A DNA stretch of 64,000 nucleotides from Methanomicrobiales archaeon HGW-Methanomicrobiales-1 (GTDB taxonomy: Archaea > Halobacteriota > Methanomicrobia > Methanomicrobiales > Methanospirillaceae). A program made the translations under genes and the position numbers. The first letter of the stretch is position 1. Each line of letters begins with the position of its first letter. Shown piece after piece: positions 1-64,000 of this stretch. The stretch lies in assembly GCA_002839675.1 (NCBI GenBank), contig PGYM01000003.1, forward strand, positions 310,001 through 374,000, given 5' to 3'. The notes under the pieces were generated by a model. The model saw nothing but the letters and a program-made list of their open reading frames with translations, was not told where the DNA came from and searched no databases.

Positions 1-1121
1 CAATTCTAGTTGCCTTTCTCGTATCTGCGGGATGTGCAGCACAGAGCACCCCGCAAAACACTGCATTGACCACTCCTCAAAATACATTTCAGACAAATCC
101 CGGGAAAATTACCGTCACCGATATGGCTAACCGGACCGTGGAAGTGAAAAAAGATCCCCAGAGGATAATTGGCGTGGGAGCCGGTGCCCTGCGGATGATA
201 TGCTACCTCCAGGCCGCCGATCTTGTGGTGGGAGTCGATGATCGCGAACAATTGAAGTACAATACCTCCGGATTCGGGATGCCATCCGGTATCGATAAAC
301 CCTACGATCTAGCAAATCCGGACATCGCAACAAAACCTTTCATTGGCGGAAGGGCCGGTGACCCGGAACTGATCGCGGCACAGAACCCGGACGTGGTCTT
401 CTTTACATTCACCACCGGTAAGGATGCACAGACATTGCAGGAAAAAAGCGGCCGTCCGGTTATTGCCCTGACAACCGGTGATCTCGGCAAGAACAAGGAT
501 GTCTTCTACCAGTCGCTGAGGCTGATGGCTAAAATCCTCGGTAAAGAGGGGCGGGCAGAGTCGATTACATCGTACATTGACGGGACAATAAAAGATCTCA
601 ACGATCGGACTAAGAATATCCCGGCAGACAAACGTCCGCGAGTGTACGTGGGTGGTATCGCATATAACGGAGCACACGGCTTTCTCTCTACTGAACCCGC
701 GTATGCACCGCTGCTCATGGTAAACGGCAACAATGTTGCATCTTCTGCAAGTGGCGGCGGACAGATGATGATCGACAAGGAAAAACTGCTGGACTGGAAA
801 CCCGATGTCATCTTTGTCGATGAAGCGAGTTATGCACTCATCAAAGAGGATCTCAAAGACCCGGTCTACCAGTCGCTCCCGGCAGTGAAGAGCGGCCGTG
901 TGTACGGTGTCATGCCCTACAACTGGTACGCCAACAATTACGACACCGTTCTCGCTGATGCCTATTATATCGGAAAGACGCTTTACCCTGAACAGTTTGC
1001 CGACGTGGACCCTGCACAGAAAGCCGATGAGATCTACACGATGCTTGACGGAAAACCGGTGTACGGCGATATGAAGACGCTCTTTGGCGGCTTTGTGCCG
1101 TTCTCAACACTGGTGAAATGA
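1..1121 (+). CDS. ABC transporter substrate-binding lipoprotein (iron-chelate/corrinoid type), 5' end missing
   Basis: Extracellular solute-binding protein that should capture a metal chelate or corrinoid and deliver it to the permease encoded two genes downstream. The frame is open from the window edge and reads a hydrophobic stretch ending in the lipobox SAGC (Cys at about base 33), so the visible part starts inside a lipoprotein signal peptide and the true start lies outside the window; the TTG at 66 is not the start. The body has the two-lobe layout of the FepB/BtuF family (periplasmic binding fold with one linking helix), including a TxGxxGxNKDVF-like stretch after the first lobe. It is followed after 10 bases by a methyltransferase and then the permease and ATPase. 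Family assignment is firm; the substrate is not visible from sequence. Confidence 0.9.
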   Translation, partial: ILVAFLVSAGCAAQSTPQNTALTTPQNTFQTNPGKITVTDMANRTVEVKKDPQRIIGVGAGALRMICYLQAADLVVGVDDREQLKYNTSGFGMPSGIDKPYDLANPDIATKPFIGGRAGDPELIAAQNPDVVFFTFTTGKDAQTLQEKSGRPVIALTTGDLGKNKDVFYQSLRLMAKILGKEGRAESITSYIDGTIKDLNDRTKNIPADKRPRVYVGGIAYNGAHGFLSTEPAYAPLLMVNGNNVASSASGGGQMMIDKEKLLDWKPDVIFVDEASYALIKEDLKDPVYQSLPAVKSGRVYGVMPYNWYANNYDTVLADAYYIGKTLYPEQFADVDPAQKADEIYTMLDGKPVYGDMKTLFGGFVPFSTLVK

Positions 1122-1131
1122 GGATGCGGCG

Positions 1132-2178
1132 ATGTGCGATAATACGCCCCCGGTTTCTGATCCTGCGGCAGTGCCGGGTCTATTCCCGGCAAACCCGCTC
1201 TCCTTTCTCGACAATGCGCTTACGGGATTACGGCAGTATCATGCGGTGATGACAGCCCTCGATCTCGGGTTGTTCGAAATTCTCCGTGAGCCAAAGACCG
1301 GGACGGAATGTGCCTTTGAACTGGGATGCAAACAGGAGATCATCACCCTCCTGTGCGAAGGGCTGGCCACGTTTGGCCTGCTGGAAAAGACAGGAGATAA
1401 ATTCCGTAACAGTGAGATAACGCAGCAGTGTCTTATCAGGGATGCCCCACTTCCGCAGCAGCATGCCATTGCCTTCCAGAAAAAACTGGCGGGCTTCTGG
1501 TCAGATCTCCCCCGTATTGCAAAAGAGGGTCCGGTCACCTGTGACCGTGCGCAGATGTTCCGGGATGTGATCATCCCCTCCATGGCGGAGAACTGCCGGT
1601 GCGGACTTCTCCAGCAGGTGACTGCAAGCGTTGCAGCGATTCCGGAATTTCCTGCTGCCCGACAGCTGCTTGACCTGGGCGGGGGGCACGGCCTGTACTC
1701 GATTGCGTTCTGCCAGAAAAACCCCGGGCTGAATGCGATAGTCTTCGATCTGCCTCCCGTAACCGGTGCCACGCGGGACTTCATCAACCGGTACCATGCC
1801 GATCGGGTGAGTGTCATGCCCGGGGATTTCTTCATAGATCCCATCGGCAGCGGGTATGATATCATCTTCTCATCGTCCAATCCCGGCGGAAAGGTACCGG
1901 GGCTGATCCCAAAGATTGCCGGAGCACTCAACCCGGGTGGCCTGTTCATCAACAAACAGGCCATCGATGATGCACCGTATGATCCATGGCTCAGCCTCGA
2001 ATGGAATCTCTGGACCTTCGAAGGTGTGCAGAAACAGGCGACCCGGTACGTCTTTTCCAACAGCGTCCCGTTTGCGGAATATAACCGGTTGCTGGCGGAC
2101 CATGGATTCGTGGTGCGGGAAATTGTACCGATCGATGCACAGTCAGCCATGACCATCGCAGAAAAGGTGCGGGTATGA
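1132..2178 (+). CDS. SAM-dependent O-methyltransferase family protein
   Basis: A 348-residue class I methyltransferase of the acetylserotonin/hydroxyneurosporene O-methyltransferase type. The N-terminal third (about residues 20-100) looks like the winged-helix dimerisation domain of that family, and SAM-binding motif I, LLDLGGGHG, lies near residue 179, followed by the acidic strand-2 motif IVFDLPPV. It sits between the binding protein and permease of a metal-chelate ABC importer with a 10-base gap upstream and 27 bases downstream, so it is probably cotranscribed. Its substrate is unknown; the position suggests it modifies either the imported ligand or a chelator. Small-molecule methylation is typical of the family, protein methylation less so. 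Confidence 0.8.
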   Translation: MCDNTPPVSDPAAVPGLFPANPLSFLDNALTGLRQYHAVMTALDLGLFEILREPKTGTECAFELGCKQEIITLLCEGLATFGLLEKTGDKFRNSEITQQCLIRDAPLPQQHAIAFQKKLAGFWSDLPRIAKEGPVTCDRAQMFRDVIIPSMAENCRCGLLQQVTASVAAIPEFPAARQLLDLGGGHGLYSIAFCQKNPGLNAIVFDLPPVTGATRDFINRYHADRVSVMPGDFFIDPIGSGYDIIFSSSNPGGKVPGLIPKIAGALNPGGLFINKQAIDDAPYDPWLSLEWNLWTFEGVQKQATRYVFSNSVPFAEYNRLLADHGFVVREIVPIDAQSAMTIAEKVRV

Positions 2179-2205
2179 CCATCCGGACTTCCGGGCGGAC
2201 AAAAA

Positions 2206-3279
2206 ATGCATCTTGATATCAGTGCCGTTAAGGAACCCGGGGCCTATACCGGCTACATCCGGAAAAAGATCCTCTTCCTTGGTGCCTGTATGGGAGCCCT
2301 GGTTCTCCTGGCATTCGTATCCGTGGGTGTGGGGAGTGTCATGATCCCCTTTGCCGATGTGATCCAGACGCTGGTGTACCACTCCTCGGGAAATGCAGAG
2401 ATGATCGTCTGGAACATCCGGCTTCCCCGGGTGCTTGCTGCGGTTGTCTGCGGGACTGGTCTTGCGGCGGCGGGTGTTGTGATGCAATCCGTTTTGCGCA
2501 ACCCGTTAAGTTCCCCGTACACGCTGGGTGTCTCGCAGGCTGCGGCATTCGGTGCAGCGGTTGCGATCACCCTGTTTGGTGCAGGCACTCTCGGGCGCCT
2601 TGTCTCTGATGCGATTGTGGTCAATAACCCGTACCTTGTCACCATCTGTGCATTCATCGCATCACTGATAGCAACGTCGGCAATCCTGCTCGTAGCAAAA
2701 TACCGGAGCACGTCGCCTGAGGTAATGATCCTTGTAGGTGTCGCACTTGCGGCATTGTTTACGGCCGGGACAACATTCCTCCAGTACTTCTCCAGCGCCG
2801 AACAGATCGCTGCGATCGTCTTCTGGACATTTGGCGACGTAGGGAGGGCAACATGGACGGATCTTGCGATTATGGTTGCCGTAATCACGCCTTGCCTTAT
2901 CTATTTCATCATCAAACGATGGGATTACAATGCACTTGACAGCGGCGATGAGACGGCAAAGAGTCTTGGAGTCAATGCAGAACGTGTGCGGACTGTGGCG
3001 ATGTTCCTTTCATCGTTAATCGCGGCAGTCGTGGTGTCGTTCCTTGGCATTATCGGATTCATCGGTCTCGTCAGCCCGCACATGGTCCGACGTATAATAG
3101 GCGATGACCAGCGGTATCTTCTCCCTGGCTCCTGCATTGTAGGGGGGATCATTCTTCTCGGTGCTGATACCGTGGCCCGTATCATCATTGCACCGGCAGT
3201 GCTCCCGGCGGGAGTGCTCACTGCATTTCTCGGAGCCCCGCTCTTCCTCTACCTTCTGATAAGGGGGAACCGGTCATGA
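2206..3279 (+). CDS. ABC transporter permease, FecCD/BtuC family
   Basis: Integral membrane permease of a type II importer for iron chelates, haem or corrinoids. The 357 residues give around ten hydrophobic segments, the usual number for this family. The conserved coupling region near the C-terminal third, GFIGLVSPHMVRRI, is the BtuC/FecCD signature and contacts the ATPase. It overlaps the ATPase gene by four bases (ATGA), a sign of translational coupling. It forms one transport system with the upstream binding lipoprotein and downstream ATPase. A homodimer is expected since only one permease gene is present. Confidence 0.92.
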   Translation: MHLDISAVKEPGAYTGYIRKKILFLGACMGALVLLAFVSVGVGSVMIPFADVIQTLVYHSSGNAEMIVWNIRLPRVLAAVVCGTGLAAAGVVMQSVLRNPLSSPYTLGVSQAAAFGAAVAITLFGAGTLGRLVSDAIVVNNPYLVTICAFIASLIATSAILLVAKYRSTSPEVMILVGVALAALFTAGTTFLQYFSSAEQIAAIVFWTFGDVGRATWTDLAIMVAVITPCLIYFIIKRWDYNALDSGDETAKSLGVNAERVRTVAMFLSSLIAAVVVSFLGIIGFIGLVSPHMVRRIIGDDQRYLLPGSCIVGGIILLGADTVARIIIAPAVLPAGVLTAFLGAPLFLYLLIRGNRS

Positions 3280-4076
3280 TCCTGAACGTAGAGAATCTCT
3301 CGTTCCGGTACAACAGCCATCCGGTTCTTGAAGAGGTCTGCTGCGAGGCCCGGCCTGATGAGATCGTCGCGATTCTCGGGCCGAACGGGGCCGGTAAAAC
3401 CACCCTGCTGCGCTGCATGAATGCCATGCTCAGGCCAAAGACCGGTACCGTCATGCTTGGCGAACAGGATATCCTCTCATCTTCCCGCAGGGAAATTGCG
3501 CAGTTGGTTGCCCATGTTCCCCAGCATATTGAACCGCCACGGGTCACCGCGTTCGATGCAATCCTGCTCGGGCGCCGCCCGTGGATTGGGATGAAAGTGT
3601 GCAGGAATGATCTCTTAAAAGTCCAGGCAATCATCGAGCAGCTCAACCTGTCCAGTCTCGCGCTCCGGCACGTGGATGCAATGAGCGGTGGGGAGCTCCA
3701 GAAAGTTGCCATTGCCCGTGCACTGGTGCAGGAGCCCCGTGTGATGCTGCTCGATGAACCGACCAGCAGCCTTGACCTGAAAAACCAGCATGAGATCATG
3801 CGGTTCATCCGCTCGGTTGTCCACACGCACCATCTCACTGCACTCATGACCATGCACGATCTCAATCTCGCGTTACACTACGCTGACCGTTTTGTCCTGC
3901 TCAAAGAGGGCATGGTCTTTGCAGCCGGTGGGGAAGAAGTGATCACGCCAAAACTGATCGAAGAGGTGTATGGCGTACCGGTTTCCATTCAGCGCTGGGG
4001 AGGGAGGAATGTGGTTGTTCCGCATGCTGATGCAGATTATCCCCTGGAATCACCAGGGATTCCTGCAGGACGGTGA
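3276..4076 (+). CDS. ABC transporter ATP-binding protein, FepC/BtuD type
   Basis: Cytoplasmic ATPase that powers the importer encoded just upstream. The 266 residues contain Walker A GPNGAGKTT (near residue 35), the ABC signature MSGGELQKVAIARAL, Walker B VMLLDEPTSSLD and the switch histidine in MTMHD. The start overlaps the permease stop. The C-terminal tail after residue 220 is short, as usual for FepC-like ATPases. The gene ends the importer cluster; an FmdE-family gene follows after about 150 bases. Confidence 0.93.
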   Translation: MILNVENLSFRYNSHPVLEEVCCEARPDEIVAILGPNGAGKTTLLRCMNAMLRPKTGTVMLGEQDILSSSRREIAQLVAHVPQHIEPPRVTAFDAILLGRRPWIGMKVCRNDLLKVQAIIEQLNLSSLALRHVDAMSGGELQKVAIARALVQEPRVMLLDEPTSSLDLKNQHEIMRFIRSVVHTHHLTALMTMHDLNLALHYADRFVLLKEGMVFAAGGEEVITPKLIEEVYGVPVSIQRWGGRNVVVPHADADYPLESPGIPAGR

Positions 4077-4229
4077 TGGGTATGTGATCCCAATGAATTA
4101 TCTCACGAAATTTCGACAAAAAATCGCCTCAAATATCCATCTTATATTTTTGCACGTCTTTTCCTTAATGGCAAAAGAAAAACAAAGAAATCCATTCCTT
4201 AAAAAAGAATCAACTACTTGCGTGATCTA

Positions 4230-4844
4230 ATGACCCAATCCATAAAATCCTACAATGAAGCCGTTGCCTTTCACGGGCATGCCTGCCCTGGACTTGCTCT
4301 CGGCTACCGGGCTGCAGCGTACGCGATGGACGCTCTCCGGGCCGGCCGCTCTGACGATGAAGATCTTGTCTGTATTGTAGAAAACGATGCCTGTGGCGTG
4401 GATGCAATCCAGCTGGTTGCCGGATGTTCGGTGGGAAAAGGCAACCTTATCCTCCATGACTTTGGCAAGCATGCTTACACCTTCATCGACCGGAAATACA
4501 ACCGGGCTATCCGCCTTGTCCAGAGACCGGAACCGGTTGGCCAGCGCATAGACCCGGTGGCCTCAGCACTCCGGGAAAAAGTGATGGGCGGGACTGCAAC
4601 ACCCGCAGAGCATAAAGAGTTCCACGAGCGACAGGTAGGGGTTATCGATGCGATCCTTAAGATGCCCATCGATGAACGTTTCATCGCAAAAGAAGTCAAA
4701 CCAGAGATTCCCGTGCGGGCAAAGATCTTCGCATCCGTGCCGTGTGCGAAATGTGGCGAGATGGTTGCCGAGCACCGTGCCCGGGTTCGTGACGGGAAAT
4801 TTGTCTGCATGCCCTGTGCCGGGGAGTATGGCCGGGGATGGTAA
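4230..4844 (+). CDS. FmdE-family protein with C-terminal zinc ribbon
   Basis: A 204-residue protein of the FmdE family, named after a gene found beside tungsten/molybdenum formylmethanofuran dehydrogenase. The N-terminal domain shows the family hallmark FHGHACPGLALG (about residue 15) and a conserved NDACGVDAIQ stretch; the C-terminus carries a CAKCG...CMPCAGEY zinc ribbon. In-frame starts are TTG at 4218 and ATG at 4230; I chose the ATG. It follows an importer and methyltransferase and is not next to fwd/fmd genes here, so a direct role in formylmethanofuran dehydrogenase is not supported by context. FmdE-like proteins often accompany metal-chelate ABC importers, which suggests metal or cofactor handling. 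Confidence 0.85.
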   Translation: MTQSIKSYNEAVAFHGHACPGLALGYRAAAYAMDALRAGRSDDEDLVCIVENDACGVDAIQLVAGCSVGKGNLILHDFGKHAYTFIDRKYNRAIRLVQRPEPVGQRIDPVASALREKVMGGTATPAEHKEFHERQVGVIDAILKMPIDERFIAKEVKPEIPVRAKIFASVPCAKCGEMVAEHRARVRDGKFVCMPCAGEYGRGW

Positions 4845-5031
4845 ATCCCATCATTCTTCTTTTCTCCATATCCTGAATTACGTTTTTGGCTACCCCTCAA
4901 TCCTATATCCTATCTGAAATTTTGCCCGTACCGATAAGGTTATTCCCCTTAAAAAGACATTTCCGGTAAGAATCCAGTCGACAGGTATGAGACAACCTGC
5001 CGTAAGTTCCACGAACCAAAGGAGAACGTAA

Positions 5032-5988
5032 ATGCCCACAATCGAGACGCATGGCCTGACAAAATATTACGGTGATCTGTGCGCCGTTGATCACCTCTCC
5101 CTTTCGGTTGATAACGAGATCTTCGCCCTCCTGGGTCCCAATGGTTCAGGTAAGACAACAACCGTGCTGATGCTCACCACGCTGCTGCGCCCGACAGAAG
5201 GAACTGCAACAGTGTGCGGTTATGATTGCGCCACTGAAGGGGATATAGTCCGGAAAAAGCTCAGCTATGTTCCGCAGGAAATGGCAGTTGATATCCGGCT
5301 GACCGGGCGGGAGAATGTTGTCTTCTTTGCCAAACTTTACGGCGTCCCTGATCCCCGGGGGCAGGCAGATGAGGCGCTTGCGATCATGGAGCTGGCCGAC
5401 CGGGCTGACGATCTGGTGAAGACCTATTCGGGCGGCATGCGGCGAAGGCTGGAGCTGGCTCAGGCGCTCGTGCATGAACCGGCCGTGCTCTTCCTGGACG
5501 AACCCACGCTCGGGCTCGATGTGGCAGCCCGGAAAAAGATCTGGGAACACATACGGGAACTCCGTGGTCGGGGCATGACAGTCTTTGTCACCACGCATTA
5601 CATGGATGAGGCCGACCAGTTTTGTGACCGGGTGGCGATCATCAGCAGTGGGAGCATCAAGACTATCGGGAATCCAAAGGACCTCAAGGCCCAGCTGATG
5701 AAAGACGTGATCACTGCAAAGATCTCTGGTGAATTCACTCCTTTTGAACTGGGTGGCACCCGCTATGTGGGAAGGAAAGATGACGAAGTCTCGTTCACCG
5801 CGGAGAATGGCCGCGAGGCACTGCCGCTTATTGCAGAGTCCCTTACCGCCCGGGGCATGAAAGTCCATGCACTCTCCCTGCATGAACCTACTCTGGACGA
5901 TGTCTTTCTCAATGTCGTGGGGAGCAGTGATGAGCCCCACTCGTTCAATGACCGGCAGTTCAGGGTCATGCTCCGGAGGCGAAAATGA
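5032..5988 (+). CDS. ABC-2 type exporter, ATP-binding protein
   Basis: ATPase of the drug/antibiotic-resistance exporter class (DrrA-like), 318 residues. Visible motifs are Walker A GPNGSGKTT, signature YSGGMRRRLELAQAL, Walker B VLFLDEPTLGLD and the H-loop in TTHYMDEAD. The region after residue 220 is the DrrA-type C-terminal extension ending in a predicted LDDVFLNVVG motif. A GGAG ribosome-binding site sits seven bases before the ATG. It overlaps the permease gene by four bases. The substrate is unknown; such pairs export lipids, peptides or toxic compounds. Confidence 0.9.
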   Translation: MPTIETHGLTKYYGDLCAVDHLSLSVDNEIFALLGPNGSGKTTTVLMLTTLLRPTEGTATVCGYDCATEGDIVRKKLSYVPQEMAVDIRLTGRENVVFFAKLYGVPDPRGQADEALAIMELADRADDLVKTYSGGMRRRLELAQALVHEPAVLFLDEPTLGLDVAARKKIWEHIRELRGRGMTVFVTTHYMDEADQFCDRVAIISSGSIKTIGNPKDLKAQLMKDVITAKISGEFTPFELGGTRYVGRKDDEVSFTAENGREALPLIAESLTARGMKVHALSLHEPTLDDVFLNVVGSSDEPHSFNDRQFRVMLRRRK

Positions 5989-6710
5989 AGGGCATCTGGT
6001 ATTACATGGAACGTGACCTTGTGAAGTGGGCCCGGGGCAGGGTTGCCGTCATCACCCTGCTCGTTATGCCCGCTGCATGGCTCATCTTTGTCGGTCTTGC
6101 CCTGCCGGTACGGTTCACCGGCAATTACCTTGATTTCATCACGCCCGGCATCCTCGTCATGACCATGCTGGCCTCGTCCCTGCAGGGCGGTTCGCTGCTG
6201 ATGTTTGACAAGATCCTGGGATTTTTAAACAAGTTCCTCGCTCTCCCCTCGCCCCGGGAGAATATCCTTTTCGGGAAGATCCTGTTCATCACGATCCGGG
6301 GGGTCATACAGGCAACGGTCATCCTGCTCATCGCGATCCTGATTGGGGCAACGATCCTCTCGCCAGTCCAGTACGTGATGATCTACGTGATCCTGATCCT
6401 CTTTGGCATTCTCTTCTCGGGACTTGCCACCACCATTGCGCTCTATATCGATGATCACGACTCTTACGCCGCAGTAAATACGCTCATCTCGATGCCGCTC
6501 TTTTTCATGTCCAGTGCACTGATGCCTTACAGCGTCATGCCCTCATGGATGCGATCCATTGCAATGGTCAACCCGCTCAGTTTTGCCATCGATGCGATCC
6601 GGTCGGTAGGTATGGGCGAGATACCCCTGATGCAGATGGGACTGCTGTTTGTGGCAGGGTGCATCGTGCTTGTCATCTGCGTGCGGGTGTTCCGGAATAT
6701 GACGGTGTAG
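5985..6710 (+). CDS. ABC-2 type exporter, permease
   Basis: Membrane partner of the preceding ATPase, 241 residues with about six transmembrane segments and the central ABC-2 motif region around ALMPYSVMPSWMRSIAMVNP, close to the classic NPL signature of DrrB/NodJ permeases. Overlapping start and stop codons (ATGA) indicate coupling to the ATPase gene. No further gene follows on this strand before a T-rich terminator-like run at 6764, so the exporter appears to be a two-gene unit. Confidence 0.88.
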   Translation: MKGIWYYMERDLVKWARGRVAVITLLVMPAAWLIFVGLALPVRFTGNYLDFITPGILVMTMLASSLQGGSLLMFDKILGFLNKFLALPSPRENILFGKILFITIRGVIQATVILLIAILIGATILSPVQYVMIYVILILFGILFSGLATTIALYIDDHDSYAAVNTLISMPLFFMSSALMPYSVMPSWMRSIAMVNPLSFAIDAIRSVGMGEIPLMQMGLLFVAGCIVLVICVRVFRNMTV

Positions 6711-6763
6711 CGTGTTTCGCTGATTAGCGGGTCAGAAAAGATCTCTGGAGAAATTAAATTCTA

Positions 6764-6780
6764 TTTTTTTTTGTTTGTTC
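6764..6780 (+). terminator. T-rich archaeal-type terminator after ABC-2 permease
   Basis: A run of nine T followed by further T-rich sequence lies about 54 bases after the permease stop codon. Oligo-T tracts without a strong preceding stem are the usual archaeal terminator. The GC-rich hairpin 20 bases further on may add to it. Confidence 0.45.
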
Positions 6781-7000
6781 TTTTGAGATTATGGGTGTGA
6801 CCCCCTCTCTCCCCCAGAGGGGGGGCAGCCCAAGAGGAGCACCCCCTTGACCCCCAATTATCCAGTGGATTTTTCATAATATCGTGATGCTGACGGGTTC
6901 CTTCAAGTGAGGAATTAATCTGCCTTTATATTTATTTCAAGAATGAATCGAGATGGAGCAATTGGAATCACTAATTGTCTATTCTCTAAATCGACAGAAA

Positions 7001-7074
7001 CCGCCGCGGGGGCGCCCCTTTTTGGGCGGCGGGGTTCATCGTATCAGGGGGTATGGGGGCATAAGCCCCCATCT
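7001..7074 (-). repeat. Dispersed GC-rich repeat, type R2, inverted copy
   Basis: Read on the minus strand this matches the first half of the repeats at 56846-57038 and 59927-60121: a hairpin of GGGGGC/GCCCCC, then ATACCCCC, a GATGAACCCCGCC stretch and a second long hairpin with GGGGCG and CGGCGG arms. It differs by an AAAAA loop in place of GAA. It lies between convergent genes. No coding potential is evident. Confidence 0.7.
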
Positions 7075-7111
7075 TAAATTATGGAATGTGAATTGAGACG
7101 GTGACGAAAAT

Positions 7112-7870
7112 CTATCCCGTTTTCCGTCCCATCAAAATTCCTGCTCCCACAGCAATTATACAAACTCCGATTCCCACCGGCACACGGGGAGTAGGAGTTG
7201 CGGTTGGTATTGGGGAAGGTTCGGGTTCCGCAGTAGTCGGGACTGGGATGGCAGTTTCCATAATTGTCAGAATTACCGGTGTCGGCAGTGTAGCAGGAAT
7301 TGGTGTTGTTGCAACAGTATCGAATCCCACCGATCCACGATTCACGGTCTCAGTTCCCCGCTGTACCTGGATATTGTTTTTTGCCACGGACTGGGAATTT
7401 TCTACCTTGACCGAGTAGGTTCTCAATGCGGTATTCGATGAAGTCTGGAATGCAACAATGGCTTGCCCGTTATTATCAGTGGTGACCAGACCGTAATACT
7501 GCGTATTGGACATCGATGCAGTTGAAGGGGCTACATCATCGATGATGGTGCGTCCGCCCCCGTTATTATACTGGTATGATCCGATCACGTACGGACCCCC
7601 GGGTGGATCTTTCTCAATTTTTGCCTGGTAGGCAACGAGAACGGGCGGCTGGTCACCGGGCTCCCCGCTCATCGTGTACGTCCGGGTCAGCCAGACATAG
7701 TAGGGAGTGTTGGGTGTTCCGGTAACGGTGATGGTAAACCGTGAGCCGCGGGTGAGACCTGTTTCATCTGCAGAAACAAGGGGAATGAGGAGAAATGATG
7801 CCATGATAACGGCTGCGATGAATAAAGCGGTGCGCTGCCGCGAAGTGTCAGGACGCTTTTGCTGGTGCAT
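7112..7870 (-). CDS. Signal-peptide surface protein with C-terminal membrane anchor
   Basis: A 252-residue protein with an N-terminal signal peptide (hydrophobic stretch about residues 14-33 ending near VSA), an extracellular domain of about 150 residues resembling the DUF3821/methanogen S-layer-type beta domain (GLTRGSRFTITVTG, YYVWLTRTYTM), a Pro/Thr-rich linker and a final transmembrane helix with a short basic tail (MGRKTG). The architecture is that of a membrane-anchored cell-surface protein. The tail is not a PGF-CTERM signal, so ArtA processing is not predicted. Function unknown; a second relative with the same style lies at 17931-20249. Confidence 0.75.
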   Translation of the reverse strand: MHQQKRPDTSRQRTALFIAAVIMASFLLIPLVSADETGLTRGSRFTITVTGTPNTPYYVWLTRTYTMSGEPGDQPPVLVAYQAKIEKDPPGGPYVIGSYQYNNGGGRTIIDDVAPSTASMSNTQYYGLVTTDNNGQAIVAFQTSSNTALRTYSVKVENSQSVAKNNIQVQRGTETVNRGSVGFDTVATTPIPATLPTPVILTIMETAIPVPTTAEPEPSPIPTATPTPRVPVGIGVCIIAVGAGILMGRKTG

Positions 7871-8065
7871 GGTCGCTCATGAGAGTGATTGTCTGATTGA
7901 CCCAAATAATTTTGGTTTTTTTTGATGAGCATAGCAACTGCGTTCTCTTGCACCCGGACAAAATGGTGTCCCCCGTTTCACTATGGGAAAATAAAAGTGC
8001 CAAAAAATCGTGCTTACCAGCAGAAAACAACTAAAAAAAAGAAAAATAATTAACCGTGAAAACAC

Positions 8066-8245
8066 TTAGAAGCGGGGCTTCCGGTGTTTCGGGAGGCAGT
8101 CTCTGCAATAGACGGGCCTTCCCTCAGTTGGCTTGAACGGTACTTCGCATTCCTTTCCACAGTCTGAACAGACTACTTTTGTCATTTCACGGGGACCGAA
8201 GTCGCGGGGACCGCGGTTGCCACCAAAATTTGATGATCCATACAT
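8066..8245 (-). CDS. Small zinc-ribbon protein with Gly/Arg-rich N-terminus (59 residues)
   Basis: A short frame from ATG at 8245 to TAA at 8066. The N-terminus is rich in Gly, Arg and Pro (NFGGNRGPRDFGPREM), followed by VVCSDCGKECEVPF and VYCRDCLPKH, that is two CxxC pairs 20 residues apart, which should bind one zinc. This matches small CxxC-CxxC zinc-binding proteins common in methanogens and suggests RNA or nucleic-acid binding. Codon use and the clean Cys spacing argue that it is real despite its size. No partner gene is evident nearby: flanking genes are a surface protein and a histidine kinase. Confidence 0.75.
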   Translation of the reverse strand: MYGSSNFGGNRGPRDFGPREMTKVVCSDCGKECEVPFKPTEGRPVYCRDCLPKHRKPRF

Positions 8246-8351
8246 AATGATTACTCAAACAGTCTTTTTTATAAACTGTACCTCAATATTGTCCTCCCGA
8301 GTATAATAGTTTCTGCTTTGGGAGAGCCTCTGGATTGACATATATACTGAA

Positions 8352-9539
8352 TTATAGCAGTTCAGCATTTTGCCGGTACATACTCCTTGGTACCGTCATA
8401 TCGAACCGTGCCCCTGCCCCTGGTTTTCCGGTCTCTTGTATGGTGATTCCGGTTATGGAAAGAATCTCGCGGATCAGAAAGAGCCCGAGACCCGAATCTT
8501 TGCCAAACCCCTTTTTGAATATATGATTCTTGTCTTTCTGCGCAATGCCGGTCCCGTTGTCCTCGCAGGAAACGATCAGGTCGTCGCCAGATACTGCACA
8601 GGAAAATGTTATCCGGGTCACATGTTCTCCGTGCCGGAGGGCATTCTGGATGAGATTGTAGAATACTTTCCCGATCATCGCATCTGTAAAGATCTCCACG
8701 CTGTTGCAACCTGCCGTGACGGTAACTTCATGGGAGTCCAGCTGTTCCGCGGCGCTTTTCGCAATAACTCCCACCTTGTACCATCCCGGGGCCTGGGTGC
8801 CGATCTCCTGGTAATCCTTGGTAAAACCTATCTGGTCCTGGATCGACATAGATGTCCGCTCAAGGTGCTCAAGGGATTCCCTGAGTTGGGGATCCGTTGA
8901 ATGATCCTTTGCAAGATCGATCTCTGCCAGCAGGGCAAAGATACGGTTCGAGATATCATGCCGGGTGATCTGCGAAAGGAGAGAGAGTTTCTTGTTTGCG
9001 CTGCTGAGCGCCTGTTCCACTCTCTGGCGTTTCTCTATGTCTTCTGTCAGACTCTCGTTGACCTCGGAGAGCTCGCGGGTTCTTAGGGCAATCCGTTCTT
9101 CAAGACTGACCATCAGGTCTTCAAGGTTTTTCTGTGCCTTCCGGCGCTCTACCACTTCGGCTTCCAGGTGTACGTAATTGGAACGGATCTCCCAGACGAG
9201 GAGCGAAACGATTACGATCATCAGGATAAAGATGGCACGATTTGAAATATCCGAGGGCACCACCCGGATAATTCCTGCGTTCAGGCTCCCTATCATGATT
9301 GCACCCGTGATCAGCACGGCAGTAATGAACGGGGCATAACGGTACGTAAGCCATACCGACATCAGGAGGGGCATGAAATAGAGGATCCAGATAACAAAAC
9401 CGAGGGGCAGGAAAAGATCTACGATGAGAATCCCTATCCCAAGGCAGATCATCGTAATTGTGATGATCCGTTCCCATTCTGCCGGAGTTTTTCCCAGATC
9501 TCTCATAAGCCGTCCTGATCTATTATTACGATATGTCAT
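8352..9539 (-). CDS. Membrane-bound sensor histidine kinase
   Basis: A 395-residue sensor kinase. About four to five N-terminal transmembrane segments (about residues 20-125) are followed by a coiled-coil (EAEVVERRKAQKNLEDL), a phosphoacceptor box ITRHDISN and a full HATPase domain with N-box NLIQNALRHG, G1 DNGTGIA and F/G2 region GFGKDSGLGLFLIREI. No extracellular ligand domain is seen, so the sensing element is probably the membrane part. The frame is open back to 9608 but I chose ATG 9539, as the upstream stretch is low-complexity and lies over a likely TATA element. It is divergent from a second kinase at 9912 with a nearly identical catalytic core, indicating paralogues. Confidence 0.85.
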   Translation of the reverse strand: MTYRNNRSGRLMRDLGKTPAEWERIITITMICLGIGILIVDLFLPLGFVIWILYFMPLLMSVWLTYRYAPFITAVLITGAIMIGSLNAGIIRVVPSDISNRAIFILMIVIVSLLVWEIRSNYVHLEAEVVERRKAQKNLEDLMVSLEERIALRTRELSEVNESLTEDIEKRQRVEQALSSANKKLSLLSQITRHDISNRIFALLAEIDLAKDHSTDPQLRESLEHLERTSMSIQDQIGFTKDYQEIGTQAPGWYKVGVIAKSAAEQLDSHEVTVTAGCNSVEIFTDAMIGKVFYNLIQNALRHGEHVTRITFSCAVSGDDLIVSCEDNGTGIAQKDKNHIFKKGFGKDSGLGLFLIREILSITGITIQETGKPGAGARFDMTVPRSMYRQNAELL

Positions 9540-9638
9540 GGTGGTACTGCTTATAATAAGTTCTTTTTTTTTAGATCTGCCGGAGCGGCTGGGACCTGAT
9601 CGGGGCAAGCACTGGCAGCATACCCGCTCTCCGGTACG

Positions 9639-9818
9639 ATGGGCATTGAGGTGCGGTTCACCCCTGCCGTGGGACTTGAGTGCGGGGGAGATGTCGAAGA
9701 AGGCGGCGGGTGGTTCGGTTTTGCTCCTGAAGGCAACCCGTTGCTCTACGGTGTTGTGCCGGGTGTCCTGCTGCTCGGGATTATTATAGCCTTCCGGTAT
9801 TCCGAATTTAACCTGTAA
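9639..9818 (+). CDS. Possible 59-residue membrane protein or C-terminal remnant
   Basis: Frame from ATG 9639 to TAA 9818 (open back to about 9600). The product has a soluble Gly-rich start and a hydrophobic helix VVPGVLLLGIIIAF followed by RYSEFNL. Codon third positions are GC-rich like real genes in this window. It fills the divergent space between two sensor kinases, so it could be a tiny membrane protein or the surviving tail of a longer surface protein. I do not recognise a family. Confidence 0.3.
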   Translation: MGIEVRFTPAVGLECGGDVEEGGGWFGFAPEGNPLLYGVVPGVLLLGIIIAFRYSEFNL

Positions 9819-9911
9819 TGGGAAAAATAATCAGGGAAATCTGTGGATTTGCGTTTTCCTTCCCGATACAGGAGAAAACTATTTCTGTAATTAAAAAATA
9901 CGCATTATTAA

Positions 9912-12218
9912 ATGCACTCTCTCCTGTATGTCGATGATGAAGAAGACCTGCTGGATCTCGGCAGGATTTATCTTGAACGGGGGGGAGAATTTTCTGTTGT
10001 CACTGCAGATTCAGCCCTTAAGGGATTGGATCACCTGGCATCACACCCGGTAGATCTCATCCTTTCCGATTACCAGATGCCGGGTGTTGATGGTCTTGAA
10101 TTTCTCAAGACCGTACGGGAAAAATACCCGGAAACCCCATTCATTCTCTTTACCGGCAGGGGTCGCGAGGAAGTGGTGATCGAGGCAATCAATTACGGGG
10201 CAGATTTTTATCTCCAGAAAGGTGGCGATCCCAAAGCCCAGTTTGCCGAGCTTAAGCACAAGATACGAACAGCAATTGAACGCAGGAGTGCAATCAATGC
10301 GCTCAGGGAGTCAGAGCAGCGTCTATCCGATATCATTGATTTCCTCCCGGATGCTACCTTTGCAATCGATACCGGTGGCTGTGTTATTGCCTGGAACAAG
10401 GCCATCGAGGAGATGACGGGAGTTGCAGCGCCGGAGGTACTGGGTAAAGGAGACTATGAGTATGCATTGCCGTTTTATGGTGTCCGGAGACCCGGGCTCG
10501 CTGAGCTTATTGTAAAAACTTCTGAAGAGATCACCGGGTACGAGTTCACTCCCCTAAGCCAGGAAGGTGGTGTCCTTATCGCCGAGACATCAGCAAGCCG
10601 GCCCAGGGGAAAAACCTGCACCCTTCTGGGAAAAGCTTCTCTCCTGTATGACAAAAATGGCAATATCGCCGGTGCTATTGAGTCCATCCGTGATATTACT
10701 GAAAGTAAACTTCTTGAAGAAGCCCTGCGTAAGCGTGAAGCTGAACTCAATGGTATTTTCTGGGCCACGCCGGCGGGGATTGGGACCATGGACAACCACA
10801 TCTTCCGTGAAGTCAATGCCTATCTCTGTGCGATGACCGGTTATCCTCATAGCGAACTTATCGGCAGCAGTGCCCGGCTGCTGTATCCTTCCGATGCAGA
10901 TTATGAGTACGTTTTTACGGAAATTGACCGGCAGATCTCATCCAACGGCATCGGCACGATAGAAACCCGGTGGATACACAAAAACGGGTCCATAAAAAAT
11001 GTCCTGCTGAGTTCAGCACCATTAATTCCCGGGGATATTTCAAAAGGCGTGATTGTATCTGCCATTGATATCACCGAACGTAAAAAAGCAGAATCTGAAC
11101 TTCTGGCTGCGTATGAAAAGAACAAGGGCCTGATGGACTCTGCCAACGATGCAATTTTTATCGCCGATATCGGGACCGGGGTACTCATCGATGCAAATAA
11201 TAAGGCGCAAAAGATGATCGGGCGGACACGCCTGGAAATCCAGCAGATGCATATAACCGCGCTCCACCCGGAGAAGGATAAGCAAACCTATCATGATTAC
11301 TTCGACCAGCACTGCCAGGAAGGATCCGGAGTGCAGGAAGAAGTCATCATCGATCGTGAAGGCCGCGAGATCCCGGTCATCGTGAGTGCAACCCGGCTGG
11401 ATATCGGCGGGCGCTCCTGCCTCATGGGGATCTTCCATGATGTATCCGAAATGAAAAATGCACAGGATGCCCTCCGGTTAGCCAATAAAAAACTCAACAT
11501 GCTCGCCGAGATCACCCGGCATGATATCAGGGACAAACTTACGGTTCTGGGCGGGTACCTCGACCTGTTGAGAGATCCCCCGCAAAAGACGCAGTACTCG
11601 ATGTATATCTCCAAACTCAAACAGACCGTCACGACTATCAGTGAAAACATCGAGTTTACCCAGTTATACGAAAATCTTGGTATTATGCCTCCCGTATGGC
11701 AGAATGTCCACGATCTTTTCTTTTCCACCTGTGCGCAGATCGATATCAAAAAAATCCGTGTGCAATCCGATATCAGTGGTCTTGAGATCTATGCCGATCC
11801 GCTGCTTGAACGGGTCTTTTATGCCCTGGTGGAAAACAGCATGTTATACGGGGCAGGTGTATCGGTTATCCGGTTATCTTCCCGGGAAACCCCGGAAGGC
11901 ATCGTCATCAGTGTTGAAGACAACGGCATCGGCATTCCCCCACAGGATAAAGAGAGGATCTTTTCCAAGGGGTTTGGCAAGAACACCGGGCTTGGCCTTT
12001 TCCTGGCGCAGGAGATCCTCTCCATTACCGGGATCTCCTTTAAAGAGACCGGGGAATACCATCGCGGTGCACGGTTTGAATTTGGCATTCCGCATGGCAA
12101 GTACCGTCATTCCTCCAATGCGCAGACCGACCGTTGCTTCATCTATACCAAAGACCAGGCCTCACCCGTCTCCTTTAAAGAAAAGATTTACAACGGCCTC
12201 CTGAACCGGAAAAACTGA
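9912..12218 (+). CDS. Hybrid response-regulator/PAS sensor histidine kinase, soluble
   Basis: A 768-residue cytoplasmic kinase. Residues 1-120 form a complete receiver domain with the acidic pair in LLYVDDEED, phosphoacceptor Asp in LILSDYQMPG and conserved Lys in YLQKGG. Three PAS regions follow (about 130-255, 265-395 and 400-525), each ending in typical ITERKKAE-type linkers. The kinase core begins with MLAEITRHDIRDK and ends with HATPase motifs ENSMLYGAG, EDNGIGIP and GFGKNTGLGLFLAQEI. A receiver at the N-terminus makes it an input from another kinase, possibly the divergent one at 8352. No transmembrane segments are seen. A hydrophilic tail of about 40 residues follows the ATPase. Confidence 0.9.
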   Translation: MHSLLYVDDEEDLLDLGRIYLERGGEFSVVTADSALKGLDHLASHPVDLILSDYQMPGVDGLEFLKTVREKYPETPFILFTGRGREEVVIEAINYGADFYLQKGGDPKAQFAELKHKIRTAIERRSAINALRESEQRLSDIIDFLPDATFAIDTGGCVIAWNKAIEEMTGVAAPEVLGKGDYEYALPFYGVRRPGLAELIVKTSEEITGYEFTPLSQEGGVLIAETSASRPRGKTCTLLGKASLLYDKNGNIAGAIESIRDITESKLLEEALRKREAELNGIFWATPAGIGTMDNHIFREVNAYLCAMTGYPHSELIGSSARLLYPSDADYEYVFTEIDRQISSNGIGTIETRWIHKNGSIKNVLLSSAPLIPGDISKGVIVSAIDITERKKAESELLAAYEKNKGLMDSANDAIFIADIGTGVLIDANNKAQKMIGRTRLEIQQMHITALHPEKDKQTYHDYFDQHCQEGSGVQEEVIIDREGREIPVIVSATRLDIGGRSCLMGIFHDVSEMKNAQDALRLANKKLNMLAEITRHDIRDKLTVLGGYLDLLRDPPQKTQYSMYISKLKQTVTTISENIEFTQLYENLGIMPPVWQNVHDLFFSTCAQIDIKKIRVQSDISGLEIYADPLLERVFYALVENSMLYGAGVSVIRLSSRETPEGIVISVEDNGIGIPPQDKERIFSKGFGKNTGLGLFLAQEILSITGISFKETGEYHRGARFEFGIPHGKYRHSSNAQTDRCFIYTKDQASPVSFKEKIYNGLLNRKN

Positions 12219-12229
12219 TGGTGCATCTT

Positions 12230-13375
12230 TTAAAAAAATGACCGTATCCCCGACATGACCAGGGGCCTGAGCACGTTGATCATCGCGGGGTTGAGGATCA
12301 GTTTTTTTACGAGCATTCCCGGCCGGTCCATGTCGCCATGCTCTATGATTGCAGAGAGGATGGATGGTTCTTTGAGTGCCTGAACAAGCTGGTCCATATC
12401 ATCTGTGGTTATTTTCCGGCGCATACCAAAGAGCCGGAACCCGAGATCAAGTTCACGTCCCAGATCATCCTGCCAGCGCCGTTCATATTCCGCGAGAGCC
12501 ATATCGGAAAAAGCATCCCGCTCGCAACACCTGATTGCCGTTGCTGCGGCGTGCCGGGCCGAACGGATGCCGGTATAGATTCCCCCGCCGCTCGTGGGCT
12601 TGGCAAACCCTGCGGCATCCCCTACGAACAGGGTACGGTGGCCGTACGTTTTGGGCATCAGGCCGAGCGGAAGGGTGCCGGTGACCAGGTGGGTGACCGG
12701 GCCTTCGAACTTTTTCATGAGTGCTGCAAACCGTTCCTTTACCAGCGTCTGCCCACAGAGACCCACCCGGGTGCGCCCGGGGCCGGTGGGAATGGACCAT
12801 GCAAAGAATTCCGGTGATGCATCCGGGTAGATCTCTACAAAACGGGGATCGCTGTCATGCAGTACATCTGCCTGGATGCCGGAAAGGTATACTTTTGCAC
12901 GTTCCATGCCGTACAGCCTGGCAATCGTGCTTCTCGGGCCATCGGCTGCGATCAGGATCTTAAATGTGTGCTCCTCGCGCCCGTATACACCCCGGGTGAG
13001 TACCGTGTTTTCCCGCACACCATACACGCTGGTCTTTAACCGGAATTCAGCCCCGGCATCGGCCGCGTTTCCTGCCATCTCCCGGTCAACAGCAGCCCGG
13101 TCAACGACGACTGCTTTCTGGACCTTTGCATCGATGAGGAGTTCGGTGCCACTGCCCGTGACGATCCGGGCACCCGAGACCCGGTTCATCACCGGCTTTT
13201 CCGTGCACCTGCACTCGGCAAAGGCTGCATTGGAAAGAAGCCCGGCACACTGTACCGGGTAACCGATGGTACCATGCTCCTCTATACAGAGGGTTTTGAG
13301 CCCCTGTGCTGCGCAGGCCTGGGCCGCGGCACTTCCTGCCGGCCCTGCTCCGACAACGATGACATCGTAAGGCAT
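12230..13375 (-). CDS. Geranylgeranyl reductase family FAD protein
   Basis: Flavoprotein of the digeranylgeranylglycerophospholipid reductase/geranylgeranyl reductase family, which saturates the isoprenoid chains of archaeal membrane lipids. The N-terminus has the dinucleotide-binding motif VVGAGPAGSAAAQ; a second FAD motif, LFVGDAAGFAKPTSGGGI, lies near residue 270; both are family hallmarks. The frame extends to a TTG at 13396, but ATG 13375 places the Rossmann strand at the usual distance from the start. It could also act on other polyprenyl substrates. The gene stands alone, convergent with the sensor kinase. Confidence 0.85.
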   Translation of the reverse strand: MPYDVIVVGAGPAGSAAAQACAAQGLKTLCIEEHGTIGYPVQCAGLLSNAAFAECRCTEKPVMNRVSGARIVTGSGTELLIDAKVQKAVVVDRAAVDREMAGNAADAGAEFRLKTSVYGVRENTVLTRGVYGREEHTFKILIAADGPRSTIARLYGMERAKVYLSGIQADVLHDSDPRFVEIYPDASPEFFAWSIPTGPGRTRVGLCGQTLVKERFAALMKKFEGPVTHLVTGTLPLGLMPKTYGHRTLFVGDAAGFAKPTSGGGIYTGIRSARHAAATAIRCCERDAFSDMALAEYERRWQDDLGRELDLGFRLFGMRRKITTDDMDQLVQALKEPSILSAIIEHGDMDRPGMLVKKLILNPAMINVLRPLVMSGIRSFF

Positions 13376-13439
13376 AGGAGATTGTAACTGTGGCAAAAAG
13401 GGAAATGATTATTGTGACTCTATTTCCCTTCTTTTTTTT

Positions 13440-13985
13440 TCATGGACCCTTACAGATGTGCTGCTCCTGCGTGTCATAGGTCTCATCCTTGACGTACCAT
13501 CCCAGCAGGATTGAAAAAAGACCAAAAATCAGCGCAAAGGTACCCAGCACGGTCAGAAACAGATTTTTCAATACGTCCGGGAAGTACCAGATCAGTCCGC
13601 CGAGCAGCAGTCCGCCGGTAATAAACATCCCTGGAATGAGAATATATTTTGTTTTCGGTTGCGTGAGCGCGAGAGTTATGTCAAAGAAACCCGAGTAAAC
13701 CGCAACTCCTGCGATAAGCAGGAGGAAGATGATCGCAACAATCGCAGGGGCAAAGAAAGAGATTGCACCGACAACCAGCAGCCCTGCAGACAGGGTAAAC
13801 CAGAACATCGAATCGTCACTTTTTGATGTGATTGCAAGGAGGAGGAACCCTGCGATCCCTACCGCGAGCAGCACCCAGAACAGGGCATAAAACGTTGCAA
13901 GGGTGATTTCCGGCACCAGCAGAGCAAGGAGGCCAAAAATAATACCAACTGCTCCCTGGATGATGCATGATATTTTCGTATCCAT
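13440..13985 (-). CDS. DUF308/HdeD-like membrane protein
   Basis: A 181-residue protein made of about six hydrophobic helices in three pairs, the pattern of the HdeD/DUF308 family (first seen in bacterial acid-resistance islands; molecular function undefined). The repeats IIFGLLALLVPEITL and LLVVGAISFFAPAIV show the family's internal duplication. It ends in a short polar tail rich in Asp, Thr and Gln. Confidence 0.75.
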   Translation of the reverse strand: MDTKISCIIQGAVGIIFGLLALLVPEITLATFYALFWVLLAVGIAGFLLLAITSKSDDSMFWFTLSAGLLVVGAISFFAPAIVAIIFLLLIAGVAVYSGFFDITLALTQPKTKYILIPGMFITGGLLLGGLIWYFPDVLKNLFLTVLGTFALIFGLFSILLGWYVKDETYDTQEQHICKGP

Positions 13986-14088
13986 GATTTATCACCAGAT
14001 TACAAGGGACGATGAAGTCCCGGAGTTATATTTCCTATAAGTGTTCCGACTACAAAATCTATCCTATCAAGTGCCCGGTAAAAAAGAA

Positions 14089-14319
14089 TCAGTCCAGGTT
14101 TTTGCCGAAATCAAAAAACCTGATATTAAAGCTTTTTTCGATTATGTACAGGATGCCGAAGAACAGGACTGCATACAGGATAAAGCTGACAACGAGCCTT
14201 ACCCATCCGCTCAACCCGGTCACCGCGATAATCGCATTTGACAGGTAATCCGCAATAAGGATTGAACAGAGAATCCCGATAAAAAAAACCGCCCATTTTC
14301 TGACCAATGATATATCCAT
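14089..14319 (-). CDS. Small membrane protein, 76 residues
   Basis: Predicted integral membrane protein with two to three hydrophobic segments (about residues 9-35, 38-62) and a short cytoplasmic tail RFFDFGKNLD. I do not recognise the family. The start ATG at 14319 is preceded on its strand by A/T-rich promoter-like sequence. It stands alone between a DUF308 gene and a divergently oriented META-domain gene. Confidence 0.55.
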   Translation of the reverse strand: MDISLVRKWAVFFIGILCSILIADYLSNAIIAVTGLSGWVRLVVSFILYAVLFFGILYIIEKSFNIRFFDFGKNLD

Positions 14320-14497
14320 AATCAGTATTGGCTGCCGGAGTATTAATACATAAAAATTATGGCCCCGGAGAAATGCTAAAAAAATCCTGAGTCTCTTAAG
14401 GGGATTTCATCCCGGAATATTTTCCTGTACTGATTCTTCGTGCTTAAAGGATATGCCCTGCCGAAATGGTTATCCCGTTACCCGGTAAAATCAGGAT

Positions 14498-14977
14498 ATG
14501 ACTGCCAGCACTGCCGGTACCGGGACAGGGAACCGGCATGTTATGATCCTTGCAATTTTCGCCATCGCGGTGGGCATGGCGTTCCTGGCCATCTTTCTCT
14601 TTACGATCTCTGCAAAACCTCCGGTGGTAACCCAGGATTCTTATTGGATACTCGAGTCCTATCACGATGCGACCGGGATCCTGATACCCGTAATCGACAA
14701 CACCGAGGTTACGGCACGGTTCGGGGATGATGGCATTCTTTCCGGCACCGCCGGTTGCAACCGCTATTCTGCCGCATACCTGGTACGCGGAAAGCAGCTT
14801 GCCATAACACCGCCCCGGGTCCAGACCCAACTGTCCTGTCTGGTGCCCGGGATCATGGAACAGGAATCCGCGTTCCTTGCAGATCTTCCCTCTGCTGCAT
14901 CATTACAGACCGGAGGAACGAAGATGAAAGTGCTGAATAATGAGAGCAGGGTTATCCTCTCGTTCCGGCAGGGATAA
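14498..14977 (+). CDS. Membrane-anchored META-domain protein
   Basis: A 159-residue protein with an N-terminal transmembrane anchor (about residues 15-42) and an extracellular META domain (HslJ-like), recognised by SYWILESYHD at the start and the hallmark GTAGCNRYSA in the middle. META domains occur in bacterial heat-shock lipoprotein HslJ and many secreted proteins; the biochemical role is unknown. Two Cys (in GCNRY and QLSCLVPG) are placed as in the family and could form a disulfide outside the cell. Confidence 0.75.
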   Translation: MTASTAGTGTGNRHVMILAIFAIAVGMAFLAIFLFTISAKPPVVTQDSYWILESYHDATGILIPVIDNTEVTARFGDDGILSGTAGCNRYSAAYLVRGKQLAITPPRVQTQLSCLVPGIMEQESAFLADLPSAASLQTGGTKMKVLNNESRVILSFRQG

Positions 14978-15218
14978 TTTTTTTTTGAAATTGTGGCGGG
15001 AACCGGTTTTTGCCGCGACGGTAAAATCACGGGTTTCCGGACGGAACTTCACGGAGATACCCGTTATATCCCTTTCAATAATTTTTCCGGATCAGTTCCC
15101 CCCTCACTTTTTTGATAGGAAACTCTCCTCATCAGAGAAAAAGAAAAAAATTAAAGAATGATAACGGGAATCCGGATCACCTGCATCCGGCTCGTTACCC
15201 GACTTCACGATTTTATCA

Positions 15219-15806
15219 TCACACGAAATTGTGTGGGGGAACCGGAATTCCGTTGACGGTCATATACGAGATGAAGAACCAGGCTGCAAGCAGGATAAAG
15301 ACAATGAGCGGGATGATGACGGCAATCGCAACCGCAAGGATTGCTTTACCGGTGCTCATCTCCTGGAGCTCGCGGATTCCGAGTATGCCAAGGGCCAGTG
15401 ACCAGAGCATGAAGATGAACCCGATGAAGGGTATCCACCCGAGGAGGAGCCGGGGGGTGTGCCCGTAGATGATCGCTTTGATGGTCTGCATGATCCCCTT
15501 GCGCCCGCCAAGAAGGTACACCCACAGGTGGAGCCATGCGGCAAAGAGCAGGGTCAGCACAAATCCGGCGGCAAGTGCCATGAAAAATACTATGAACGGG
15601 ACGGCAATACCCCCCGGCATTCCGGCAAACCTTGGCATGGTCTCAATCCCGACTGCGGCAATAATTGCGACGAGGATAGAATGGAGCAGGAGAAGTACGC
15701 CGAAATAGGTAAACACAGCACCTGGTTCATCGGTGCGTGACTGCTGGAATGTCTCGACGGGGCTCAACAGGAGCCCCTTTATCTTGGCAACAATGATGTC
15801 AATCAT
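15219..15806 (-). CDS. Yip1-family membrane protein
   Basis: A 195-residue integral membrane protein with five predicted helices, starting with the amphipathic stretch IKGLLLSPVETFQQ that is typical of archaeal and bacterial Yip1/DUF1282 proteins, and containing the family's glycine-rich segment LFAAWLHLWVYLLGGRKG. Eukaryotic relatives act in vesicle traffic; the prokaryotic role is not known. It stands alone. Confidence 0.75.
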   Translation of the reverse strand: MIDIIVAKIKGLLLSPVETFQQSRTDEPGAVFTYFGVLLLLHSILVAIIAAVGIETMPRFAGMPGGIAVPFIVFFMALAAGFVLTLLFAAWLHLWVYLLGGRKGIMQTIKAIIYGHTPRLLLGWIPFIGFIFMLWSLALGILGIRELQEMSTGKAILAVAIAVIIPLIVFILLAAWFFISYMTVNGIPVPPHNFV

Positions 15807-16020
15807 TATTCAATGATTGTCATACGAGGAATATAAATGGGGTTGTCCGGTTTACAATGATCGTTATTGGTACCCGCAAGCGGAAACGTTCATCCCGTAA
15901 TAATTCACATATCCACTAAGAAAATGAGCCCTATCCCATCCGCCGTCCCATGCGTACGTCCCGCCGAAATCGTCCGGTCCGGCCCGGAACCGATGAATGC
16001 CCGCACAGGAAGGCTGCCTC

Positions 16021-17772
16021 TTGTCCGGTGAAATGGACCTCAAGTTAGAGGCGCTTTCGAAGTATATCGTTACGAGCCCGTCATGGGCCCGTTCTTTTGT
16101 CCTCATTCTCATCCTTTCCGGGTGCGTTGAGATCATGGCAATCCTGGGAAGCGGGGATTCCTTTGCATACCTGACGCTCTTTCCCGTTGCTGCCTACCTT
16201 CTCCCGGCACTCGCTGCCCTCGCCTTGACCCCGCGCCTTGCCAGCTGGTTTTCCGGAAAACTTGACTACGGGTGGTCGGGGCTTACGGCAGCTATCGGTC
16301 TTATCATCTCGCTTTTCATCTCGCTGTCGCCGGTCCTGCTGGTCAGCTCCACGTTTCCGATCTTCTTTGCCGTCTCGCTCTCCCTCGTCTTTACTTTCCG
16401 GATGCTCCTTCTTGCCGCAGTTGTCGATTACCGGCTCCGGAGGGTCGTGGTTCCTGCTCTCGTTCATTCCGGTCTTGCAGTCGTGGGTGCAGCACCGTTT
16501 CTCGGTCTTGAGTTTGTGCAGCTCTCAATCCTCCTCCACATCAGTTTCGCGATCGGCGTCTTTGTTTTTATCAACGTGATAGAGCGCCCGATGAAGGCGA
16601 ACTTCAAAGTCGGCCCTCTTGAACTGGCCAATGCATTCCTCGCCCACCTCTCCGAAGGAAGCCACAAGCTCGACGATTTTTTCCGGAGCATCGGCGAGAG
16701 CGTGGTCGTGCCCCAGGTCTCCCTTGTCCTGCAACGTGAGGGGAAAGAGGAGATCTTCTTAACGGTCCCCAATGTCCATCCCGGCCCTCTTGGCGAGATC
16801 GGCGGGAGCAACCTGCCCAAGATCCTTCACGGCATGCTCGGCAATGCCTCGATGGTCTTCCATGGCTCAGCTTCGCACGACTTCAACCCGGTCGATGAGG
16901 TTGAAGTGAGAAAAGTGGGTGACGCGGTCCTGCTGGCCCGCCCGCTCTCGTGCTCCAATACCGGCTGCACGAAGTCAGCGAGATACCGGTGCGGGTCGGT
17001 AGATGTGCTCGCCCAGGCATTCGGGGACACGATCATAGTTGTTGCTACCCGGTCACCGCTTGTAACTGAAGATCTTGATTTCTCTGTCGGGTTTTCGATC
17101 ATGAAATCGGGAGAGAAATATTTCCGCCACGCGGGTTTTGTTGATGCCCACAACTGTATGGATGCACTGGAGGACGGGGTCTACCCGGCAACGGAACTTG
17201 CCATGGAGTACATCGGCGCAGCAGAAGATGCGTTTGCTGCAACCGCACAGGCAGAACAGGTCCGGTTCTCTGCCGGCTACGCTGCACGGGCGCTCCCGTT
17301 CTCGCGGCAGGAGGGGTTCGGCGATCTCGGCGTCCAGGTTCTCGTTGTTGACGCGGGCGGGCAGAAGACCGCGTACTTACTCTTTGACGGCAACAACATG
17401 CAGACCGGTGCCCGGGACGAGATCCGCCGGAGACTGCTCACCTGCGTTGACGAGTGCGAAGTCATGACAACCGATACCCATGTTGTCAACACGGTATCAG
17501 GCCGGAACCAGGTGGGGCTCAGGATTCCTGTGGATTCCTTTTATCCGCTTGTCAAAGAGGCGGTCATGGAGGCCCTTGCCGATGCTGCTCCCGCCCGCTC
17601 TGCTGGTGCAACCGCGTGGTGCCGGGGGATCGTGGTCTTTGGTTCGCAGCGCATCTCCCAGATTGCGTCCACGGTCAACGGCATGATGGGGTTCATGCTC
17701 CCGGTTGCAATCATCATCCTGCTGGGCGCATTCCTGACAACCGCGATGGCGTATTACGTGCTGGTGTATTAG
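16021..17772 (+). CDS. DUF2070 family membrane protein
   Basis: A large conserved archaeal protein of about 583 residues. The N-terminal 200 residues contain seven or so hydrophobic helices, followed by a soluble region of about 330 residues with a metal-site-like PNVHPGPLGEIGGSNLP motif and HGSASHDFNP, then two C-terminal helices (MMGFMLPVAIIILLGAF and following). This is the DUF2070 layout. Possible starts are ATG 15997, TTG 16021 and ATG 16033; AGGAAGG seven bases before TTG 16021 favours that one. The HPG and GxSHxxN motifs hint at hydrolase activity, but no function is established. Confidence 0.85.
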   Translation: MSGEMDLKLEALSKYIVTSPSWARSFVLILILSGCVEIMAILGSGDSFAYLTLFPVAAYLLPALAALALTPRLASWFSGKLDYGWSGLTAAIGLIISLFISLSPVLLVSSTFPIFFAVSLSLVFTFRMLLLAAVVDYRLRRVVVPALVHSGLAVVGAAPFLGLEFVQLSILLHISFAIGVFVFINVIERPMKANFKVGPLELANAFLAHLSEGSHKLDDFFRSIGESVVVPQVSLVLQREGKEEIFLTVPNVHPGPLGEIGGSNLPKILHGMLGNASMVFHGSASHDFNPVDEVEVRKVGDAVLLARPLSCSNTGCTKSARYRCGSVDVLAQAFGDTIIVVATRSPLVTEDLDFSVGFSIMKSGEKYFRHAGFVDAHNCMDALEDGVYPATELAMEYIGAAEDAFAATAQAEQVRFSAGYAARALPFSRQEGFGDLGVQVLVVDAGGQKTAYLLFDGNNMQTGARDEIRRRLLTCVDECEVMTTDTHVVNTVSGRNQVGLRIPVDSFYPLVKEAVMEALADAAPARSAGATAWCRGIVVFGSQRISQIASTVNGMMGFMLPVAIIILLGAFLTTAMAYYVLVY

Positions 17773-17930
17773 GTAATTTTATGACCGGGCCGGTCGGATA
17801 CCGGCGGAACCCATACGATTTTTCCTTGGTTTGCGGGGACATAGCTGATGCTTTTCCTTTTCGCTGCCGCAAAAAACTTTTGCCAGGGATAGCAAGGGAA
17901 TATTTCTCCTTGCAAAAAAATTTAAAAAAA

Positions 17931-20249
17931 TTAATCGTATCTCCTGAAGAGTGCCGGGTTCTGTTTACGAATCCACCAGCGCCGGACGAGAAGTACACAG
18001 ATGACTATGATCACGATTACCGCAACCCACGCCAAAATGGTGACCAGCGTGATTCCCTGCGTTGGGAAGAAGATCTCTATACCCGACGAAAAGGACTGCG
18101 GCGCTGCTGCGTTTACCGTTGTCACGGGAACCGGGAGCATTGTTGCAGGACCGGTGTTCAGCGCAGTCGCAGGTTCGGTCACGGCAGTATCAGCCGCTTT
18201 TCCCGGAAGATCTAAAAACGTTCCGGCCTGTGTCACGTTGCCAGCACCATCAGTCGCGCCCGGTAATTTCACGGTGATGGCAAAGTAGGAGAAGCCCGGC
18301 GTTGTTGTCACATACTGGTACCGGTCTGCCAATGATTGATCCAGCCTTGTTGGCAGCTCGACCCACTGGTTGTTGGTATATCGCATCATCACGATCTGGT
18401 CCGGTAAAACAGCGTGCGTGTCAAGCCATGATTTGCTCACGCTGAACGCGATATCTGCATGGTCGATGGCATCCGGGTTGACCCAGTTCATCGTGATGAG
18501 CTCGTACCCGGCCACGGCCCGGCCGGTCAGCTGGAAAGCGGTGGCCGGGATTGTCGGCTGGACAAGACACTGGGTCTGCCCGATCTCCCGTGATGGCGTA
18601 ATCGAAACCGATGAAACCGATGCCGGAGCCGAGGGTGATGCCGGACTGAATGCAAAGACGGCAACTGCACCGGCCCTGGCACCCGGGAGGATCACCGATT
18701 GCGGGGCTGTTGAAGAAGCGTCGCGATTGTCACCGTCGCCCGGCGCCGGAGCAGGCTCCGGCCGGGTCATCGTCACCGTGAAGGAAGTCTCGGTCTGCGT
18801 TACCGGTGTGCCGGATGCATCAACCCCCGCAAGGCTGATCGTGTAGGTGCCGGGTGACGGCAGCTCCGCGACTTCGATCCCGAACTCCCAAAGCGAGTTG
18901 AACCGCGTCTGGCTGCCGGCCGTGTAGAGCCGGGACAGGTTCACATCATGGAAGCCCGTGCGAACCAGCGTCCCGGCAGCATCGGTGATTGTGCAGTTGA
19001 TCCGGGTGATCCGGTTGTTGATGGTGTACCGGTACGGGGTTGCGGTGGCGGTGACAGCTGAGGCGATCGGTTTGGTGACTCCGTAGACGACAAACTCCTT
19101 TCCCTGCGGAACGGTTACGCCCCCGCCGGGATTCAGGTTCAGCGTTTTTTGGGTTGTGGCATCGTTGGGATCGTACAGGTTTTCCGCGCTCGTGCCGCCG
19201 GGCGAAACGATCTCGGCCCGGTACAGGACCAGCCGCTGGTTTGTTGCAAAGGGGGTCGCAGTTCCGTCCAGAGTTCTTACGCCGGAAGATATATCGTTGT
19301 ACGTGATCTGCGGCTCTCCGATGTTATGGTAGATGAACGTGGTATTGGGACTATCCCCCAGGCCGAATTTCAGGATTGCCGCAAGCTCGACACCGTACGT
19401 TGCGCTGCCGGAGTTCAGGTTATAGATGAACATGGAATTATTCGCAACGGCCGGGACATCAGTAAGGGTCCCCGGGCGATCATTGACCACTTCGATCCCG
19501 TTGTTCGGTGTCCAGCGCTTGGGAGCTTCCCACCAGATGTTGCTGTTGTCGGGGTCGGTGAAATACCCGGGGAACCAGTCGAAGTAGATGCGACGGTCGT
19601 GGACAATTGAGTACTGGATAAGTGCGTTCTTGTTCGAAGTCGGGCGGAAGGTCCCGAGAATGGCACTGGTCCGGTTCAGCGAGATCGTCTTGTTCACTTC
19701 AAGCCCGGAAAAAGATCCGGAGAGCCCGGTTACTTCGATCGTATAATTGCCAGTGGTCAGGTCTGCGAGCGGGGCGCCGGTGCTGTCCGTGTAATTCGTA
19801 TCGAATCCCTTCGTCACGCCCCCGAGTATCATCCCGAGGTAGTAACGGTTAGTCACCACCACTTTGTTGCCCGGGTTGAGAATCCCGCCCGGCAATTCCA
19901 TGAGGTCCGGTACCATGGCGCTGTTTTTCCGGGTGCAGGAACCGGTCACGGTGCAGTACGTCTGGTTGAGGACGCTCTCATTGGTAATTCCCGTGACCGG
20001 GTCGACCCGGCTCTGGATGACCCGGACCGGAGTTCCGGCAACGGTATCGCCCGGGTAGAGTTCGATCCGGATATCGCCCGGGTTTGTTACGGTGTTGGTA
20101 AATATTCCGTACACGTAAAAGTCGCGTTCCTCGGCAAGGAGCGTTTCATTTGCGCTCGGCTGGGTGATGACAAGGTCCTGGACTGCACTCACTGCCGGCA
20201 GGGACAGGAACAGTACTGCCAGTAGTAAACAGAACGCGACCCGGTTCAT
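17931..20249 (-). CDS. Large cell-surface protein with PGF-pre-PGF domain
   Basis: A 772-residue exported protein. It has a signal peptide (residues 1-22, ending VSA), three or more Ig-like or DUF3821-like beta domains, a Pro/Ala-rich linker near residue 510, then a PGF-pre-PGF domain (about residues 565-690; KSWLDTHAV, VMMRYTNNQWVELPT, TTPGFSYFAITV), a Thr/Ala linker and a C-terminal transmembrane helix with a basic tail (RRWWIRKQNPALFRRYD). PGF-pre-PGF domains usually precede a PGF-CTERM signal cut by archaeosortase A, but here a conventional TM anchor stands in its place. Likely an S-layer-associated glycoprotein. Confidence 0.85.
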   Translation of the reverse strand: MNRVAFCLLLAVLFLSLPAVSAVQDLVITQPSANETLLAEERDFYVYGIFTNTVTNPGDIRIELYPGDTVAGTPVRVIQSRVDPVTGITNESVLNQTYCTVTGSCTRKNSAMVPDLMELPGGILNPGNKVVVTNRYYLGMILGGVTKGFDTNYTDSTGAPLADLTTGNYTIEVTGLSGSFSGLEVNKTISLNRTSAILGTFRPTSNKNALIQYSIVHDRRIYFDWFPGYFTDPDNSNIWWEAPKRWTPNNGIEVVNDRPGTLTDVPAVANNSMFIYNLNSGSATYGVELAAILKFGLGDSPNTTFIYHNIGEPQITYNDISSGVRTLDGTATPFATNQRLVLYRAEIVSPGGTSAENLYDPNDATTQKTLNLNPGGGVTVPQGKEFVVYGVTKPIASAVTATATPYRYTINNRITRINCTITDAAGTLVRTGFHDVNLSRLYTAGSQTRFNSLWEFGIEVAELPSPGTYTISLAGVDASGTPVTQTETSFTVTMTRPEPAPAPGDGDNRDASSTAPQSVILPGARAGAVAVFAFSPASPSAPASVSSVSITPSREIGQTQCLVQPTIPATAFQLTGRAVAGYELITMNWVNPDAIDHADIAFSVSKSWLDTHAVLPDQIVMMRYTNNQWVELPTRLDQSLADRYQYVTTTPGFSYFAITVKLPGATDGAGNVTQAGTFLDLPGKAADTAVTEPATALNTGPATMLPVPVTTVNAAAPQSFSSGIEIFFPTQGITLVTILAWVAVIVIIVICVLLVRRWWIRKQNPALFRRYD

Positions 20250-20346
20250 ATATTGAGAATGTCCCGCCAGTGTTCATAACCCTTATTATTTAATCCGGCC
20301 GTACGTGTCGGGTCTGCCCCGGTCAGGCTGGATCTGCCGTGTGGGG

Positions 20347-21115
20347 GTACGGAAAAAAGGTGCTTTTTCCGGGTTCGGGTATTCCTGCCCGGGACCTTGG
20401 GAGACCTGCATTCCCTCGACCCCCATTCTCCGTCGGAGGCCCGCTCCACGGGCATGAGTCATGACCCCCAAATTGACATGAATTCATGGAAAAACGACAC
20501 TATTGTTTTTGGAAAATTGCATATCGGGCCCGGTTTGGCTGGATTCCCCCGTTAACGGGCTCTAAAAAAACCGCTAATAGCATCAATTGGATGGCCGATC
20601 GTTTTTCGGATTAAGGGTAGTTAATGGAAAATGAAAAAAAGGGCTTTTTTGGGGCTCGAAACGGAGGGACTCCTCGTCTGACTACGGCGTGAAATGAGTG
20701 GGTTATGATTTTGCAGAACCCTGAGTGACCTGTACTTTTCCAAACCCTGTTCTCCGTCGAAGACTTCTGTTTCATGAAGACGTCCCGACCCGCATTTTAG
20801 CATGAATTGGGGTATTTCCAGTACATCAGTTTTCAGAAAACCTCGAATTGCGCCCTGTTTGGCTTTATTCGGCATAAATCGGGCTCTAAAAATATCCCCT
20901 GATATCACCTTTTAGATGGCCGATCTCATGTCGGATTGGCTGAAGTAGGTGGAAAATGAAAAAAAGGCCTTTTTTGAGGCTCGGTCCCAGGACATCTCAC
21001 GTCAGATAACGACGTGAAATCCACCCGGGATGGGGCACTTCCGAGCCTCATGGGGCAGACTATCCCTCTCAACCCATAAGGGTTCAAATTCGCCCCGGAT
21101 TGTTCCATTTACCCA
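20347..21115. repeat. Diverged tandem repeat of about 320 bases, two full copies plus parts
   Basis: Aligned landmarks recur in order: an A/T-rich dyad (20351-20370, 20634-20650, 20959-20975), CTCCGTCG at 20429 and 20752, CATGAATT about 40-50 bases later, GGTTTGGCT/TGTTTGGCT, GGGCTCTAAAA (20557 and 20881), ATGGCCGATC (20591 and 20916), and GGAAAATGAAAAAAA (20625 and 20951). The dyads keep symmetry although their central bases differ. The third unit fades after 21090. On the minus strand the units encode weakly similar short peptides, so decayed small ORFs are an alternative. Confidence 0.65.
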
Positions 21116-21464
21116 TACCCGACCGGCCTGTTTCGCGTTTTTTCCTGTACGTTCTTTCCGGAAACCCTGTTTTTAGCCTCTGATGGGGAAACGGGGGGAT
21201 TTACAGCGAGAAAAACCGGCCTATTTGGTGCAGTTTGGATTGAGGATCTCAGGTTGCCCCGGTGTGCAGAGCATCGGATGCAAAAAAAAGGCAAAAAAAC
21301 CCCTGTTTTCCGCAAATGTTAAAAATAATTCTTTGACGAGCCTGCCGAAATTTTATTGAACGATTTCCATAGTTCCGGATTTTTTTCCCATCGCGAAAAC
21401 GATCGCAATCAGATTTTTTTTAAAAAGGTACGGGACCCGGTATAGATTGAAATTTTCCGGTCAC

Positions 21465-21510
21465 GGCCGGATTATTTTTCCGGGCTAAGGTCCGGCCTTT
21501 TTTTTATTTT
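21465..21510 (+). terminator. Strong hairpin-plus-T terminator on plus strand
   Basis: Arms GGCCGGA (21465-21471) and TCCGGCC (21491-21497) are perfect complements, followed at once by eight T, an A and four T. The loop is 19 bases. No plus-strand protein gene lies upstream for more than 3 kb, so it may end a non-coding transcript from the repeat region. Confidence 0.55.
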
Positions 21511-21682
21511 GTCCGTTGAAAATTGTCCGGCAGGAAATAATTGAGGGTACACGATTCTGCGGCAGGGTCAGGAAATTAATGGAAAATTTTCCAGACCCGG
21601 TGCGATTCATCGGTCAGCAACTTTTCAACTCAAGTCTGGGGGTCGATGAAAAATTTTTCAGAAACCCCGGATATTTCCACGC

Positions 21683-22306
21683 TCATTCCCAACTTCCATC
21701 GATCCATGCTTTCAGAATATCAAAATCCCGCTTCATCGTTGCCCTGCTCAGCGCCTGCGCCCGGGTCAGCATCCTTTCCTGGACAAAATCATATTCGCAA
21801 AGAATCCGGGAATTCCTGAGCAGGGTTGCCCGGATCGGGTGGTGCCGGTATATCACGCTCTCCTGTTTTCGGAAATACCATTTGATCCTCTGGAACGTAA
21901 GCCAGTCAAGTTTCATGGCGAGCGTGGCATGGAACCGGAAATCTTCGGCATTGTCCAGATCATATTTCCGCAGCGAGCAGTAAGGGGAGATTGCCTGAGA
22001 CAACTGGTAGCGGAATTGTCTCAGGGTCTCATCAGGAGTGATCGTAACGAAAACAACTCTCGTGTCGTCAAAAAATCCGTAATGTCCCACCTCATATTTC
22101 GGGATCTCTTTCTGGCTCGTACAGATTCTGGTGAAATCTGCGATGAGTTTGTTTTCATCCGTTGTCGAAAAAGGCCCGGCCAGCGTGATATGCGGGGTCA
22201 CCAGTTTATCCCCGAGATTAAATTTTTCCGCAAGGTGATTGCTTAGCGTGCGGATCTGCTGCTTCACCGACCCCATCAGCCGGATATCGATCAGGTAGTG
22301 AGTCAT
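21683..22306 (-). CDS. 2H-phosphoesterase (2'-5' RNA ligase-like) protein
   Basis: A 207-residue protein of the 2H superfamily, which includes RNA 2',3'-cyclic phosphodiesterases (ThpR/LigT). Both catalytic signatures are present: HITLAGPF near residue 39 and HATLAM near residue 128. The spacing of about 90 residues is normal. Family members act on RNA ends, cyclic phosphates or nucleotide signalling molecules. The C-terminal 60 residues are an extension beyond the core fold. It stands alone beside the non-coding repeat region. Confidence 0.8.
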   Translation of the reverse strand: MTHYLIDIRLMGSVKQQIRTLSNHLAEKFNLGDKLVTPHITLAGPFSTTDENKLIADFTRICTSQKEIPKYEVGHYGFFDDTRVVFVTITPDETLRQFRYQLSQAISPYCSLRKYDLDNAEDFRFHATLAMKLDWLTFQRIKWYFRKQESVIYRHHPIRATLLRNSRILCEYDFVQERMLTRAQALSRATMKRDFDILKAWIDGSWE

Positions 22307-22556
22307 ATCCCACCCCTTTGAACAACTGCCAATCCGGCAACCGCAGGGAAAATATTCAGATTATTTTTCCAGGAATCTGTCAAGGTAATTGCGATAATTT
22401 TGCATCTCCGGCACGAAATAGGTTGAGTAGTTTAAGGAAGGAGTCCGGCATCGCCAGAGCCCTTTACAGCAACCTTCCGTTGGATTACAACTCTGCAAAT
22501 CCCGTTCCCCAACACTAAAAAACTAGCAGCATGATACTATTCATCAGGACATTCCT

Positions 22557-23864
22557 ATGGAAGCACGGAGCGAAAGAAAGGACGGGATTGTGATCTTTTA
22601 TGTATCGGGACGGCTCGATGCGTTCGGGGCCCAGCAGATGGATACCTGGACCCGTGAGGCACTCCACGACGACGACAAGGAACTGGTAGTGGACATGGCG
22701 GGCACGGGCTACCTGAGCAGTGGGGGGTTGCGGGTTTTTAACGGCCTGAAAAGGGAGATGAAGCGGAGGAACGGGCGGTTTGTGCTCGCAGCAGTCGGGG
22801 AATACCCGAAAAAAGTAATTGATATGGCCGGGTTCGCTACGGTCCTTGACATCTTCCCCACGGTGGATCTTGCGGTTGCAGATATCATTCACAAGCGGAA
22901 GAATCCTACGCTCTTCAATGAAATTTTTTATAAGAAGATCATGGGCGAAGGCGTGCAGCTGACCGTAGAACCCGGCTGGATGACAGCGCCGCCGGTCCTG
23001 CGGGTAATCGGGGATCTCAACAAGGTTCTCTATTCGCGGATCACGGAAGCCGATATCCGGGCAAAAAAATTCTCGGAGATCACGTACTCGCTGGGTCTCG
23101 GTGCTCTCGGTGCGGATGTAAAAGAAGCCATGCCCCTGATGGGCGAGATGATCACGCTCCACGGCTCTATGGTCTGGCTCCCGACCGATGGCAACAACAC
23201 GCCGGATTTCTTAACCCCGCTCGACCATGACAGCGATGTGGTAGTCTATACCGGGTTCAATGTCACGCTCGACGGCCCGTTCAATGAATATTTCACGCTC
23301 GAAACCAGCAAGCCCGATGGCATCAGTATCTCGGATATCTACAAGACCATTTTTGCGTCCTCAAAGGAACGCGTGCAGAGCTATCATGGCGTTGTTGCCG
23401 TCACCATCTGGGGCGTGCTGGCCGGGCTTGCCAGTTCCGGCCTGAAAAAATCCCCGGTCGCGACTTCCGCTCCGCCCGGTGGCGTCTCGATCATGGACCC
23501 CTCGCAGCTGCACCAGTGGATTGCATCCGAAAGCGTGCCCTCGCATAAAGGAGAGACGCTGGTGAGTTTTGGCATCGGTGTCGATCTCACCGCTGACCTC
23601 ACCTATTTCTCCGAAAGCCAGCTCTCCTCGCTCTACTATGCCAATCCGCTCAACAAGGGAGCGGCAAAAGAGATGTACCTGCACAATCATGGCGTGGTCT
23701 TCAAAAATGTGCCCTACGATGCCTCGCTCGACCTGAACACGCAGGTAAAAAAGATTGTCACGGACGGGGAGTTCTCCGATATGCGTCACCTGCTGGACAG
23801 CACGCGGCTGACCAAGGCCAAGATTGGGATCTCTTATATCCAGGATATTGTCCGGGAAAGCTGA
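22557..23864 (+). CDS. STAS-domain protein with large uncharacterised C-terminal domain
   Basis: Residues 1-105 form a STAS domain of the anti-anti-sigma type, with the phosphorylatable serine motif YLSSGGLRV near residue 60. The following 330 residues form a soluble domain I do not recognise; it has a Gly-rich stretch SLGLGALGADVKEAMPLMGE, an Asp/His-containing loop PLDHDSDVVVY and a hydrophobic helix VVAVTIWGVLAGLASS. It is the first gene of a partner-switching island and convergent with the RsbW-like gene at 23993. Likely role: the STAS part is switched by phosphorylation and the C-terminal part is effector or sensor. The split is inference. Confidence 0.75.
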   Translation: MEARSERKDGIVIFYVSGRLDAFGAQQMDTWTREALHDDDKELVVDMAGTGYLSSGGLRVFNGLKREMKRRNGRFVLAAVGEYPKKVIDMAGFATVLDIFPTVDLAVADIIHKRKNPTLFNEIFYKKIMGEGVQLTVEPGWMTAPPVLRVIGDLNKVLYSRITEADIRAKKFSEITYSLGLGALGADVKEAMPLMGEMITLHGSMVWLPTDGNNTPDFLTPLDHDSDVVVYTGFNVTLDGPFNEYFTLETSKPDGISISDIYKTIFASSKERVQSYHGVVAVTIWGVLAGLASSGLKKSPVATSAPPGGVSIMDPSQLHQWIASESVPSHKGETLVSFGIGVDLTADLTYFSESQLSSLYYANPLNKGAAKEMYLHNHGVVFKNVPYDASLDLNTQVKKIVTDGEFSDMRHLLDSTRLTKAKIGISYIQDIVRES

Positions 23865-23968
23865 GGCTTTCCTTTTTCCCGTACGCTTCTTTTTCCGTTC
23901 AGAAAATTTTCAAAAACTTTTTACTTTCTCCAAATGGGATTACCCCTGCTTTGGGCGGAATACACGAT

Positions 23969-23994
23969 AGGGGCTGATGCCCCCATACCCCATC
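23969..23994 (+). repeat. Fragment of dispersed repeat R2
   Basis: AGGGGCTGATGCCCCCATACCCC matches the first hairpin of the R2 repeat seen at 56846 and 59927. It lies between convergent genes and abuts the stop codon of the RsbW-like gene. The rest of the repeat is absent. Confidence 0.55.
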
Positions 23995-24412
23995 AGACCA
24001 TCTTCTTTTTTACCAGCACCAGGATATTTTTCCCGTCTTCATACCGGTACATGATATCGTCCATTACCTGACGGATTAAAAATACACCCAGCCCGCCGAT
24101 CTTTCGTTCTTCGATCTCAACAGAAATATCCGGCTCCGGGATGGTTAAGGGATTGAACTGTGGGGCATAATCCTCGATCTGTATTTCGGCAAGCCCCTGG
24201 GTTGTGTGGATGGAGATGACAATCTTACCCGGGCCTTTTGCATACCCGTGCACGATCACGTTGGTGATCGCTTCTTCGACTGCCAGCTGGGTATCGAGAA
24301 TATCCTCCTCAGAAAACCCGTGGACACGCATGGCCTGGTCAAGTGACTGGGATACTTCCGGAATTGCATGGATGTTGGCATCGATTGTGCAGGAATGTGT
24401 CGGTTCCATCAT
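23993..24412 (-). CDS. Anti-sigma-factor-type serine kinase (RsbW/SpoIIAB-like)
   Basis: A 139-residue HATPase-fold protein. The N-box VEEAITNVIVHGYAKG (about residue 47), the G1-equivalent IEDYAPQFNPL and the G2 motif KIGGLGVFLIRQVMDD are those of RsbW/SpoIIAB serine kinases, which phosphorylate a STAS protein and bind a target. The start overlaps the phosphatase stop by four bases, so kinase and phosphatase are coupled. Archaea have no sigma factors, so the usual target cannot be the one here. The STAS proteins at 22557 and 25966 are the obvious substrates. Confidence 0.85.
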   Translation of the reverse strand: MMEPTHSCTIDANIHAIPEVSQSLDQAMRVHGFSEEDILDTQLAVEEAITNVIVHGYAKGPGKIVISIHTTQGLAEIQIEDYAPQFNPLTIPEPDISVEIEERKIGGLGVFLIRQVMDDIMYRYEDGKNILVLVKKKMV

Positions 24413-25791
24413 TTCACCCGTATAACCATAAGCGTAATATCATCCGATTGTGCGTAGCCCCCGGTAAACGAGTGCACCGATGCAAGGATAGCAGTCATAA
24501 TATCCGGTGCCGGGAGTTTCCGGGATGCCCGGATCACCTCATGCAGCCGCACTTCTCCAAACATTTCCTGTGCTGCATTCTCCGCTTCGGTTATGCCATC
24601 CGTGTAAAGCACAATGACGTCTCCTGCCTTGAGCATAGCGGTCTGTGCAGTATACGCTGAATCCGCCATCGCCCCGATCGCAATGCCTGTTGCCTCGAGT
24701 TCAGTAAGCCGGCCATCCTCCGCATGGCAGATGATCGGTGGGTTATGGCCGGCGTTCACGTACGTAAGTGAACAGTTGTCCGTCCCGAGAATGCCGTAAA
24801 AGAGGGTGACAAACATTCCCCCCCGGGAATCGTTGGCAATGATTGAGTTTGCACTGCAAATCGCCCGGGCGGGATTGTCTACGTACCAGGTCGCATTCAC
24901 CCGCACCACGATCCGCGAGAGTGCCATGTAGAGTGCGGCGGGGATACCCTTACCTGAGACATCGGCGATCATGATCCCCATGGTCCCTTTCTTAAGCGGG
25001 ATAAGTTCGAACGGGATTACATCGAAAAAATCGCCCCCGACTTCCTTTGCCATCACGCTCTTTGCGGCCACTTCAAATCCCTCGATCTGCGTGATCGTGT
25101 CGGGAAGGAAACTCTGCTGGATCTCGGCTGCGATCGCAAGTTCGGTATTCTTTCGCTCCATCTCCCGGAGCAGGGTATCGCGCTCAGCTCCCATCCTGCG
25201 TTCATTCTGGAGATTTTCGATAATGAAGGCAAAGATGAACATCCCTGCTGCATTGGCAAGGATCATCGGCAGAGCCACCATGGACACGACACCCAGTGCC
25301 TGGTCGAACGGCCGGCAGATGGCAAGAGTGAGCAGCATGTGCAGCCCTTCCATGAGGATGGCAAAGAGCACGGCAATTTTCATACCGCAGAATTTCCGTT
25401 TGCAGGCAAGCCAGATAAGCCCGCCAAAGAGCCCGGCAAGGATCGTTGCAGTGGTGCACGGAATGACCGTAAACCCGCCAAGACTCCAGCGATATGCAGC
25501 TCCAATCAGCCCGGCACCAACACCAACAACCGGGCCCCCGATAAGACCGGCAACCATCGGCCCTAAGTCCCGCACGTTGATGATTGCGCCAAGCACCTCA
25601 ACGCCACTGATCGTACCGAAAACCGAGAGGGCGCCAAAAACCAGGATGAGAACAATCTGCGTTTTTATGGCAGGATGGCCATCGAGCACTTCGATGAAAA
25701 GTTTCCTCCGGGTCAGGAGGTAGGCAACGACAACAATCACGCAACTCAGCTGGAGCAGGACCAGCAGGGATGAAAAGATTGTTGCGTCCAT
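24409..25791 (-). CDS. Membrane-anchored SpoIIE-type PP2C phosphatase
   Basis: A 460-residue phosphatase. The first 200 residues form the 5TM-5TMR_LYT sensor module (LVTRRKLF-like stretch, then GLIGGPVVGVGAGLIGAAYRW), as in bacterial LytS. A short coiled-coil links to a PP2C domain with intact metal-binding motifs GGDFFD, ADVSGKG, YTDGITEA and SDDITLMV. Predicted reaction: dephosphorylation of a phospho-serine STAS protein, turning the switch in response to a membrane signal. It is first in a two-gene operon with the RsbW-like kinase and divergent from the STAS gene at 25966. Confidence 0.9.
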   Translation of the reverse strand: MDATIFSSLLVLLQLSCVIVVVAYLLTRRKLFIEVLDGHPAIKTQIVLILVFGALSVFGTISGVEVLGAIINVRDLGPMVAGLIGGPVVGVGAGLIGAAYRWSLGGFTVIPCTTATILAGLFGGLIWLACKRKFCGMKIAVLFAILMEGLHMLLTLAICRPFDQALGVVSMVALPMILANAAGMFIFAFIIENLQNERRMGAERDTLLREMERKNTELAIAAEIQQSFLPDTITQIEGFEVAAKSVMAKEVGGDFFDVIPFELIPLKKGTMGIMIADVSGKGIPAALYMALSRIVVRVNATWYVDNPARAICSANSIIANDSRGGMFVTLFYGILGTDNCSLTYVNAGHNPPIICHAEDGRLTELEATGIAIGAMADSAYTAQTAMLKAGDVIVLYTDGITEAENAAQEMFGEVRLHEVIRASRKLPAPDIMTAILASVHSFTGGYAQSDDITLMVIRVK

Positions 25792-25965
25792 GAAATCTCA
25801 AATACATTATTGCACACCGGCTCTTTTAATGGTCGCGTCCTGAATGAAACGAGGACGCTAAGCAGCGGTGAGCAGTTTTCGGACAGGGATAGCATTATCT
25901 TTAAAAAACACCAAAAACACCGGTATCATTCTCTGGCTACATTTTACCAGACAAGAGGGAATATC

Positions 25966-26298
25966 GTGGAAATTACAACCGTAACCCGTGACGGGGCAAC
26001 TATCCTTTCGATTGCCGGTAGAATAGATACCGCGACTGCACCGGCACTTGAACAGGCGATCAACAAAGAGATAGAGGGAGGGAACCGGAAGGTCCTGCTC
26101 AACTTTTCCGGAGTCACCTATATCAGCAGCGGCGGTCTCCGGGTGCTGCTGGCAACGGCGAAAAAACTCAAGAATCCCGGTGACAAGTACGCCCTGTGCA
26201 GCCTTGCTGCCGAAGTGCACAAGATCCTCAAGCTTGCCGGGTTCACGTCCATCTTCTCGATCTATCCTTCTGAGGGCGAAGCGCTTGCCGGGTGGTAA
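25966..26298 (+). CDS. Single-domain STAS anti-anti-sigma factor-like protein
   Basis: A 110-residue STAS protein with the canonical switch motif VTYISSGGLRVLL, whose serine is the expected phosphorylation site. The frame is open back to 25810, but GTG 25966 preceded by AGAGGGA at a five-base gap gives the usual length and start (MEITTVTRDG). It is divergent from the phosphatase gene and overlaps the following metallo-hydrolase gene, whose likely start lies 14 bases before this stop codon, so the two are translated together. Confidence 0.88.
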   Translation: MEITTVTRDGATILSIAGRIDTATAPALEQAINKEIEGGNRKVLLNFSGVTYISSGGLRVLLATAKKLKNPGDKYALCSLAAEVHKILKLAGFTSIFSIYPSEGEALAGW

Positions 26299-28012
26299 CA
26301 ACACTCCCGTTTCCCTGGTCTGGCAGCCGGCGCCTGGTGCCACCGGGGCACAGCACTATCCCCTTATCCGCAAGATCGATACCATCTCTTCTAACTCCTA
26401 CCTGATCCGGACCGGTGATGTGATCCTGCTCATCGACCCGGGCGGCATTGCGGAGCAGTCGGCACAGCTGGCACAGGTGATCGAAGAGTGCCGCGAGGAA
26501 CAGGATCGCCCGGTCTTTGTCTTTTTGACCCACGCCCATCTCGATCATTTCCTGGGCACGCAGTCGGTTCCCGCTTTTGCCCACACGGGAGCAGCTGTCT
26601 TTGCCGTGCAGGAGGCAGGTGCGGCAGCGCTTGAACGCGGGGACGCAAAGCTGACACAGGCCGCGCTTCTGGGACAGGAGATTGCTCCGGTCAGGGTGGG
26701 CCTCCCTCTCCTGACCAAAGCCCGTTCCGGTTCACGCGGTGTCCCGGTATCCATGGCCTTTTCCAACGGGGCCACGGTCACTATCACCCGGGAGCAGACT
26801 GATGGCGGCCTTGCCGAAGAAAGGATCTGCTTTGGCCCGGGGGCTGCTCTTGACATATACCATACACCGGGCCACAGCCCGGACAGCATCTGCCTCCGGA
26901 TGGGCAAGCTGTTGTTCATCGGCGATGTGCTCTTTGCGGCAAACCCGGGCATTGCCGGGATCTGCGGGTGGGACCAGGAAGCGCTCATCCGATCGCTCGA
27001 TGGCATCAGGGCGCTCCTTGCCGGTGGCGGCATTGATTTTGTCCTGCCGGGCCACGGGAGAGTGATCGCGGCTGCGGATGCGCTGAGGATGTTTGAAGCC
27101 ATCCGCGCCGATGCGCTGGCACTGGAAAACATTGCCGAGCTGAACCATGAGCGGGCAATAGAGGCCGCTGCGTTTGCCGAAGAGTGCATGGAACAGGTCA
27201 ATGAGCTCTTCACTATCATGGCCGGACGGCTGTACTATGTCTCGTACGTGATGGAGGAACTCGGGGAAGATGACGTGGCCGCCGAGGTCAGTGCGCTTAT
27301 CAAGGGGGATGTGATAGACGAGTTGCTCGAAGCCTTCCGCTCTTTTGCCGACGAGCACCATAAGGGCGGCGGGGTCTCGATCCATCTCGCCCTCAAAGCA
27401 GGCCAGGTGATCGCAAAACTCGAACGATCGTTTGACGGCGCGCAGCTTGCGCGTATCATCGACCCGGCGCTGGTCCAGCGGGCCGCACGGCTGCTCTCGG
27501 ATTACACCACTATGCTCCGCGGGTTCTGCCCTCCCCGCGAACTCGCGGAATGCGATCTTGTCAGGCATCTTGAAGCGCAGGTGACCGGCCTTACGGTTCC
27601 CGCCTGCTCGGATGACGATCTCTTGTCATCGGCAGACGATGATTCGGCCTTTACCGGCCTGCTCCTGCAGCGGATCGGGATGCAGCCGCTTCTTGCGGAT
27701 GTTGCCTTTACCTTTTCTGCGGGTGAGAAACATATCCTGGTTGCTGTGGATCACGATGACCTCACGGACCTGGTCACGTATATTCTCGAAGATCTCGTGG
27801 GAACCGGCGCTGCTGCGATCGCCGTTCAGGTCAACCGTGACGGCAATGATGCCACGGTCACGCTTGCGGGAACCGGGTGTACCGATTCGGGTGCAGTAAA
27901 AACCGGCAGGGGTTTTCTCGGCCGCCTCTCCGACCGGGCTGGCGGGGCACTTTCCTGGACCGATGATGGCCGGACGCGTGAGTATACTATCAGGATCGAT
28001 GGATTGATCTGA
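26285..28012 (+). CDS. Metallo-beta-lactamase-fold protein fused to a kinase-like C-terminal region
   Basis: About 575 residues. Residues 30-270 form an MBL-fold hydrolase with the metal motif THAHLDH, the later HTPGHSPDS, FIGDVLF and PGHGR elements, so both metal sites look intact. Residues 270-420 are helical and could pair like a histidine-kinase dimerisation region; residues 440-575 look like a degenerate HATPase fold (AVDHDDLTDLVTYILEDLV, then a Gly-rich end). The likely start is TTG 26285, preceded by GAGGG and overlapping the STAS gene. Coupling to a STAS protein suggests it is the effector or a ligand-processing partner of the switch. Confidence 0.75.
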   Translation: MPGGNNTPVSLVWQPAPGATGAQHYPLIRKIDTISSNSYLIRTGDVILLIDPGGIAEQSAQLAQVIEECREEQDRPVFVFLTHAHLDHFLGTQSVPAFAHTGAAVFAVQEAGAAALERGDAKLTQAALLGQEIAPVRVGLPLLTKARSGSRGVPVSMAFSNGATVTITREQTDGGLAEERICFGPGAALDIYHTPGHSPDSICLRMGKLLFIGDVLFAANPGIAGICGWDQEALIRSLDGIRALLAGGGIDFVLPGHGRVIAAADALRMFEAIRADALALENIAELNHERAIEAAAFAEECMEQVNELFTIMAGRLYYVSYVMEELGEDDVAAEVSALIKGDVIDELLEAFRSFADEHHKGGGVSIHLALKAGQVIAKLERSFDGAQLARIIDPALVQRAARLLSDYTTMLRGFCPPRELAECDLVRHLEAQVTGLTVPACSDDDLLSSADDDSAFTGLLLQRIGMQPLLADVAFTFSAGEKHILVAVDHDDLTDLVTYILEDLVGTGAAAIAVQVNRDGNDATVTLAGTGCTDSGAVKTGRGFLGRLSDRAGGALSWTDDGRTREYTIRIDGLI

Positions 28013-28097
28013 AGGTACAGGTCGGTCGCCAAAATTCAGCTCCCATCTATCCCACGGACTCTCCGCAGCATGTTATACCAAACCAGGAATACTCTCT

Positions 28098-28916
28098 ATG
28101 ACTGAAAAGCACTCCCGTCCAACAACCGGCAACGGCAACCCGCCGCTCATTGAATTTGAAAATGTCACCGTAATAAAAGGTGACAAGGATGTGCTCCGCT
28201 CCCTCTCGGTTACACTGCAGGAAGGCGAACATATCGCAATCATCGGCCCCAACGGTGCCGGGAAATCCTCGTTCATCAAGGCGGTGACCCGGGAATACTA
28301 CCCCCAGCCCCATGATAACGTGGTGTTCCGGGTGCGGGGCGAGGAATTCTGGGACGTCTTTGCCATGCGGTCCTTTATCGGGGTCGTATCCAATGACCTG
28401 CAATACACGTATACCCGGGAGGTTTCAGGCAGGGAAGTCATCCTGTCGGGTTTCTTCTCCAGCATCGGGCTCTTCAACCATGTGGTGACGCCGGCAATGG
28501 AGAAGAGAACCGATGAGATCCTGGAATTTTTGGAGATCGGGCACCTGCAGGCACGCTTGATGACGGAGATGTCATCCGGTGAAGCCCGGCGGTTCCTGAT
28601 AGGGAGAGCGCTCGTGCACCGCCCGGCCGCCCTCATTCTCGATGAACCCACTAACAGTCTCGACCTGCACGCTCTCCACACGTTCCGGAACCTGGTGCGG
28701 AAGATCGCGCAATCCGGCACCGGCATCATTCTTGTCACGCACAACCTGCACGACATCATCCCGGAGATCACCCGCATCATCCTCATGAAAGACGGGAAGT
28801 TTATCGGCGATGGTAAAAAAGAAGAGATGCTGACCGATAAGAAAATCGGCGGGCTGTTTCATGTTCCCGTCCACGTTCGGGAAGAGAATGGCTGGTATTA
28901 CGCAACGGGATACTGA
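28098..28916 (+). CDS. ABC ATPase, COG1119 (ModF/PhrA-like)
   Basis: A 272-residue stand-alone ATPase with Walker A GPNGAGKSS, signature MSSGEARRFLIGRAL (an SSGE variant), Walker B ALILDEPTNSLD and H-loop VTHNLHD. The order and the EFWDVFAMRSFIGVVSNDLQ insertion match the family often labelled molybdenum transport ATPase ModF or photorepair protein PhrA. No permease is adjacent, and members of this family commonly lack one, so transport is not assured. It follows the partner-switching genes after 85 bases, which does not clearly make it part of that operon. Confidence 0.8.
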   Translation: MTEKHSRPTTGNGNPPLIEFENVTVIKGDKDVLRSLSVTLQEGEHIAIIGPNGAGKSSFIKAVTREYYPQPHDNVVFRVRGEEFWDVFAMRSFIGVVSNDLQYTYTREVSGREVILSGFFSSIGLFNHVVTPAMEKRTDEILEFLEIGHLQARLMTEMSSGEARRFLIGRALVHRPAALILDEPTNSLDLHALHTFRNLVRKIAQSGTGIILVTHNLHDIIPEITRIILMKDGKFIGDGKKEEMLTDKKIGGLFHVPVHVREENGWYYATGY

Positions 28917-29038
28917 GTAATTCCCATTTTTTAATTCTCGTACAGGAAATATTTCCTGGTAGACACGGCCACCGACTGTTCCGGCTAAAAAGCATATTGC
29001 CCGGTACAACGCACAATATACGTACCTGTTGAGGAATC

Positions 29039-30649
29039 ATGGGCGACCCGTACTTATCCAGCGACGAATCCCTAATCCTGTCCACGCACAATATCCGCAT
29101 CGGAGGCGTGTCTTTGGACCTGATGCTCACGAGCCGGCGTCTCATCCTTATCGATAATTCCGTTACCCCTTTTAAGCTCCGGACAATTCCGCTCGAAACC
29201 ATCATCACGGTAGTGGCCGGCACAGATGTGAAGGGGGACCCGATCATTACTCTTTCTCATATGGACCCATCCGGATCCGGCGCCCCTTTCCCGGTGGACT
29301 TTTTCTTTACCCGGCAAAAAGGTGGATCGAGGGTAACGGAATGTAATGAGTGGGCAGCAATCCTCAGTCGCTACGCGGCCGGAGCCCGGGAGGGAGCACG
29401 TTCCGCCGGCACTCTTCCGTATGACCCGGTAAAGGCCATCCAGCCACGGATGTCAGCCACGTACGGGATCGAGACGTTCAGCCCCAGGAAACCCGTCATG
29501 GGGGAATATGCTGTACACGCTGAACCAGTCACCGCTCCCGTACTTCCGGAATCCCCGGAAGTTGAGGATCTGCCTGCTGTGACTGATGAACCCCCTCAAA
29601 GGGTACATGCGGAGATGGCTGAATCCCCCATCCTTTCCCCCGTCCTTCCCCCGGACCTTGAAGACACGGGCCGGCCAGATCCTGCACTCAATGGGGCAGA
29701 GGAAATTATCCTCACACCGGCAGTTCCTGAAGAATGGGCAGAATCACCGGCTCCGACTGCTCCTGAGGTTAAGGAATCGGATGAAGTGCTTCCCGTTCAT
29801 GAGCCCGCACCGGAACCTGTACCTGTACAAACCGTGAATGATTCTCCTCCTGAGGGAATTACGGAACCCGAAAAACCGGTTACTCTGCAACCTGAAGAAA
29901 AACCCGTGAGGGATGAACCCCGGGCAATCACTGATACGGAAAGGATCTGGGCAGAAGCAGCCCGTTCTGTGATATCTTCCCCCTCTTCAATTCCCGTCAT
30001 ATCATCCGATGAGCCAATCCCGGTTACCCGCCCGGGCGAAAAGAAACCGGAGGATGAACCGGAAGCTGCGGTTAGTATCATTGAAGAGCCGGTTGCAGGG
30101 ATTAAAGAAGAACCCCGACCGGAATCATTCCCTGTCATAACCCCGAAATCCCCCCCGGCACTCCCGACAAAATCTCATTCTTTGCTCCCAATCGCAGCGA
30201 TTGTTGTTATTATCCTTGCAGTGCTGGCAGGAGCGGTTATTATCTCGTTCTCCCCAAAGGAAACGGCTGAGCCATCCCTGCCGGTTATAATCCCGGATGT
30301 TACTGTTCTGCCAGTTACAACTTCCCTCCCAACCCCGGTACCAACGGATGGTGTCTGGGTGCGCATCGATTATCCGGGTACATTTATCGGGGAGGTTGGT
30401 AACCCCGAACTCATGCATCCTGTTTCCGGCACGGGTGTCCGGTTCTACAAAATACTCTGGAGTGATCGCGCAGTCGAAGCATCAGCCCAGAAGCAGGAAA
30501 ATTCGGGGGATACTCTCGCAATCGAAGTGTACAATAACGGGACCATGATCAAGCGCGGTTCAACCCGGGCTCCGATGGGCAGTGTAAGTATCCTCATTGA
30601 TCCCACTACGGGCAGACCTCCGGGGATTGGTTCCCAGGATATACCCTGA
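29039..30649 (+). CDS. Single-TM protein with N-terminal PH-like domain and long Pro/Glu-rich linker
   Basis: A 536-residue protein. Residues 1-125 form a cytoplasmic domain resembling PH/GRAM-type domains (TSRRLILIDNS, TIPLETI). Residues 130-375 are low-complexity, rich in Pro, Glu and Val. A transmembrane helix spans about residues 380-402, followed by a short Thr/Pro linker and an extracellular domain of about 100 residues (WVRIDYPGTFIGEVGNP). The topology is cytoplasmic N-terminus, outside C-terminus. I do not know a characterised homologue. The gene lies six bases before nudC, so they are probably cotranscribed. Confidence 0.7.
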   Translation: MGDPYLSSDESLILSTHNIRIGGVSLDLMLTSRRLILIDNSVTPFKLRTIPLETIITVVAGTDVKGDPIITLSHMDPSGSGAPFPVDFFFTRQKGGSRVTECNEWAAILSRYAAGAREGARSAGTLPYDPVKAIQPRMSATYGIETFSPRKPVMGEYAVHAEPVTAPVLPESPEVEDLPAVTDEPPQRVHAEMAESPILSPVLPPDLEDTGRPDPALNGAEEIILTPAVPEEWAESPAPTAPEVKESDEVLPVHEPAPEPVPVQTVNDSPPEGITEPEKPVTLQPEEKPVRDEPRAITDTERIWAEAARSVISSPSSIPVISSDEPIPVTRPGEKKPEDEPEAAVSIIEEPVAGIKEEPRPESFPVITPKSPPALPTKSHSLLPIAAIVVIILAVLAGAVIISFSPKETAEPSLPVIIPDVTVLPVTTSLPTPVPTDGVWVRIDYPGTFIGEVGNPELMHPVSGTGVRFYKILWSDRAVEASAQKQENSGDTLAIEVYNNGTMIKRGSTRAPMGSVSILIDPTTGRPPGIGSQDIP

Positions 30650-30654
30650 CTTCC

Positions 30655-31503
30655 ATGATCCACGATGCGAAATTTTCAGCAGGTACCCTGGCCTTCCGGT
30701 TCCCTGTACCTGAAGCGGTCCCGGTAGCAGAAGCCCTCTGGGTGATGGTGAGCGGCAACCGTGTTGCGGTAACGAACGGAAATACCCCCACGATATTTTC
30801 TGAAAAAAATCCCGCTGGTTTCCCCTGCCCTGTAGAGCGGGTCCAGTATCTTGGTCACCGTGAGACAACTCCCTGTTACGCAGCAGAGATCGCTCAGGGT
30901 ACAACGCTTCCCAAGCCGTGGAAATATTCCGGCGTGCGGGAACTGTTCGGGCAGGTCCCGGATGACGAACTCGCCATTGCGGCCCTTGCCGTCCAGATAA
31001 TCGACTTTGACCGCACCACGCAGTACTGCGGACGGTGTGGTGCAAAAACCCGGCAGCTGCGGACCGAACGGGCGAAATTCTGTTCGGATTGCAACCTGAT
31101 CACGTATCCCCGGCTTTCACCGGCTATCATTGTCCTGGTGCAAAACGGGGACCAGATCCTGCTTGCCCGCTCACCCGGGTTCCCGACCGGCCTGCACAGT
31201 ACCCTTGCGGGGTTTGTAGAGCCCGGTGAGAACCTCGAGCATGCAGTCAGCCGGGAAGTTTTTGAAGAAGTAGGGATTGCGGTAAAAAATATCCGCTATT
31301 TTGGCAGTGAACCGTGGCCATTTCCTCATTCGTTCATGATTGGTTTTACGGCAGAATATGCCGGCGGAGAGATCACGATTGACAACAAGGAGATCGTATC
31401 GGCGGGATGGTTTGATCGTGATCACCTGCCCCAGATCCCTTCACGCATGAGCATCTCGCGGGCGCTCATTGACAACTGGATGGAACGCCGCCCGGTATCC
31501 TGA
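30655..31503 (+). CDS. nudC: NADH pyrophosphatase NudC (Nudix hydrolase)
   Basis: Hydrolyses NAD(H) to NMN(H) and AMP, and in bacteria removes NAD caps from RNA. The 282 residues show the N-terminal partner domain, a four-Cys zinc ribbon (CGRCGAK, CSDCN, residues about 125-145), the Nudix box GFVEPGENLEHAVSREVFEE and the NudC-specific SEPWPFPHS motif shortly after. All catalytic Glu residues of the Nudix box are present. It lies six bases after the PH-like protein gene. Confidence 0.92.
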   Translation: MIHDAKFSAGTLAFRFPVPEAVPVAEALWVMVSGNRVAVTNGNTPTIFSEKNPAGFPCPVERVQYLGHRETTPCYAAEIAQGTTLPKPWKYSGVRELFGQVPDDELAIAALAVQIIDFDRTTQYCGRCGAKTRQLRTERAKFCSDCNLITYPRLSPAIIVLVQNGDQILLARSPGFPTGLHSTLAGFVEPGENLEHAVSREVFEEVGIAVKNIRYFGSEPWPFPHSFMIGFTAEYAGGEITIDNKEIVSAGWFDRDHLPQIPSRMSISRALIDNWMERRPVS

Positions 31504-31588
31504 ACTTTGATAACGGGTATACCGGACTCTTCCCCGCGGCAGACTGCGGCACCCTATATCGTTCCGGAGATCAAAGGGTAGTGTAACA

Positions 31589-32449
31589 ATGGCTATCGAC
31601 CAGATCCCGATTGGCAGGTTCTCGCTTATTACCCGTCTCAGCCAGAAAGCGCTCCGGCTCTATGACGAAAGAGGCCTGCTGGTGCCGCAGGAAAAAGACC
31701 TGTGCACCCGGTACCGGTACTATACCGGTTCCCAGATCGCCCGGGGTGTCTCCATCAAGACCTTGTGCGAACTGGGTTTCCCACTATCTGAGATTGAAAC
31801 CCTCCTTATGGCAAAGGAGGCCAACGATACCGTAACAATCCATGCACTTTTCCAGAAGCGCAGGACCGAGATCCGGTCTGAGGTCAGCAGGTTACAGGAG
31901 ATCGAGGCAATTCTTGAAAACCCGGATGCCTCGCTGGAGTTGATCTACATGTCCTTAAATGAACCCGTAGTAAAAGAAATTTTACCTGTTCGCATTGTTG
32001 GCAACCGGGGTAATGGTCCGTACGGTGAAACGATCACACGACTGATAACCGGGCTCTGTTCCCAATTGTTTTCTGATGAAAACCAGAAAAACGGGCTGAA
32101 GATCACCGGGCCGTTCATGACGCTGTACCACGATCGTGAGTACAGAGAAAAAGATGCGGATATGGAGTGTGTTGTTCCGATCACCGGCAGGATTGCACTC
32201 AGTGAGCCGTCCATGGAGGTCCGGACCCTGGCCGGGGGAAAATGCGTATCCCTTATCTATAAAGGACCTTACGCCGGTCTCCATGAGGCCTGGGCCCGGA
32301 TTGGTGCCTATGCAGAAGAACGGGATTTTGTTATTACCGGCCCCCACCGCGAGCTGTATCTCAATGATCCCTGCACCATTCCGGAAAATGAACTGCTGAC
32401 CGAGCTCCAGATCCCCATTGATCCGGCCCTGCACAGTACCTGTGCTTGA
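31589..32449 (+). CDS. MerR-family transcriptional regulator with GyrI-like effector domain
   Basis: A 286-residue regulator. Residues 1-70 are a MerR winged-helix DNA-binding domain (IGRFSLITRLSQKALRLYDERGLL), then a dimerisation helix, and residues 130-286 are a GyrI-like small-molecule-binding domain of the BmrR/Rob class. MerR regulators are uncommon in archaea. No drug-efflux gene is adjacent. The first part of the next open frame overlaps its end, but that gene's real start is further down. Confidence 0.88.
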   Translation: MAIDQIPIGRFSLITRLSQKALRLYDERGLLVPQEKDLCTRYRYYTGSQIARGVSIKTLCELGFPLSEIETLLMAKEANDTVTIHALFQKRRTEIRSEVSRLQEIEAILENPDASLELIYMSLNEPVVKEILPVRIVGNRGNGPYGETITRLITGLCSQLFSDENQKNGLKITGPFMTLYHDREYREKDADMECVVPITGRIALSEPSMEVRTLAGGKCVSLIYKGPYAGLHEAWARIGAYAEERDFVITGPHRELYLNDPCTIPENELLTELQIPIDPALHSTCA

Positions 32450-32535
32450 CCCCCCCCTATTTTTGCAATTTTCGCGTGTTTTTGCTGCAGTAAGGCACTG
32501 GACAGCTCTTTTCGACCAGAAGTGCTATAATGCAG

Positions 32536-32544
32536 TATATAAAA
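32536..32544 (+). promoter_or_regulatory. TATA box for the coiled-coil receiver gene
   Basis: TATATAAAA lies about 40 bases before the chosen ATG 32583, giving a predicted transcription start near 32568 and a leader of about 15 bases. It argues for an independent promoter and against the longer reading frame from 32418. Confidence 0.5.
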
Positions 32545-32582
32545 TCATATATTCAGGCATAGAGTACCGTGAACGTTTATCC

Positions 32583-35576
32583 ATGCGAGAGATGGCGATG
32601 AAAAATTCTCAGTCAGATGGAAACGAAAATGTCATAGATATTTTCGTTCTGGGTCGGAGTGAAACAGGGACACTGGAACTCATTAAGCAGCTTGAGCGCC
32701 AGGATTACCAGGTAACCCTCTTTACCGATGGAACCCAGCTCCTTGATACCCTTCACTCAGGAAAGCCCAACCTGATCATATGTGACACGACCTCCTTCGG
32801 GCAGGAGGCGTACGATTGCTGTCGGCAGATCAAATCTGATGACTATCTCTGGATGATTCCGGTTATTATCCTCACCCGCGCATCATCCGTAGGGGACCTG
32901 TTAAACGTTCTTGACAGCAATGCAGACAATTTCATCGCCCATCCCTGTGACAGCCCCTACCTGCTCTCGCTGATCGAAGAAATGCTCCTGACCCCTGTTG
33001 AGCAGCAGACCCTGGACCAGATCAAAACGCAGTTCAAGATCCAGCACGAAGGCCGGGTCTTTGTGGTCACTGCTGATCGCAGGAAGCTGCTGGAATTCCT
33101 CATGTCCGCATTTGAGATTGCCGTCAAAAATTCTGAAGATCTCGCTGCTGCCAATGCCGAATTACAGGCAACCTCCTCACGGTTAACTACGATAGAAAAT
33201 GCAGGCCTCGAGAACATACGGCTCATCGGCACGCTCACTGCAAGTATCCGTACAAAAGAGCAGGACGAGCGCACACTCAAAGGGGATCTTGAGGAAACTG
33301 AACAGGCCCTCGATGAAAAGACTGCAGAAGCCGGACAACTCTCGCGTGACCTGGGGGATGCCAGGGCGCTTCTTGCCACTGCTGAAGAACAGATCCGCAT
33401 ACTGCTTGCGGAGAAAGAAAAAACCGATCTCGCTTCCCAGTCGGAAATCTCTCTTCTGGCCGGGCAGGTATCATCCCTTTCGCAGGCTATCACTGTAAAA
33501 ACAGCGGAGCTGGATGCTGCACAACAGGCACTGGAAGGAGAAACGACCCGTTCCGGCCAACTCGACCTTGCGGTAAAAGAGTCTGGTGCGCAGGCAGGAC
33601 AGCTCAAAGCGACCCTCCAGGCCCTCACTCTTGAACACGAACAGCAGGCATCTGCCCTGGCTGCCGAAAAGAACCGGGCACAGGCTGCAGAAGAAGAGGC
33701 CCGTTCGACACTTCAGGCAAAAGCGCAATCCGAACAGGAACTGACACGACGCTGTGAAGAGCACAAGGAGATCGCCCGGCAGCAGGATGAAGAGATTCTC
33801 CGGTTAAAAACCGGGCTTGAGGCTGAAACTGCAAGGCGCACGTCAACAGAGGCACAACTTGAAACTCTCCGGCATGAAGGGGAGCAGTCAAAAGCAGCTC
33901 AGGAAATTGCCAAGGAGTCGCAACAGCGCCAGATCGATGAGCTGCAGGCACAGAATGATACGGCGGTTGCCACCCTCTTTTCCCAGGAACGCGAATTAAA
34001 GATCCTCCGGGATGAGCTGATAGTTGCCCGCACCACGGGCGAAAAATCCGCAGCAACTGCAGCATCTGTCACTGCAGCTTTCAATGAGACCCGGGTAGAG
34101 ATCGAAGAGCGTGAATGGAAGATCCAGTCCCTGGAAAAACAGATTGCTGATATTAAGATCCAGAAAGAAACAAGCGATGAGAAAATCCGTGCTCTCACGG
34201 CCTCGCTTGAGAGTGTCCAGTCGGCCCTGGACACGGAAAAAGAAGAGCATGCAGCGGTTAAAGAACGGTCACAGGCAGCGATCCGCGAGCGGGATGAAAA
34301 CCTGCAGTCGGTTCGCGGTGAACATGATCTGGTAAAATCAGATCTCGATGTGCAGAAAAACGATCTGGTCCGGCTGCACCGCGATCTCGAAGCCGCAGCA
34401 TTACTCCGGTCTACCCTCCAGGGAGACATTGCTACAGCCTCTTCCCGGATCAAAGAGCTGGAGTACGATCTGAAATCAGCCGCACAGGAAAAGGACCGCA
34501 CCGGTCAGCAGTCCCGCTTGCTGACAGAAGAACTCGGTGCAATAAAAGCAGCGCTCAATGAAGCGCGGGCTTCTCTCTCCTTAGAAAAAGACCAGCGCAC
34601 TGCTGCTGAAGAACAGCTGAAGACTGCCCTTGAACAGGAAAGAATGCTTCAGGCAGCAGTTGTTGAGAATGCCCGTGCTGCCACCCTGGGAACGGAGACA
34701 GCAGAGCCCGAGAATACGTATGCTGCAACGATACAGGTACTCAAAAGGGATCTCGAAGAAGCCCTCGCCCGGCAGCGCATGCTCGAACAGGAAGTAAAGA
34801 CCCTGGTGTCACAGAAGGCAGAAGCAGAAGCAAGAGCAGAAGCCCTGTCCAATGAGATCGAGCAGGCGCGAACTGCTCTTGCTGATGAGTGGGAAGATCA
34901 CATGAATGATGAGGAGCGACTTGCTGCTTCCCAGAAGAAAGCCGTTGTTGTCACCCATGCAGGCCTTCCTGTGGAGATAAGGCCTGCTGTACAGGCAGTC
35001 GTTGTAACAACCCCGCCTGCATCGCCTGAGGGGACAATACCCCGGGCGATTTCAAACACCCTTAAGGATGAAGCACCCATTTTTGGGATTGAGGACTTGT
35101 TTGAAGATGATCCGTCCGTTCCGGCAGCGAGCGATCAACCCTCAGTTATTCCTCAGCCTGCTATACCAGAACCTTCGGCAGAAACGCCGGATAGGATTAT
35201 GGATGATGCACCGGCACAAGAACCGGATTCTGTTGATGAACCGGAATCAGGGCAGGATACCGGTGACGAAGAGGATGAACCCGATGAGACCGATGAGACT
35301 GATGAGGGTGCTGATAAGGATGCAGGAGATGAGAGAGAAACTCTTGATGATTTTATAAAAACCCCGTCCGGTCACGGCATCTCGTTCAACCGCCAGCAAT
35401 GGTTCGATCTCCTCCAATGGTCGCACCACTCGGGAGCTCTTTCCCAGGTGCAGCGCATGCAGATCGTCCGGATGGGCCGGTTGATCCAGAAAGGTCGCAA
35501 GCTGACCCAGAAACAGGATGAACAGGTCAGGGAAATGCTTGCGCTTGTCCAGACGCTCGGGTACCAGATCCACTGA
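32583..35576 (+). CDS. Receiver-like domain plus long coiled-coil protein (997 residues)
   Basis: Residues 15-130 have the receiver fold; the phosphoacceptor Asp is kept in LIICDTTS, but the acidic pair is replaced (VLGRSE) and the conserved Lys of the KP motif is His (FIAHP), so phosphorylation is doubtful. Residues about 150-790 are a continuous heptad-rich coiled-coil (Glu, Gln, Ala, Leu). A Pro/Asp/Glu-rich acidic linker follows (850-930), then a basic C-terminal segment of about 65 residues (RQQWFDLLQWSHHSG). The ATG 32583 is chosen from the TATA box; ATG 32598 is possible. The long rod suggests a structural scaffold or positioning protein. No homologue of known function is recognised. 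Confidence 0.75.
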   Translation: MREMAMKNSQSDGNENVIDIFVLGRSETGTLELIKQLERQDYQVTLFTDGTQLLDTLHSGKPNLIICDTTSFGQEAYDCCRQIKSDDYLWMIPVIILTRASSVGDLLNVLDSNADNFIAHPCDSPYLLSLIEEMLLTPVEQQTLDQIKTQFKIQHEGRVFVVTADRRKLLEFLMSAFEIAVKNSEDLAAANAELQATSSRLTTIENAGLENIRLIGTLTASIRTKEQDERTLKGDLEETEQALDEKTAEAGQLSRDLGDARALLATAEEQIRILLAEKEKTDLASQSEISLLAGQVSSLSQAITVKTAELDAAQQALEGETTRSGQLDLAVKESGAQAGQLKATLQALTLEHEQQASALAAEKNRAQAAEEEARSTLQAKAQSEQELTRRCEEHKEIARQQDEEILRLKTGLEAETARRTSTEAQLETLRHEGEQSKAAQEIAKESQQRQIDELQAQNDTAVATLFSQERELKILRDELIVARTTGEKSAATAASVTAAFNETRVEIEEREWKIQSLEKQIADIKIQKETSDEKIRALTASLESVQSALDTEKEEHAAVKERSQAAIRERDENLQSVRGEHDLVKSDLDVQKNDLVRLHRDLEAAALLRSTLQGDIATASSRIKELEYDLKSAAQEKDRTGQQSRLLTEELGAIKAALNEARASLSLEKDQRTAAEEQLKTALEQERMLQAAVVENARAATLGTETAEPENTYAATIQVLKRDLEEALARQRMLEQEVKTLVSQKAEAEARAEALSNEIEQARTALADEWEDHMNDEERLAASQKKAVVVTHAGLPVEIRPAVQAVVVTTPPASPEGTIPRAISNTLKDEAPIFGIEDLFEDDPSVPAASDQPSVIPQPAIPEPSAETPDRIMDDAPAQEPDSVDEPESGQDTGDEEDEPDETDETDEGADKDAGDERETLDDFIKTPSGHGISFNRQQWFDLLQWSHHSGALSQVQRMQIVRMGRLIQKGRKLTQKQDEQVREMLALVQTLGYQIH

Positions 35577-35636
35577 CATTTTTTTAACAATTCCAATATG
35601 CTTATCCCTCGGGAAATCTTACTAAACGAAATAATT

Positions 35637-35804
35637 ATGGCAGGACGTTCTCCCAAACGAAAAGACATTAACCCCAAAGAAAAAATGAAGAACCGGCCCA
35701 ACCAGAAATCCGGTTCAGATTACCGGCTTGCGGTTGTCCTTGGTGGAGCGATCATTCTTGCTATTGCAATTATTTGCGCAGTTCTCTTAACTCAACCCCA
35801 ATGA
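35637..35804 (+). CDS. Small single-TM protein, 55 residues
   Basis: A basic N-terminus (MAGRSPKRKDINPKEKMKNRPNQ) followed by one hydrophobic helix (about residues 31-50) and a three-residue tail. The frame begins further up, but ATG 35637 is the most natural start. It lies 60 bases after the coiled-coil gene and may be cotranscribed. Family unknown; similar basic-plus-TM miniproteins are frequent in methanogens. Confidence 0.55.
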   Translation: MAGRSPKRKDINPKEKMKNRPNQKSGSDYRLAVVLGGAIILAIAIICAVLLTQPQ

Positions 35805-36234
35805 ATCCCGGATTGCAAATGCAGGGTGTATAACCTCCTGTAAGCATTGGGCATTTACCGATCTCTTTTGAAAAAAAATCAGACAAACCGATCCATTGAA
35901 TTATTGGGTTTTTCATTCCGGATCCAAAGGGGATTGTGCCGATGTTCCCAACGGGACTTCATGAACAACAATCCAAATAACCGGTTCTCACATTTACTGA
36001 TCTGCTTGGCGAGGCCTCGACAAGGGATTGGGCACCCGCTTAATTGAGTGTGAGTGGAGGTACAAAACACCGGAACCTGCTTGATGATCTGCAAGCAACT
36101 GCCCGGCCAACTTTCAGCACCCTGCTTTGTGTCGTGTCCATCGCCTTTAATCTGGCACAGGCATACCGCTGAGCAATCCCCTAAAAAAGTATGTCTGCCG
36201 TCTTCTGACCCTGTAAGGATCCCGGCACGTATTC
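35805..36234. other. Gene-free space, no feature recognised
   Basis: About 430 bases between the small TM protein and the UspA gene. Short frames exist but lack coding character. I see no tRNA-like cloverleaf, repeat or clear terminator. Confidence 0.4.
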
Positions 36235-36663
36235 TTACTTGACGATCAGGACCGGGCACGGTGCAAGATGAGCGATCTTCTGGCTGACACTTCCCATAAG
36301 CACGCCTTTTAAGGTACCTAACCCCCGGCTGCCAATCACTACCAGATCGACTTTCTCTTTCTGCACATGGGTAAGGATTTCCTGTGCAGGATCGCCAATA
36401 GCTACTTTCAGCGTGTAAGTAATACCTGCTGCATCACAACGGCCGAGAGTTGTGCTGATGAGGGTACGTGACTCCTCTTCAAGCAGTGAGTGGACATCGA
36501 ATTTTGCCTGTACCATGCGGGATTCTGACGGGGGAGACGTCACGATATGGACAATGGTGATGGACGATAAAGAGAGTGCCTGTGCAAGACTGATCGCCGC
36601 ATCAGCCGCACGGTTGGCATTGTCTGATCCATCGGTTGCAAGTAACATTTTTGTAAATATCAT
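36235..36663 (-). CDS. Universal stress protein UspA family
   Basis: A 142-residue single-domain Usp with the ATP-binding signature GSRGLGTLKGVLMGSVSQ near the C-terminus and the usual MLLATDGSDNA start. The glycine pattern (GxxGx9GS) indicates the ATP-binding subclass. Its target is unknown. It is transcribed away from the SulP gene. Confidence 0.9.
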   Translation of the reverse strand: MIFTKMLLATDGSDNANRAADAAISLAQALSLSSITIVHIVTSPPSESRMVQAKFDVHSLLEEESRTLISTTLGRCDAAGITYTLKVAIGDPAQEILTHVQKEKVDLVVIGSRGLGTLKGVLMGSVSQKIAHLAPCPVLIVK

Positions 36664-37022
36664 AATCCCTCACTACCCTTTTAGCTCAATATCCTTTTAA
36701 CCCAATACCAGAATTAATTCTCTGCTCCTTTTTTAAACCACATCATTAAAATAACCAGTTCCCCGGTATTCCGGTAACAAGGTCCTGGATTACGGATATT
36801 GCCCGGATAGTGAAGGATGGTCCCCGATTCAACGGGAAATTATTCATTTTGCCAGAATCTGCATCCGCAACAATGTCAGGATCCACAAGTTCCGGTGGAA
36901 TGTTGATTAAAAACCTGCCGAATGTTAATTGGGTTGCATGCTGATATTGTAGGACAAATTACTTACAGCGTACATTTTTTTATTATAAAAAAATACTATC
37001 ACGCAGAAATTCTGAGGTTTTT
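36664..37022. other. Divergent intergenic region with SulP promoter
   Basis: About 360 bases. A TATA-like element TATTATAAAA at 36981-36990 predicts transcription near 37010 and a short leader before the GTG 37023. A stretch of about 60 codons (36770-36940, plus strand) is open but has no convincing start and may be a decayed remnant. No other feature is seen. Confidence 0.45.
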
Positions 37023-38459
37023 GTGAATTTTCACGCACTCAAACGAGAATGGTTTTCCAATCTCCGGGGCGACTCCCTTGCCGGCATAACCGTAGCACTT
37101 GCCCTCATCCCCGAAGCAATTGCATTCTCCATCATTGCCGGTGTCAACCCCATGGTGGGATTATACGCGTCCATCTGCATTGCCATTGTTATCGCATTTG
37201 CTGGCGGCAGACCCGGTATGATATCGGCAGCAACCGGTTCAATGGCGCTGATCATGATTGTGCTTGTGCGCGATTACGGGCTTGAGTACCTGCTCGCAGC
37301 AACCATCCTTACCGGCATTTTTCAGGTTATTCTCGGGTGGCTGAATGTCGGGCGGTTTATTACGTTTGTTCCCTATCCGGTTGTGCTCGGTTTTGTCAAT
37401 GCTCTTGCCATCCTTATCTTCCTGGCCCAGGTGCCATTTTTCATCAACGCAACATGGGTGATGTATATCATGGTTGCCGGCACGCTGGCGATCGTTTACT
37501 TCCTTCCCCGGTTCACCCGGCTGGTCCCGTCGTCCCTTGCAGCGATCGTTGTGATGACGGCGATTGCGATCGGCACCGGCATCCAGGTCCTGGCCGTAGG
37601 AGACATCGGCACGATCACCCAGTCCCTGCCGGTATTTCACCTGCCCGCAGTTCCCATCTCGTTAGAGACACTGTTAATTATCCTGCCCTATTCCTTAACC
37701 CTCGTTATCGTCGGGCTGCTCGAATCGTTGCTTACCGCGTCGATCGTCGATGAGATGACCGATACCCGAAGTAACCGCGACCGCGAGGTCCGGGGACAGG
37801 GCTATGCAAATACCATTACCGGGTTCTTTGGCGGTATGGCCGGATGTGCGATGATCGGACAGTCAGTCATCAACATCAAATCCGGGGCCACCGGGAGATT
37901 GTCATCCCTGGTAGCCGGCCTGTTTCTCCTGTTCCTCATCATCGCTCTCGGGGATGTACTGGCCCGGATACCCATGGCAGCCCTTGTGGGGGTAATGATC
38001 ATGGTTGCTTTGAGTACCTTTGACTGGAAATCCGTACAGGACCTGCCAAAAGTTCCGGTCAGTGATGCGGCAATCATGGTCATAACCATTGTAATTGTTG
38101 TGTTCACCCACGATCTTGCGAAAGGAGTGATCGCCGGAGTCATCCTGAGCGCACTGGTGTTCGGGTGGAGGATATCGGCCATCAACGCAACGGCCACGAT
38201 CCGGAGCAGCGGGGTTAAAATTTACACGGTAAAAGGGCAGGTCTTCTTCGGTACAATGGCGGCATTCATTGATCTCTTCGATTATGCAAACGATCCGCAG
38301 CGGGTGGAGATCGATCTGGCCCAATCACACATATGGGATCAATCCGCAGTGGCAGCGATTGCAAAAGTGGTGGACAAGTACCAGCAGCAGGGCAAATCCG
38401 TCTATGTAACCGGGCTGAATCCCGAAAGCCAGGAAACCCTCGATAAAGGATTTTCATAA
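37023..38459 (+). CDS. SulP/SLC26-family anion transporter with STAS domain
   Basis: A 478-residue transporter, with about 12-14 transmembrane segments and a C-terminal cytoplasmic STAS domain (about residues 395-478, [19 protein letters not shown]). The first helices contain the family motif [12 protein letters not shown]. SulP proteins move sulfate, bicarbonate or other anions; the substrate here is unknown. The start is GTG 37023. Membership of the SulP family is secure. STAS in SulP is not the phospho-switch type of the earlier island. Confidence 0.88.
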
Positions 38460-38556
38460 ATTGTCAGGAAAAGAAATGACGATTCTCTCTTTAAAAAAAA
38501 TAAGCGTTCACGACAGGGCAGGTACACTGCTGCACGGTCGTGTATAGGATCCGATG

Positions 38557-39423
38557 TCAGGGAGCCTGTCCGGCTCCTGTCGGTTCCCTGTTTTTTCCTG
38601 TTCCGGGTTGTCCGGAATCGTTTTTGTTTTCCTGGGCAAACCAGACTGTGCGCTGCGGAAACGGAAATCCGATTCCTTCCAGTTCAAGCGCCAGTTTGAT
38701 CTTCCAGAGCAACTCGGTCCTGACTGCCCACCATTCGAGGGACGGGGCCCAGATCCGTACCATGAGAATGACCCCGTTATCTCCCAACTCGTCTACATAG
38801 ATGGAGGGGGGAGGGTTCACGAGAACAAACGGCTCTGCTGCTACAAGATCCGTGATGACCTGGATTGCCCGCCCGGCATCATCGCTGTACCGGATCGCAA
38901 TACGGTACTCGAACCTCCGTGCGATATTGGCAACATAGTTGGTGATCTCAGAATTGAAGACTGTCTCATTCGGGATGCGTATATACACGCCCTCAAAGTT
39001 CTTGATGGTCGTAGAGAGAATCCTGATATCCTCAATGATCCCTTCGGTCTCGCCAATTTTGATGGTATCGCGGATCTTGACCGGGCGTTCGATGAGAAGG
39101 AAGATGCCGGAACCCACATTGGTGACGAGCCGCTGGCTGGCAAAACCAATGATAATACCAGCAGTTCCGCCAATCAGGAGGAGTTCTCCTATATCAACCT
39201 TAAAACTGGGAAGGCTGATAAAAATGCCCCCGAGTATGATGACTGCCTGGGTGACCTTGATGATCTTCGTCATCTCATCCTGCCGGATGCGGTCAGAGAG
39301 GTTCTTTTTGATATATCCTCCGACAATTTTTGCAATAATGACCGAAGCACTGACGATAATGAAAAATATAATGAGATCGAGGACCGTGACATCCCCGATA
39401 ACCGGTGTTGAAAGAATGACCAT
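38557..39423 (-). CDS. MscS-family mechanosensitive channel
   Basis: A 288-residue small-conductance channel. Three helices at the N-terminus are followed by the pore and MscS beta domain, seen in GGTAGIIIGFASQRLVTNV and the downstream RPVKIRDTIKIGETEGIIEDI. It should open on membrane tension and release solutes during osmotic downshift. The C-terminal tail is Pro/Gly-rich. It is the second gene of a pair with the DUF432 gene, only six bases upstream. Confidence 0.9.
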   Translation of the reverse strand: MVILSTPVIGDVTVLDLIIFFIIVSASVIIAKIVGGYIKKNLSDRIRQDEMTKIIKVTQAVIILGGIFISLPSFKVDIGELLLIGGTAGIIIGFASQRLVTNVGSGIFLLIERPVKIRDTIKIGETEGIIEDIRILSTTIKNFEGVYIRIPNETVFNSEITNYVANIARRFEYRIAIRYSDDAGRAIQVITDLVAAEPFVLVNPPPSIYVDELGDNGVILMVRIWAPSLEWWAVRTELLWKIKLALELEGIGFPFPQRTVWFAQENKNDSGQPGTGKNREPTGAGQAP

Positions 39424-39429
39424 CCGGTT

Positions 39430-40143
39430 TCACCCCATCCCATGTTCCATCAAAAATCCTTTCTTCTCTACATCCACTGAAAGGAGCTTGCGTGCCTTGA
39501 TTGCCGGTATCGCCCGTTCCATTCCTTCCCGGAACGGCCGTTCAAATATCCGGGTTTCAGCGATCATTTTTGAAAAGATTACCATTTCACCGGACATTAC
39601 AACAATGTCATCAAAATAGATCGGCATAAAGTAGGATTCAAAAACCGCACGCGACACCTCAACCCACCCCCGGCTCGTATTTTTGATCTCCAGTTGCAGC
39701 ACTCCCTCGCAGGCAGGATCCGTTTTTTCGCAATGTTCAGAGATCGTGCTCTCGTGGTACCGGGTTATCACGCCGTTTTCAGGAGAGCCGTAAAGGGAAT
39801 ATTTTGGCAGGCATCGTGAGAATACATCGAGGAGCTGGTAATCATCCTTTGCGGTTAAAAAGACCCCAATCTCAAGGGGGAAAGTTAGGAAAACCGTTTT
39901 TTTCGATTCCGGCTCGATGACGACTGGCGGGAAGACAATCTCAAGATACCGGGTCACCTCTTTTGGGAGGTTGATCGGTTCAACCGGGTGGATAAAAACG
40001 GTTGGGCCTGTCGAAGAGATGATCTTTTCCACACGTTCCTCCTGGCACTCCCTCCGGTACCGGAAAAAATTTCCATCCTTTTCGATACTGATCGAGAACA
40101 CTTTCCCTGCATGTTGGCATGGATAATTGAAACGGCCATACAT
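39430..40143 (-). CDS. DUF432 family protein
   Basis: A 237-residue soluble protein that I assign to DUF432, a mainly methanogen family of unknown function often placed directly before MscS genes. Visible conserved parts are RFNYPCQHAGK at the start and IYFDDIVVMSGEM later. The gap to the MscS gene is six bases, so they form one operon. No catalytic motif or membrane segment is apparent. A regulatory role on the channel is a reasonable inference. Confidence 0.65.
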   Translation of the reverse strand: MYGRFNYPCQHAGKVFSISIEKDGNFFRYRRECQEERVEKIISSTGPTVFIHPVEPINLPKEVTRYLEIVFPPVVIEPESKKTVFLTFPLEIGVFLTAKDDYQLLDVFSRCLPKYSLYGSPENGVITRYHESTISEHCEKTDPACEGVLQLEIKNTSRGWVEVSRAVFESYFMPIYFDDIVVMSGEMVIFSKMIAETRIFERPFREGMERAIPAIKARKLLSVDVEKKGFLMEHGMG

Positions 40144-40528
40144 TTTTTTAAATCACTCCAGTCAGCATCATGATTTTTTTATTGTTCTTCGTGAGGTTGG
40201 GCAGATTGTGTCCATCATCGGACCGCTGTTTTTCTGTTAACTGCAATCCCTTTCTCCAATTCAGATAGTAAGGAAGTAGTTCTCCTACTTCTGCCATTTT
40301 ATTGCTTAAACTATAAAGAATGCCATGCGTGAAAGACGGATGCGGATATTATTGTTTTTTCCATGCATGCCAATACCGCTCGTAACTATCTGGCAATCGT
40401 ATGACGTGATTCATCCGCTGATATAAACCGGAACGGGAACCCGGATGTGTTCTCCGGGCGGGGGATGGTCCCAGAAAATGATTGTTTCTGCCCCCGGTGT
40501 CTCATTTTTTCCAGGAGACCTGTGGAGA
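40144..40528. other. Gene-free space with small inverted repeat
   Basis: About 385 bases. A perfect 7-base stem at 40273-40279 and 40285-40291 (GAAGTAG/CTACTTC, five-base loop) is followed by T-rich sequence. No gene is evident; short minus-strand frames here continue into the next gene's antisense. Confidence 0.4.
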
Positions 40529-40747
40529 TCAGATCCATCCTTTTGAAAATAAGTAGTAGCCTGCGCCGGTATAGGCACAACCTGTGATGATGATTGCAAG
40601 AAGCACAAACAGAATGCTGCGGTAATCCCCAGTGCCGATAGCGCTCCAGAGCCAGGAGAAAAAAAAGAGTATGGCAAGAATTCCGGCAATGATAACGGCA
40701 AAGAATGCCACGAGCGCCAGGGTCCCGGTCAGCACCAGATCATCCAT
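40529..40747 (-). CDS. Small membrane protein, 72 residues
   Basis: Two hydrophobic helices (about residues 6-32 and 42-66) joined by a short polar loop WSAIGTGDYRS. ATG 40747 is chosen over the upstream TTG 40753. The gene lies 40 bases downstream of the glycosyltransferase on the same strand, so they may be cotranscribed. No family recognised. Confidence 0.5.
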   Translation of the reverse strand: MDDLVLTGTLALVAFFAVIIAGILAILFFFSWLWSAIGTGDYRSILFVLLAIIITGCAYTGAGYYLFSKGWI

Positions 40748-40788
40748 GGTCAAAGATGCGCTCTCGATCTATTTGAACCGTGCCGGCA

Positions 40789-41877
40789 TTATTCGAGATA
40801 GTCTGCCAGCAGGTTGTTATAGAGCCTGCTGACATTTTCTTCGGTTGATGGCATGTCGGGAAACCCGGAATATCCCTGTGCAGCAGGAAGGTCAACGGCA
40901 AGATCGAGATGATACTGGCTCTGGGAATGGAACCAGCCCTGCTTCTGGTAATACCACGAGAGATATTCCTGTTCGGTCTGGCCGGGCGTAGGGATGAACA
41001 ATCCCCGTTTCTTTTTGAGTTCTGCAAGTTCCATCATCGTGGTATACCCGGAACGGCAGATAACAAACTTTGCCCGGTTCATCAGCTCAACTTTCTCTTC
41101 ATTGGACACATACCCTTTGACTATGCAGTTCTCGGTGCCGGTAATCTCGGTCTTCCTTTTCGGGCTGCCGAGAAGTACCACGCTGTTACCCTCGAGTTCG
41201 TGAATGGACGGAAGCAGTATCTCTTCAAGTTTTGTGCGCTGGGGTTCAGGTCCCGATATCAGGACAAGGTAATCGAGATCTTCTGCGCAGTCCCGTTTCT
41301 GGATACTGGTGAGAATGCCGGAGAAGAATGCCTTTTTCTGGGTCTCATCGGATCCGGGACGGGAGAGTTTTCCCGCAAGCGCGAGGGGGCCCGGTTGGTT
41401 GTCCGGTACAATGATCCGGTCATATTTCTGGTGGAGGAATGTATTGATCCTGATTGCGAAGAGCTCAACGGGCCAGAGGGCAAGAGGCATATGGTAGTGC
41501 AGCTGGTGGGTGATGAAGAGCGAGGGCACTTCCGATGAATACGCACCCAGCCGGTTGTCGCTGATGATCAGATCATAGCGATCCTTTGCCAGGATCTTTG
41601 CAAGATTCTTTCGTTCGTTTGAGACTGCGTTGAGCAGGATAGGGAGGTACAGGAAGAATTTCGGGAGGAAGAGGCTGCCCGAACTGTATGGCGAGGGGTA
41701 ATCCTCAAACTCGATGAACCGGCACTGGGGAAATTCCTGTTTGAGGGCAGACAGGGCATTGCCGCATGCGGCAATCGTGACATCATGATCGTGTGCAAGG
41801 AGTTTTTTTATGAGGGGAATATCCCTCATCGCATGACCGAGTCCCCAGCTCAGTGGTGAGAGCAATACCTGTGCCAT
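40789..41877 (-). CDS. MurG-like glycosyltransferase (GT28-type C-terminal domain)
   Basis: A 362-residue GT-B enzyme. The N-terminus PLSWGLGHAMRDIPL carries the glycine-loop of the UDP-sugar transferase family, and the C-terminal half has the GT28 layout (ISGPEPQRTKLEE, VICRSGYTTMMELAELKK, FIPTPGQTEQEYLS) typical of MurG-like nucleotide-sugar enzymes. In an archaeon without murein it probably glycosylates a lipid or surface molecule. It stands upstream of a small membrane protein and divergent from the UbiA gene. Confidence 0.82.
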   Translation of the reverse strand: MAQVLLSPLSWGLGHAMRDIPLIKKLLAHDHDVTIAACGNALSALKQEFPQCRFIEFEDYPSPYSSGSLFLPKFFLYLPILLNAVSNERKNLAKILAKDRYDLIISDNRLGAYSSEVPSLFITHQLHYHMPLALWPVELFAIRINTFLHQKYDRIIVPDNQPGPLALAGKLSRPGSDETQKKAFFSGILTSIQKRDCAEDLDYLVLISGPEPQRTKLEEILLPSIHELEGNSVVLLGSPKRKTEITGTENCIVKGYVSNEEKVELMNRAKFVICRSGYTTMMELAELKKKRGLFIPTPGQTEQEYLSWYYQKQGWFHSQSQYHLDLAVDLPAAQGYSGFPDMPSTEENVSRLYNNLLADYLE

Positions 41878-42024
41878 CGTCTAGTCCCTCATATTCGTGT
41901 ATAGGTGTTCTACTTCGACCTATATTGAATTGTTCGAAGTATTTTCACTCTCTCCGCATAATCCATAAATTCTTTTACGGCCATTTTAGTGTAGACATCA
42001 GGAAGATATCTGGAGAGAATTTTT

Positions 42025-42876
42025 ATGTATCACCCAATGAAACGACTCATACGGTTCGAGGCTTATGGCATTCTTTTTGTGATTGCCGGGATTTTCGGGG
42101 CGCTCCTTGCTGCGGGCCGGTTCGATTTCTCCCTGCCGGTCTTCCTGATCTTTATTGCGGCATCGTCTGCCTTTGGTTTTGTTATCAACGACATCTCGGA
42201 TATGGCACTGGATGCCCGTTCTGCAAAACCCCGGAACCCGCTTGCCGATGGGTCCATGACCTGCCGGACCGCAAAACTGGTCAGTGCGGTGCTCTTTGTA
42301 ATCACCCTCATCTGCATGGCACTGCTGCCGTCATCCCTTCTCATTGTCGAACTGGCAGTCCTGTTCGTTTTTATCACCTACTCGTTCTGGATTGAAGTGA
42401 AGAATATCGCAGGACTCGACCTGATATATCATGCCCTGTTCCCGGCCCTCTACGGTCTGATGGGGTACCTGCTGTATCACCCGCTGGATCTTACCGGCCT
42501 TGTCTATGTCGTCCTGCTCGGGATATTTGGTGCAGTCGGGGAACTGGGCAATGAGATCCGGGATCTCGAGAAAGACCGGACCGAACGGAAAAATACTGTT
42601 GTGATTATCGGAGAGCGGGCGGCATTTTTCTTAACTATTGCGTTCATGGCCTGCGCCTTTTTTATCATTGCGGTATTTTCCATCCTCGAACCGGGCTTTT
42701 TCTGGCTCCTGCCGTTTGTGCCGTTCGGACTGTTGCTTATCCACCCGGTAGTAAAGGCAATGAAAGAGCCTGAATACAAGCTGCAGTTTGTGGATGCAAT
42801 CAACAACCGGGCGATCATACTTGCAGCGGCAATGCTGGTTGTGTACAGTTTTTTGAGATTCGTCGCTGTCCTGTGA
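42025..42876 (+). CDS. UbiA-family prenyltransferase (DGGGP synthase-like)
   Basis: A 283-residue membrane enzyme of about eight to nine helices. Both Asp-rich motifs for binding magnesium-prenyl diphosphate are present: NDISDMALDARSAKPRNP near residue 54 and NEIRDLEKDRTERKN near residue 174. The most likely reaction is transfer of geranylgeranyl to geranylgeranylglyceryl phosphate for archaeal ether lipids; menaquinone or haem-type prenylation is less likely in this organism. The thioredoxin-fold gene follows after 37 bases. Confidence 0.85.
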   Translation: MYHPMKRLIRFEAYGILFVIAGIFGALLAAGRFDFSLPVFLIFIAASSAFGFVINDISDMALDARSAKPRNPLADGSMTCRTAKLVSAVLFVITLICMALLPSSLLIVELAVLFVFITYSFWIEVKNIAGLDLIYHALFPALYGLMGYLLYHPLDLTGLVYVVLLGIFGAVGELGNEIRDLEKDRTERKNTVVIIGERAAFFLTIAFMACAFFIIAVFSILEPGFFWLLPFVPFGLLLIHPVVKAMKEPEYKLQFVDAINNRAIILAAAMLVVYSFLRFVAVL

Positions 42877-42913
42877 TCTTTCTTTTTAAAAAGGATCAGG
42901 TATTCAAGGATCC

Positions 42914-43972
42914 ATGGTGAATAATTCATCAGGTACTCCAGTGAAAAACGATAATAATCCGGAAACAAAAATGCCCGAAAAAAACAGCCAGGATTCAGGA
43001 AAGTCAGGACAGCAGCCCTTTTTTAACAAAACTGCTCTCGCAGCCATTATCGGCATCGCAGCAGTGATCATTATCCTGCTCGTGTACGGAGTCATGCAAA
43101 GCACCCCGGGCCAGGGCGCGGTCGTACCTGCACAGGCCTGCACTGAAAAAACCCTCCGGTATATTAATAATAATCTTGTTTCTCCCGGCACATCAGCCTC
43201 TCTTGTCACGGTCACAGAATCGCACGGAATGTATGAGATGAAGATTGCATACCTGGGCCAGGAGATGTTGGTGTATACATCGCGGGACTGTTCTTCCCTG
43301 TTCACCCGCAGTATCGATATGAATGCGGCAACCGGGGGAAGCGGAACTGCTGCAGCACAACCCGCTGCGGCTCCGGTAAAAACCGAACGCCCGGTCGTTG
43401 ATCTCTATGTCATGGCCTTCTGCCCGTACGGCACCCAGGCTGAGATCGTGATGAAACCGGTTGTTGCCCTGCTGGGTTCCAAGGCCGATATCCGGGTGCG
43501 GTATATCACAACTGCGACAGGGTCTACGGTTGCTTCTGTCTATTCATTGCATGGCCCAAAAGAGGTCCAGGAGGACCTGCGCCAGATCTGCATCCTCAAG
43601 AAGAGCCCGGAAAAATTCTGGGAGTATATAGGCCGGTTCAATGACGCGTGTTATTCCCAATACCTGAATGCAGACACGTTTGACGCATGTCGGGGAAATG
43701 TCACGGCGGCTCTTGGGATTGATACCAATGCGATCGAAACCTGTGCCAGTGGTGAAGAAGGACTGGCGCTGCTCAATGCCGATGAGGCACAAGGAAACCG
43801 GGATGGGGCCAGTTCATCACCGACCCTGATCATCAACGGGCAGGTGTACCGTGGCTCGCGGACCCCTGAAGCGTATAAGCAGGCCATCTGTGATCGTTTT
43901 GTAACCGCTCCAAGCGAGTGTTCCACGGTCCTTTCTTCGGTGCAGGGAGTCGCGACCGGTAATTGCGGGTAA
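42914..43972 (+). CDS. Membrane-anchored thioredoxin-fold protein with CPYG motif
   Basis: A 352-residue protein. A polar N-terminus precedes one TM helix (residues about 42-62), then a region of about 90 residues, then a thioredoxin-fold domain with YVMAFCPYGTQAE, in which the second active-site Cys of CxxC is replaced by Gly. The C-terminal part contains a further seven Cys and the motif SPTLIINGQVYRG, typical of DsbA/GILT-like folds. Located outside the cell. Monothiol chemistry or a structural role is inferred; disulfide exchange with the other Cys cannot be excluded. Confidence 0.7.
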   Translation: MVNNSSGTPVKNDNNPETKMPEKNSQDSGKSGQQPFFNKTALAAIIGIAAVIIILLVYGVMQSTPGQGAVVPAQACTEKTLRYINNNLVSPGTSASLVTVTESHGMYEMKIAYLGQEMLVYTSRDCSSLFTRSIDMNAATGGSGTAAAQPAAAPVKTERPVVDLYVMAFCPYGTQAEIVMKPVVALLGSKADIRVRYITTATGSTVASVYSLHGPKEVQEDLRQICILKKSPEKFWEYIGRFNDACYSQYLNADTFDACRGNVTAALGIDTNAIETCASGEEGLALLNADEAQGNRDGASSSPTLIINGQVYRGSRTPEAYKQAICDRFVTAPSECSTVLSSVQGVATGNCG

Positions 43973-44027
43973 CTGCTAGGAAAAATCCCCTATACCTATT
44001 TCTTTTATCCTGCCCTATGGGTACACA

Positions 44028-44390
44028 ATGGCAGTCGAGCCCGAATTCCGGTATAAGCAGTGCCTCATCATACGAAATGATGTCAAGATGAGCTGCGGTA
44101 AGCGGTGCGCCCAGGCAGCGCATGCATCCATTGGTGCATACAACAATGCCGACAAGACACTGGCAAAAGCCTGGATCTCGGAAGGGCAGAAAAAAGTCGT
44201 GCTCAAGGCCAATGACGAGAGAACCCTGCACGAGCTCCGGGTGATCGCAGAACGGTCCGGTATCTCCCACTCCCTCATCCAGGATGCGGGCATGACCGAG
44301 ATTCCCCCGGGCACGATCACCGCGCTCGGGCTGGGTCCGGCAAAGAGCGAAGACCTCGATAAGATCACCGGCACACTCACCCTGTTATGA
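44028..44390 (+). CDS. pth2: Peptidyl-tRNA hydrolase, Pth2 type
   Basis: Releases peptidyl-tRNA stalled during translation. The 120 residues are the usual Pth2 length, with KMSCGKRCAQAAHA near residue 20 and the C-terminal LGLGPAKSEDLDKITG, both family hallmarks. Archaea use Pth2 in place of bacterial Pth. The stop overlaps the start of truD by four bases. Confidence 0.95.
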   Translation: MAVEPEFRYKQCLIIRNDVKMSCGKRCAQAAHASIGAYNNADKTLAKAWISEGQKKVVLKANDERTLHELRVIAERSGISHSLIQDAGMTEIPPGTITALGLGPAKSEDLDKITGTLTLL

Positions 44391-45661
44391 AACCGAGCAC
44401 GTATCCTCTTGAACGCGAGCTCGGTATGCGGTATTATGCGAGCGATGCCGATGGGATCGGTGGCAGGCTCCGGTCAGCACCCGAGGATTTCCTTGTCGAA
44501 GAGCTCCCGCTTCCGGAAAAGGGCGGTACCGTCGGCCCCTATCTCATCTGCCTGCTTGTAAAAAAGAACTGGGAACTCCAGCATGCGGTCAAGGAGATCG
44601 CAAAACGGCTCGGTATCAGCCACCGCCGTATCGGCTGGGCAGGCACCAAGGACCGGAACGCGATCACCCGCCAGTGGATCTCGATCTATAACGTGACGGC
44701 AGAACAGGTTACAGCAATCCATCTCAAAGATATTACCTTAGAACCGCTCCGGCAGTCCAATGAGGCATTGTCGCTGGGCCAGCTGCTTGGCAACCGGTTT
44801 GACCTCGTCATACGGGATACGCAATCTCCTGATCTTGCAGGGCAGGTTCAGGCTCTCACGGTCACTGCATCCGAAGGTGTCCCCAACTATTTCGGGCTCC
44901 AGCGGTTCGGGGCGATCCGACCGGTGACCCACCGGGTCGGGGAATGGATCTTACGCGGGGATTATGAACAGGCTGTTGTCACCTACGTTGGCCAGGAATT
45001 TCCCGGTGAGGTAGACCCGGTAAAAACAATACGGGCTGACTTTTTAGCCACCCGGGATCCCGAACCCGCCCTGCGCAATCTTCCGGTTCACATGGCATTC
45101 GAACGGGCGATGCTGCACCATCTCTATACCCACCCGGGCGATTATCCCGGTGCTCTTAAGGAGCTGCCGCCAAAACTGCTCTCCCTGTTTGTCTCTGCCT
45201 TCCAGTCGTACCTGTTCAACTGCGCACTCAGCCAGCGGTTCGATGACGGGCACACCCTCAATGATCCCATACCCGGTGATCGTCTTCTCTTTGCCAACGG
45301 GCGTACGGACGTTGTTACCGCTACGAATGCCAACGCAGTCTCGATCCACATAAAGCGTGACCGCTGCACGATTGCGCTGTTCATGCCGGGCAAGGGAAAA
45401 TCTGATGTAGCTACGTACGGGGAGCAGATCATGGAATCGCTCCTGCAAAAACACCAGATCACGGCAGCAGACTTTGAAAGGGCATCGGCTTTTGTCAGCA
45501 CAAAATTCGATGGTGCATGGCGCCCGATCACGTTGAAAACGGCGATTGAATCCTCTCTTGAGAATTCTGATGTGCGGCTGAAGTTTACCCTGCCCCCGGG
45601 CCATTACGCGACAACAGTCTGCCGGGAATTTATGAAAGCAGATCCGTTGCAGATGATATAA
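44387..45661 (+). CDS. truD: tRNA pseudouridine synthase TruD
   Basis: Makes pseudouridine at position 13 of tRNA. The 424 residues show the TruD catalytic motif GTKDRNAITRQW near residue 85, with the catalytic Asp, and the later NYFGLQRFG motif. Length and insertion pattern match archaeal TruD. Coupled to pth2 by overlapping codons, a common archaeal pairing. Confidence 0.95.
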   Translation: MKPSTYPLERELGMRYYASDADGIGGRLRSAPEDFLVEELPLPEKGGTVGPYLICLLVKKNWELQHAVKEIAKRLGISHRRIGWAGTKDRNAITRQWISIYNVTAEQVTAIHLKDITLEPLRQSNEALSLGQLLGNRFDLVIRDTQSPDLAGQVQALTVTASEGVPNYFGLQRFGAIRPVTHRVGEWILRGDYEQAVVTYVGQEFPGEVDPVKTIRADFLATRDPEPALRNLPVHMAFERAMLHHLYTHPGDYPGALKELPPKLLSLFVSAFQSYLFNCALSQRFDDGHTLNDPIPGDRLLFANGRTDVVTATNANAVSIHIKRDRCTIALFMPGKGKSDVATYGEQIMESLLQKHQITAADFERASAFVSTKFDGAWRPITLKTAIESSLENSDVRLKFTLPPGHYATTVCREFMKADPLQMI

Positions 45662-45973
45662 GCGAGACTGGAGAAATGCGCATATTACCGTCTGGTTTCA
45701 ACCTGAAGCATGGAAATAAGTTCTAATTTTTTAGATATTAGGATTCTCCCCACCCCCTTCGGGGGTCGCTCGGCCGCCTCGTCGGGGCCTCGCTGGGCAG
45801 ATTGGTTTAAGGATATCGCCAGTCCATAAATCCCCTTTTCCAATTTGCAATGTTATGTAACCTGTTCTGGGGTTATCCTATTCGGGGGGAGCCACAGCAG
45901 CAGGGGGGTGAAACCCCCCATGAGCGTTTAGGTTGTTATCAGATTTTTTCAAATCTAAATCATTAAAAAAAAA
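45662..45973. other. Space between convergent genes with GC-rich repeat
   Basis: Holds an inverted copy of repeat R1 (45747-45799) and a hairpin GGGGGG/CCCCCC near 45903-45920, as seen in the other repeat-bearing gaps. No gene seen. Confidence 0.5.
45747..45799 (-). repeat. Dispersed GC-rich repeat, type R1, inverted copy
   Basis: Read on the minus strand it matches the second half of the composite repeats at 56846-57038 and 59927-60121 almost base for base: GCCCAGCGAGGCCCCGACG, then GGCGGCCGAGCG and the CCCCCGAAGGGGG hairpin. The R2 half is not clearly recognisable here. Confidence 0.75.
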
Positions 45974-46783
45974 TTAATCCCGTGACTGTGCCATCTTCTT
46001 TGCACCGTCAATCGCATCGTTTAAGTTGCCCAGTTCATCGACAACATTTATTTTTACTGCATCAGCGCCACGGATCACCCTGCCATCATCAATATCGGAC
46101 CGGGAGATCATGCGCTGGGATGTCACGTCAGAAATAAAGGTGTCGAAACTGTCATCCACTATCTTCTGGGCGTAGATCTCTTCATCCATGCTGAGCGGGC
46201 GGGCAGTAGATCCCATATCCTTCTTGCTGCCGGACTTGACAACGCTCAGGTTGTAGCCTTCATTTTCCATCCAGCGGCTGATATCCGAGAACTTCCATAT
46301 TACGCCGACTCCGGAAGTGAAAGTATCCGGGTTGGCATAGATCCTGTCTGCATGGGCGCTCACGTAATAGGCAGCCGAGGTTCCCATGTCGCCCATGGAA
46401 ACAACCACCGGCTTTTTCGATTTCGCGTACTCGAGATCCCCAATGATTTCCTGTGCGGCCGCAGGTGTACCGCCGGGACTGTTCACCCGCAATACAATGG
46501 CTTCTACCATCGGGTCATCGGCAGCCTGGCGCAATTCTTTTCCCACCACTTCACTGCCAATGTTTTCCCCGTCTGCGATCTCGCCGGTCATCATGGTGCC
46601 TTCCATGCGGACCACCGTCACGCCCATCTGGTCACAGTGGGTGACGTAGTATGCGGCAAAAATACTCCCAATCGCCACGATAAAACCGAAAACGATAATC
46701 AAAAGCCATTTCAGTCCTGCATGGGACGGGGGGGATGGGGATTTTTGAGAACCTGAAGGAACAAGGGTGTAGGTACCATCCAT
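45974..46783 (-). CDS. sppA: Signal peptide peptidase SppA
   Basis: Membrane serine protease that degrades released signal peptides and other membrane peptides. The 269 residues begin with a short cytoplasmic tail and one TM helix (about 26-48). The nucleophile Ser lies in MGDMGTSAAYY and the general-base Lys in SGSKKDMGS, the Ser/Lys dyad of the family. It follows arfC by three bases. Confidence 0.9.
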   Translation of the reverse strand: MDGTYTLVPSGSQKSPSPPSHAGLKWLLIIVFGFIVAIGSIFAAYYVTHCDQMGVTVVRMEGTMMTGEIADGENIGSEVVGKELRQAADDPMVEAIVLRVNSPGGTPAAAQEIIGDLEYAKSKKPVVVSMGDMGTSAAYYVSAHADRIYANPDTFTSGVGVIWKFSDISRWMENEGYNLSVVKSGSKKDMGSTARPLSMDEEIYAQKIVDDSFDTFISDVTSQRMISRSDIDDGRVIRGADAVKINVVDELGNLNDAIDGAKKMAQSRD

Positions 46784-46786
46784 ATA

Positions 46787-47473
46787 TTACTCCTTAGTAT
46801 AGAGGACATCGAACTCGGAGACCAGGTTGCTGCCGCACATATAATATTTCTTGAGATTGAGCCGGATCATCTCGTCTTCTGTATTGATATGCATGCCGCC
46901 TACCAGTGACGGGGTATCGGCACCACCGACAATGAACGGCAGGTGTATCAGGCGGATCTCGTCAACCAGCCGGTCATGGAGCATGTGCCAGTTGAGTGTA
47001 GGTCCGCCTTCGATCATCAGCTTGTTTATGCCAAATTTTTCCTTAAGAATTTTTAAGAGCAGCGGGAGCTCGACATGGGTCTTGCCGGCAACAATCACAT
47101 GGGCGCCTTTCTTTTTTATTGCATCAATGCGGTCTTTCGGAGCTGCTTCACAGACCGCAATAGCCGTTGGCGCATCGGTTCCCAGCACGTTGGCATCGAG
47201 CGGGATATCTGCCAGGCTGCTCGGTATCACCCTGAGCGGACTCTTGCCCTCTACATAGCGGACCGTGAGAAATGAGTTATCGATACGGATCGTGTTGGCA
47301 CCAACCATAATCGCATCATATTCCGCCCGGGTGTTATGGAGCAGCAGCTCGGTTTCGTGGGCCATATATTTCATGAGTATCTTGGAAGAGGCGCCCTTTT
47401 TTAATGTGAGCTTGCCATCAGCGGTGATCTCCGACATCATCAGTACATGCGGGCGATCGGCAGGTGAGACCAT
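46787..47473 (-). CDS. arfC: 2,5-diamino-6-ribosylamino-pyrimidinone 5'-phosphate reductase ArfC
   Basis: Reduces the ribose ring of the pyrimidine intermediate in archaeal riboflavin and F420 precursor synthesis. The 228 residues have the RibD C-terminal/RIB7 fold: VGANTIRIDNSFLTVR near residue 55 and IEGGPTLNWHML near 155. No deaminase domain is fused, as expected for archaea. It lies three bases before sppA, and both are on the minus strand. Confidence 0.9.
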   Translation of the reverse strand: MVSPADRPHVLMMSEITADGKLTLKKGASSKILMKYMAHETELLLHNTRAEYDAIMVGANTIRIDNSFLTVRYVEGKSPLRVIPSSLADIPLDANVLGTDAPTAIAVCEAAPKDRIDAIKKKGAHVIVAGKTHVELPLLLKILKEKFGINKLMIEGGPTLNWHMLHDRLVDEIRLIHLPFIVGGADTPSLVGGMHINTEDEMIRLNLKKYYMCGSNLVSEFDVLYTKE

Positions 47474-47592
47474 GGAAATTCAACTCTCCGGTAACATTGT
47501 GCGTGTGATATAAATAAAGTAATGATAGGGCTATTCAAAGTTACCGACGACATAGTGCAATTATTAAACGTTTAGTTCCTATGATTTGAGCT

Positions 47593-48225
47593 ATGAACAT
47601 TACTGCACTCCGTCCAAGGTTCACCCGGTACCTTGAGCCGGTCGCAGAGGTCTTTGTCAGGATTGGCATAACCCCCAACCAGATCTCCCTGCTTGCGCTT
47701 CTTGCCGGTATTGTGTGTGCGTTTTTATTTTTCCAGCGCCAGTTCCTGTTAGGAGCGCTCTTTCTCCTGCTGTCAGCGATCTTTGACCTTGTGGATGGAA
47801 GTGTGGCGAGAAAGACCAATGCCCATACAAATTTCGGAGCCGTCTTTGACTGGATCGTTGACAAGTATGTCGATGCCCTTGCAATCCTTGGCGTAGGGCT
47901 GAGCGGGATTGCGATTGTCAGCCAGTACTTTCCCGTTCCCCCGCTTGCGGACTTTGCCGTTGTGACGCTGGCCATCATCGGTTCTCTGATGAACACATTC
48001 ATAAAACCGGTAGTGTATGCAGAGATCGGCTACCATGAAAAAGTGGAAGGAAAGATTGATGATCCTCTCGAAGGCGTGGGTTTCTTCGGCCGGCCCGAGA
48101 CCATTCTCGTGCTGATTCTTGGCGGGGTATTTGGTTTTATCTGGTTGTCGGTAATTGTTATTGCAGTCTGCACAAATCTTTCGGCAATCCAGCGGATTAT
48201 CTATCTTTACCGGACGCTTTCTTGA
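47593..48225 (+). CDS. CDP-alcohol phosphatidyltransferase family protein
   Basis: A 210-residue integral membrane enzyme with the complete CDP-alcohol motif DGSVARKTNAHTNFGAVFDWIVD (DGx2ARx8Gx3Dx3D). In archaea such enzymes join CDP-archaeol to a polar head group; length and the DKYVD extension fit archaetidylinositol phosphate synthase, but that is inference. About six TM helices. Confidence 0.85.
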   Translation: MNITALRPRFTRYLEPVAEVFVRIGITPNQISLLALLAGIVCAFLFFQRQFLLGALFLLLSAIFDLVDGSVARKTNAHTNFGAVFDWIVDKYVDALAILGVGLSGIAIVSQYFPVPPLADFAVVTLAIIGSLMNTFIKPVVYAEIGYHEKVEGKIDDPLEGVGFFGRPETILVLILGGVFGFIWLSVIVIAVCTNLSAIQRIIYLYRTLS

Positions 48226-48359
48226 CTTCCTTGAGATACAGGCTCTGAACCTGATAGTAACTCATTGGATTATGAAAATCGTCTTAGACGAGAGTTCCCC
48301 GCCTCAGGGCATATCAGAGGAACGGCGGGGCAATGAGGTTCCGACATTTTTCCGTTATT

Positions 48360-48432
48360 GAACCGCAGCGGGAGCGCCCCGCAGGGGGCGGCGGGGTCCA
48401 TCATAAAGGGACTATGGAGGCATCAAACCCCA
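48360..48432 (-). repeat. Degenerate copy of dispersed repeat R2
   Basis: On the minus strand this keeps the order of R2: a hairpin remnant, TATAGTCCC, GATGGACCCCGCC and GGGGCG/CGCCCC, with many changes. It lies between convergent genes in a gap of 268 bases. Confidence 0.5.
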
Positions 48433-48493
48433 CATTCTAATCTGCAAACGCACAACTCCTTAACGTGCGCAGACTTTCCCGCTATCCAGCGGT

Positions 48494-49303
48494 TCATCTG
48501 TCCTTAAAAAACGCATTTTTGACTTCTCCGTAATAGAGCTGGTAGAGGTCATCGGCAAATCTGCCGAGTTTTGGGATAATGGTAAAAAGCCCGTACGCGA
48601 TCACGACCAGGCAGACCAGAGCCAGCAGTTCCGCAATTACATTGTGTGCCCAGAAGAAACTCTCGTATCCCAGTTCACCATTGCTGGCAATTTCCGGGTA
48701 ATAGGGGAACATCTGGTCGGTATATGCAATAATTACAAACACATTTCTCAGGAGGTTGAGGAAATAGATGGTCGGGGCGATAATAAGGAAGGCATAGCAT
48801 TTCTGTTTTAACGTTGTCGGCACTGCCGCCGCCACCCCCAGCATGATTGCAATGCTCTGGATGCCGGTGCACCCGAGAATGATCTCTACCCGGAAACTGT
48901 TCCGGGCAATGATATTCCAGTCGGTATTGGTGACATTGAACTGGAGCAGGTCGAGTATCCAGATTACCTGCCCCACCACAATGGCGATCAGCCAGTCGCC
49001 AAAGGCAGGGAAGTACTCAAACGGTGCGTAGATAACAAACGCAACCGCTGCGGCCCGTGAGAGGTGCATCACCCGGTCATCCTCTTCAAGGAGATACTTG
49101 GCAGTGATTACAAGAAATGGTACGGAAAGGGCAGCGATCACCGGGTACAGAAAATTATTCTCAGAAAAAAATTCCGGCAACTGGGTAAACAACGCAAGTA
49201 CAATAAATATCCAGCCAAGGATAGCCGTATATTTCCTGTGCCGGCCGGGTATGAGGAATGCAAGAAATCCAATACAGGAGATCAGCACCAGATACTCGAT
49301 CAT
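48494..49303 (-). CDS. artA: Archaeosortase A
   Basis: Membrane transpeptidase that recognises the PGF-CTERM tail of surface proteins and links them to lipid. About 269 residues with eight TM helices. The three catalytic positions are present: Cys in EIILGCTGIQS, Arg in NLLRNVF and His in FFWAHNVIAE. The frame is open to GTG 49318; ATG 49303 is chosen, as a GGAGTGA lies 11 bases before it. Targets in this window are not obvious. Confidence 0.85.
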   Translation of the reverse strand: MIEYLVLISCIGFLAFLIPGRHRKYTAILGWIFIVLALFTQLPEFFSENNFLYPVIAALSVPFLVITAKYLLEEDDRVMHLSRAAAVAFVIYAPFEYFPAFGDWLIAIVVGQVIWILDLLQFNVTNTDWNIIARNSFRVEIILGCTGIQSIAIMLGVAAAVPTTLKQKCYAFLIIAPTIYFLNLLRNVFVIIAYTDQMFPYYPEIASNGELGYESFFWAHNVIAELLALVCLVVIAYGLFTIIPKLGRFADDLYQLYYGEVKNAFFKDR

Positions 49304-49485
49304 TATACAGTTATTCACTCCTTACCAAAAAAAGGATTCTGAAGGTTCACTCTTCTGATTATAGGGATACCCGGATATTGGGCAATTTTACCAAACGTGG
49401 AACTATCCCGGCATCTGTTTTACCCGGTAAAATACGGTGTTCCTTACAAGAGGGTTAATCTTCTTTGCTCACCCATGTTATACCG

Positions 49486-49800
49486 ATGTTCTGTCCTGAA
49501 TGTAAGACGATGATGATCTCTTCGGGGGGTCAGCTCAAGTGCCGCAAATGCGGATATATCCGTAACATTGACTCTGACGACAAGATGAAGACCAAGAAAA
49601 CCCGCACGGAAAATGAGATCACGATTGTGGATGATGAAGAGCAAAAACTCAAGACAATGCCCACGATCCAGATAAAATGCCCGAAATGCTCGAACAATCT
49701 TGCCATCTGGTGGCTCCGGCAGTTGCGGGCTGCAGATGAAAGCGAGGTGCGGTTCTTCCGGTGCACGGAATGCGGTCACACGTGGCGACAGTATGACTAA
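49486..49800 (+). CDS. tfs: Transcription factor S (TFS/RPB9-TFIIS like)
   Basis: Rescues arrested RNA polymerase by stimulating RNA cleavage. About 104 residues with an N-terminal zinc ribbon (MFCPECKTMM, CRKCG) and a C-terminal TFIIS ribbon CPKCSN...CTECGHTWRQY. The catalytic acidic loop is RAADESEV. The frame starts earlier, but ATG 49486 is the family's usual start. Confidence 0.92.
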   Translation: MFCPECKTMMISSGGQLKCRKCGYIRNIDSDDKMKTKKTRTENEITIVDDEEQKLKTMPTIQIKCPKCSNNLAIWWLRQLRAADESEVRFFRCTECGHTWRQYD

Positions 49801-49875
49801 GTAACCGTCATACCCGGACAATCAACAAAAAACTTTTTAGGAATTATCCGGGATTTTTTTCCCAAAAAAATATTC

Positions 49876-49891
49876 TGTTCACTAGTGAACA
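49876..49891. promoter_or_regulatory. Perfect 16-base palindrome, candidate operator
   Basis: TGTTCACTAGTGAACA is its own reverse complement. It lies about 30 bases before a TATA-like AATTTAAAAAAC (49906-49917) and 209 bases before the miniprotein gene at 50100. The symmetry and the placement suggest a repressor site. Confidence 0.5.
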
Positions 49892-50099
49892 AAAACCAAC
49901 ACGATAATTTAAAAAACCTGCTGGCCCCGGAGCTGACGGGCTGCTTTCATTGGAGATATCCGTAACACCGGTATTGTGCATAAAAGAGCCCAACTCCTTA
50001 AAAAACGCAGGTTATCCCGGTAAATATCATAATGGTTAAACGAAATATCTCTCTTATTACATAAACAAAGATACTCTATTGACCCTTGGAGATAAAGCG

Positions 50100-50207
50100 A
50101 TGACTTACACTGATGCTTTGATCCTGCTCACCGGCATTGTCGTGGCCTGGTGGATTGGATGGTTTATGGGATATGCCAGCGGGCGATATAAGCAGGACGA
50201 GAAATGA
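50100..50207 (+). CDS. 35-residue single-TM miniprotein
   Basis: MTYTDALILLTG start, one hydrophobic helix rich in Trp (IVVAWWIGWFMGY) and a charged tail GRYKQDEK. A GGAG lies nine bases before the ATG and the stop is TGA 50205-50207. The glycine and Trp pattern looks like a real membrane miniprotein. Upstream sequence is A/T-rich with a strong palindrome at 49876. Confidence 0.55.
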   Translation: MTYTDALILLTGIVVAWWIGWFMGYASGRYKQDEK

Positions 50208-50502
50208 CAGACGAATTCCAGGTGCTGATATTTTCTCTCTGCCTGAACGCAGGTAAACAAGTTTTTTCCAGATCTATTTTTTCCGGAAACCGGTACATGG
50301 AGATGGGTTATGAAACCCGGAAGAATCCGGAAAAATGTATACCGTTTTTTTCCGGTTAACCATTTTTAGTTCTCATCGGAGAATATCGCAAGGGAACCGG
50401 TATCTGCAACGGATGCGATCCCGACAGGTGCGCATCTCAAAGGAAAACGGGGTGTGGTTCCTGGTAAAATAAATAAAAAAAGTTTGAATTTTTAAATGAT
50501 TT

Positions 50503-52566
50503 TCAGATAAGTCCCGGAGCCCTGACCCGGAATTTCTGCCAGAGCACCCTGCCCATGACCCGGAAGGTGAAATCCAGTTCTTCAAAACTCGGGATATTAT
50601 TTTCTTTTAAGATTTCCCGGCCGACATCCATAGAGCCTCCCCCGAGCAGGGTAGCTATAAGCCGGTTATCGGTCATATCTGAAAATTTCAGGATCTTCTT
50701 TGCGAGATGCTCGGAGGTGAGCACAAGGTTTGGGAACCCGATGACAAATGCCATGTCCCAGAGATCATCGTGTCGTGCCAGTACCTCAAAGGTTTTTTCA
50801 AACCGTTTATCACTTGCATCGCCGAGCAGGTCAATGGGATTTCCCTTGTTCCAGAACTCCGGCAAAAATCCGTTGAGTTCTTCAATTACTTCCTCGGGAA
50901 GATCAATGATCTCAACACCGTAGCGTTCGGCATAATCCGATGAGAGAACGGCAAAACCACCGGCATTGGTGATTACGACTGCACGTTTTCCTTTCGGGTA
51001 ACCTTTCGGGTGAGCAAGCATCTGTGCGGCAAGGAATGCACCGGTTAAGGTGTGAACCGCAATGACTCCGGACTTCCGGAATGCTTCCATATATACATCA
51101 TAAGAACCGGAAAGAGAACCCGTGTGGGAAGAGGCTGCATGTTCACCTTTTGCGGATGAACCGGATTTGATCGCTACTACCGGTTTGGTTTTGGCCACTT
51201 CAGAGACGACTTCCATGAATCCTTTGCCGTCAGTGATCTGCTCGATATAGAGAATGACTGCCTTGGTCTTCTCGTCTTTCTGGACATAGCGGAGGTAGTC
51301 GAGGAAATCAAGGTCGGCCTGGTTGCCGACGGATATGACATTTGAAAATCCTATGCCTTTTGCAAGACTCAGGTCAACGACCGTGTTGATGATTGCACCA
51401 CTCTGCGAGATGAATGCAATATTACCGGGATTTGGTGACTGGTGGACATAGGTGGTATCGATCCCCCGCGGGGGCACGATGATGCCGAGGCAGTTCGGGC
51501 CGATGATGCGGGTTCCATGACTGCGTGCGATGGCCTTGATCCGGTCTTCCAGGTGTTTACCGTCTTCTCCCATCTCCTTAAATCCGGCAGTGATGATGAC
51601 AACCATCGGCACGCCCTTCTGTCCGCACTCTTCAATCACGCGGGGAACATGGATGGCGGGAACCGTGATAACTGCAAGGTCTACCGGGGCGGGGATTGCC
51701 GTGATGTTGGAGTATGCTTTAAGCCCCTGTATTTCTGAGCGTTTGTTGTTGACCGGGTAGAGCTGGCCGGGGAAATGGAGCAGGTTATGCATGACTGCAT
51801 ATCCCATCTTGGATGAATCCTGCGAAGCACCGATGACTGCGATGGAACGCGGGTTGAAATATTCCATGGGGACCGGTATCCGTTCAGCAGCCTGTACCGT
51901 CGCAATGTCGTCGGAGGTGATAATGCGTGCATCAACCGCAAGGGCACCGCTCTCGTACAGCCTGAGGGGGTTGATATCGAACTCAACGATATTCGCATTC
52001 TCTTCAAAAAACCTGTTGATCGCCGTGAGTGCCGTTACCAGTGCCTCTTCGTCTTTGGGTTTCATCCCGCGGTAGCCTTTAATCAGGGGGTAACCATTTA
52101 TCTCCTTTATCATTTCGCGAATTGTCGGCTCATCTAACGGGAGGATGCGAAGGGTTACATCTTTCATCAGTTCGACAAGCGTCCCGCCCATGCCAAAGGT
52201 TAATACTTTCCCAAAGGCCGGATCGGTTTTTCCCCCGATAATGAGTTCCAGACCCGGTTGCGCCTGCTGTTCTACAATAACTCCTTTAATCTCAGCGTCG
52301 GCCCGGTATTGTTTTGCACCCGCGATGATCTGTTCGAATGCAGCAGCAGCAGCTTCCCTGCTCCCAATACCGACAACCACGCCGCCCGCATCGCTCTTAT
52401 GGATGATCTGGGGTGAGATGATCTTCATTACCACCGGAAATCCGATTTTCTCCGCTGCATCAGCTGCATCATGGGGTGTGATGACAATCCGGTACTCGGG
52501 AACGGGAATGTCGTATTCCCTGAGTAGATCATACCCCTCAGATTCAGAAAGCATTTTTTGCACCAT
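50503..52566 (-). CDS. Acyl-CoA/acetate-CoA ligase (ADP-forming), fused beta-alpha
   Basis: Interconverts acetyl-CoA or another acyl-CoA with acid plus ATP. The 687 residues carry, in order, an ATP-grasp half (beta subunit; HKSDAGGV and FDINPLRLY) and the CoA-binding/ligase half (alpha; IAVIGASQDSSKMGY, then SSHTGSLSG with the phospho-His). Beta-before-alpha fusion is common in archaea. ATG 52566 is chosen, with GGTGAT four bases before it. It is divergent from AMP-forming acs. Confidence 0.85.
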   Translation of the reverse strand: MVQKMLSESEGYDLLREYDIPVPEYRIVITPHDAADAAEKIGFPVVMKIISPQIIHKSDAGGVVVGIGSREAAAAAFEQIIAGAKQYRADAEIKGVIVEQQAQPGLELIIGGKTDPAFGKVLTFGMGGTLVELMKDVTLRILPLDEPTIREMIKEINGYPLIKGYRGMKPKDEEALVTALTAINRFFEENANIVEFDINPLRLYESGALAVDARIITSDDIATVQAAERIPVPMEYFNPRSIAVIGASQDSSKMGYAVMHNLLHFPGQLYPVNNKRSEIQGLKAYSNITAIPAPVDLAVITVPAIHVPRVIEECGQKGVPMVVIITAGFKEMGEDGKHLEDRIKAIARSHGTRIIGPNCLGIIVPPRGIDTTYVHQSPNPGNIAFISQSGAIINTVVDLSLAKGIGFSNVISVGNQADLDFLDYLRYVQKDEKTKAVILYIEQITDGKGFMEVVSEVAKTKPVVAIKSGSSAKGEHAASSHTGSLSGSYDVYMEAFRKSGVIAVHTLTGAFLAAQMLAHPKGYPKGKRAVVITNAGGFAVLSSDYAERYGVEIIDLPEEVIEELNGFLPEFWNKGNPIDLLGDASDKRFEKTFEVLARHDDLWDMAFVIGFPNLVLTSEHLAKKILKFSDMTDNRLIATLLGGGSMDVGREILKENNIPSFEELDFTFRVMGRVLWQKFRVRAPGLI

Positions 52567-52945
52567 ATTAATCACCAGAACAAAGAAATGTTGAATGCCA
52601 AAAAACCTGTGACCCTGCAAAGAGGTTAAACCGGTTCAGGTTTTTCGTCGCAAGATCGCGGGTCATAATAACTTTAACAAATCGTGACACTGCTCTCATA
52701 AATGTTTGGGACAAAGAACGCGTTATTCACTAAACGATGTCCTTTAAATCTGCCGCGCGCACTTTAACTGAGAAAATACCTTTAATTCGGGTCTGGATTT
52801 GGAAAATCCCGGCCGTGTGCGGCAATAATTGCAAATAGAACTCATTTTGGTAATAACTCCTGAAAATCCCCTGATTTACGAATGGAGTATGATAACCTTT
52901 TTTTAAGGATACACATTATTAATAATGTAGAATCGGGGTTTTTTA
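52567..52945. other. Divergent promoter region of the two acetate-activating genes
   Basis: About 380 bases with A/T-rich stretches on both strands. It carries the palindrome at 52913-52928 just before acs and poly-T TATA-like sequence at 52899-52906. No gene is seen. Confidence 0.5.
52913..52928. promoter_or_regulatory. Perfect 16-base palindrome before acs
   Basis: ACATTATTAATAATGT is self-complementary and ends 17 bases before the acs ATG, near the expected transcription start. Likely operator; a chance A/T palindrome cannot be ruled out. Confidence 0.45.
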
Positions 52946-54838
52946 ATGGCTGAAGATTTTAACGTCAAATTCACCGACAAACAGTATCTGACAGATCCTC
53001 AAATAAAAAAGAACAGTTGGATCGGAGATTACCGGGAAGCGTACAATGCATTCTTACAGGATCCTGATGGTTTCTGGGACAAGATCGCATCAGAACTCCA
53101 CTGGTTCTCTCCCTATAACAAAGTTAAGGAGTGGAATTTTCCCGATGCCCGGTGGTTTATTGACGGCAAGACCAATATCTCCTATAATTGCCTTGATCGT
53201 CACGTGCAGAGTTCCCGGCGTAACAAGGTCGCTCTCATCTGGAAAGGCGAGGATGATACCGAGAGAATCTACACGTACCGCCAGCTCTACCGTGATGTGA
53301 TGCGTTTTGCCAACGGCTTAAAGAAACTCGGCGTGAAAAAAGGTGACTGTGTCTGCATTTACATGCCGATGGTACCAGAACAGATCATTTCGATGCTTGC
53401 CTGTGCACGAATCGGCGCTGTCCATAGTGTGGTCTTTGGCGGCTTTGGTGCTGCAGCACTTAACAGCCGGATCACGGGTGCAGAGGCCAAGGTTGTCATC
53501 ACGGCAGATGTTACCTTCCGGCGGGGAAAATCCATACCGCTTAAGCATGTTATTGAAGAAGCGATCATCAATGCCCCCAGCGTGGAACATGTGATCGTGC
53601 TCCGGAGAGAACTTTACCAGCCGGTTGAGATTCACCATGAGATGGAAGTGGATTTCTATGACCTGATCAAGGATGTCAGCCCGGACTGTGAGGCTGAAGT
53701 GATGGATGCAGAAGATCCTCTCTTCATTCTGTATACCAGCGGATCCACCGGTACGCCAAAAGGTATTGTCCATACCTGTGGCGGATACATGGTTGGCGCC
53801 TATTATACCACGAAAAATGTCTTTGACATTAAAGATAATGATGTGTACTGGTGCACCGCAGATCCCGGCTGGATCACTGGTCATTCGTACGTGGTCTATG
53901 GCCCTCTCTCGAATGGTGCAACGATCATCATTACCGAAAACACACCGGATTATCCGGATGCCGGTGTTTACTGGCGAATGATCGAAGATTTCGGTGTCAC
54001 GATTCTGTACACTGCGCCAACCGCAATCCGCATGTTCATGAAGATGGGTGAGGAATGGCCCAACAAGAGCAACTTAAGTACCCTGCGCATACTGGGTTCT
54101 GTGGGAGAACCACTCAATCCTGAAGCCTTTGAATGGTATTATCGTGTTATCGGGAAAAACCGGTGCCCGGTCGTGGATACCTGGTGGCAGACCGAAACCG
54201 GTATGCATATGATAACGACAATGCTTGGTGAACCAATGTACCCCGGTTTTGCCGGGAAGTCCATACCGGGTGTTGTGGCAGATGTGGTTGATAAGGATGG
54301 AAAATCCGTTCCTCCAGGCACGGGAGGTTTCCTTGTCTTAAAAGAACCCTGGCCGTCCATGTTTCGTGCAGTGTTTAATGATCGTGAGCGGTACAAGATG
54401 TACTGGAATACTATTCCGGGCTGCTATGCAGTCGGGGACCTTGCGGTTAAGAACGAGCAGGGATACATCATGGTCCTCGGGAGATCCGATGACCTTATCG
54501 TAGTAGCCGGTCATAATATCGGCACTGCAGAAGTTGAGAGTGCATTAGTCTCGCACAAGGCCGTTGCTGAGGCTGCCGTCATTGGAAAACCTGATGCAGT
54601 GAAAGGTAACCTGATCAAGGCTTTTGTTATCCTTCGCATAGGTCACGAGCCTACCGACCGGTTGAAAAATGAGCTCCTGTATCACGTCCGTATCACCTTA
54701 GGGCCGATTGCCATGCCTTCAGAGATTGAGTTCGTTACCACTTTGCCAAAGACCCGGAGCGGCAAGATCATGCGACGGGTTTTAAAGGCAAAAGAGATGG
54801 GGATGGACCCGGGTGATGTATCAACCCTTGAAGACTGA
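52946..54838 (+). CDS. acs: Acetyl-CoA synthetase (AMP-forming)
   Basis: Converts acetate, ATP and CoA to acetyl-CoA, AMP and pyrophosphate. The 630 residues show the full adenylate-forming set: [11 protein letters not shown] near residue 265, [11 protein letters not shown] near 412, the hinge [15 protein letters not shown], and the C-terminal [12 protein letters not shown] with the catalytic (acetylatable) Lys. Used here for assimilation of acetate. Its upstream region is shared with the ADP-forming ligase. Confidence 0.95.
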
Positions 54839-54860
54839 TCAACCGAAAATCATACCCAAC

Positions 54861-54870
54861 TTTTTAAATA
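54861..54870 (+). promoter_or_regulatory. TATA element of tbp
   Basis: TTTTTAAATA centred about 27 bases before the tbp start codon puts transcription at or next to the ATG, so the mRNA is probably leaderless. Confidence 0.45.
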
Positions 54871-54892
54871 CTGATTTATATCATTTATAAAT

Positions 54893-55453
54893 ATGAAGGT
54901 CAGGCCGGAAGATTCCCTTAAGATCGAAAACATTGTTGCCTCAGCCAAGGTGACCGATTATCTGGATCTACCCGATATTGCATCCAAGATTACTGGTGCA
55001 GAATATAACAAGAAGCGTTTTCCGGGCGTTGTGCTCCGGATGCAGGATCCCAAGATCGCAGCGCTCGTCTTTGGTTCAGGAAAAGTGGTGTTAACCGGTG
55101 CAAAGAGTGTTGACAGCCTGAGCAAGGGTCTCAATATACTCGGCGGTCTCCTGCGGGATCTGGGAATCGATATTCCCAAAAAACTGGATTACAAGATCCA
55201 GAACATTGTCACTTCCGCAGATCTTGCAACTCCTATCAACCTGAATAAGATCGCCGTTGGTTTCAATCTCGACCGGATCGAGTACGAACCTGAGCAGTTT
55301 CCCGGCCTGGTATACCGGCTCGAAGTCCCCAAAGTTGTCGTACTTTTATTCGGGTCCGGTAAGTTGATCATCACCGGTGGCAAGCAACCGGAAGATGCAA
55401 AGAAAGCGGTGGTCAAGATTCTCTCTGACCTTCGCAGTCTCGGTCTCATCTGA
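54893..55453 (+). CDS. tbp: TATA-box binding protein
   Basis: General transcription factor that bends promoter DNA. The 186 residues consist of two direct repeats, each with the FPG motif (FPGVVLRMQDPKIAALVFGSG and FPGLVYRLEVPKVVVLLFGSG), the saddle structure of all TBPs. It lies 54 bases downstream of acs with its own TATA element. Only one copy is seen here. Confidence 0.97.
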   Translation: MKVRPEDSLKIENIVASAKVTDYLDLPDIASKITGAEYNKKRFPGVVLRMQDPKIAALVFGSGKVVLTGAKSVDSLSKGLNILGGLLRDLGIDIPKKLDYKIQNIVTSADLATPINLNKIAVGFNLDRIEYEPEQFPGLVYRLEVPKVVVLLFGSGKLIITGGKQPEDAKKAVVKILSDLRSLGLI

Positions 55454-55550
55454 CCTTTATTTTTTCTTTAATCTATCTTAGCTGATATATCGTAACTGTT
55501 AATTTCAAAACCTTTATTTTTTGTAGGTTTATGCAATAATTTTGTAATCT

Positions 55551-55560
55551 TATATAAAAT
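55551..55560 (+). promoter_or_regulatory. TATA box of the HTH regulator
   Basis: TATATAAAAT predicts a transcription start near 55583 and a leader of about 65 bases before ATG 55651, longer than most here, so the leader may carry regulation. Confidence 0.5.
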
Positions 55561-55650
55561 ATCTCGTCGTTGCACCCCAATACGAGGGCATATATATCAA
55601 CAATTAGATAATTTTATGGGGAAATCTTCAGAAAAATAGTGTGGTGTTGA

Positions 55651-56025
55651 ATGAGAACTGAAAATGTAATGTATTTTACCGAAAAGGAAGAGGAATTTGC
55701 AAACCTCCTCATCGAGATTGGAACCAAGAGAAATGTGGCAAAGGTGCTCGTATTTCTTGCAAATACTCCTGAAGCCACATCCCGGGCAATCGAGCGGGGA
55801 ACCGATCTCCGCCAGCCGGAAGTCAGCATTGCCATGCGCTACCTCCTCGAACAGGACTGGATCTCCAGCCGCGAGAGCAAGGCAGAGAGCAAAGGCCGCC
55901 CGGTAAAGATCTACGAGCTGGCAAAACCCATACACCAGATTATGGACAGCATCGAAAAAGAGAAGAAGAAAGAAGCGAACAACCAGCTCGCTCTTGTTCA
56001 TAAACTACGCGATTATCTCAACTAA
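55651..56025 (+). CDS. Winged-helix transcriptional regulator
   Basis: A 124-residue HTH protein; the DNA-binding part lies in residues 30-80 (TSRAIERGTDLRQPEVSIAMRYLLEQDWI), with a basic wing ESKAESKGRPVKIYEL, then a helical dimerisation tail (MDSIEKEKKKEA). It is of the ArsR/TrmB-like MarR-type seen in methanogens, with no ligand domain visible. The alternative start is ATG 55669. It overlaps rpiA by four bases tail to tail. Confidence 0.8.
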   Translation: MRTENVMYFTEKEEEFANLLIEIGTKRNVAKVLVFLANTPEATSRAIERGTDLRQPEVSIAMRYLLEQDWISSRESKAESKGRPVKIYELAKPIHQIMDSIEKEKKKEANNQLALVHKLRDYLN

Positions 56026-56717
56026 GGGATAATCCTGCATTTTTTTTCGCCACCGACAATCACGGTGGTTTTATCCGTAAAATTACAGAAAAGCCCACTC
56101 TCGACTACCCCGGGGATAAGGCCGAGGGCTGCTTCGAGTTTATCAGGTTCAGCAATCGTTTTGAATTTTGCATCAAGGATGAAATTCATGTTATCGGTGA
56201 TCACCGGGCCGTCTTTTTTCACCCCTTCCCGCAATACCGGGTCACATCCCATTGCCCTGAGCTGATCCATAACCGGCCGGATAGCAAACGGGACGATCTC
56301 TACCGGTACCGGGCCGTCCAACCGGGTCACTATCTTCTGCTCATCGACAACGACAACAAATTGTCGAGCCGCCGCCGCCACGCATTTTTCCCGGGTATGT
56401 GCCGCACCCCGGCCTTTGATCAGCCGTAACTGCGGGTCAACTTCATCAGCCCCGTCAATTGCCAGATCGATGACAGGGTGATCATCGAGCGTTGTTAACG
56501 TTATACCATACCCACGAGCCCGTATTGCCGTCTGAAAAGAGGTTGGAATCCCGGAGATTGTAAGTCCTTCCTGCATGCGCTGAGACAGCCGCTCCATGGT
56601 ATACATGACCGTTGAACCTGTGCCAAGGCCGATGATCATTCCGTCTTTTACCATCTCTGCTGCCTTGTAGCCTGCTGCACGTTTGGCTGCTGCGGGATCG
56701 CGTGTCGCTGAGTCCAT
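56022..56717 (-). CDS. rpiA: Ribose-5-phosphate isomerase A
   Basis: Interconverts ribose-5- and ribulose-5-phosphate. The 231 residues contain GLGTGSTV near residue 30, DGADEVDPQLRLIKG near 90 and the following GRGAAHTREK, all RpiA active-site motifs. Convergent with the HTH gene. The repeat at 56846 lies behind its promoter. Confidence 0.95.
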   Translation of the reverse strand: MDSATRDPAAAKRAAGYKAAEMVKDGMIIGLGTGSTVMYTMERLSQRMQEGLTISGIPTSFQTAIRARGYGITLTTLDDHPVIDLAIDGADEVDPQLRLIKGRGAAHTREKCVAAAARQFVVVVDEQKIVTRLDGPVPVEIVPFAIRPVMDQLRAMGCDPVLREGVKKDGPVITDNMNFILDAKFKTIAEPDKLEAALGLIPGVVESGLFCNFTDKTTVIVGGEKKCRIIP

Positions 56718-57160
56718 TAAAGTGATACATATCGGTACAGGAATTATTAAAACTGGTGATGTGGTGGTGGGAGGATGAGTATTGATGCTCTTTGGATGAG
56801 TGTTCCCCAGAAGAAAAATTGCTCAGGTCTTTTTCCTTCCCATTGAGGGGGGCTGATGCCCCCATACCCCCTCTTGTGATGAACCCCGCCGCCCCCGAAG
56901 GGGCGCCCCCGCGGCGGTTCATTCAGTTTAATTAACAGGAGAATTAGCCCCTCCCTCAGTATTGACGTGGGCAGGATCAACCTCCCTGCCCAGCGAGGCC
57001 CCGACGAGGCGGCCGAGCGACCCCCGAAGGGGGAGGGACTCATCATTATAAAAAAAAATCATATTGTCTCAACAGCATTAAACGGGATTAACCGATTTTA
57101 TTTCAGATTTAAAAAACGCAAAAAAGATTTTAGATTTGAATCGTTAAAATTAAAAAAAAA
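56718..57160. other. Intergenic space with composite repeat
   Basis: About 440 bases upstream of rpiA and downstream of surE (both minus). Most of it is the R2+R1 repeat at 56846-57038; the remainder is A/T-rich with several T and A tracts. No gene seen. Confidence 0.5.
56846..57038 (+). repeat. Dispersed GC-rich composite repeat (R2 + R1), full copy
   Basis: About 193 bases, close to 90 percent identical by eye to 59927-60121. R2 holds a GGGGGC/GCCCCC hairpin and a long second hairpin bounded by GAACC and GGTTC with inner CCCCGAAGGGG. A variable A/T-richer middle is followed by R1 (GCCCAGCGAGGCCCCGACG, then CCCCCGAAGGGGG). No terminal target-site duplication could be confirmed by eye. Confidence 0.8.
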
Positions 57161-57943
57161 TCAATTCTTAAACACTTTTTTTGTATCTTCCCATGCCGGG
57201 TAGGAGGTACAGTCCAGCGTGATGGGCGTAATCGAGACATTTCCCTTCCGGATTGCATGTACATCTGTTCCTTCTTCGGCATCGTCATACAGCGGTCCAT
57301 TGATCCAGAAATACGGTCGCCCGCGGGGATCCATCCGTTTTTCCACGCCGGTGTGGAACAGTTTGGGACCCAGCCGGGTCACTTCATACCCGCCTTTTAC
57401 TACCGAGGGAATATTCACGTTGATCACATCGGTGTGCTGGGAGAACCCCTGTTCGAGCACGCGGGAGACCACATCGTGCACTACTTTTTTTGCTGCATCG
57501 AAGCTGTGCCCGATATTGCGGGGGTCATCGAACTTATCCCCTTGGTCTTCTACCTGCAATGAGAACGCGATGCCCTTCGTGCCCTGGTTGGATCCTTCGA
57601 GCGCTGCCCCTACCGTGCCGGAGGTCATGATCGATTCCGTTGAGAGATTCTCCCCGATATTAATCCCGCTGACAATCATGGTCGGGGCGAGTTTGAGCGC
57701 ATAGAGGCCAATTATGACCGCATCCGTGGGTTTACCGGCAACAGACCACGCCGGAAGCCCGTTGATGGTGATCTGGCTTGCCCGCAGGGGTTCAAAGATC
57801 GAGATCGACCTGCCGACTGCACTCTGCTGGGTTGCCGGTGCAACTACTGTAACATCGGCAATGGGGGTGAGCGCTTCATACGCCGCCCAGAGCCCGACTG
57901 AACTAACGCCATCATCATTCGTGAGCAGGATCGAAGGTCTCAT
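57161..57943 (-). CDS. surE: 5'-nucleotidase SurE
   Basis: Metal-dependent phosphatase for nucleoside monophosphates. From ATG 57943 the 260 residues begin ILLTNDDG, the SurE metal motif, followed by SGINIGENL and SGTVGAALEG. The upstream frame to 57967 adds eight residues and is unlikely. Divergent from mfnD. Confidence 0.93.
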   Translation of the reverse strand: MRPSILLTNDDGVSSVGLWAAYEALTPIADVTVVAPATQQSAVGRSISIFEPLRASQITINGLPAWSVAGKPTDAVIIGLYALKLAPTMIVSGINIGENLSTESIMTSGTVGAALEGSNQGTKGIAFSLQVEDQGDKFDDPRNIGHSFDAAKKVVHDVVSRVLEQGFSQHTDVINVNIPSVVKGGYEVTRLGPKLFHTGVEKRMDPRGRPYFWINGPLYDDAEEGTDVHAIRKGNVSITPITLDCTSYPAWEDTKKVFKN

Positions 57944-58026
57944 GTTCAAGAAGTCTATTGATGCCACCCCACAAATAGTTCACCGATCGGATAGGGTAAT
58001 TTTCTTTCAGCGCGTACAGGAAATGG

Positions 58027-58914
58027 ATGAAAGTCCTGCTCGCAGAATATGCCACCTGTCATGATCCCGCCCTCGCTCCTGAGGGTGCAGCAATGTTAGC
58101 GACTTTGAAAAAGAGTTTTGAGTGCTGCGGGCATGAAGTCATTCTGCCGGGATGCGGGGATTTTGCTGATGAGATCGAGCGCCTTGCACCAACGTGTGAT
58201 ATGGGACTGGTGATCGCACCCGATCACCTGCTTGCGCGATATACACAGATCCTCGAACAGCACACGCACAATCTCGGCTGTGGTTTCATGACTGCTGCAC
58301 TCTGTGCCAACAAGATGCAGACCGAAAAGATCCTACGTGCGCATGGCGTGCCGGTACCGGCGGAAGCATCTGCAGGAAAGCGAATAATCAAACCGGTAAA
58401 AGGTTGCGGTGCGCAGGGCGTACGTGTATCAGACAATCCTGCGGGTGAGGGAGAATTTTCCCAGCAGTTTATTGAAGGAGAACATTTCTCGGTAAGCCTG
58501 GTTGCCAGCCGGGTAATCGGGGATGCGTGCGCATATTTTACCGGTAAACCCCCGCTTGTCCTTGCCGTGAACCGTCAGCTTATTGGGCAGTCCGCAGACG
58601 GTTCGATCCAGTACCTTGGCGGTGAGACACCGGTCCATCCCGCACGGGAAGCAGAGATCATCGAAACTGCCAAAAAAACAATTATTACCCTCGGGGGACA
58701 GGGATACTGCGGCGTGGATGTGGTAGTTGCCGACAAGGTTTACGTAGTGGACGTGAACTCCCGGATCACCACAAGCCTCGTGGGTATCGCGGCCTGCATG
58801 AAAGAAGAGATCGCAGGAATTCTTGTTGATGCTTCGAAAGGAGGAGGCCCGGACGAGGTCCACCTTACGGGAAGTGTCCGCTTCGATACGCACGGGAAGG
58901 TTTCCCCGCTATGA
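58027..58914 (+). CDS. mfnD: Tyramine-L-glutamate ligase MfnD
   Basis: ATP-grasp enzyme that joins glutamate to tyramine in methanofuran synthesis. The 295 residues show the ATP-grasp layout with KRIIKPVKGCGAQGVRV near residue 120 and a metal-binding VYVVDVNSRITTSL near 240. The assignment rests on fold, size and the next gene, mfnF, whose start overlaps this stop by four bases. Confidence 0.85.
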   Translation: MKVLLAEYATCHDPALAPEGAAMLATLKKSFECCGHEVILPGCGDFADEIERLAPTCDMGLVIAPDHLLARYTQILEQHTHNLGCGFMTAALCANKMQTEKILRAHGVPVPAEASAGKRIIKPVKGCGAQGVRVSDNPAGEGEFSQQFIEGEHFSVSLVASRVIGDACAYFTGKPPLVLAVNRQLIGQSADGSIQYLGGETPVHPAREAEIIETAKKTIITLGGQGYCGVDVVVADKVYVVDVNSRITTSLVGIAACMKEEIAGILVDASKGGGPDEVHLTGSVRFDTHGKVSPL

Positions 58915-59846
58915 TCGGCATCGATGTGGGAGGGGCGAATCTTAAAATCGTCAATGAGGCCGGTGCTCACATCCATTACTGCCCGCTCTGGAAGAATGCA
59001 CCCATCACATCCCTTTTGAAACCATATGTTGGTGCTCCTGATAATCCGGCAGCTGTGGTGATGAGCGGCGAGCTTGCGGACAGTTTTTCTAACAAGCAGG
59101 AGGGGATCTCGTTTATTGTGAGTGCAGTGCAGGCTGCATTTCCCCACGCCCGTTTTTACGGTATGGATGGAATGTTTCATTCTCATGCAGTGCCCCAACT
59201 GGCTGCGGCCAACTGGCTCGCTTCTGCGGATTTCCTGCGACAGGATTATCCAGACGCCGTGCTCCTCGATATCGGGAGCACGACTGCTGACATCATTCCA
59301 CTTAATCATTTTAACTCACTGCGTGGCCTGACCGATCTTCTGCGTCTGCAGAATGGGTATCTCATCTATACCGGTATGCTGCGGGGAAATATCGCCACGC
59401 TCCTTTCATCAGTTCTGCTCGATGGTGTACCCACTCCGGTCAGCTCGGAATTTTTCGCTGCAAGTGCCGATGCTCACCTTGTGCTTGATCACATCAGCGC
59501 TGAGCAATACACCTGTGATACACCGGATAAGAAAGAGAAAACAAAATCAGCATCCCTGCGCAGGCTCGCCCGAATTGTCTGTGCCGATCTTGAAGAGATT
59601 GGTGAGCCCGGCGCTAGGGAGATTGCCGGACAATTCTGGGAGAAGCAGCGGAACCTGATTTGCGATCAGGTCCGGAAGTTAGCCGCAGATTCCGGTGCCC
59701 GGCAGGTTATCGTTGCCGGTATCGGTGCTCCGCTCTTTGCAAAGGAGCTGGGCGGGATTGATCTGAACCGGAAACTGGGGCCGGTTGCAGATGCTCTTCC
59801 GGCGTATGCGGTACGGGAACTCGCGCTTGGGAGAGAGCTGGATTAG
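58911..59846 (+). CDS. mfnF: Methanofuran synthesis protein MfnF
   Basis: Family once called H4MPT-linked C1-transfer pathway protein; MfnF couples the furan and tyramine-glutamate parts of methanofuran. The 311 residues have an acetate-kinase-like fold: MIGIDVGGANLKIV at the start, LLDIGSTTADIIP near residue 123, and a Gly-rich VIVAGIGAPLF near 270. The start codon overlaps the mfnD stop (ATGA). Confidence 0.88.
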   Translation: MIGIDVGGANLKIVNEAGAHIHYCPLWKNAPITSLLKPYVGAPDNPAAVVMSGELADSFSNKQEGISFIVSAVQAAFPHARFYGMDGMFHSHAVPQLAAANWLASADFLRQDYPDAVLLDIGSTTADIIPLNHFNSLRGLTDLLRLQNGYLIYTGMLRGNIATLLSSVLLDGVPTPVSSEFFAASADAHLVLDHISAEQYTCDTPDKKEKTKSASLRRLARIVCADLEEIGEPGAREIAGQFWEKQRNLICDQVRKLAADSGARQVIVAGIGAPLFAKELGGIDLNRKLGPVADALPAYAVRELALGRELD

Positions 59847-59926
59847 ATTTCTACCGCGTAAAAAAGTTAGTAAATATCGGTTCCACCGTCTCTCTTTATT
59901 TTCAATAATCTACGGCAAGTTTCCTT

Positions 59927-60121
59927 GATGGGGGCTGTTGCCCCCATACCCCCTCCTGTGATGAACCCCGCCGCCCCCGAAGGGGCGCCCCCGCGGCGGT
60001 TCATTCGGTTTAATTTACGGGAGAATATGCCCCTTACTCCGTATCGGAGTGGGCAGGATAAACCTCCTTGCCCAGCGAGGCCCCGACGAGGCGGCCGAGC
60101 GACCCCCGAAGGGGGTGGGAA
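59927..60121 (+). repeat. Dispersed GC-rich composite repeat (R2 + R1), full copy
   Basis: Second full copy of the element at 56846-57038, same strand, about 2.9 kb away. Differences cluster in the variable middle, where CTCCGTATCGGAG forms its own small stem here. The conserved hairpin loops are GAA. Confidence 0.8.
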
Positions 60122-60234
60122 GCATCGCAAATCCTGTGAAAACAGAATAATGATTTCCACCATCCGGATGTGAAAACATGGATTTGTATCCGGTTCAACA
60201 GATTTCTCACAATAATCCGCCAGCATTCACTTAA

Positions 60235-60244
60235 TTATATAAAA
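60235..60244 (+). promoter_or_regulatory. TATA box of the zinc-ribbon membrane protein
   Basis: TTATATAAAA about 44-53 bases before ATG 60288 predicts a start near 60268 and a short leader. It supports the plus-strand frame over the opposing one. Confidence 0.5.
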
Positions 60245-60287
60245 TTCGCAACAATAGTTTATCCGGATAAAGAAAGAAGTGAAGGCA

Positions 60288-60521
60288 ATGAAACCCTGGA
60301 TACTCAGCCTGCTATTGTTCATCGTTTCGATAACAATCACAGCAATACTATGGGCGCTCGGCCTGCCATTCTTTTTTCTCTTCCTCTTCGTGCCGCTGCT
60401 CCCTTTTCTCTCCCGCCGGGAGGAAGTGAAGCGCTGCCCGGTGTGCGGATGGGAAACCACAGGCAGCGAGAATTTCTGCCCCTTCGATGCCACTCCTCTC
60501 ACCCGCCCGGGCAGCAAGTGA
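60288..60521 (+). CDS. Small membrane protein with C-terminal zinc ribbon
   Basis: A 77-residue protein with two hydrophobic helices (about residues 4-40) and a cytoplasmic zinc ribbon CPVCGWETTGSENFCPFD. A TATA box precedes it. An alternative start is GTG 60279. The opposite strand carries an overlapping open frame, but Cys spacing and promoter favour this one. Function unknown. Confidence 0.7.
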   Translation: MKPWILSLLLFIVSITITAILWALGLPFFFLFLFVPLLPFLSRREEVKRCPVCGWETTGSENFCPFDATPLTRPGSK

Positions 60522-60983
60522 AGAGAGCGAGATGATTGAGAAGGGAAGCTGCATATTGAAAATATCGGCAGTCTTTATCTCTCCAAAATCCCTGTTTGCA
60601 TAGTTTCGGACGCTGGTGCGGTCGATTACTATACCCAGCCGGGAGAGGTGGGTGGCGGTGCGGCAATAGGGTATCGTTGCTGCAAACGTTTTGCAGAGAT
60701 CAATCACCGGCGATCCCATCCGGGTGTCCGGGTAAAATGGTTCATCTGCGTAACAATAGGTTTTGCAGGATTTGCAGTAAAACCGCCTGACTCTGACATT
60801 GATTACCCGTTCCTCTTCGTTTTCAAGTATCACCGCGAACTGTTTTTTCCGGGTATCATACCCCTGGACTTCCCCGCCGCATGATGGACAGGAAGGCTGG
60901 TCGGAGAATTCGATCCCGTCGCAGGCTAATAATGCAGTCTGGATAATATCCATAACCATGGGGGGAAAACGGGGTTTTTTCAT
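60348..60983 (-). pseudogene. Truncated transposase-like protein, 3' end lost
   Basis: The first 150 codons (from ATG 60983) encode a protein-like sequence with two CxxC pairs (CPSCGG, CKSCKTYCYADE) followed by an HTH-like region GIVIDRTSVRNYANRDF, as in zinc-ribbon transposases. The remaining 60 codons run antisense through the zinc-ribbon gene and have low-complexity Glu/Lys content, so the natural 3' end appears to be missing. No inverted ends were identified. It could also be a short regulator. Confidence 0.4.
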
Positions 60984-61164
60984 AGTTTTTTTTATATTCT
61001 GTATCTGCCGCAGGTCCGGAGAAGGAACGTGGTGTGCTGGTACAGAGTTTTATGATTAATATTCCATTATCCTATAAATGCCCACGGTTAATCACCATAT
61101 CGCGGGATTTTTCAGGTTATGACCTGACAAAAAAGAGGAATTCTGTGGTATTGTTACGGCCTGA

Positions 61165-61617
61165 TTATTTCCATTGGAACAGGGGAAACATTGGTTTGAA
61201 TGGTTCGTACTCGTTTCCTAATGCAGATAACGCAAAGGATTTGGAAAAGACAACTTTTTCTTCATTTTCATAGGTCAGGACAATTTTGACATTCTGGACC
61301 ATCGAGTCGAGCAGGCGGGAATGGGATTCATCGACCAGTAGTGAAGGAACATCATATTCGACATCCATAGGAACAAGGGCTGCATGGATATGCAATGCTG
61401 TTGCATTTCCCGAATTTTTCAGGATGATTGATTTCGCATCCTCAGACAGGCTCGCCGCCACATCCGGCCGGGATATGCTGTCCTGCATAATCTGTAATGA
61501 CATAAATAACGTGATGAACAGGACAAAGGCAATTCCTGCGAGGTAAATGCTGATAAAAAGTAAAATTATGGTGATGGCGAGGCCCAAAACCAGAACAATC
61601 TGAGATCTTTTATCCAT
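61165..61617 (-). CDS. Membrane protein with C-terminal extracellular domain
   Basis: A 150-residue protein: one or two N-terminal helices (about 6-45), then a domain of about 100 residues with an SIILKNSGNATALHIH stretch typical of exported beta domains in methanogens. ATG 61617 is preferred over TTG 61623. No family assigned. Confidence 0.6.
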   Translation of the reverse strand: MDKRSQIVLVLGLAITIILLFISIYLAGIAFVLFITLFMSLQIMQDSISRPDVAASLSEDAKSIILKNSGNATALHIHAALVPMDVEYDVPSLLVDESHSRLLDSMVQNVKIVLTYENEEKVVFSKSFALSALGNEYEPFKPMFPLFQWK

Positions 61618-62093
61618 ACCCAATCGTTGTACATCACCCTTTTTTTGCTTAACGGTTTATCTTTCTAAAAATACTGGTATGCCGGGCGGAATAATTGCTT
61701 GAACGAATAAATCCTGTCGAAGTGACCGGTATTTTTCTTTTGTAACCCGGTTATGATCCCAGATACAACGAATAAAACAAGTCTGAACGATATTTCATGG
61801 TTTTCCCTGACTGCGCGTCGAAAAAATGTCCATTTTTTTTCACGGTACCCTTTTTTTTAGATATCCGGTCACCCAATTGTATTTAAAAAATGTATTAATC
61901 ATTTTATCCGGTATATCGTTTTTTATTAACTCCCGTGGATATTTTTTCTTCGAATCATTGCTGTATAGATGTCAGATCGACAAACAATTCGAAAATTATT
62001 AATATCCACACAAAAGAGTGTAAAATGGCCTATACGAAAAAGTGATTTAATAAGTTGCTGGTATAGGTGGATATTTCAGAGGTGTGTTAAAAA
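61618..62093. other. Long regulatory region upstream of fdhC
   Basis: About 475 A/T-rich bases without a gene. It carries three copies of GTGGATATT (one inverted), described separately, a TATA-like TTTAATAA near 62046, and several poly-T tracts. The length is unusual for this genome and suggests regulated expression. Confidence 0.5.
61935..62075. promoter_or_regulatory. Three GTGGATATT motifs upstream of fdhC
   Basis: GTGGATATT occurs at 61935-61943 and 62067-62075, and its reverse complement AATATCCAC at 62001-62009, all exact. The last copy sits next to the predicted transcription start. The inverted arrangement suits a DNA-bound regulator. Confidence 0.5.
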
Positions 62094-62972
62094 ATGGTGT
62101 TTCATCCTCCGGTAGCAATTACTGCAAAAGCAGGAGATGCCGGTAAGTACAAAGTTGGCTTGCCCGCATGGAATATGCTCCTTCGTGGATTCATGGCTGG
62201 TGCATATATCGCAATGGGTGCCGCTCTCGCAACAATGTGCAGCACGGGTATTCAGGCAAGCGATGCCGCACTGCGGTTTGGTACTGCCAGTGCAGGTTTT
62301 TCACAGCTGATTACAGGAGCTGTCTTCCCGGTTGGGCTTATTATCATCATCCTGACTGGTGCTGAGCTCTTCACCGGTGACGCAATGCTCGCCCCGATGG
62401 CAGCATTTATTCACAAGGTCAGCTGGGCACAGGTCCTGAATCTCTGGGTCTGGGTCTATGTGGGTAACCTCATTGGATCATTAGTATTTGCCTACATCAT
62501 GGCATACGGTCCATTCGTATCGTTCGATGCAGCTGGCGTCGCAACCGTAAATGCATTCGGGTTACGGGCGATTGGCATAGCAGGCGCAAAGGTCAGTTAT
62601 GTAGGACTGATGGGCATGTGGTCCTTGTTCCTCAAGGCTATTGCTTGTAACTGGCTTGTCAACCTCGCTGTCCTGCTCGGAATCTGTGCAGATGATGCAG
62701 CCGGCAAGTTCTTTGGTATCTGGTTCCCTATCATGGCCTTCGTTTCCAGCGGATTCGAACACTGTGTTGCGAACATGTACTTCATTCCCGCCGGTATCCT
62801 TACGCAGGGATTCATTACTGACCCCGCTAAAATCAACATGGGTCTGAACTGGGTCACGATGTGGACCAGCAATGTTATTGTTGCCACCATCGGAAACATC
62901 GTTGGTGGACTGCTCTTTGTCGGTGTCCTTTACTGGGTCGCATTCCGCAAAGAGATTGCAGCGCTGAAGTAA
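62094..62972 (+). CDS. fdhC: Formate transporter FdhC (FNT family)
   Basis: Imports formate for methanogenesis. The 292 residues have six helices and the FNT signatures GAYIAMGAAL near the start and the pore region FFGIWFPIMAFVSSGFEHCVANMY, including the conserved His. Formate dehydrogenase genes are not in this window after the gene, so fdhC is here separate or at the edge of its operon. Expression probably under the motif array upstream. Confidence 0.93.
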   Translation: MVFHPPVAITAKAGDAGKYKVGLPAWNMLLRGFMAGAYIAMGAALATMCSTGIQASDAALRFGTASAGFSQLITGAVFPVGLIIIILTGAELFTGDAMLAPMAAFIHKVSWAQVLNLWVWVYVGNLIGSLVFAYIMAYGPFVSFDAAGVATVNAFGLRAIGIAGAKVSYVGLMGMWSLFLKAIACNWLVNLAVLLGICADDAAGKFFGIWFPIMAFVSSGFEHCVANMYFIPAGILTQGFITDPAKINMGLNWVTMWTSNVIVATIGNIVGGLLFVGVLYWVAFRKEIAALK

Positions 62973-63253
62973 TTATTCACCACAACAATTTTTTTCCATT
63001 TTGGTGAATTCAACAGGCGTATATCTCTCATCCAGACAGTGGTTTTGTGTTTCTCACTACCGCTCACTATCGCCTTTTTTTTCAGTCACGGAACGCGTAT
63101 CTTTTTTCCTGATCATGAGTTCCGGAAAGCGAGTCTGTCTTCACCCGCTGCACCGCGATAAAATCGTGTGCACCTAAATAGTATAATTATCTTAATTACA
63201 TTGAACCGCAAGTAAAACATCCTCCTGCGAAAAACGATCCGAGCCCTCTGCAC

Positions 63254-64000
63254 ATGTACCGATTCAATCGCTTAATCGATCCCTATAAACGCGTCCTTTT
63301 CATCGCGATAGTTGTCGGGATTATTTCCGGGATTGGTTCGCTTCTCTTTTATGAAGGATTGAAACTGGGCTCGGAGTTCTTCATGGGTTACCTGATGAAC
63401 TACCAGATGCCGCTCGAGGGGGAGAGCCCTGCGGTAATCTCCCAGTGGTCGGCGCCGGGCAATATGTTTCTCCTGCTCCCCATCATCTGTACCGGAGCAT
63501 TGCTCTCGGGACTGCTCATCGCATATCTTGCTCCCGAGGCGGAGGGGCACGGGACCGATGCGGCGATAAAAGCCTTCCATACGGATGGAAAGATTCGCCG
63601 GAGAGTCCCGTTTCTAAAAGCGATTACTGCCATCCTGACCATATCGACCGGTGGTAGTGCGGGAAGAGAAGGACCCGCGGCCCAGATATCAGCGGGTTTT
63701 GGTTCCATGGTGGCGGATTATTTCCAGTTGTCGGCCAGGGAACGCCGGCTCGCGCTTACGACCGGGATCGGGGCCGGGATAGGGACGATCTTCAAGGCGC
63801 CGCTGGGTGGAGCCGTTCTCGCCGCCGAAATCCTTTACATCCGCGATTTTGAATCTGAAGCGATCATCCCCTCGTTTCTTGCCTCGATTATCGGGTACTC
63901 CATTTTCGGGTTATTCGAGGGGTTTGATCCGATATTTGCCTTATTGCCGGTATCGTGGAATATCTGGCAGCTCCCCTTTTTCCTCGTACTTGGGATTTTC
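63254..64000 (+). CDS. ClC-family chloride channel/transporter, 3' end missing
   Basis: The frame is open from ATG 63254 to the window edge (249 codons). It has ClC features: a first helix from residue 15, GTDAAIKAFH, GREGPAAQISAGF (the conserved GxEGP-type motif, here REGP), and IGTIFKAPLGGAV. The RE at the motif keeps a gating Glu (GREGP), so H+/Cl- exchange is possible. The C-terminus, including any CBS domains, is not visible. Confidence 0.88.
   Translation, partial: MYRFNRLIDPYKRVLFIAIVVGIISGIGSLLFYEGLKLGSEFFMGYLMNYQMPLEGESPAVISQWSAPGNMFLLLPIICTGALLSGLLIAYLAPEAEGHGTDAAIKAFHTDGKIRRRVPFLKAITAILTISTGGSAGREGPAAQISAGFGSMVADYFQLSARERRLALTTGIGAGIGTIFKAPLGGAVLAAEILYIRDFESEAIIPSFLASIIGYSIFGLFEGFDPIFALLPVSWNIWQLPFFLVLGIF

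Follow-up and report, generated by a model that had tools for sequence, protein, structure and literature searches.

In the archaeal genome G000 (2.47 Mb, five contigs), an intergenic interval of about 1.4 kb holds a three-unit array belonging to an interspersed DNA repeat family of the methanogenic genus Methanoregula that is non-coding and non-autonomous, and the reading preferred here, with a probability of roughly 0.6, is that this array reflects local, orientation-keeping recombination together with occasional insertion elsewhere. The family is real, non-coding, genus-specific and mobile in evolutionary time. Neighbouring direct copies would recombine in ways that keep their orientation, so that arrays gain units in tandem and exchange them by gene conversion, and genes entering the islands would push the units apart. 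Now and then a putative enzyme acting in trans, which recognizes four conserved blocks of the unit, would seed a new intergenic site in a step resembling transposition. Individually, the copies are probably without a function for the host and most would be decaying, though the homology they provide may keep variable intergenic islands changing.

Archaeal MAGs contain long intergenic gaps that usually receive little attention; the one studied here is explained by a repeat family spread across the genus. The family probably breaks assemblies, its copies often being found at contig ends, as expected of repeats of that kind. Copies are strictly co-oriented at short range and random in orientation when more than 20 kb apart. 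This constraint can be measured and is not foreseen by ordinary transposon models, so that the way in which long non-coding repeats spread in archaea with no visible transposase becomes a question that can be tested. Should the units recombine, methanogens would have in them a means of exchanging toxin-antitoxin and surface genes.

The array and its units

The window (the whole 64,000-nt stretch that was analysed) corresponds to G000:C3:310001-374000, and the gene-free interval spans window positions 20250-21682, between two minus-strand genes. The gene at 17931-20249 (minus strand), divergent from the array, encodes a 772 aa surface-type protein for which Pfam gives no confident domain, while the gene at 21683-22306 (minus strand) encodes a member of the 2'-5' RNA ligase superfamily (PF13563, E 9.8e-19) and has its 3' end towards the array. 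Three head-to-tail units, two good and one relic, lie on the plus strand within 20352-21310; the remainder of the interval (20250-20350 and 21310-21682) is flanking non-coding sequence only. The first-pass annotation had described this region as one without a gene that bears diverged units of roughly 320 bases containing an A/T dyad, a description that holds up well. An unprompted repeat finder recovered two pairs of direct repeats, 20564-20658 / 20889-20983 (76% identity) and 20505-20568 / 20829-20892 (70%), both at a spacing of 324-325, and a profile built from related copies (nhmmer, whole window) found exactly three units, at 20402-20690 (E 6e-71), 20727-21015 (E 1.5e-73) and 21152-21309 (E 9e-7). 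TRF did not detect the array at this locus. A CRISPR array was rejected on that ground and because the units are only about 68% identical over about 290 nt.

The unit is about 325 nt long, and the joints between units are marked by a short A/T-rich dyad. Four such dyads occur in the array, at about 20352, 20633, 20958 and 21282 (spacing 281, 325 and 324 nt). The family motif for the dyad has two matches in the window against 0.01 expected by chance, one at the joint between the first two units, U1 and U2 (20633-20658, plus strand, beginning GAAAAAAAGGGCTTTTTTGGGG), and one at the joint between U2 and the third unit (20958-20983, plus strand, beginning GAAAAAAAGGCCTTTTTTGAGG). Weaker versions are legible by eye at about 20352 and 21282; the former, ggaaaaaaggtgctttttccg, is a degenerate dyad at the left array edge (20352-20372, plus strand) whose place in the unit alignment equals that of the dyads at 20633 and 20958.

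U1 (20400-20691, plus strand) is a full-length copy matched by R1, a sequence-only model, and by nhmmer over all 290 positions. It contains the near-invariant block TTCTCCGTCGGAG (20426-20438, plus strand), which overlaps the palindrome TCTCCG-N-CGGAGA. U2 (20725-21016, plus strand; R1 and nhmmer) is also full-length and carries the counterpart block TTCTCCGTCGAAG at 20750-20762 on the same strand. Global identity between U1 and U2 is 68%, where shuffles reach 56% on average and 64% at most. Adjacent as they are, the two belong to different subfamilies in the tree. The closest relatives of U1 lie elsewhere in its own genome and are 83% (G000:C1:796688) and 80% (G000:C1:453498) identical to it; since U1 thus has kin elsewhere and U2 lies on another branch, the array is a mosaic and not a simple tandem duplication. 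The third unit, a relic of the X subfamily, extends over 21080-21309 (plus strand), with the aligned core at 21152-21309, and this stretch (query 831-1060) was also matched at several other places in G000.

Distribution and genomic sites of the family

The R1 search found the family in 38 of 39 Methanoregula genomes, at 1-47 copies each, which excludes a prospect raised by the first-pass annotation, that the locus would have no further copies. A control of 100 genomes of the order yielded 16 copies in one sister genus (G064), a single copy in another genus of the same family (G108), two units in G069 and two marginal single matches elsewhere, the remaining genomes having no unit. Within the order, then, the family is almost confined to Methanoregula and one sister genus. 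The two units of G069 (G069:C336:2384-2854), a MAG with 4% contamination that belongs to another family, represent either a transfer or a stray Methanoregula contig. Neither viral contigs, searched by exact pattern, nor plasmids, searched by distant blastn, gave a match. The part of the literature on Methanoregula intergenic repeats that was covered holds no description of such units, and to that extent they form a previously undescribed non-coding interspersed family.

Every mapped copy is intergenic (84/84), and copies show no orientation preference relative to the genes flanking them. In the tree, copies cluster by genome, with 15 changes compared with 22.9 when shuffled (0/200 as low). One G000 locus between two divergent genes has about 1.1 kb with three units (L017:2346-3530). 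With the flanking genes kept, the same gap measures 115, 90, 93, 63 and 99 nt in G008, G023, G035, G020 and G016, respectively, and about 150 nt in G029, in each case without a unit; the units at this site in G022 are oppositely oriented, and G015 has an unrelated gene. A deletion could also, in principle, have produced the short gap in the relatives, but six species have that gap in common. This gap (also L115 and L116) is a hot spot, where G015 has an RDD/TPR-type gene and G022 one that is AbiTii-like, both names being readings of the sequence. The window locus offers no clean empty site: orthologues of its right-hand gene are present in 35 of the 39 genomes with changing neighbours, and only three other genomes have a unit at the 3' side of the orthologue. 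Elsewhere, a metG-like gene is 90% identical in DNA between G000 and G001 (L018:3988-6024 and L037:1347-3383), and both genomes have units at its 3' side, oppositely oriented in the two.

Once in place, copies appear to be under little constraint as wholes. Orthologous units of G018 and G021, compared with 200 nt on each side, were conserved to much the same degree as these (0.92 vs 0.97 and 0.97; 0.90 vs 0.96 and 0.94; 0.96 vs 0.86 and 0.89; 0.91 vs 0.85 and 0.95). Overall, unit identity is 0.84-0.96 against 0.75-0.97 for the flanks, so that units are not clearly more conserved, and the near equality indicates that individual copies drift nearly freely.

These properties recall MITEs, which are defined as short, ORF-less, multicopy, intergenic and patchy between species (PMC3852290, PMC10969869); the family, too, has no coding capacity, is multicopy and has units under about 500 bp. 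It might accordingly be MITE-like, a non-autonomous transposon belonging to some known insertion-sequence family whose transposase moves it in trans, and lineage-specific clusters of intergenic, ORF-less copies that are present or absent at an orthologous site are what such an element would leave. This is nonetheless unlikely. Flanking inverted repeats reach p <= 0.05 in 3 of 55 clusters, which is the chance level. The window's own array is one of the three, a perfect 12-nt inverted repeat (TAATCCGGCCGT / ACGGCCGGATTA, window 20291-20302 and 21463-21474) bracketing the whole block, but with p about 0.01 here and 3 of 55 loci reaching 0.05 the bracketing is probably chance. Moreover, the ends of copies vary and no target duplication was seen. 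Head-to-tail arrays and co-oriented clusters also set the family apart, and random insertion would not produce the 38:1 co-orientation at 1-20 kb. The Y1 transposase (PF01797, Y1_Tnp), the sole transposase family searched genome-wide for an autonomous partner, is absent from G000 and occurs in only 5 of the 39 genomes. More generally, exact ends, target duplication and inverted termini were not found, the ends not being sharp pairwise and the empty site being too diverged for a duplication to be read, and we therefore only infer insertion by a transposase.

A similar comparison applies to REP/BIME elements and their RAYT (Y1) transposases, as described in PMC2817692. Like these, the family is extragenic, contains palindromic pieces and forms modular mosaic arrays and genus-specific families. 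Its units are about 325 nt, however, whereas REP/BIME are short palindromes, and they are always head-to-tail (24/24 tandem) where REP/BIME alternate. Since orientation does not alternate and G000 lacks a Y1 transposase, identity with REP/BIME was rejected.

Shared orientation and proposed local exchange

Tandem neighbours have the same orientation without exception (24:0). Neighbours 1-20 kb apart, with genes between them, are co-oriented in 38 of 39 cases (p = 1.5e-10), or in 36 of 37 after deduplication of two G018/G021 orthologous pairs at 5-10 kb that had been counted twice. Beyond 20 kb, orientation is random (the same in 22 of 52, or 22:30). All of these counts rest on the copies among the matches listed and not on every weak match. 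The co-orientation of neighbours 1-20 kb apart is a new and unexpected observation, and one that random insertion does not predict. Its simplest cause would be that units spread and are exchanged when direct copies lying near each other recombine, while other DNA comes in between. Polarity of the whole chromosome (replichore polarity) was judged an unlikely source, since copies more than about 20-50 kb apart are no longer co-oriented.

Comparison of G018 and G021 offers some indication of such exchange. In one collinear pair, where the surrounding 7.7 kb is 93% identical, identity falls to 64% across one unit region at the orthologous site; the G021 unit instead matches, at 86% identity, the neighbouring G018 unit that lies 5 kb off (L160:1769-1990 vs L161:1836-2059), as expected of conversion between neighbours. 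A variable island also separates collinear flanks in the two genomes (G018:C1:2053600-2079200, 26 kb; G021:C1:2002200-2019700, 17 kb), and its homologous pieces are all direct, with the order partly changed. Most of the reordered pieces are repeats, though, and the unique shared segments are mostly collinear, with a single pair swapped, so the island is suggestive only as support for recombination. Several direct copies of another repeat, distinct from the family and about 300-580 nt long, also lie in this hypervariable island.

The segments between units contain several ordinary genes. In five genomes, a minimal nucleotidyltransferase / HEPN (MNT-HEPN) toxin-antitoxin pair is found close to units, at a distance of about 0.1-1.3 kb (L022:2533-3163, L029:1688-2328, L041:8716-9373, L042:963-1600 and L043:3507-4141), and the module is 87-90% identical in DNA among three of the species. 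G000 and G008 share, at 85% identity, a GNAT acetyltransferase segment of about 1.1 kb, which is situated between units in both (L020:10385-11462 and L043:6588-7657).

It is conceivable, then, that the units form a recombination-site system, that is, directed sites between which cassettes, toxin-antitoxin pairs included, are gained, lost or shuffled in the manner of attC sites and with no integron integrase. The co-orientation up to 20 kb despite intervening genes, the MNT-HEPN and GNAT modules that lie beside units and are 85-90% identical between species, and the direct but partly reordered pieces of the 17-26 kb G018/G021 island would all suit such a system. Against it stand the absence of strand bias among genes beside units, the several ordinary genes within inter-unit segments, the mostly collinear unique segments of the G018/G021 island with their single swap, and the location of the only tyrosine recombinase in G000 (PF00589, a single match at C3:48684), which is on the same contig as the window array but >280 kb from it; none was found in the incomplete G008. 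This makes a cassette system of that kind quite improbable. The somewhat wider proposal, in which directed sites would reshuffle small islands with toxin-antitoxin cargo through either homologous recombination or a putative block-reading recombinase, as an archaeal counterpart of cassette arrays lacking an integron integrase, is scarcely less doubtful.

Integron attC arrays themselves resemble the family in having repeats of one orientation separated by genes, with toxin-antitoxin modules among them. That said, no integrase was found on the array contigs searched, the family's units are long and non-coding, its genes lie in both orientations, and it forms many small islands in place of one array. 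As regards an attC-like hairpin, RNAalifold and the comparison of candidate hairpins showed no conserved pairing in the unit. The distance of the sole tyrosine recombinase and the presence of adjoining genes on both strands led to rejection of integron identity. Satellite-like tandem repeats share the head-to-tail arrangement, fixed period and drifted edges, but the family has one to few units per site at dozens of sites, and adjacent units can be of unlike subfamilies. In sum, the family works most like a non-autonomous interspersed repeat with an array behaviour of its own.

Conserved blocks, coding capacity and RNA structure

Conservation within the unit is uneven. Among 34 copies from 11 genomes, conserved columns are clustered, the variance over 10-column windows being 0.094 when the largest of 2000 shuffles reaches 0.052, and conservation falls in four blocks, TTCTCCGTCG, TTTGGATGGC, GAAAATGAAA and CTGTTTTGGG; TCTCCGTCGGAGA is a block of the unit sequence. 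The earlier impression that the order of landmarks is kept while the sequence drifts is thus substantiated, the clustering lying beyond all of the shuffles. Such blocks, together with the near-invariant palindrome TCTCCG-N-CGGAGA, the A/T dyad and the intergenic position, might mark an array of binding sites, under selection, for a chromosome-organising or regulatory protein. Binding sites in that sense are, however, very unlikely, given that copies have no orientation to flanking genes, vary in number from 1 to 47 between species, are absent at orthologous sites and, as whole units, show no clear excess of conservation over their flanks. A promoter, terminator or leader role was ruled out because orientation to flanking genes is random.

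The lack of a good reading frame, noted at the outset from the window, extends to the family. Stop codons occur in all six frames of the 34 copies at 3-4.6 per 100 codons, near the random rate; codon (3-base) periodicity is absent from all six, and indels are mostly 1-nt. With no shared open frame that has codon periodicity, a protein-coding or pseudogene family was rejected, and, by the same stop density, periodicity and indels, protein homology of the minus-strand frames is absent.

A family of structured non-coding RNA genes, which the conserved blocks and dyads, tandem units and retained order might have suggested, can hardly be credited: RNAalifold predicts 0 pairs over the 34 copies, the 100 column pairs that covary most strongly by mutual information are mainly complementary in 4% of cases vs a background of 4.7% (no Watson-Crick enrichment), candidate hairpins are paired no more often than independent columns predict, folding energies of single copies give z-scores around 0 vs shuffles on both strands, Rfam has no match at the gathering threshold or at E <= 1, orthologous units drift like their flanks, and orientation to neighbouring genes is not fixed.

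Of the two readings put forward by the first-pass annotation, structured RNA thus finds no support, and a decayed element family is supported, in keeping with dispersed genus-wide copies, lineage-specific clustering, presence or absence at an orthologous site and near-neutral drift. Pure decay would not be the whole story, since the clustered blocks imply some recognition of parts of the unit. The blocks are conserved across subfamilies, and would therefore have been recognized in those lineages that spread.
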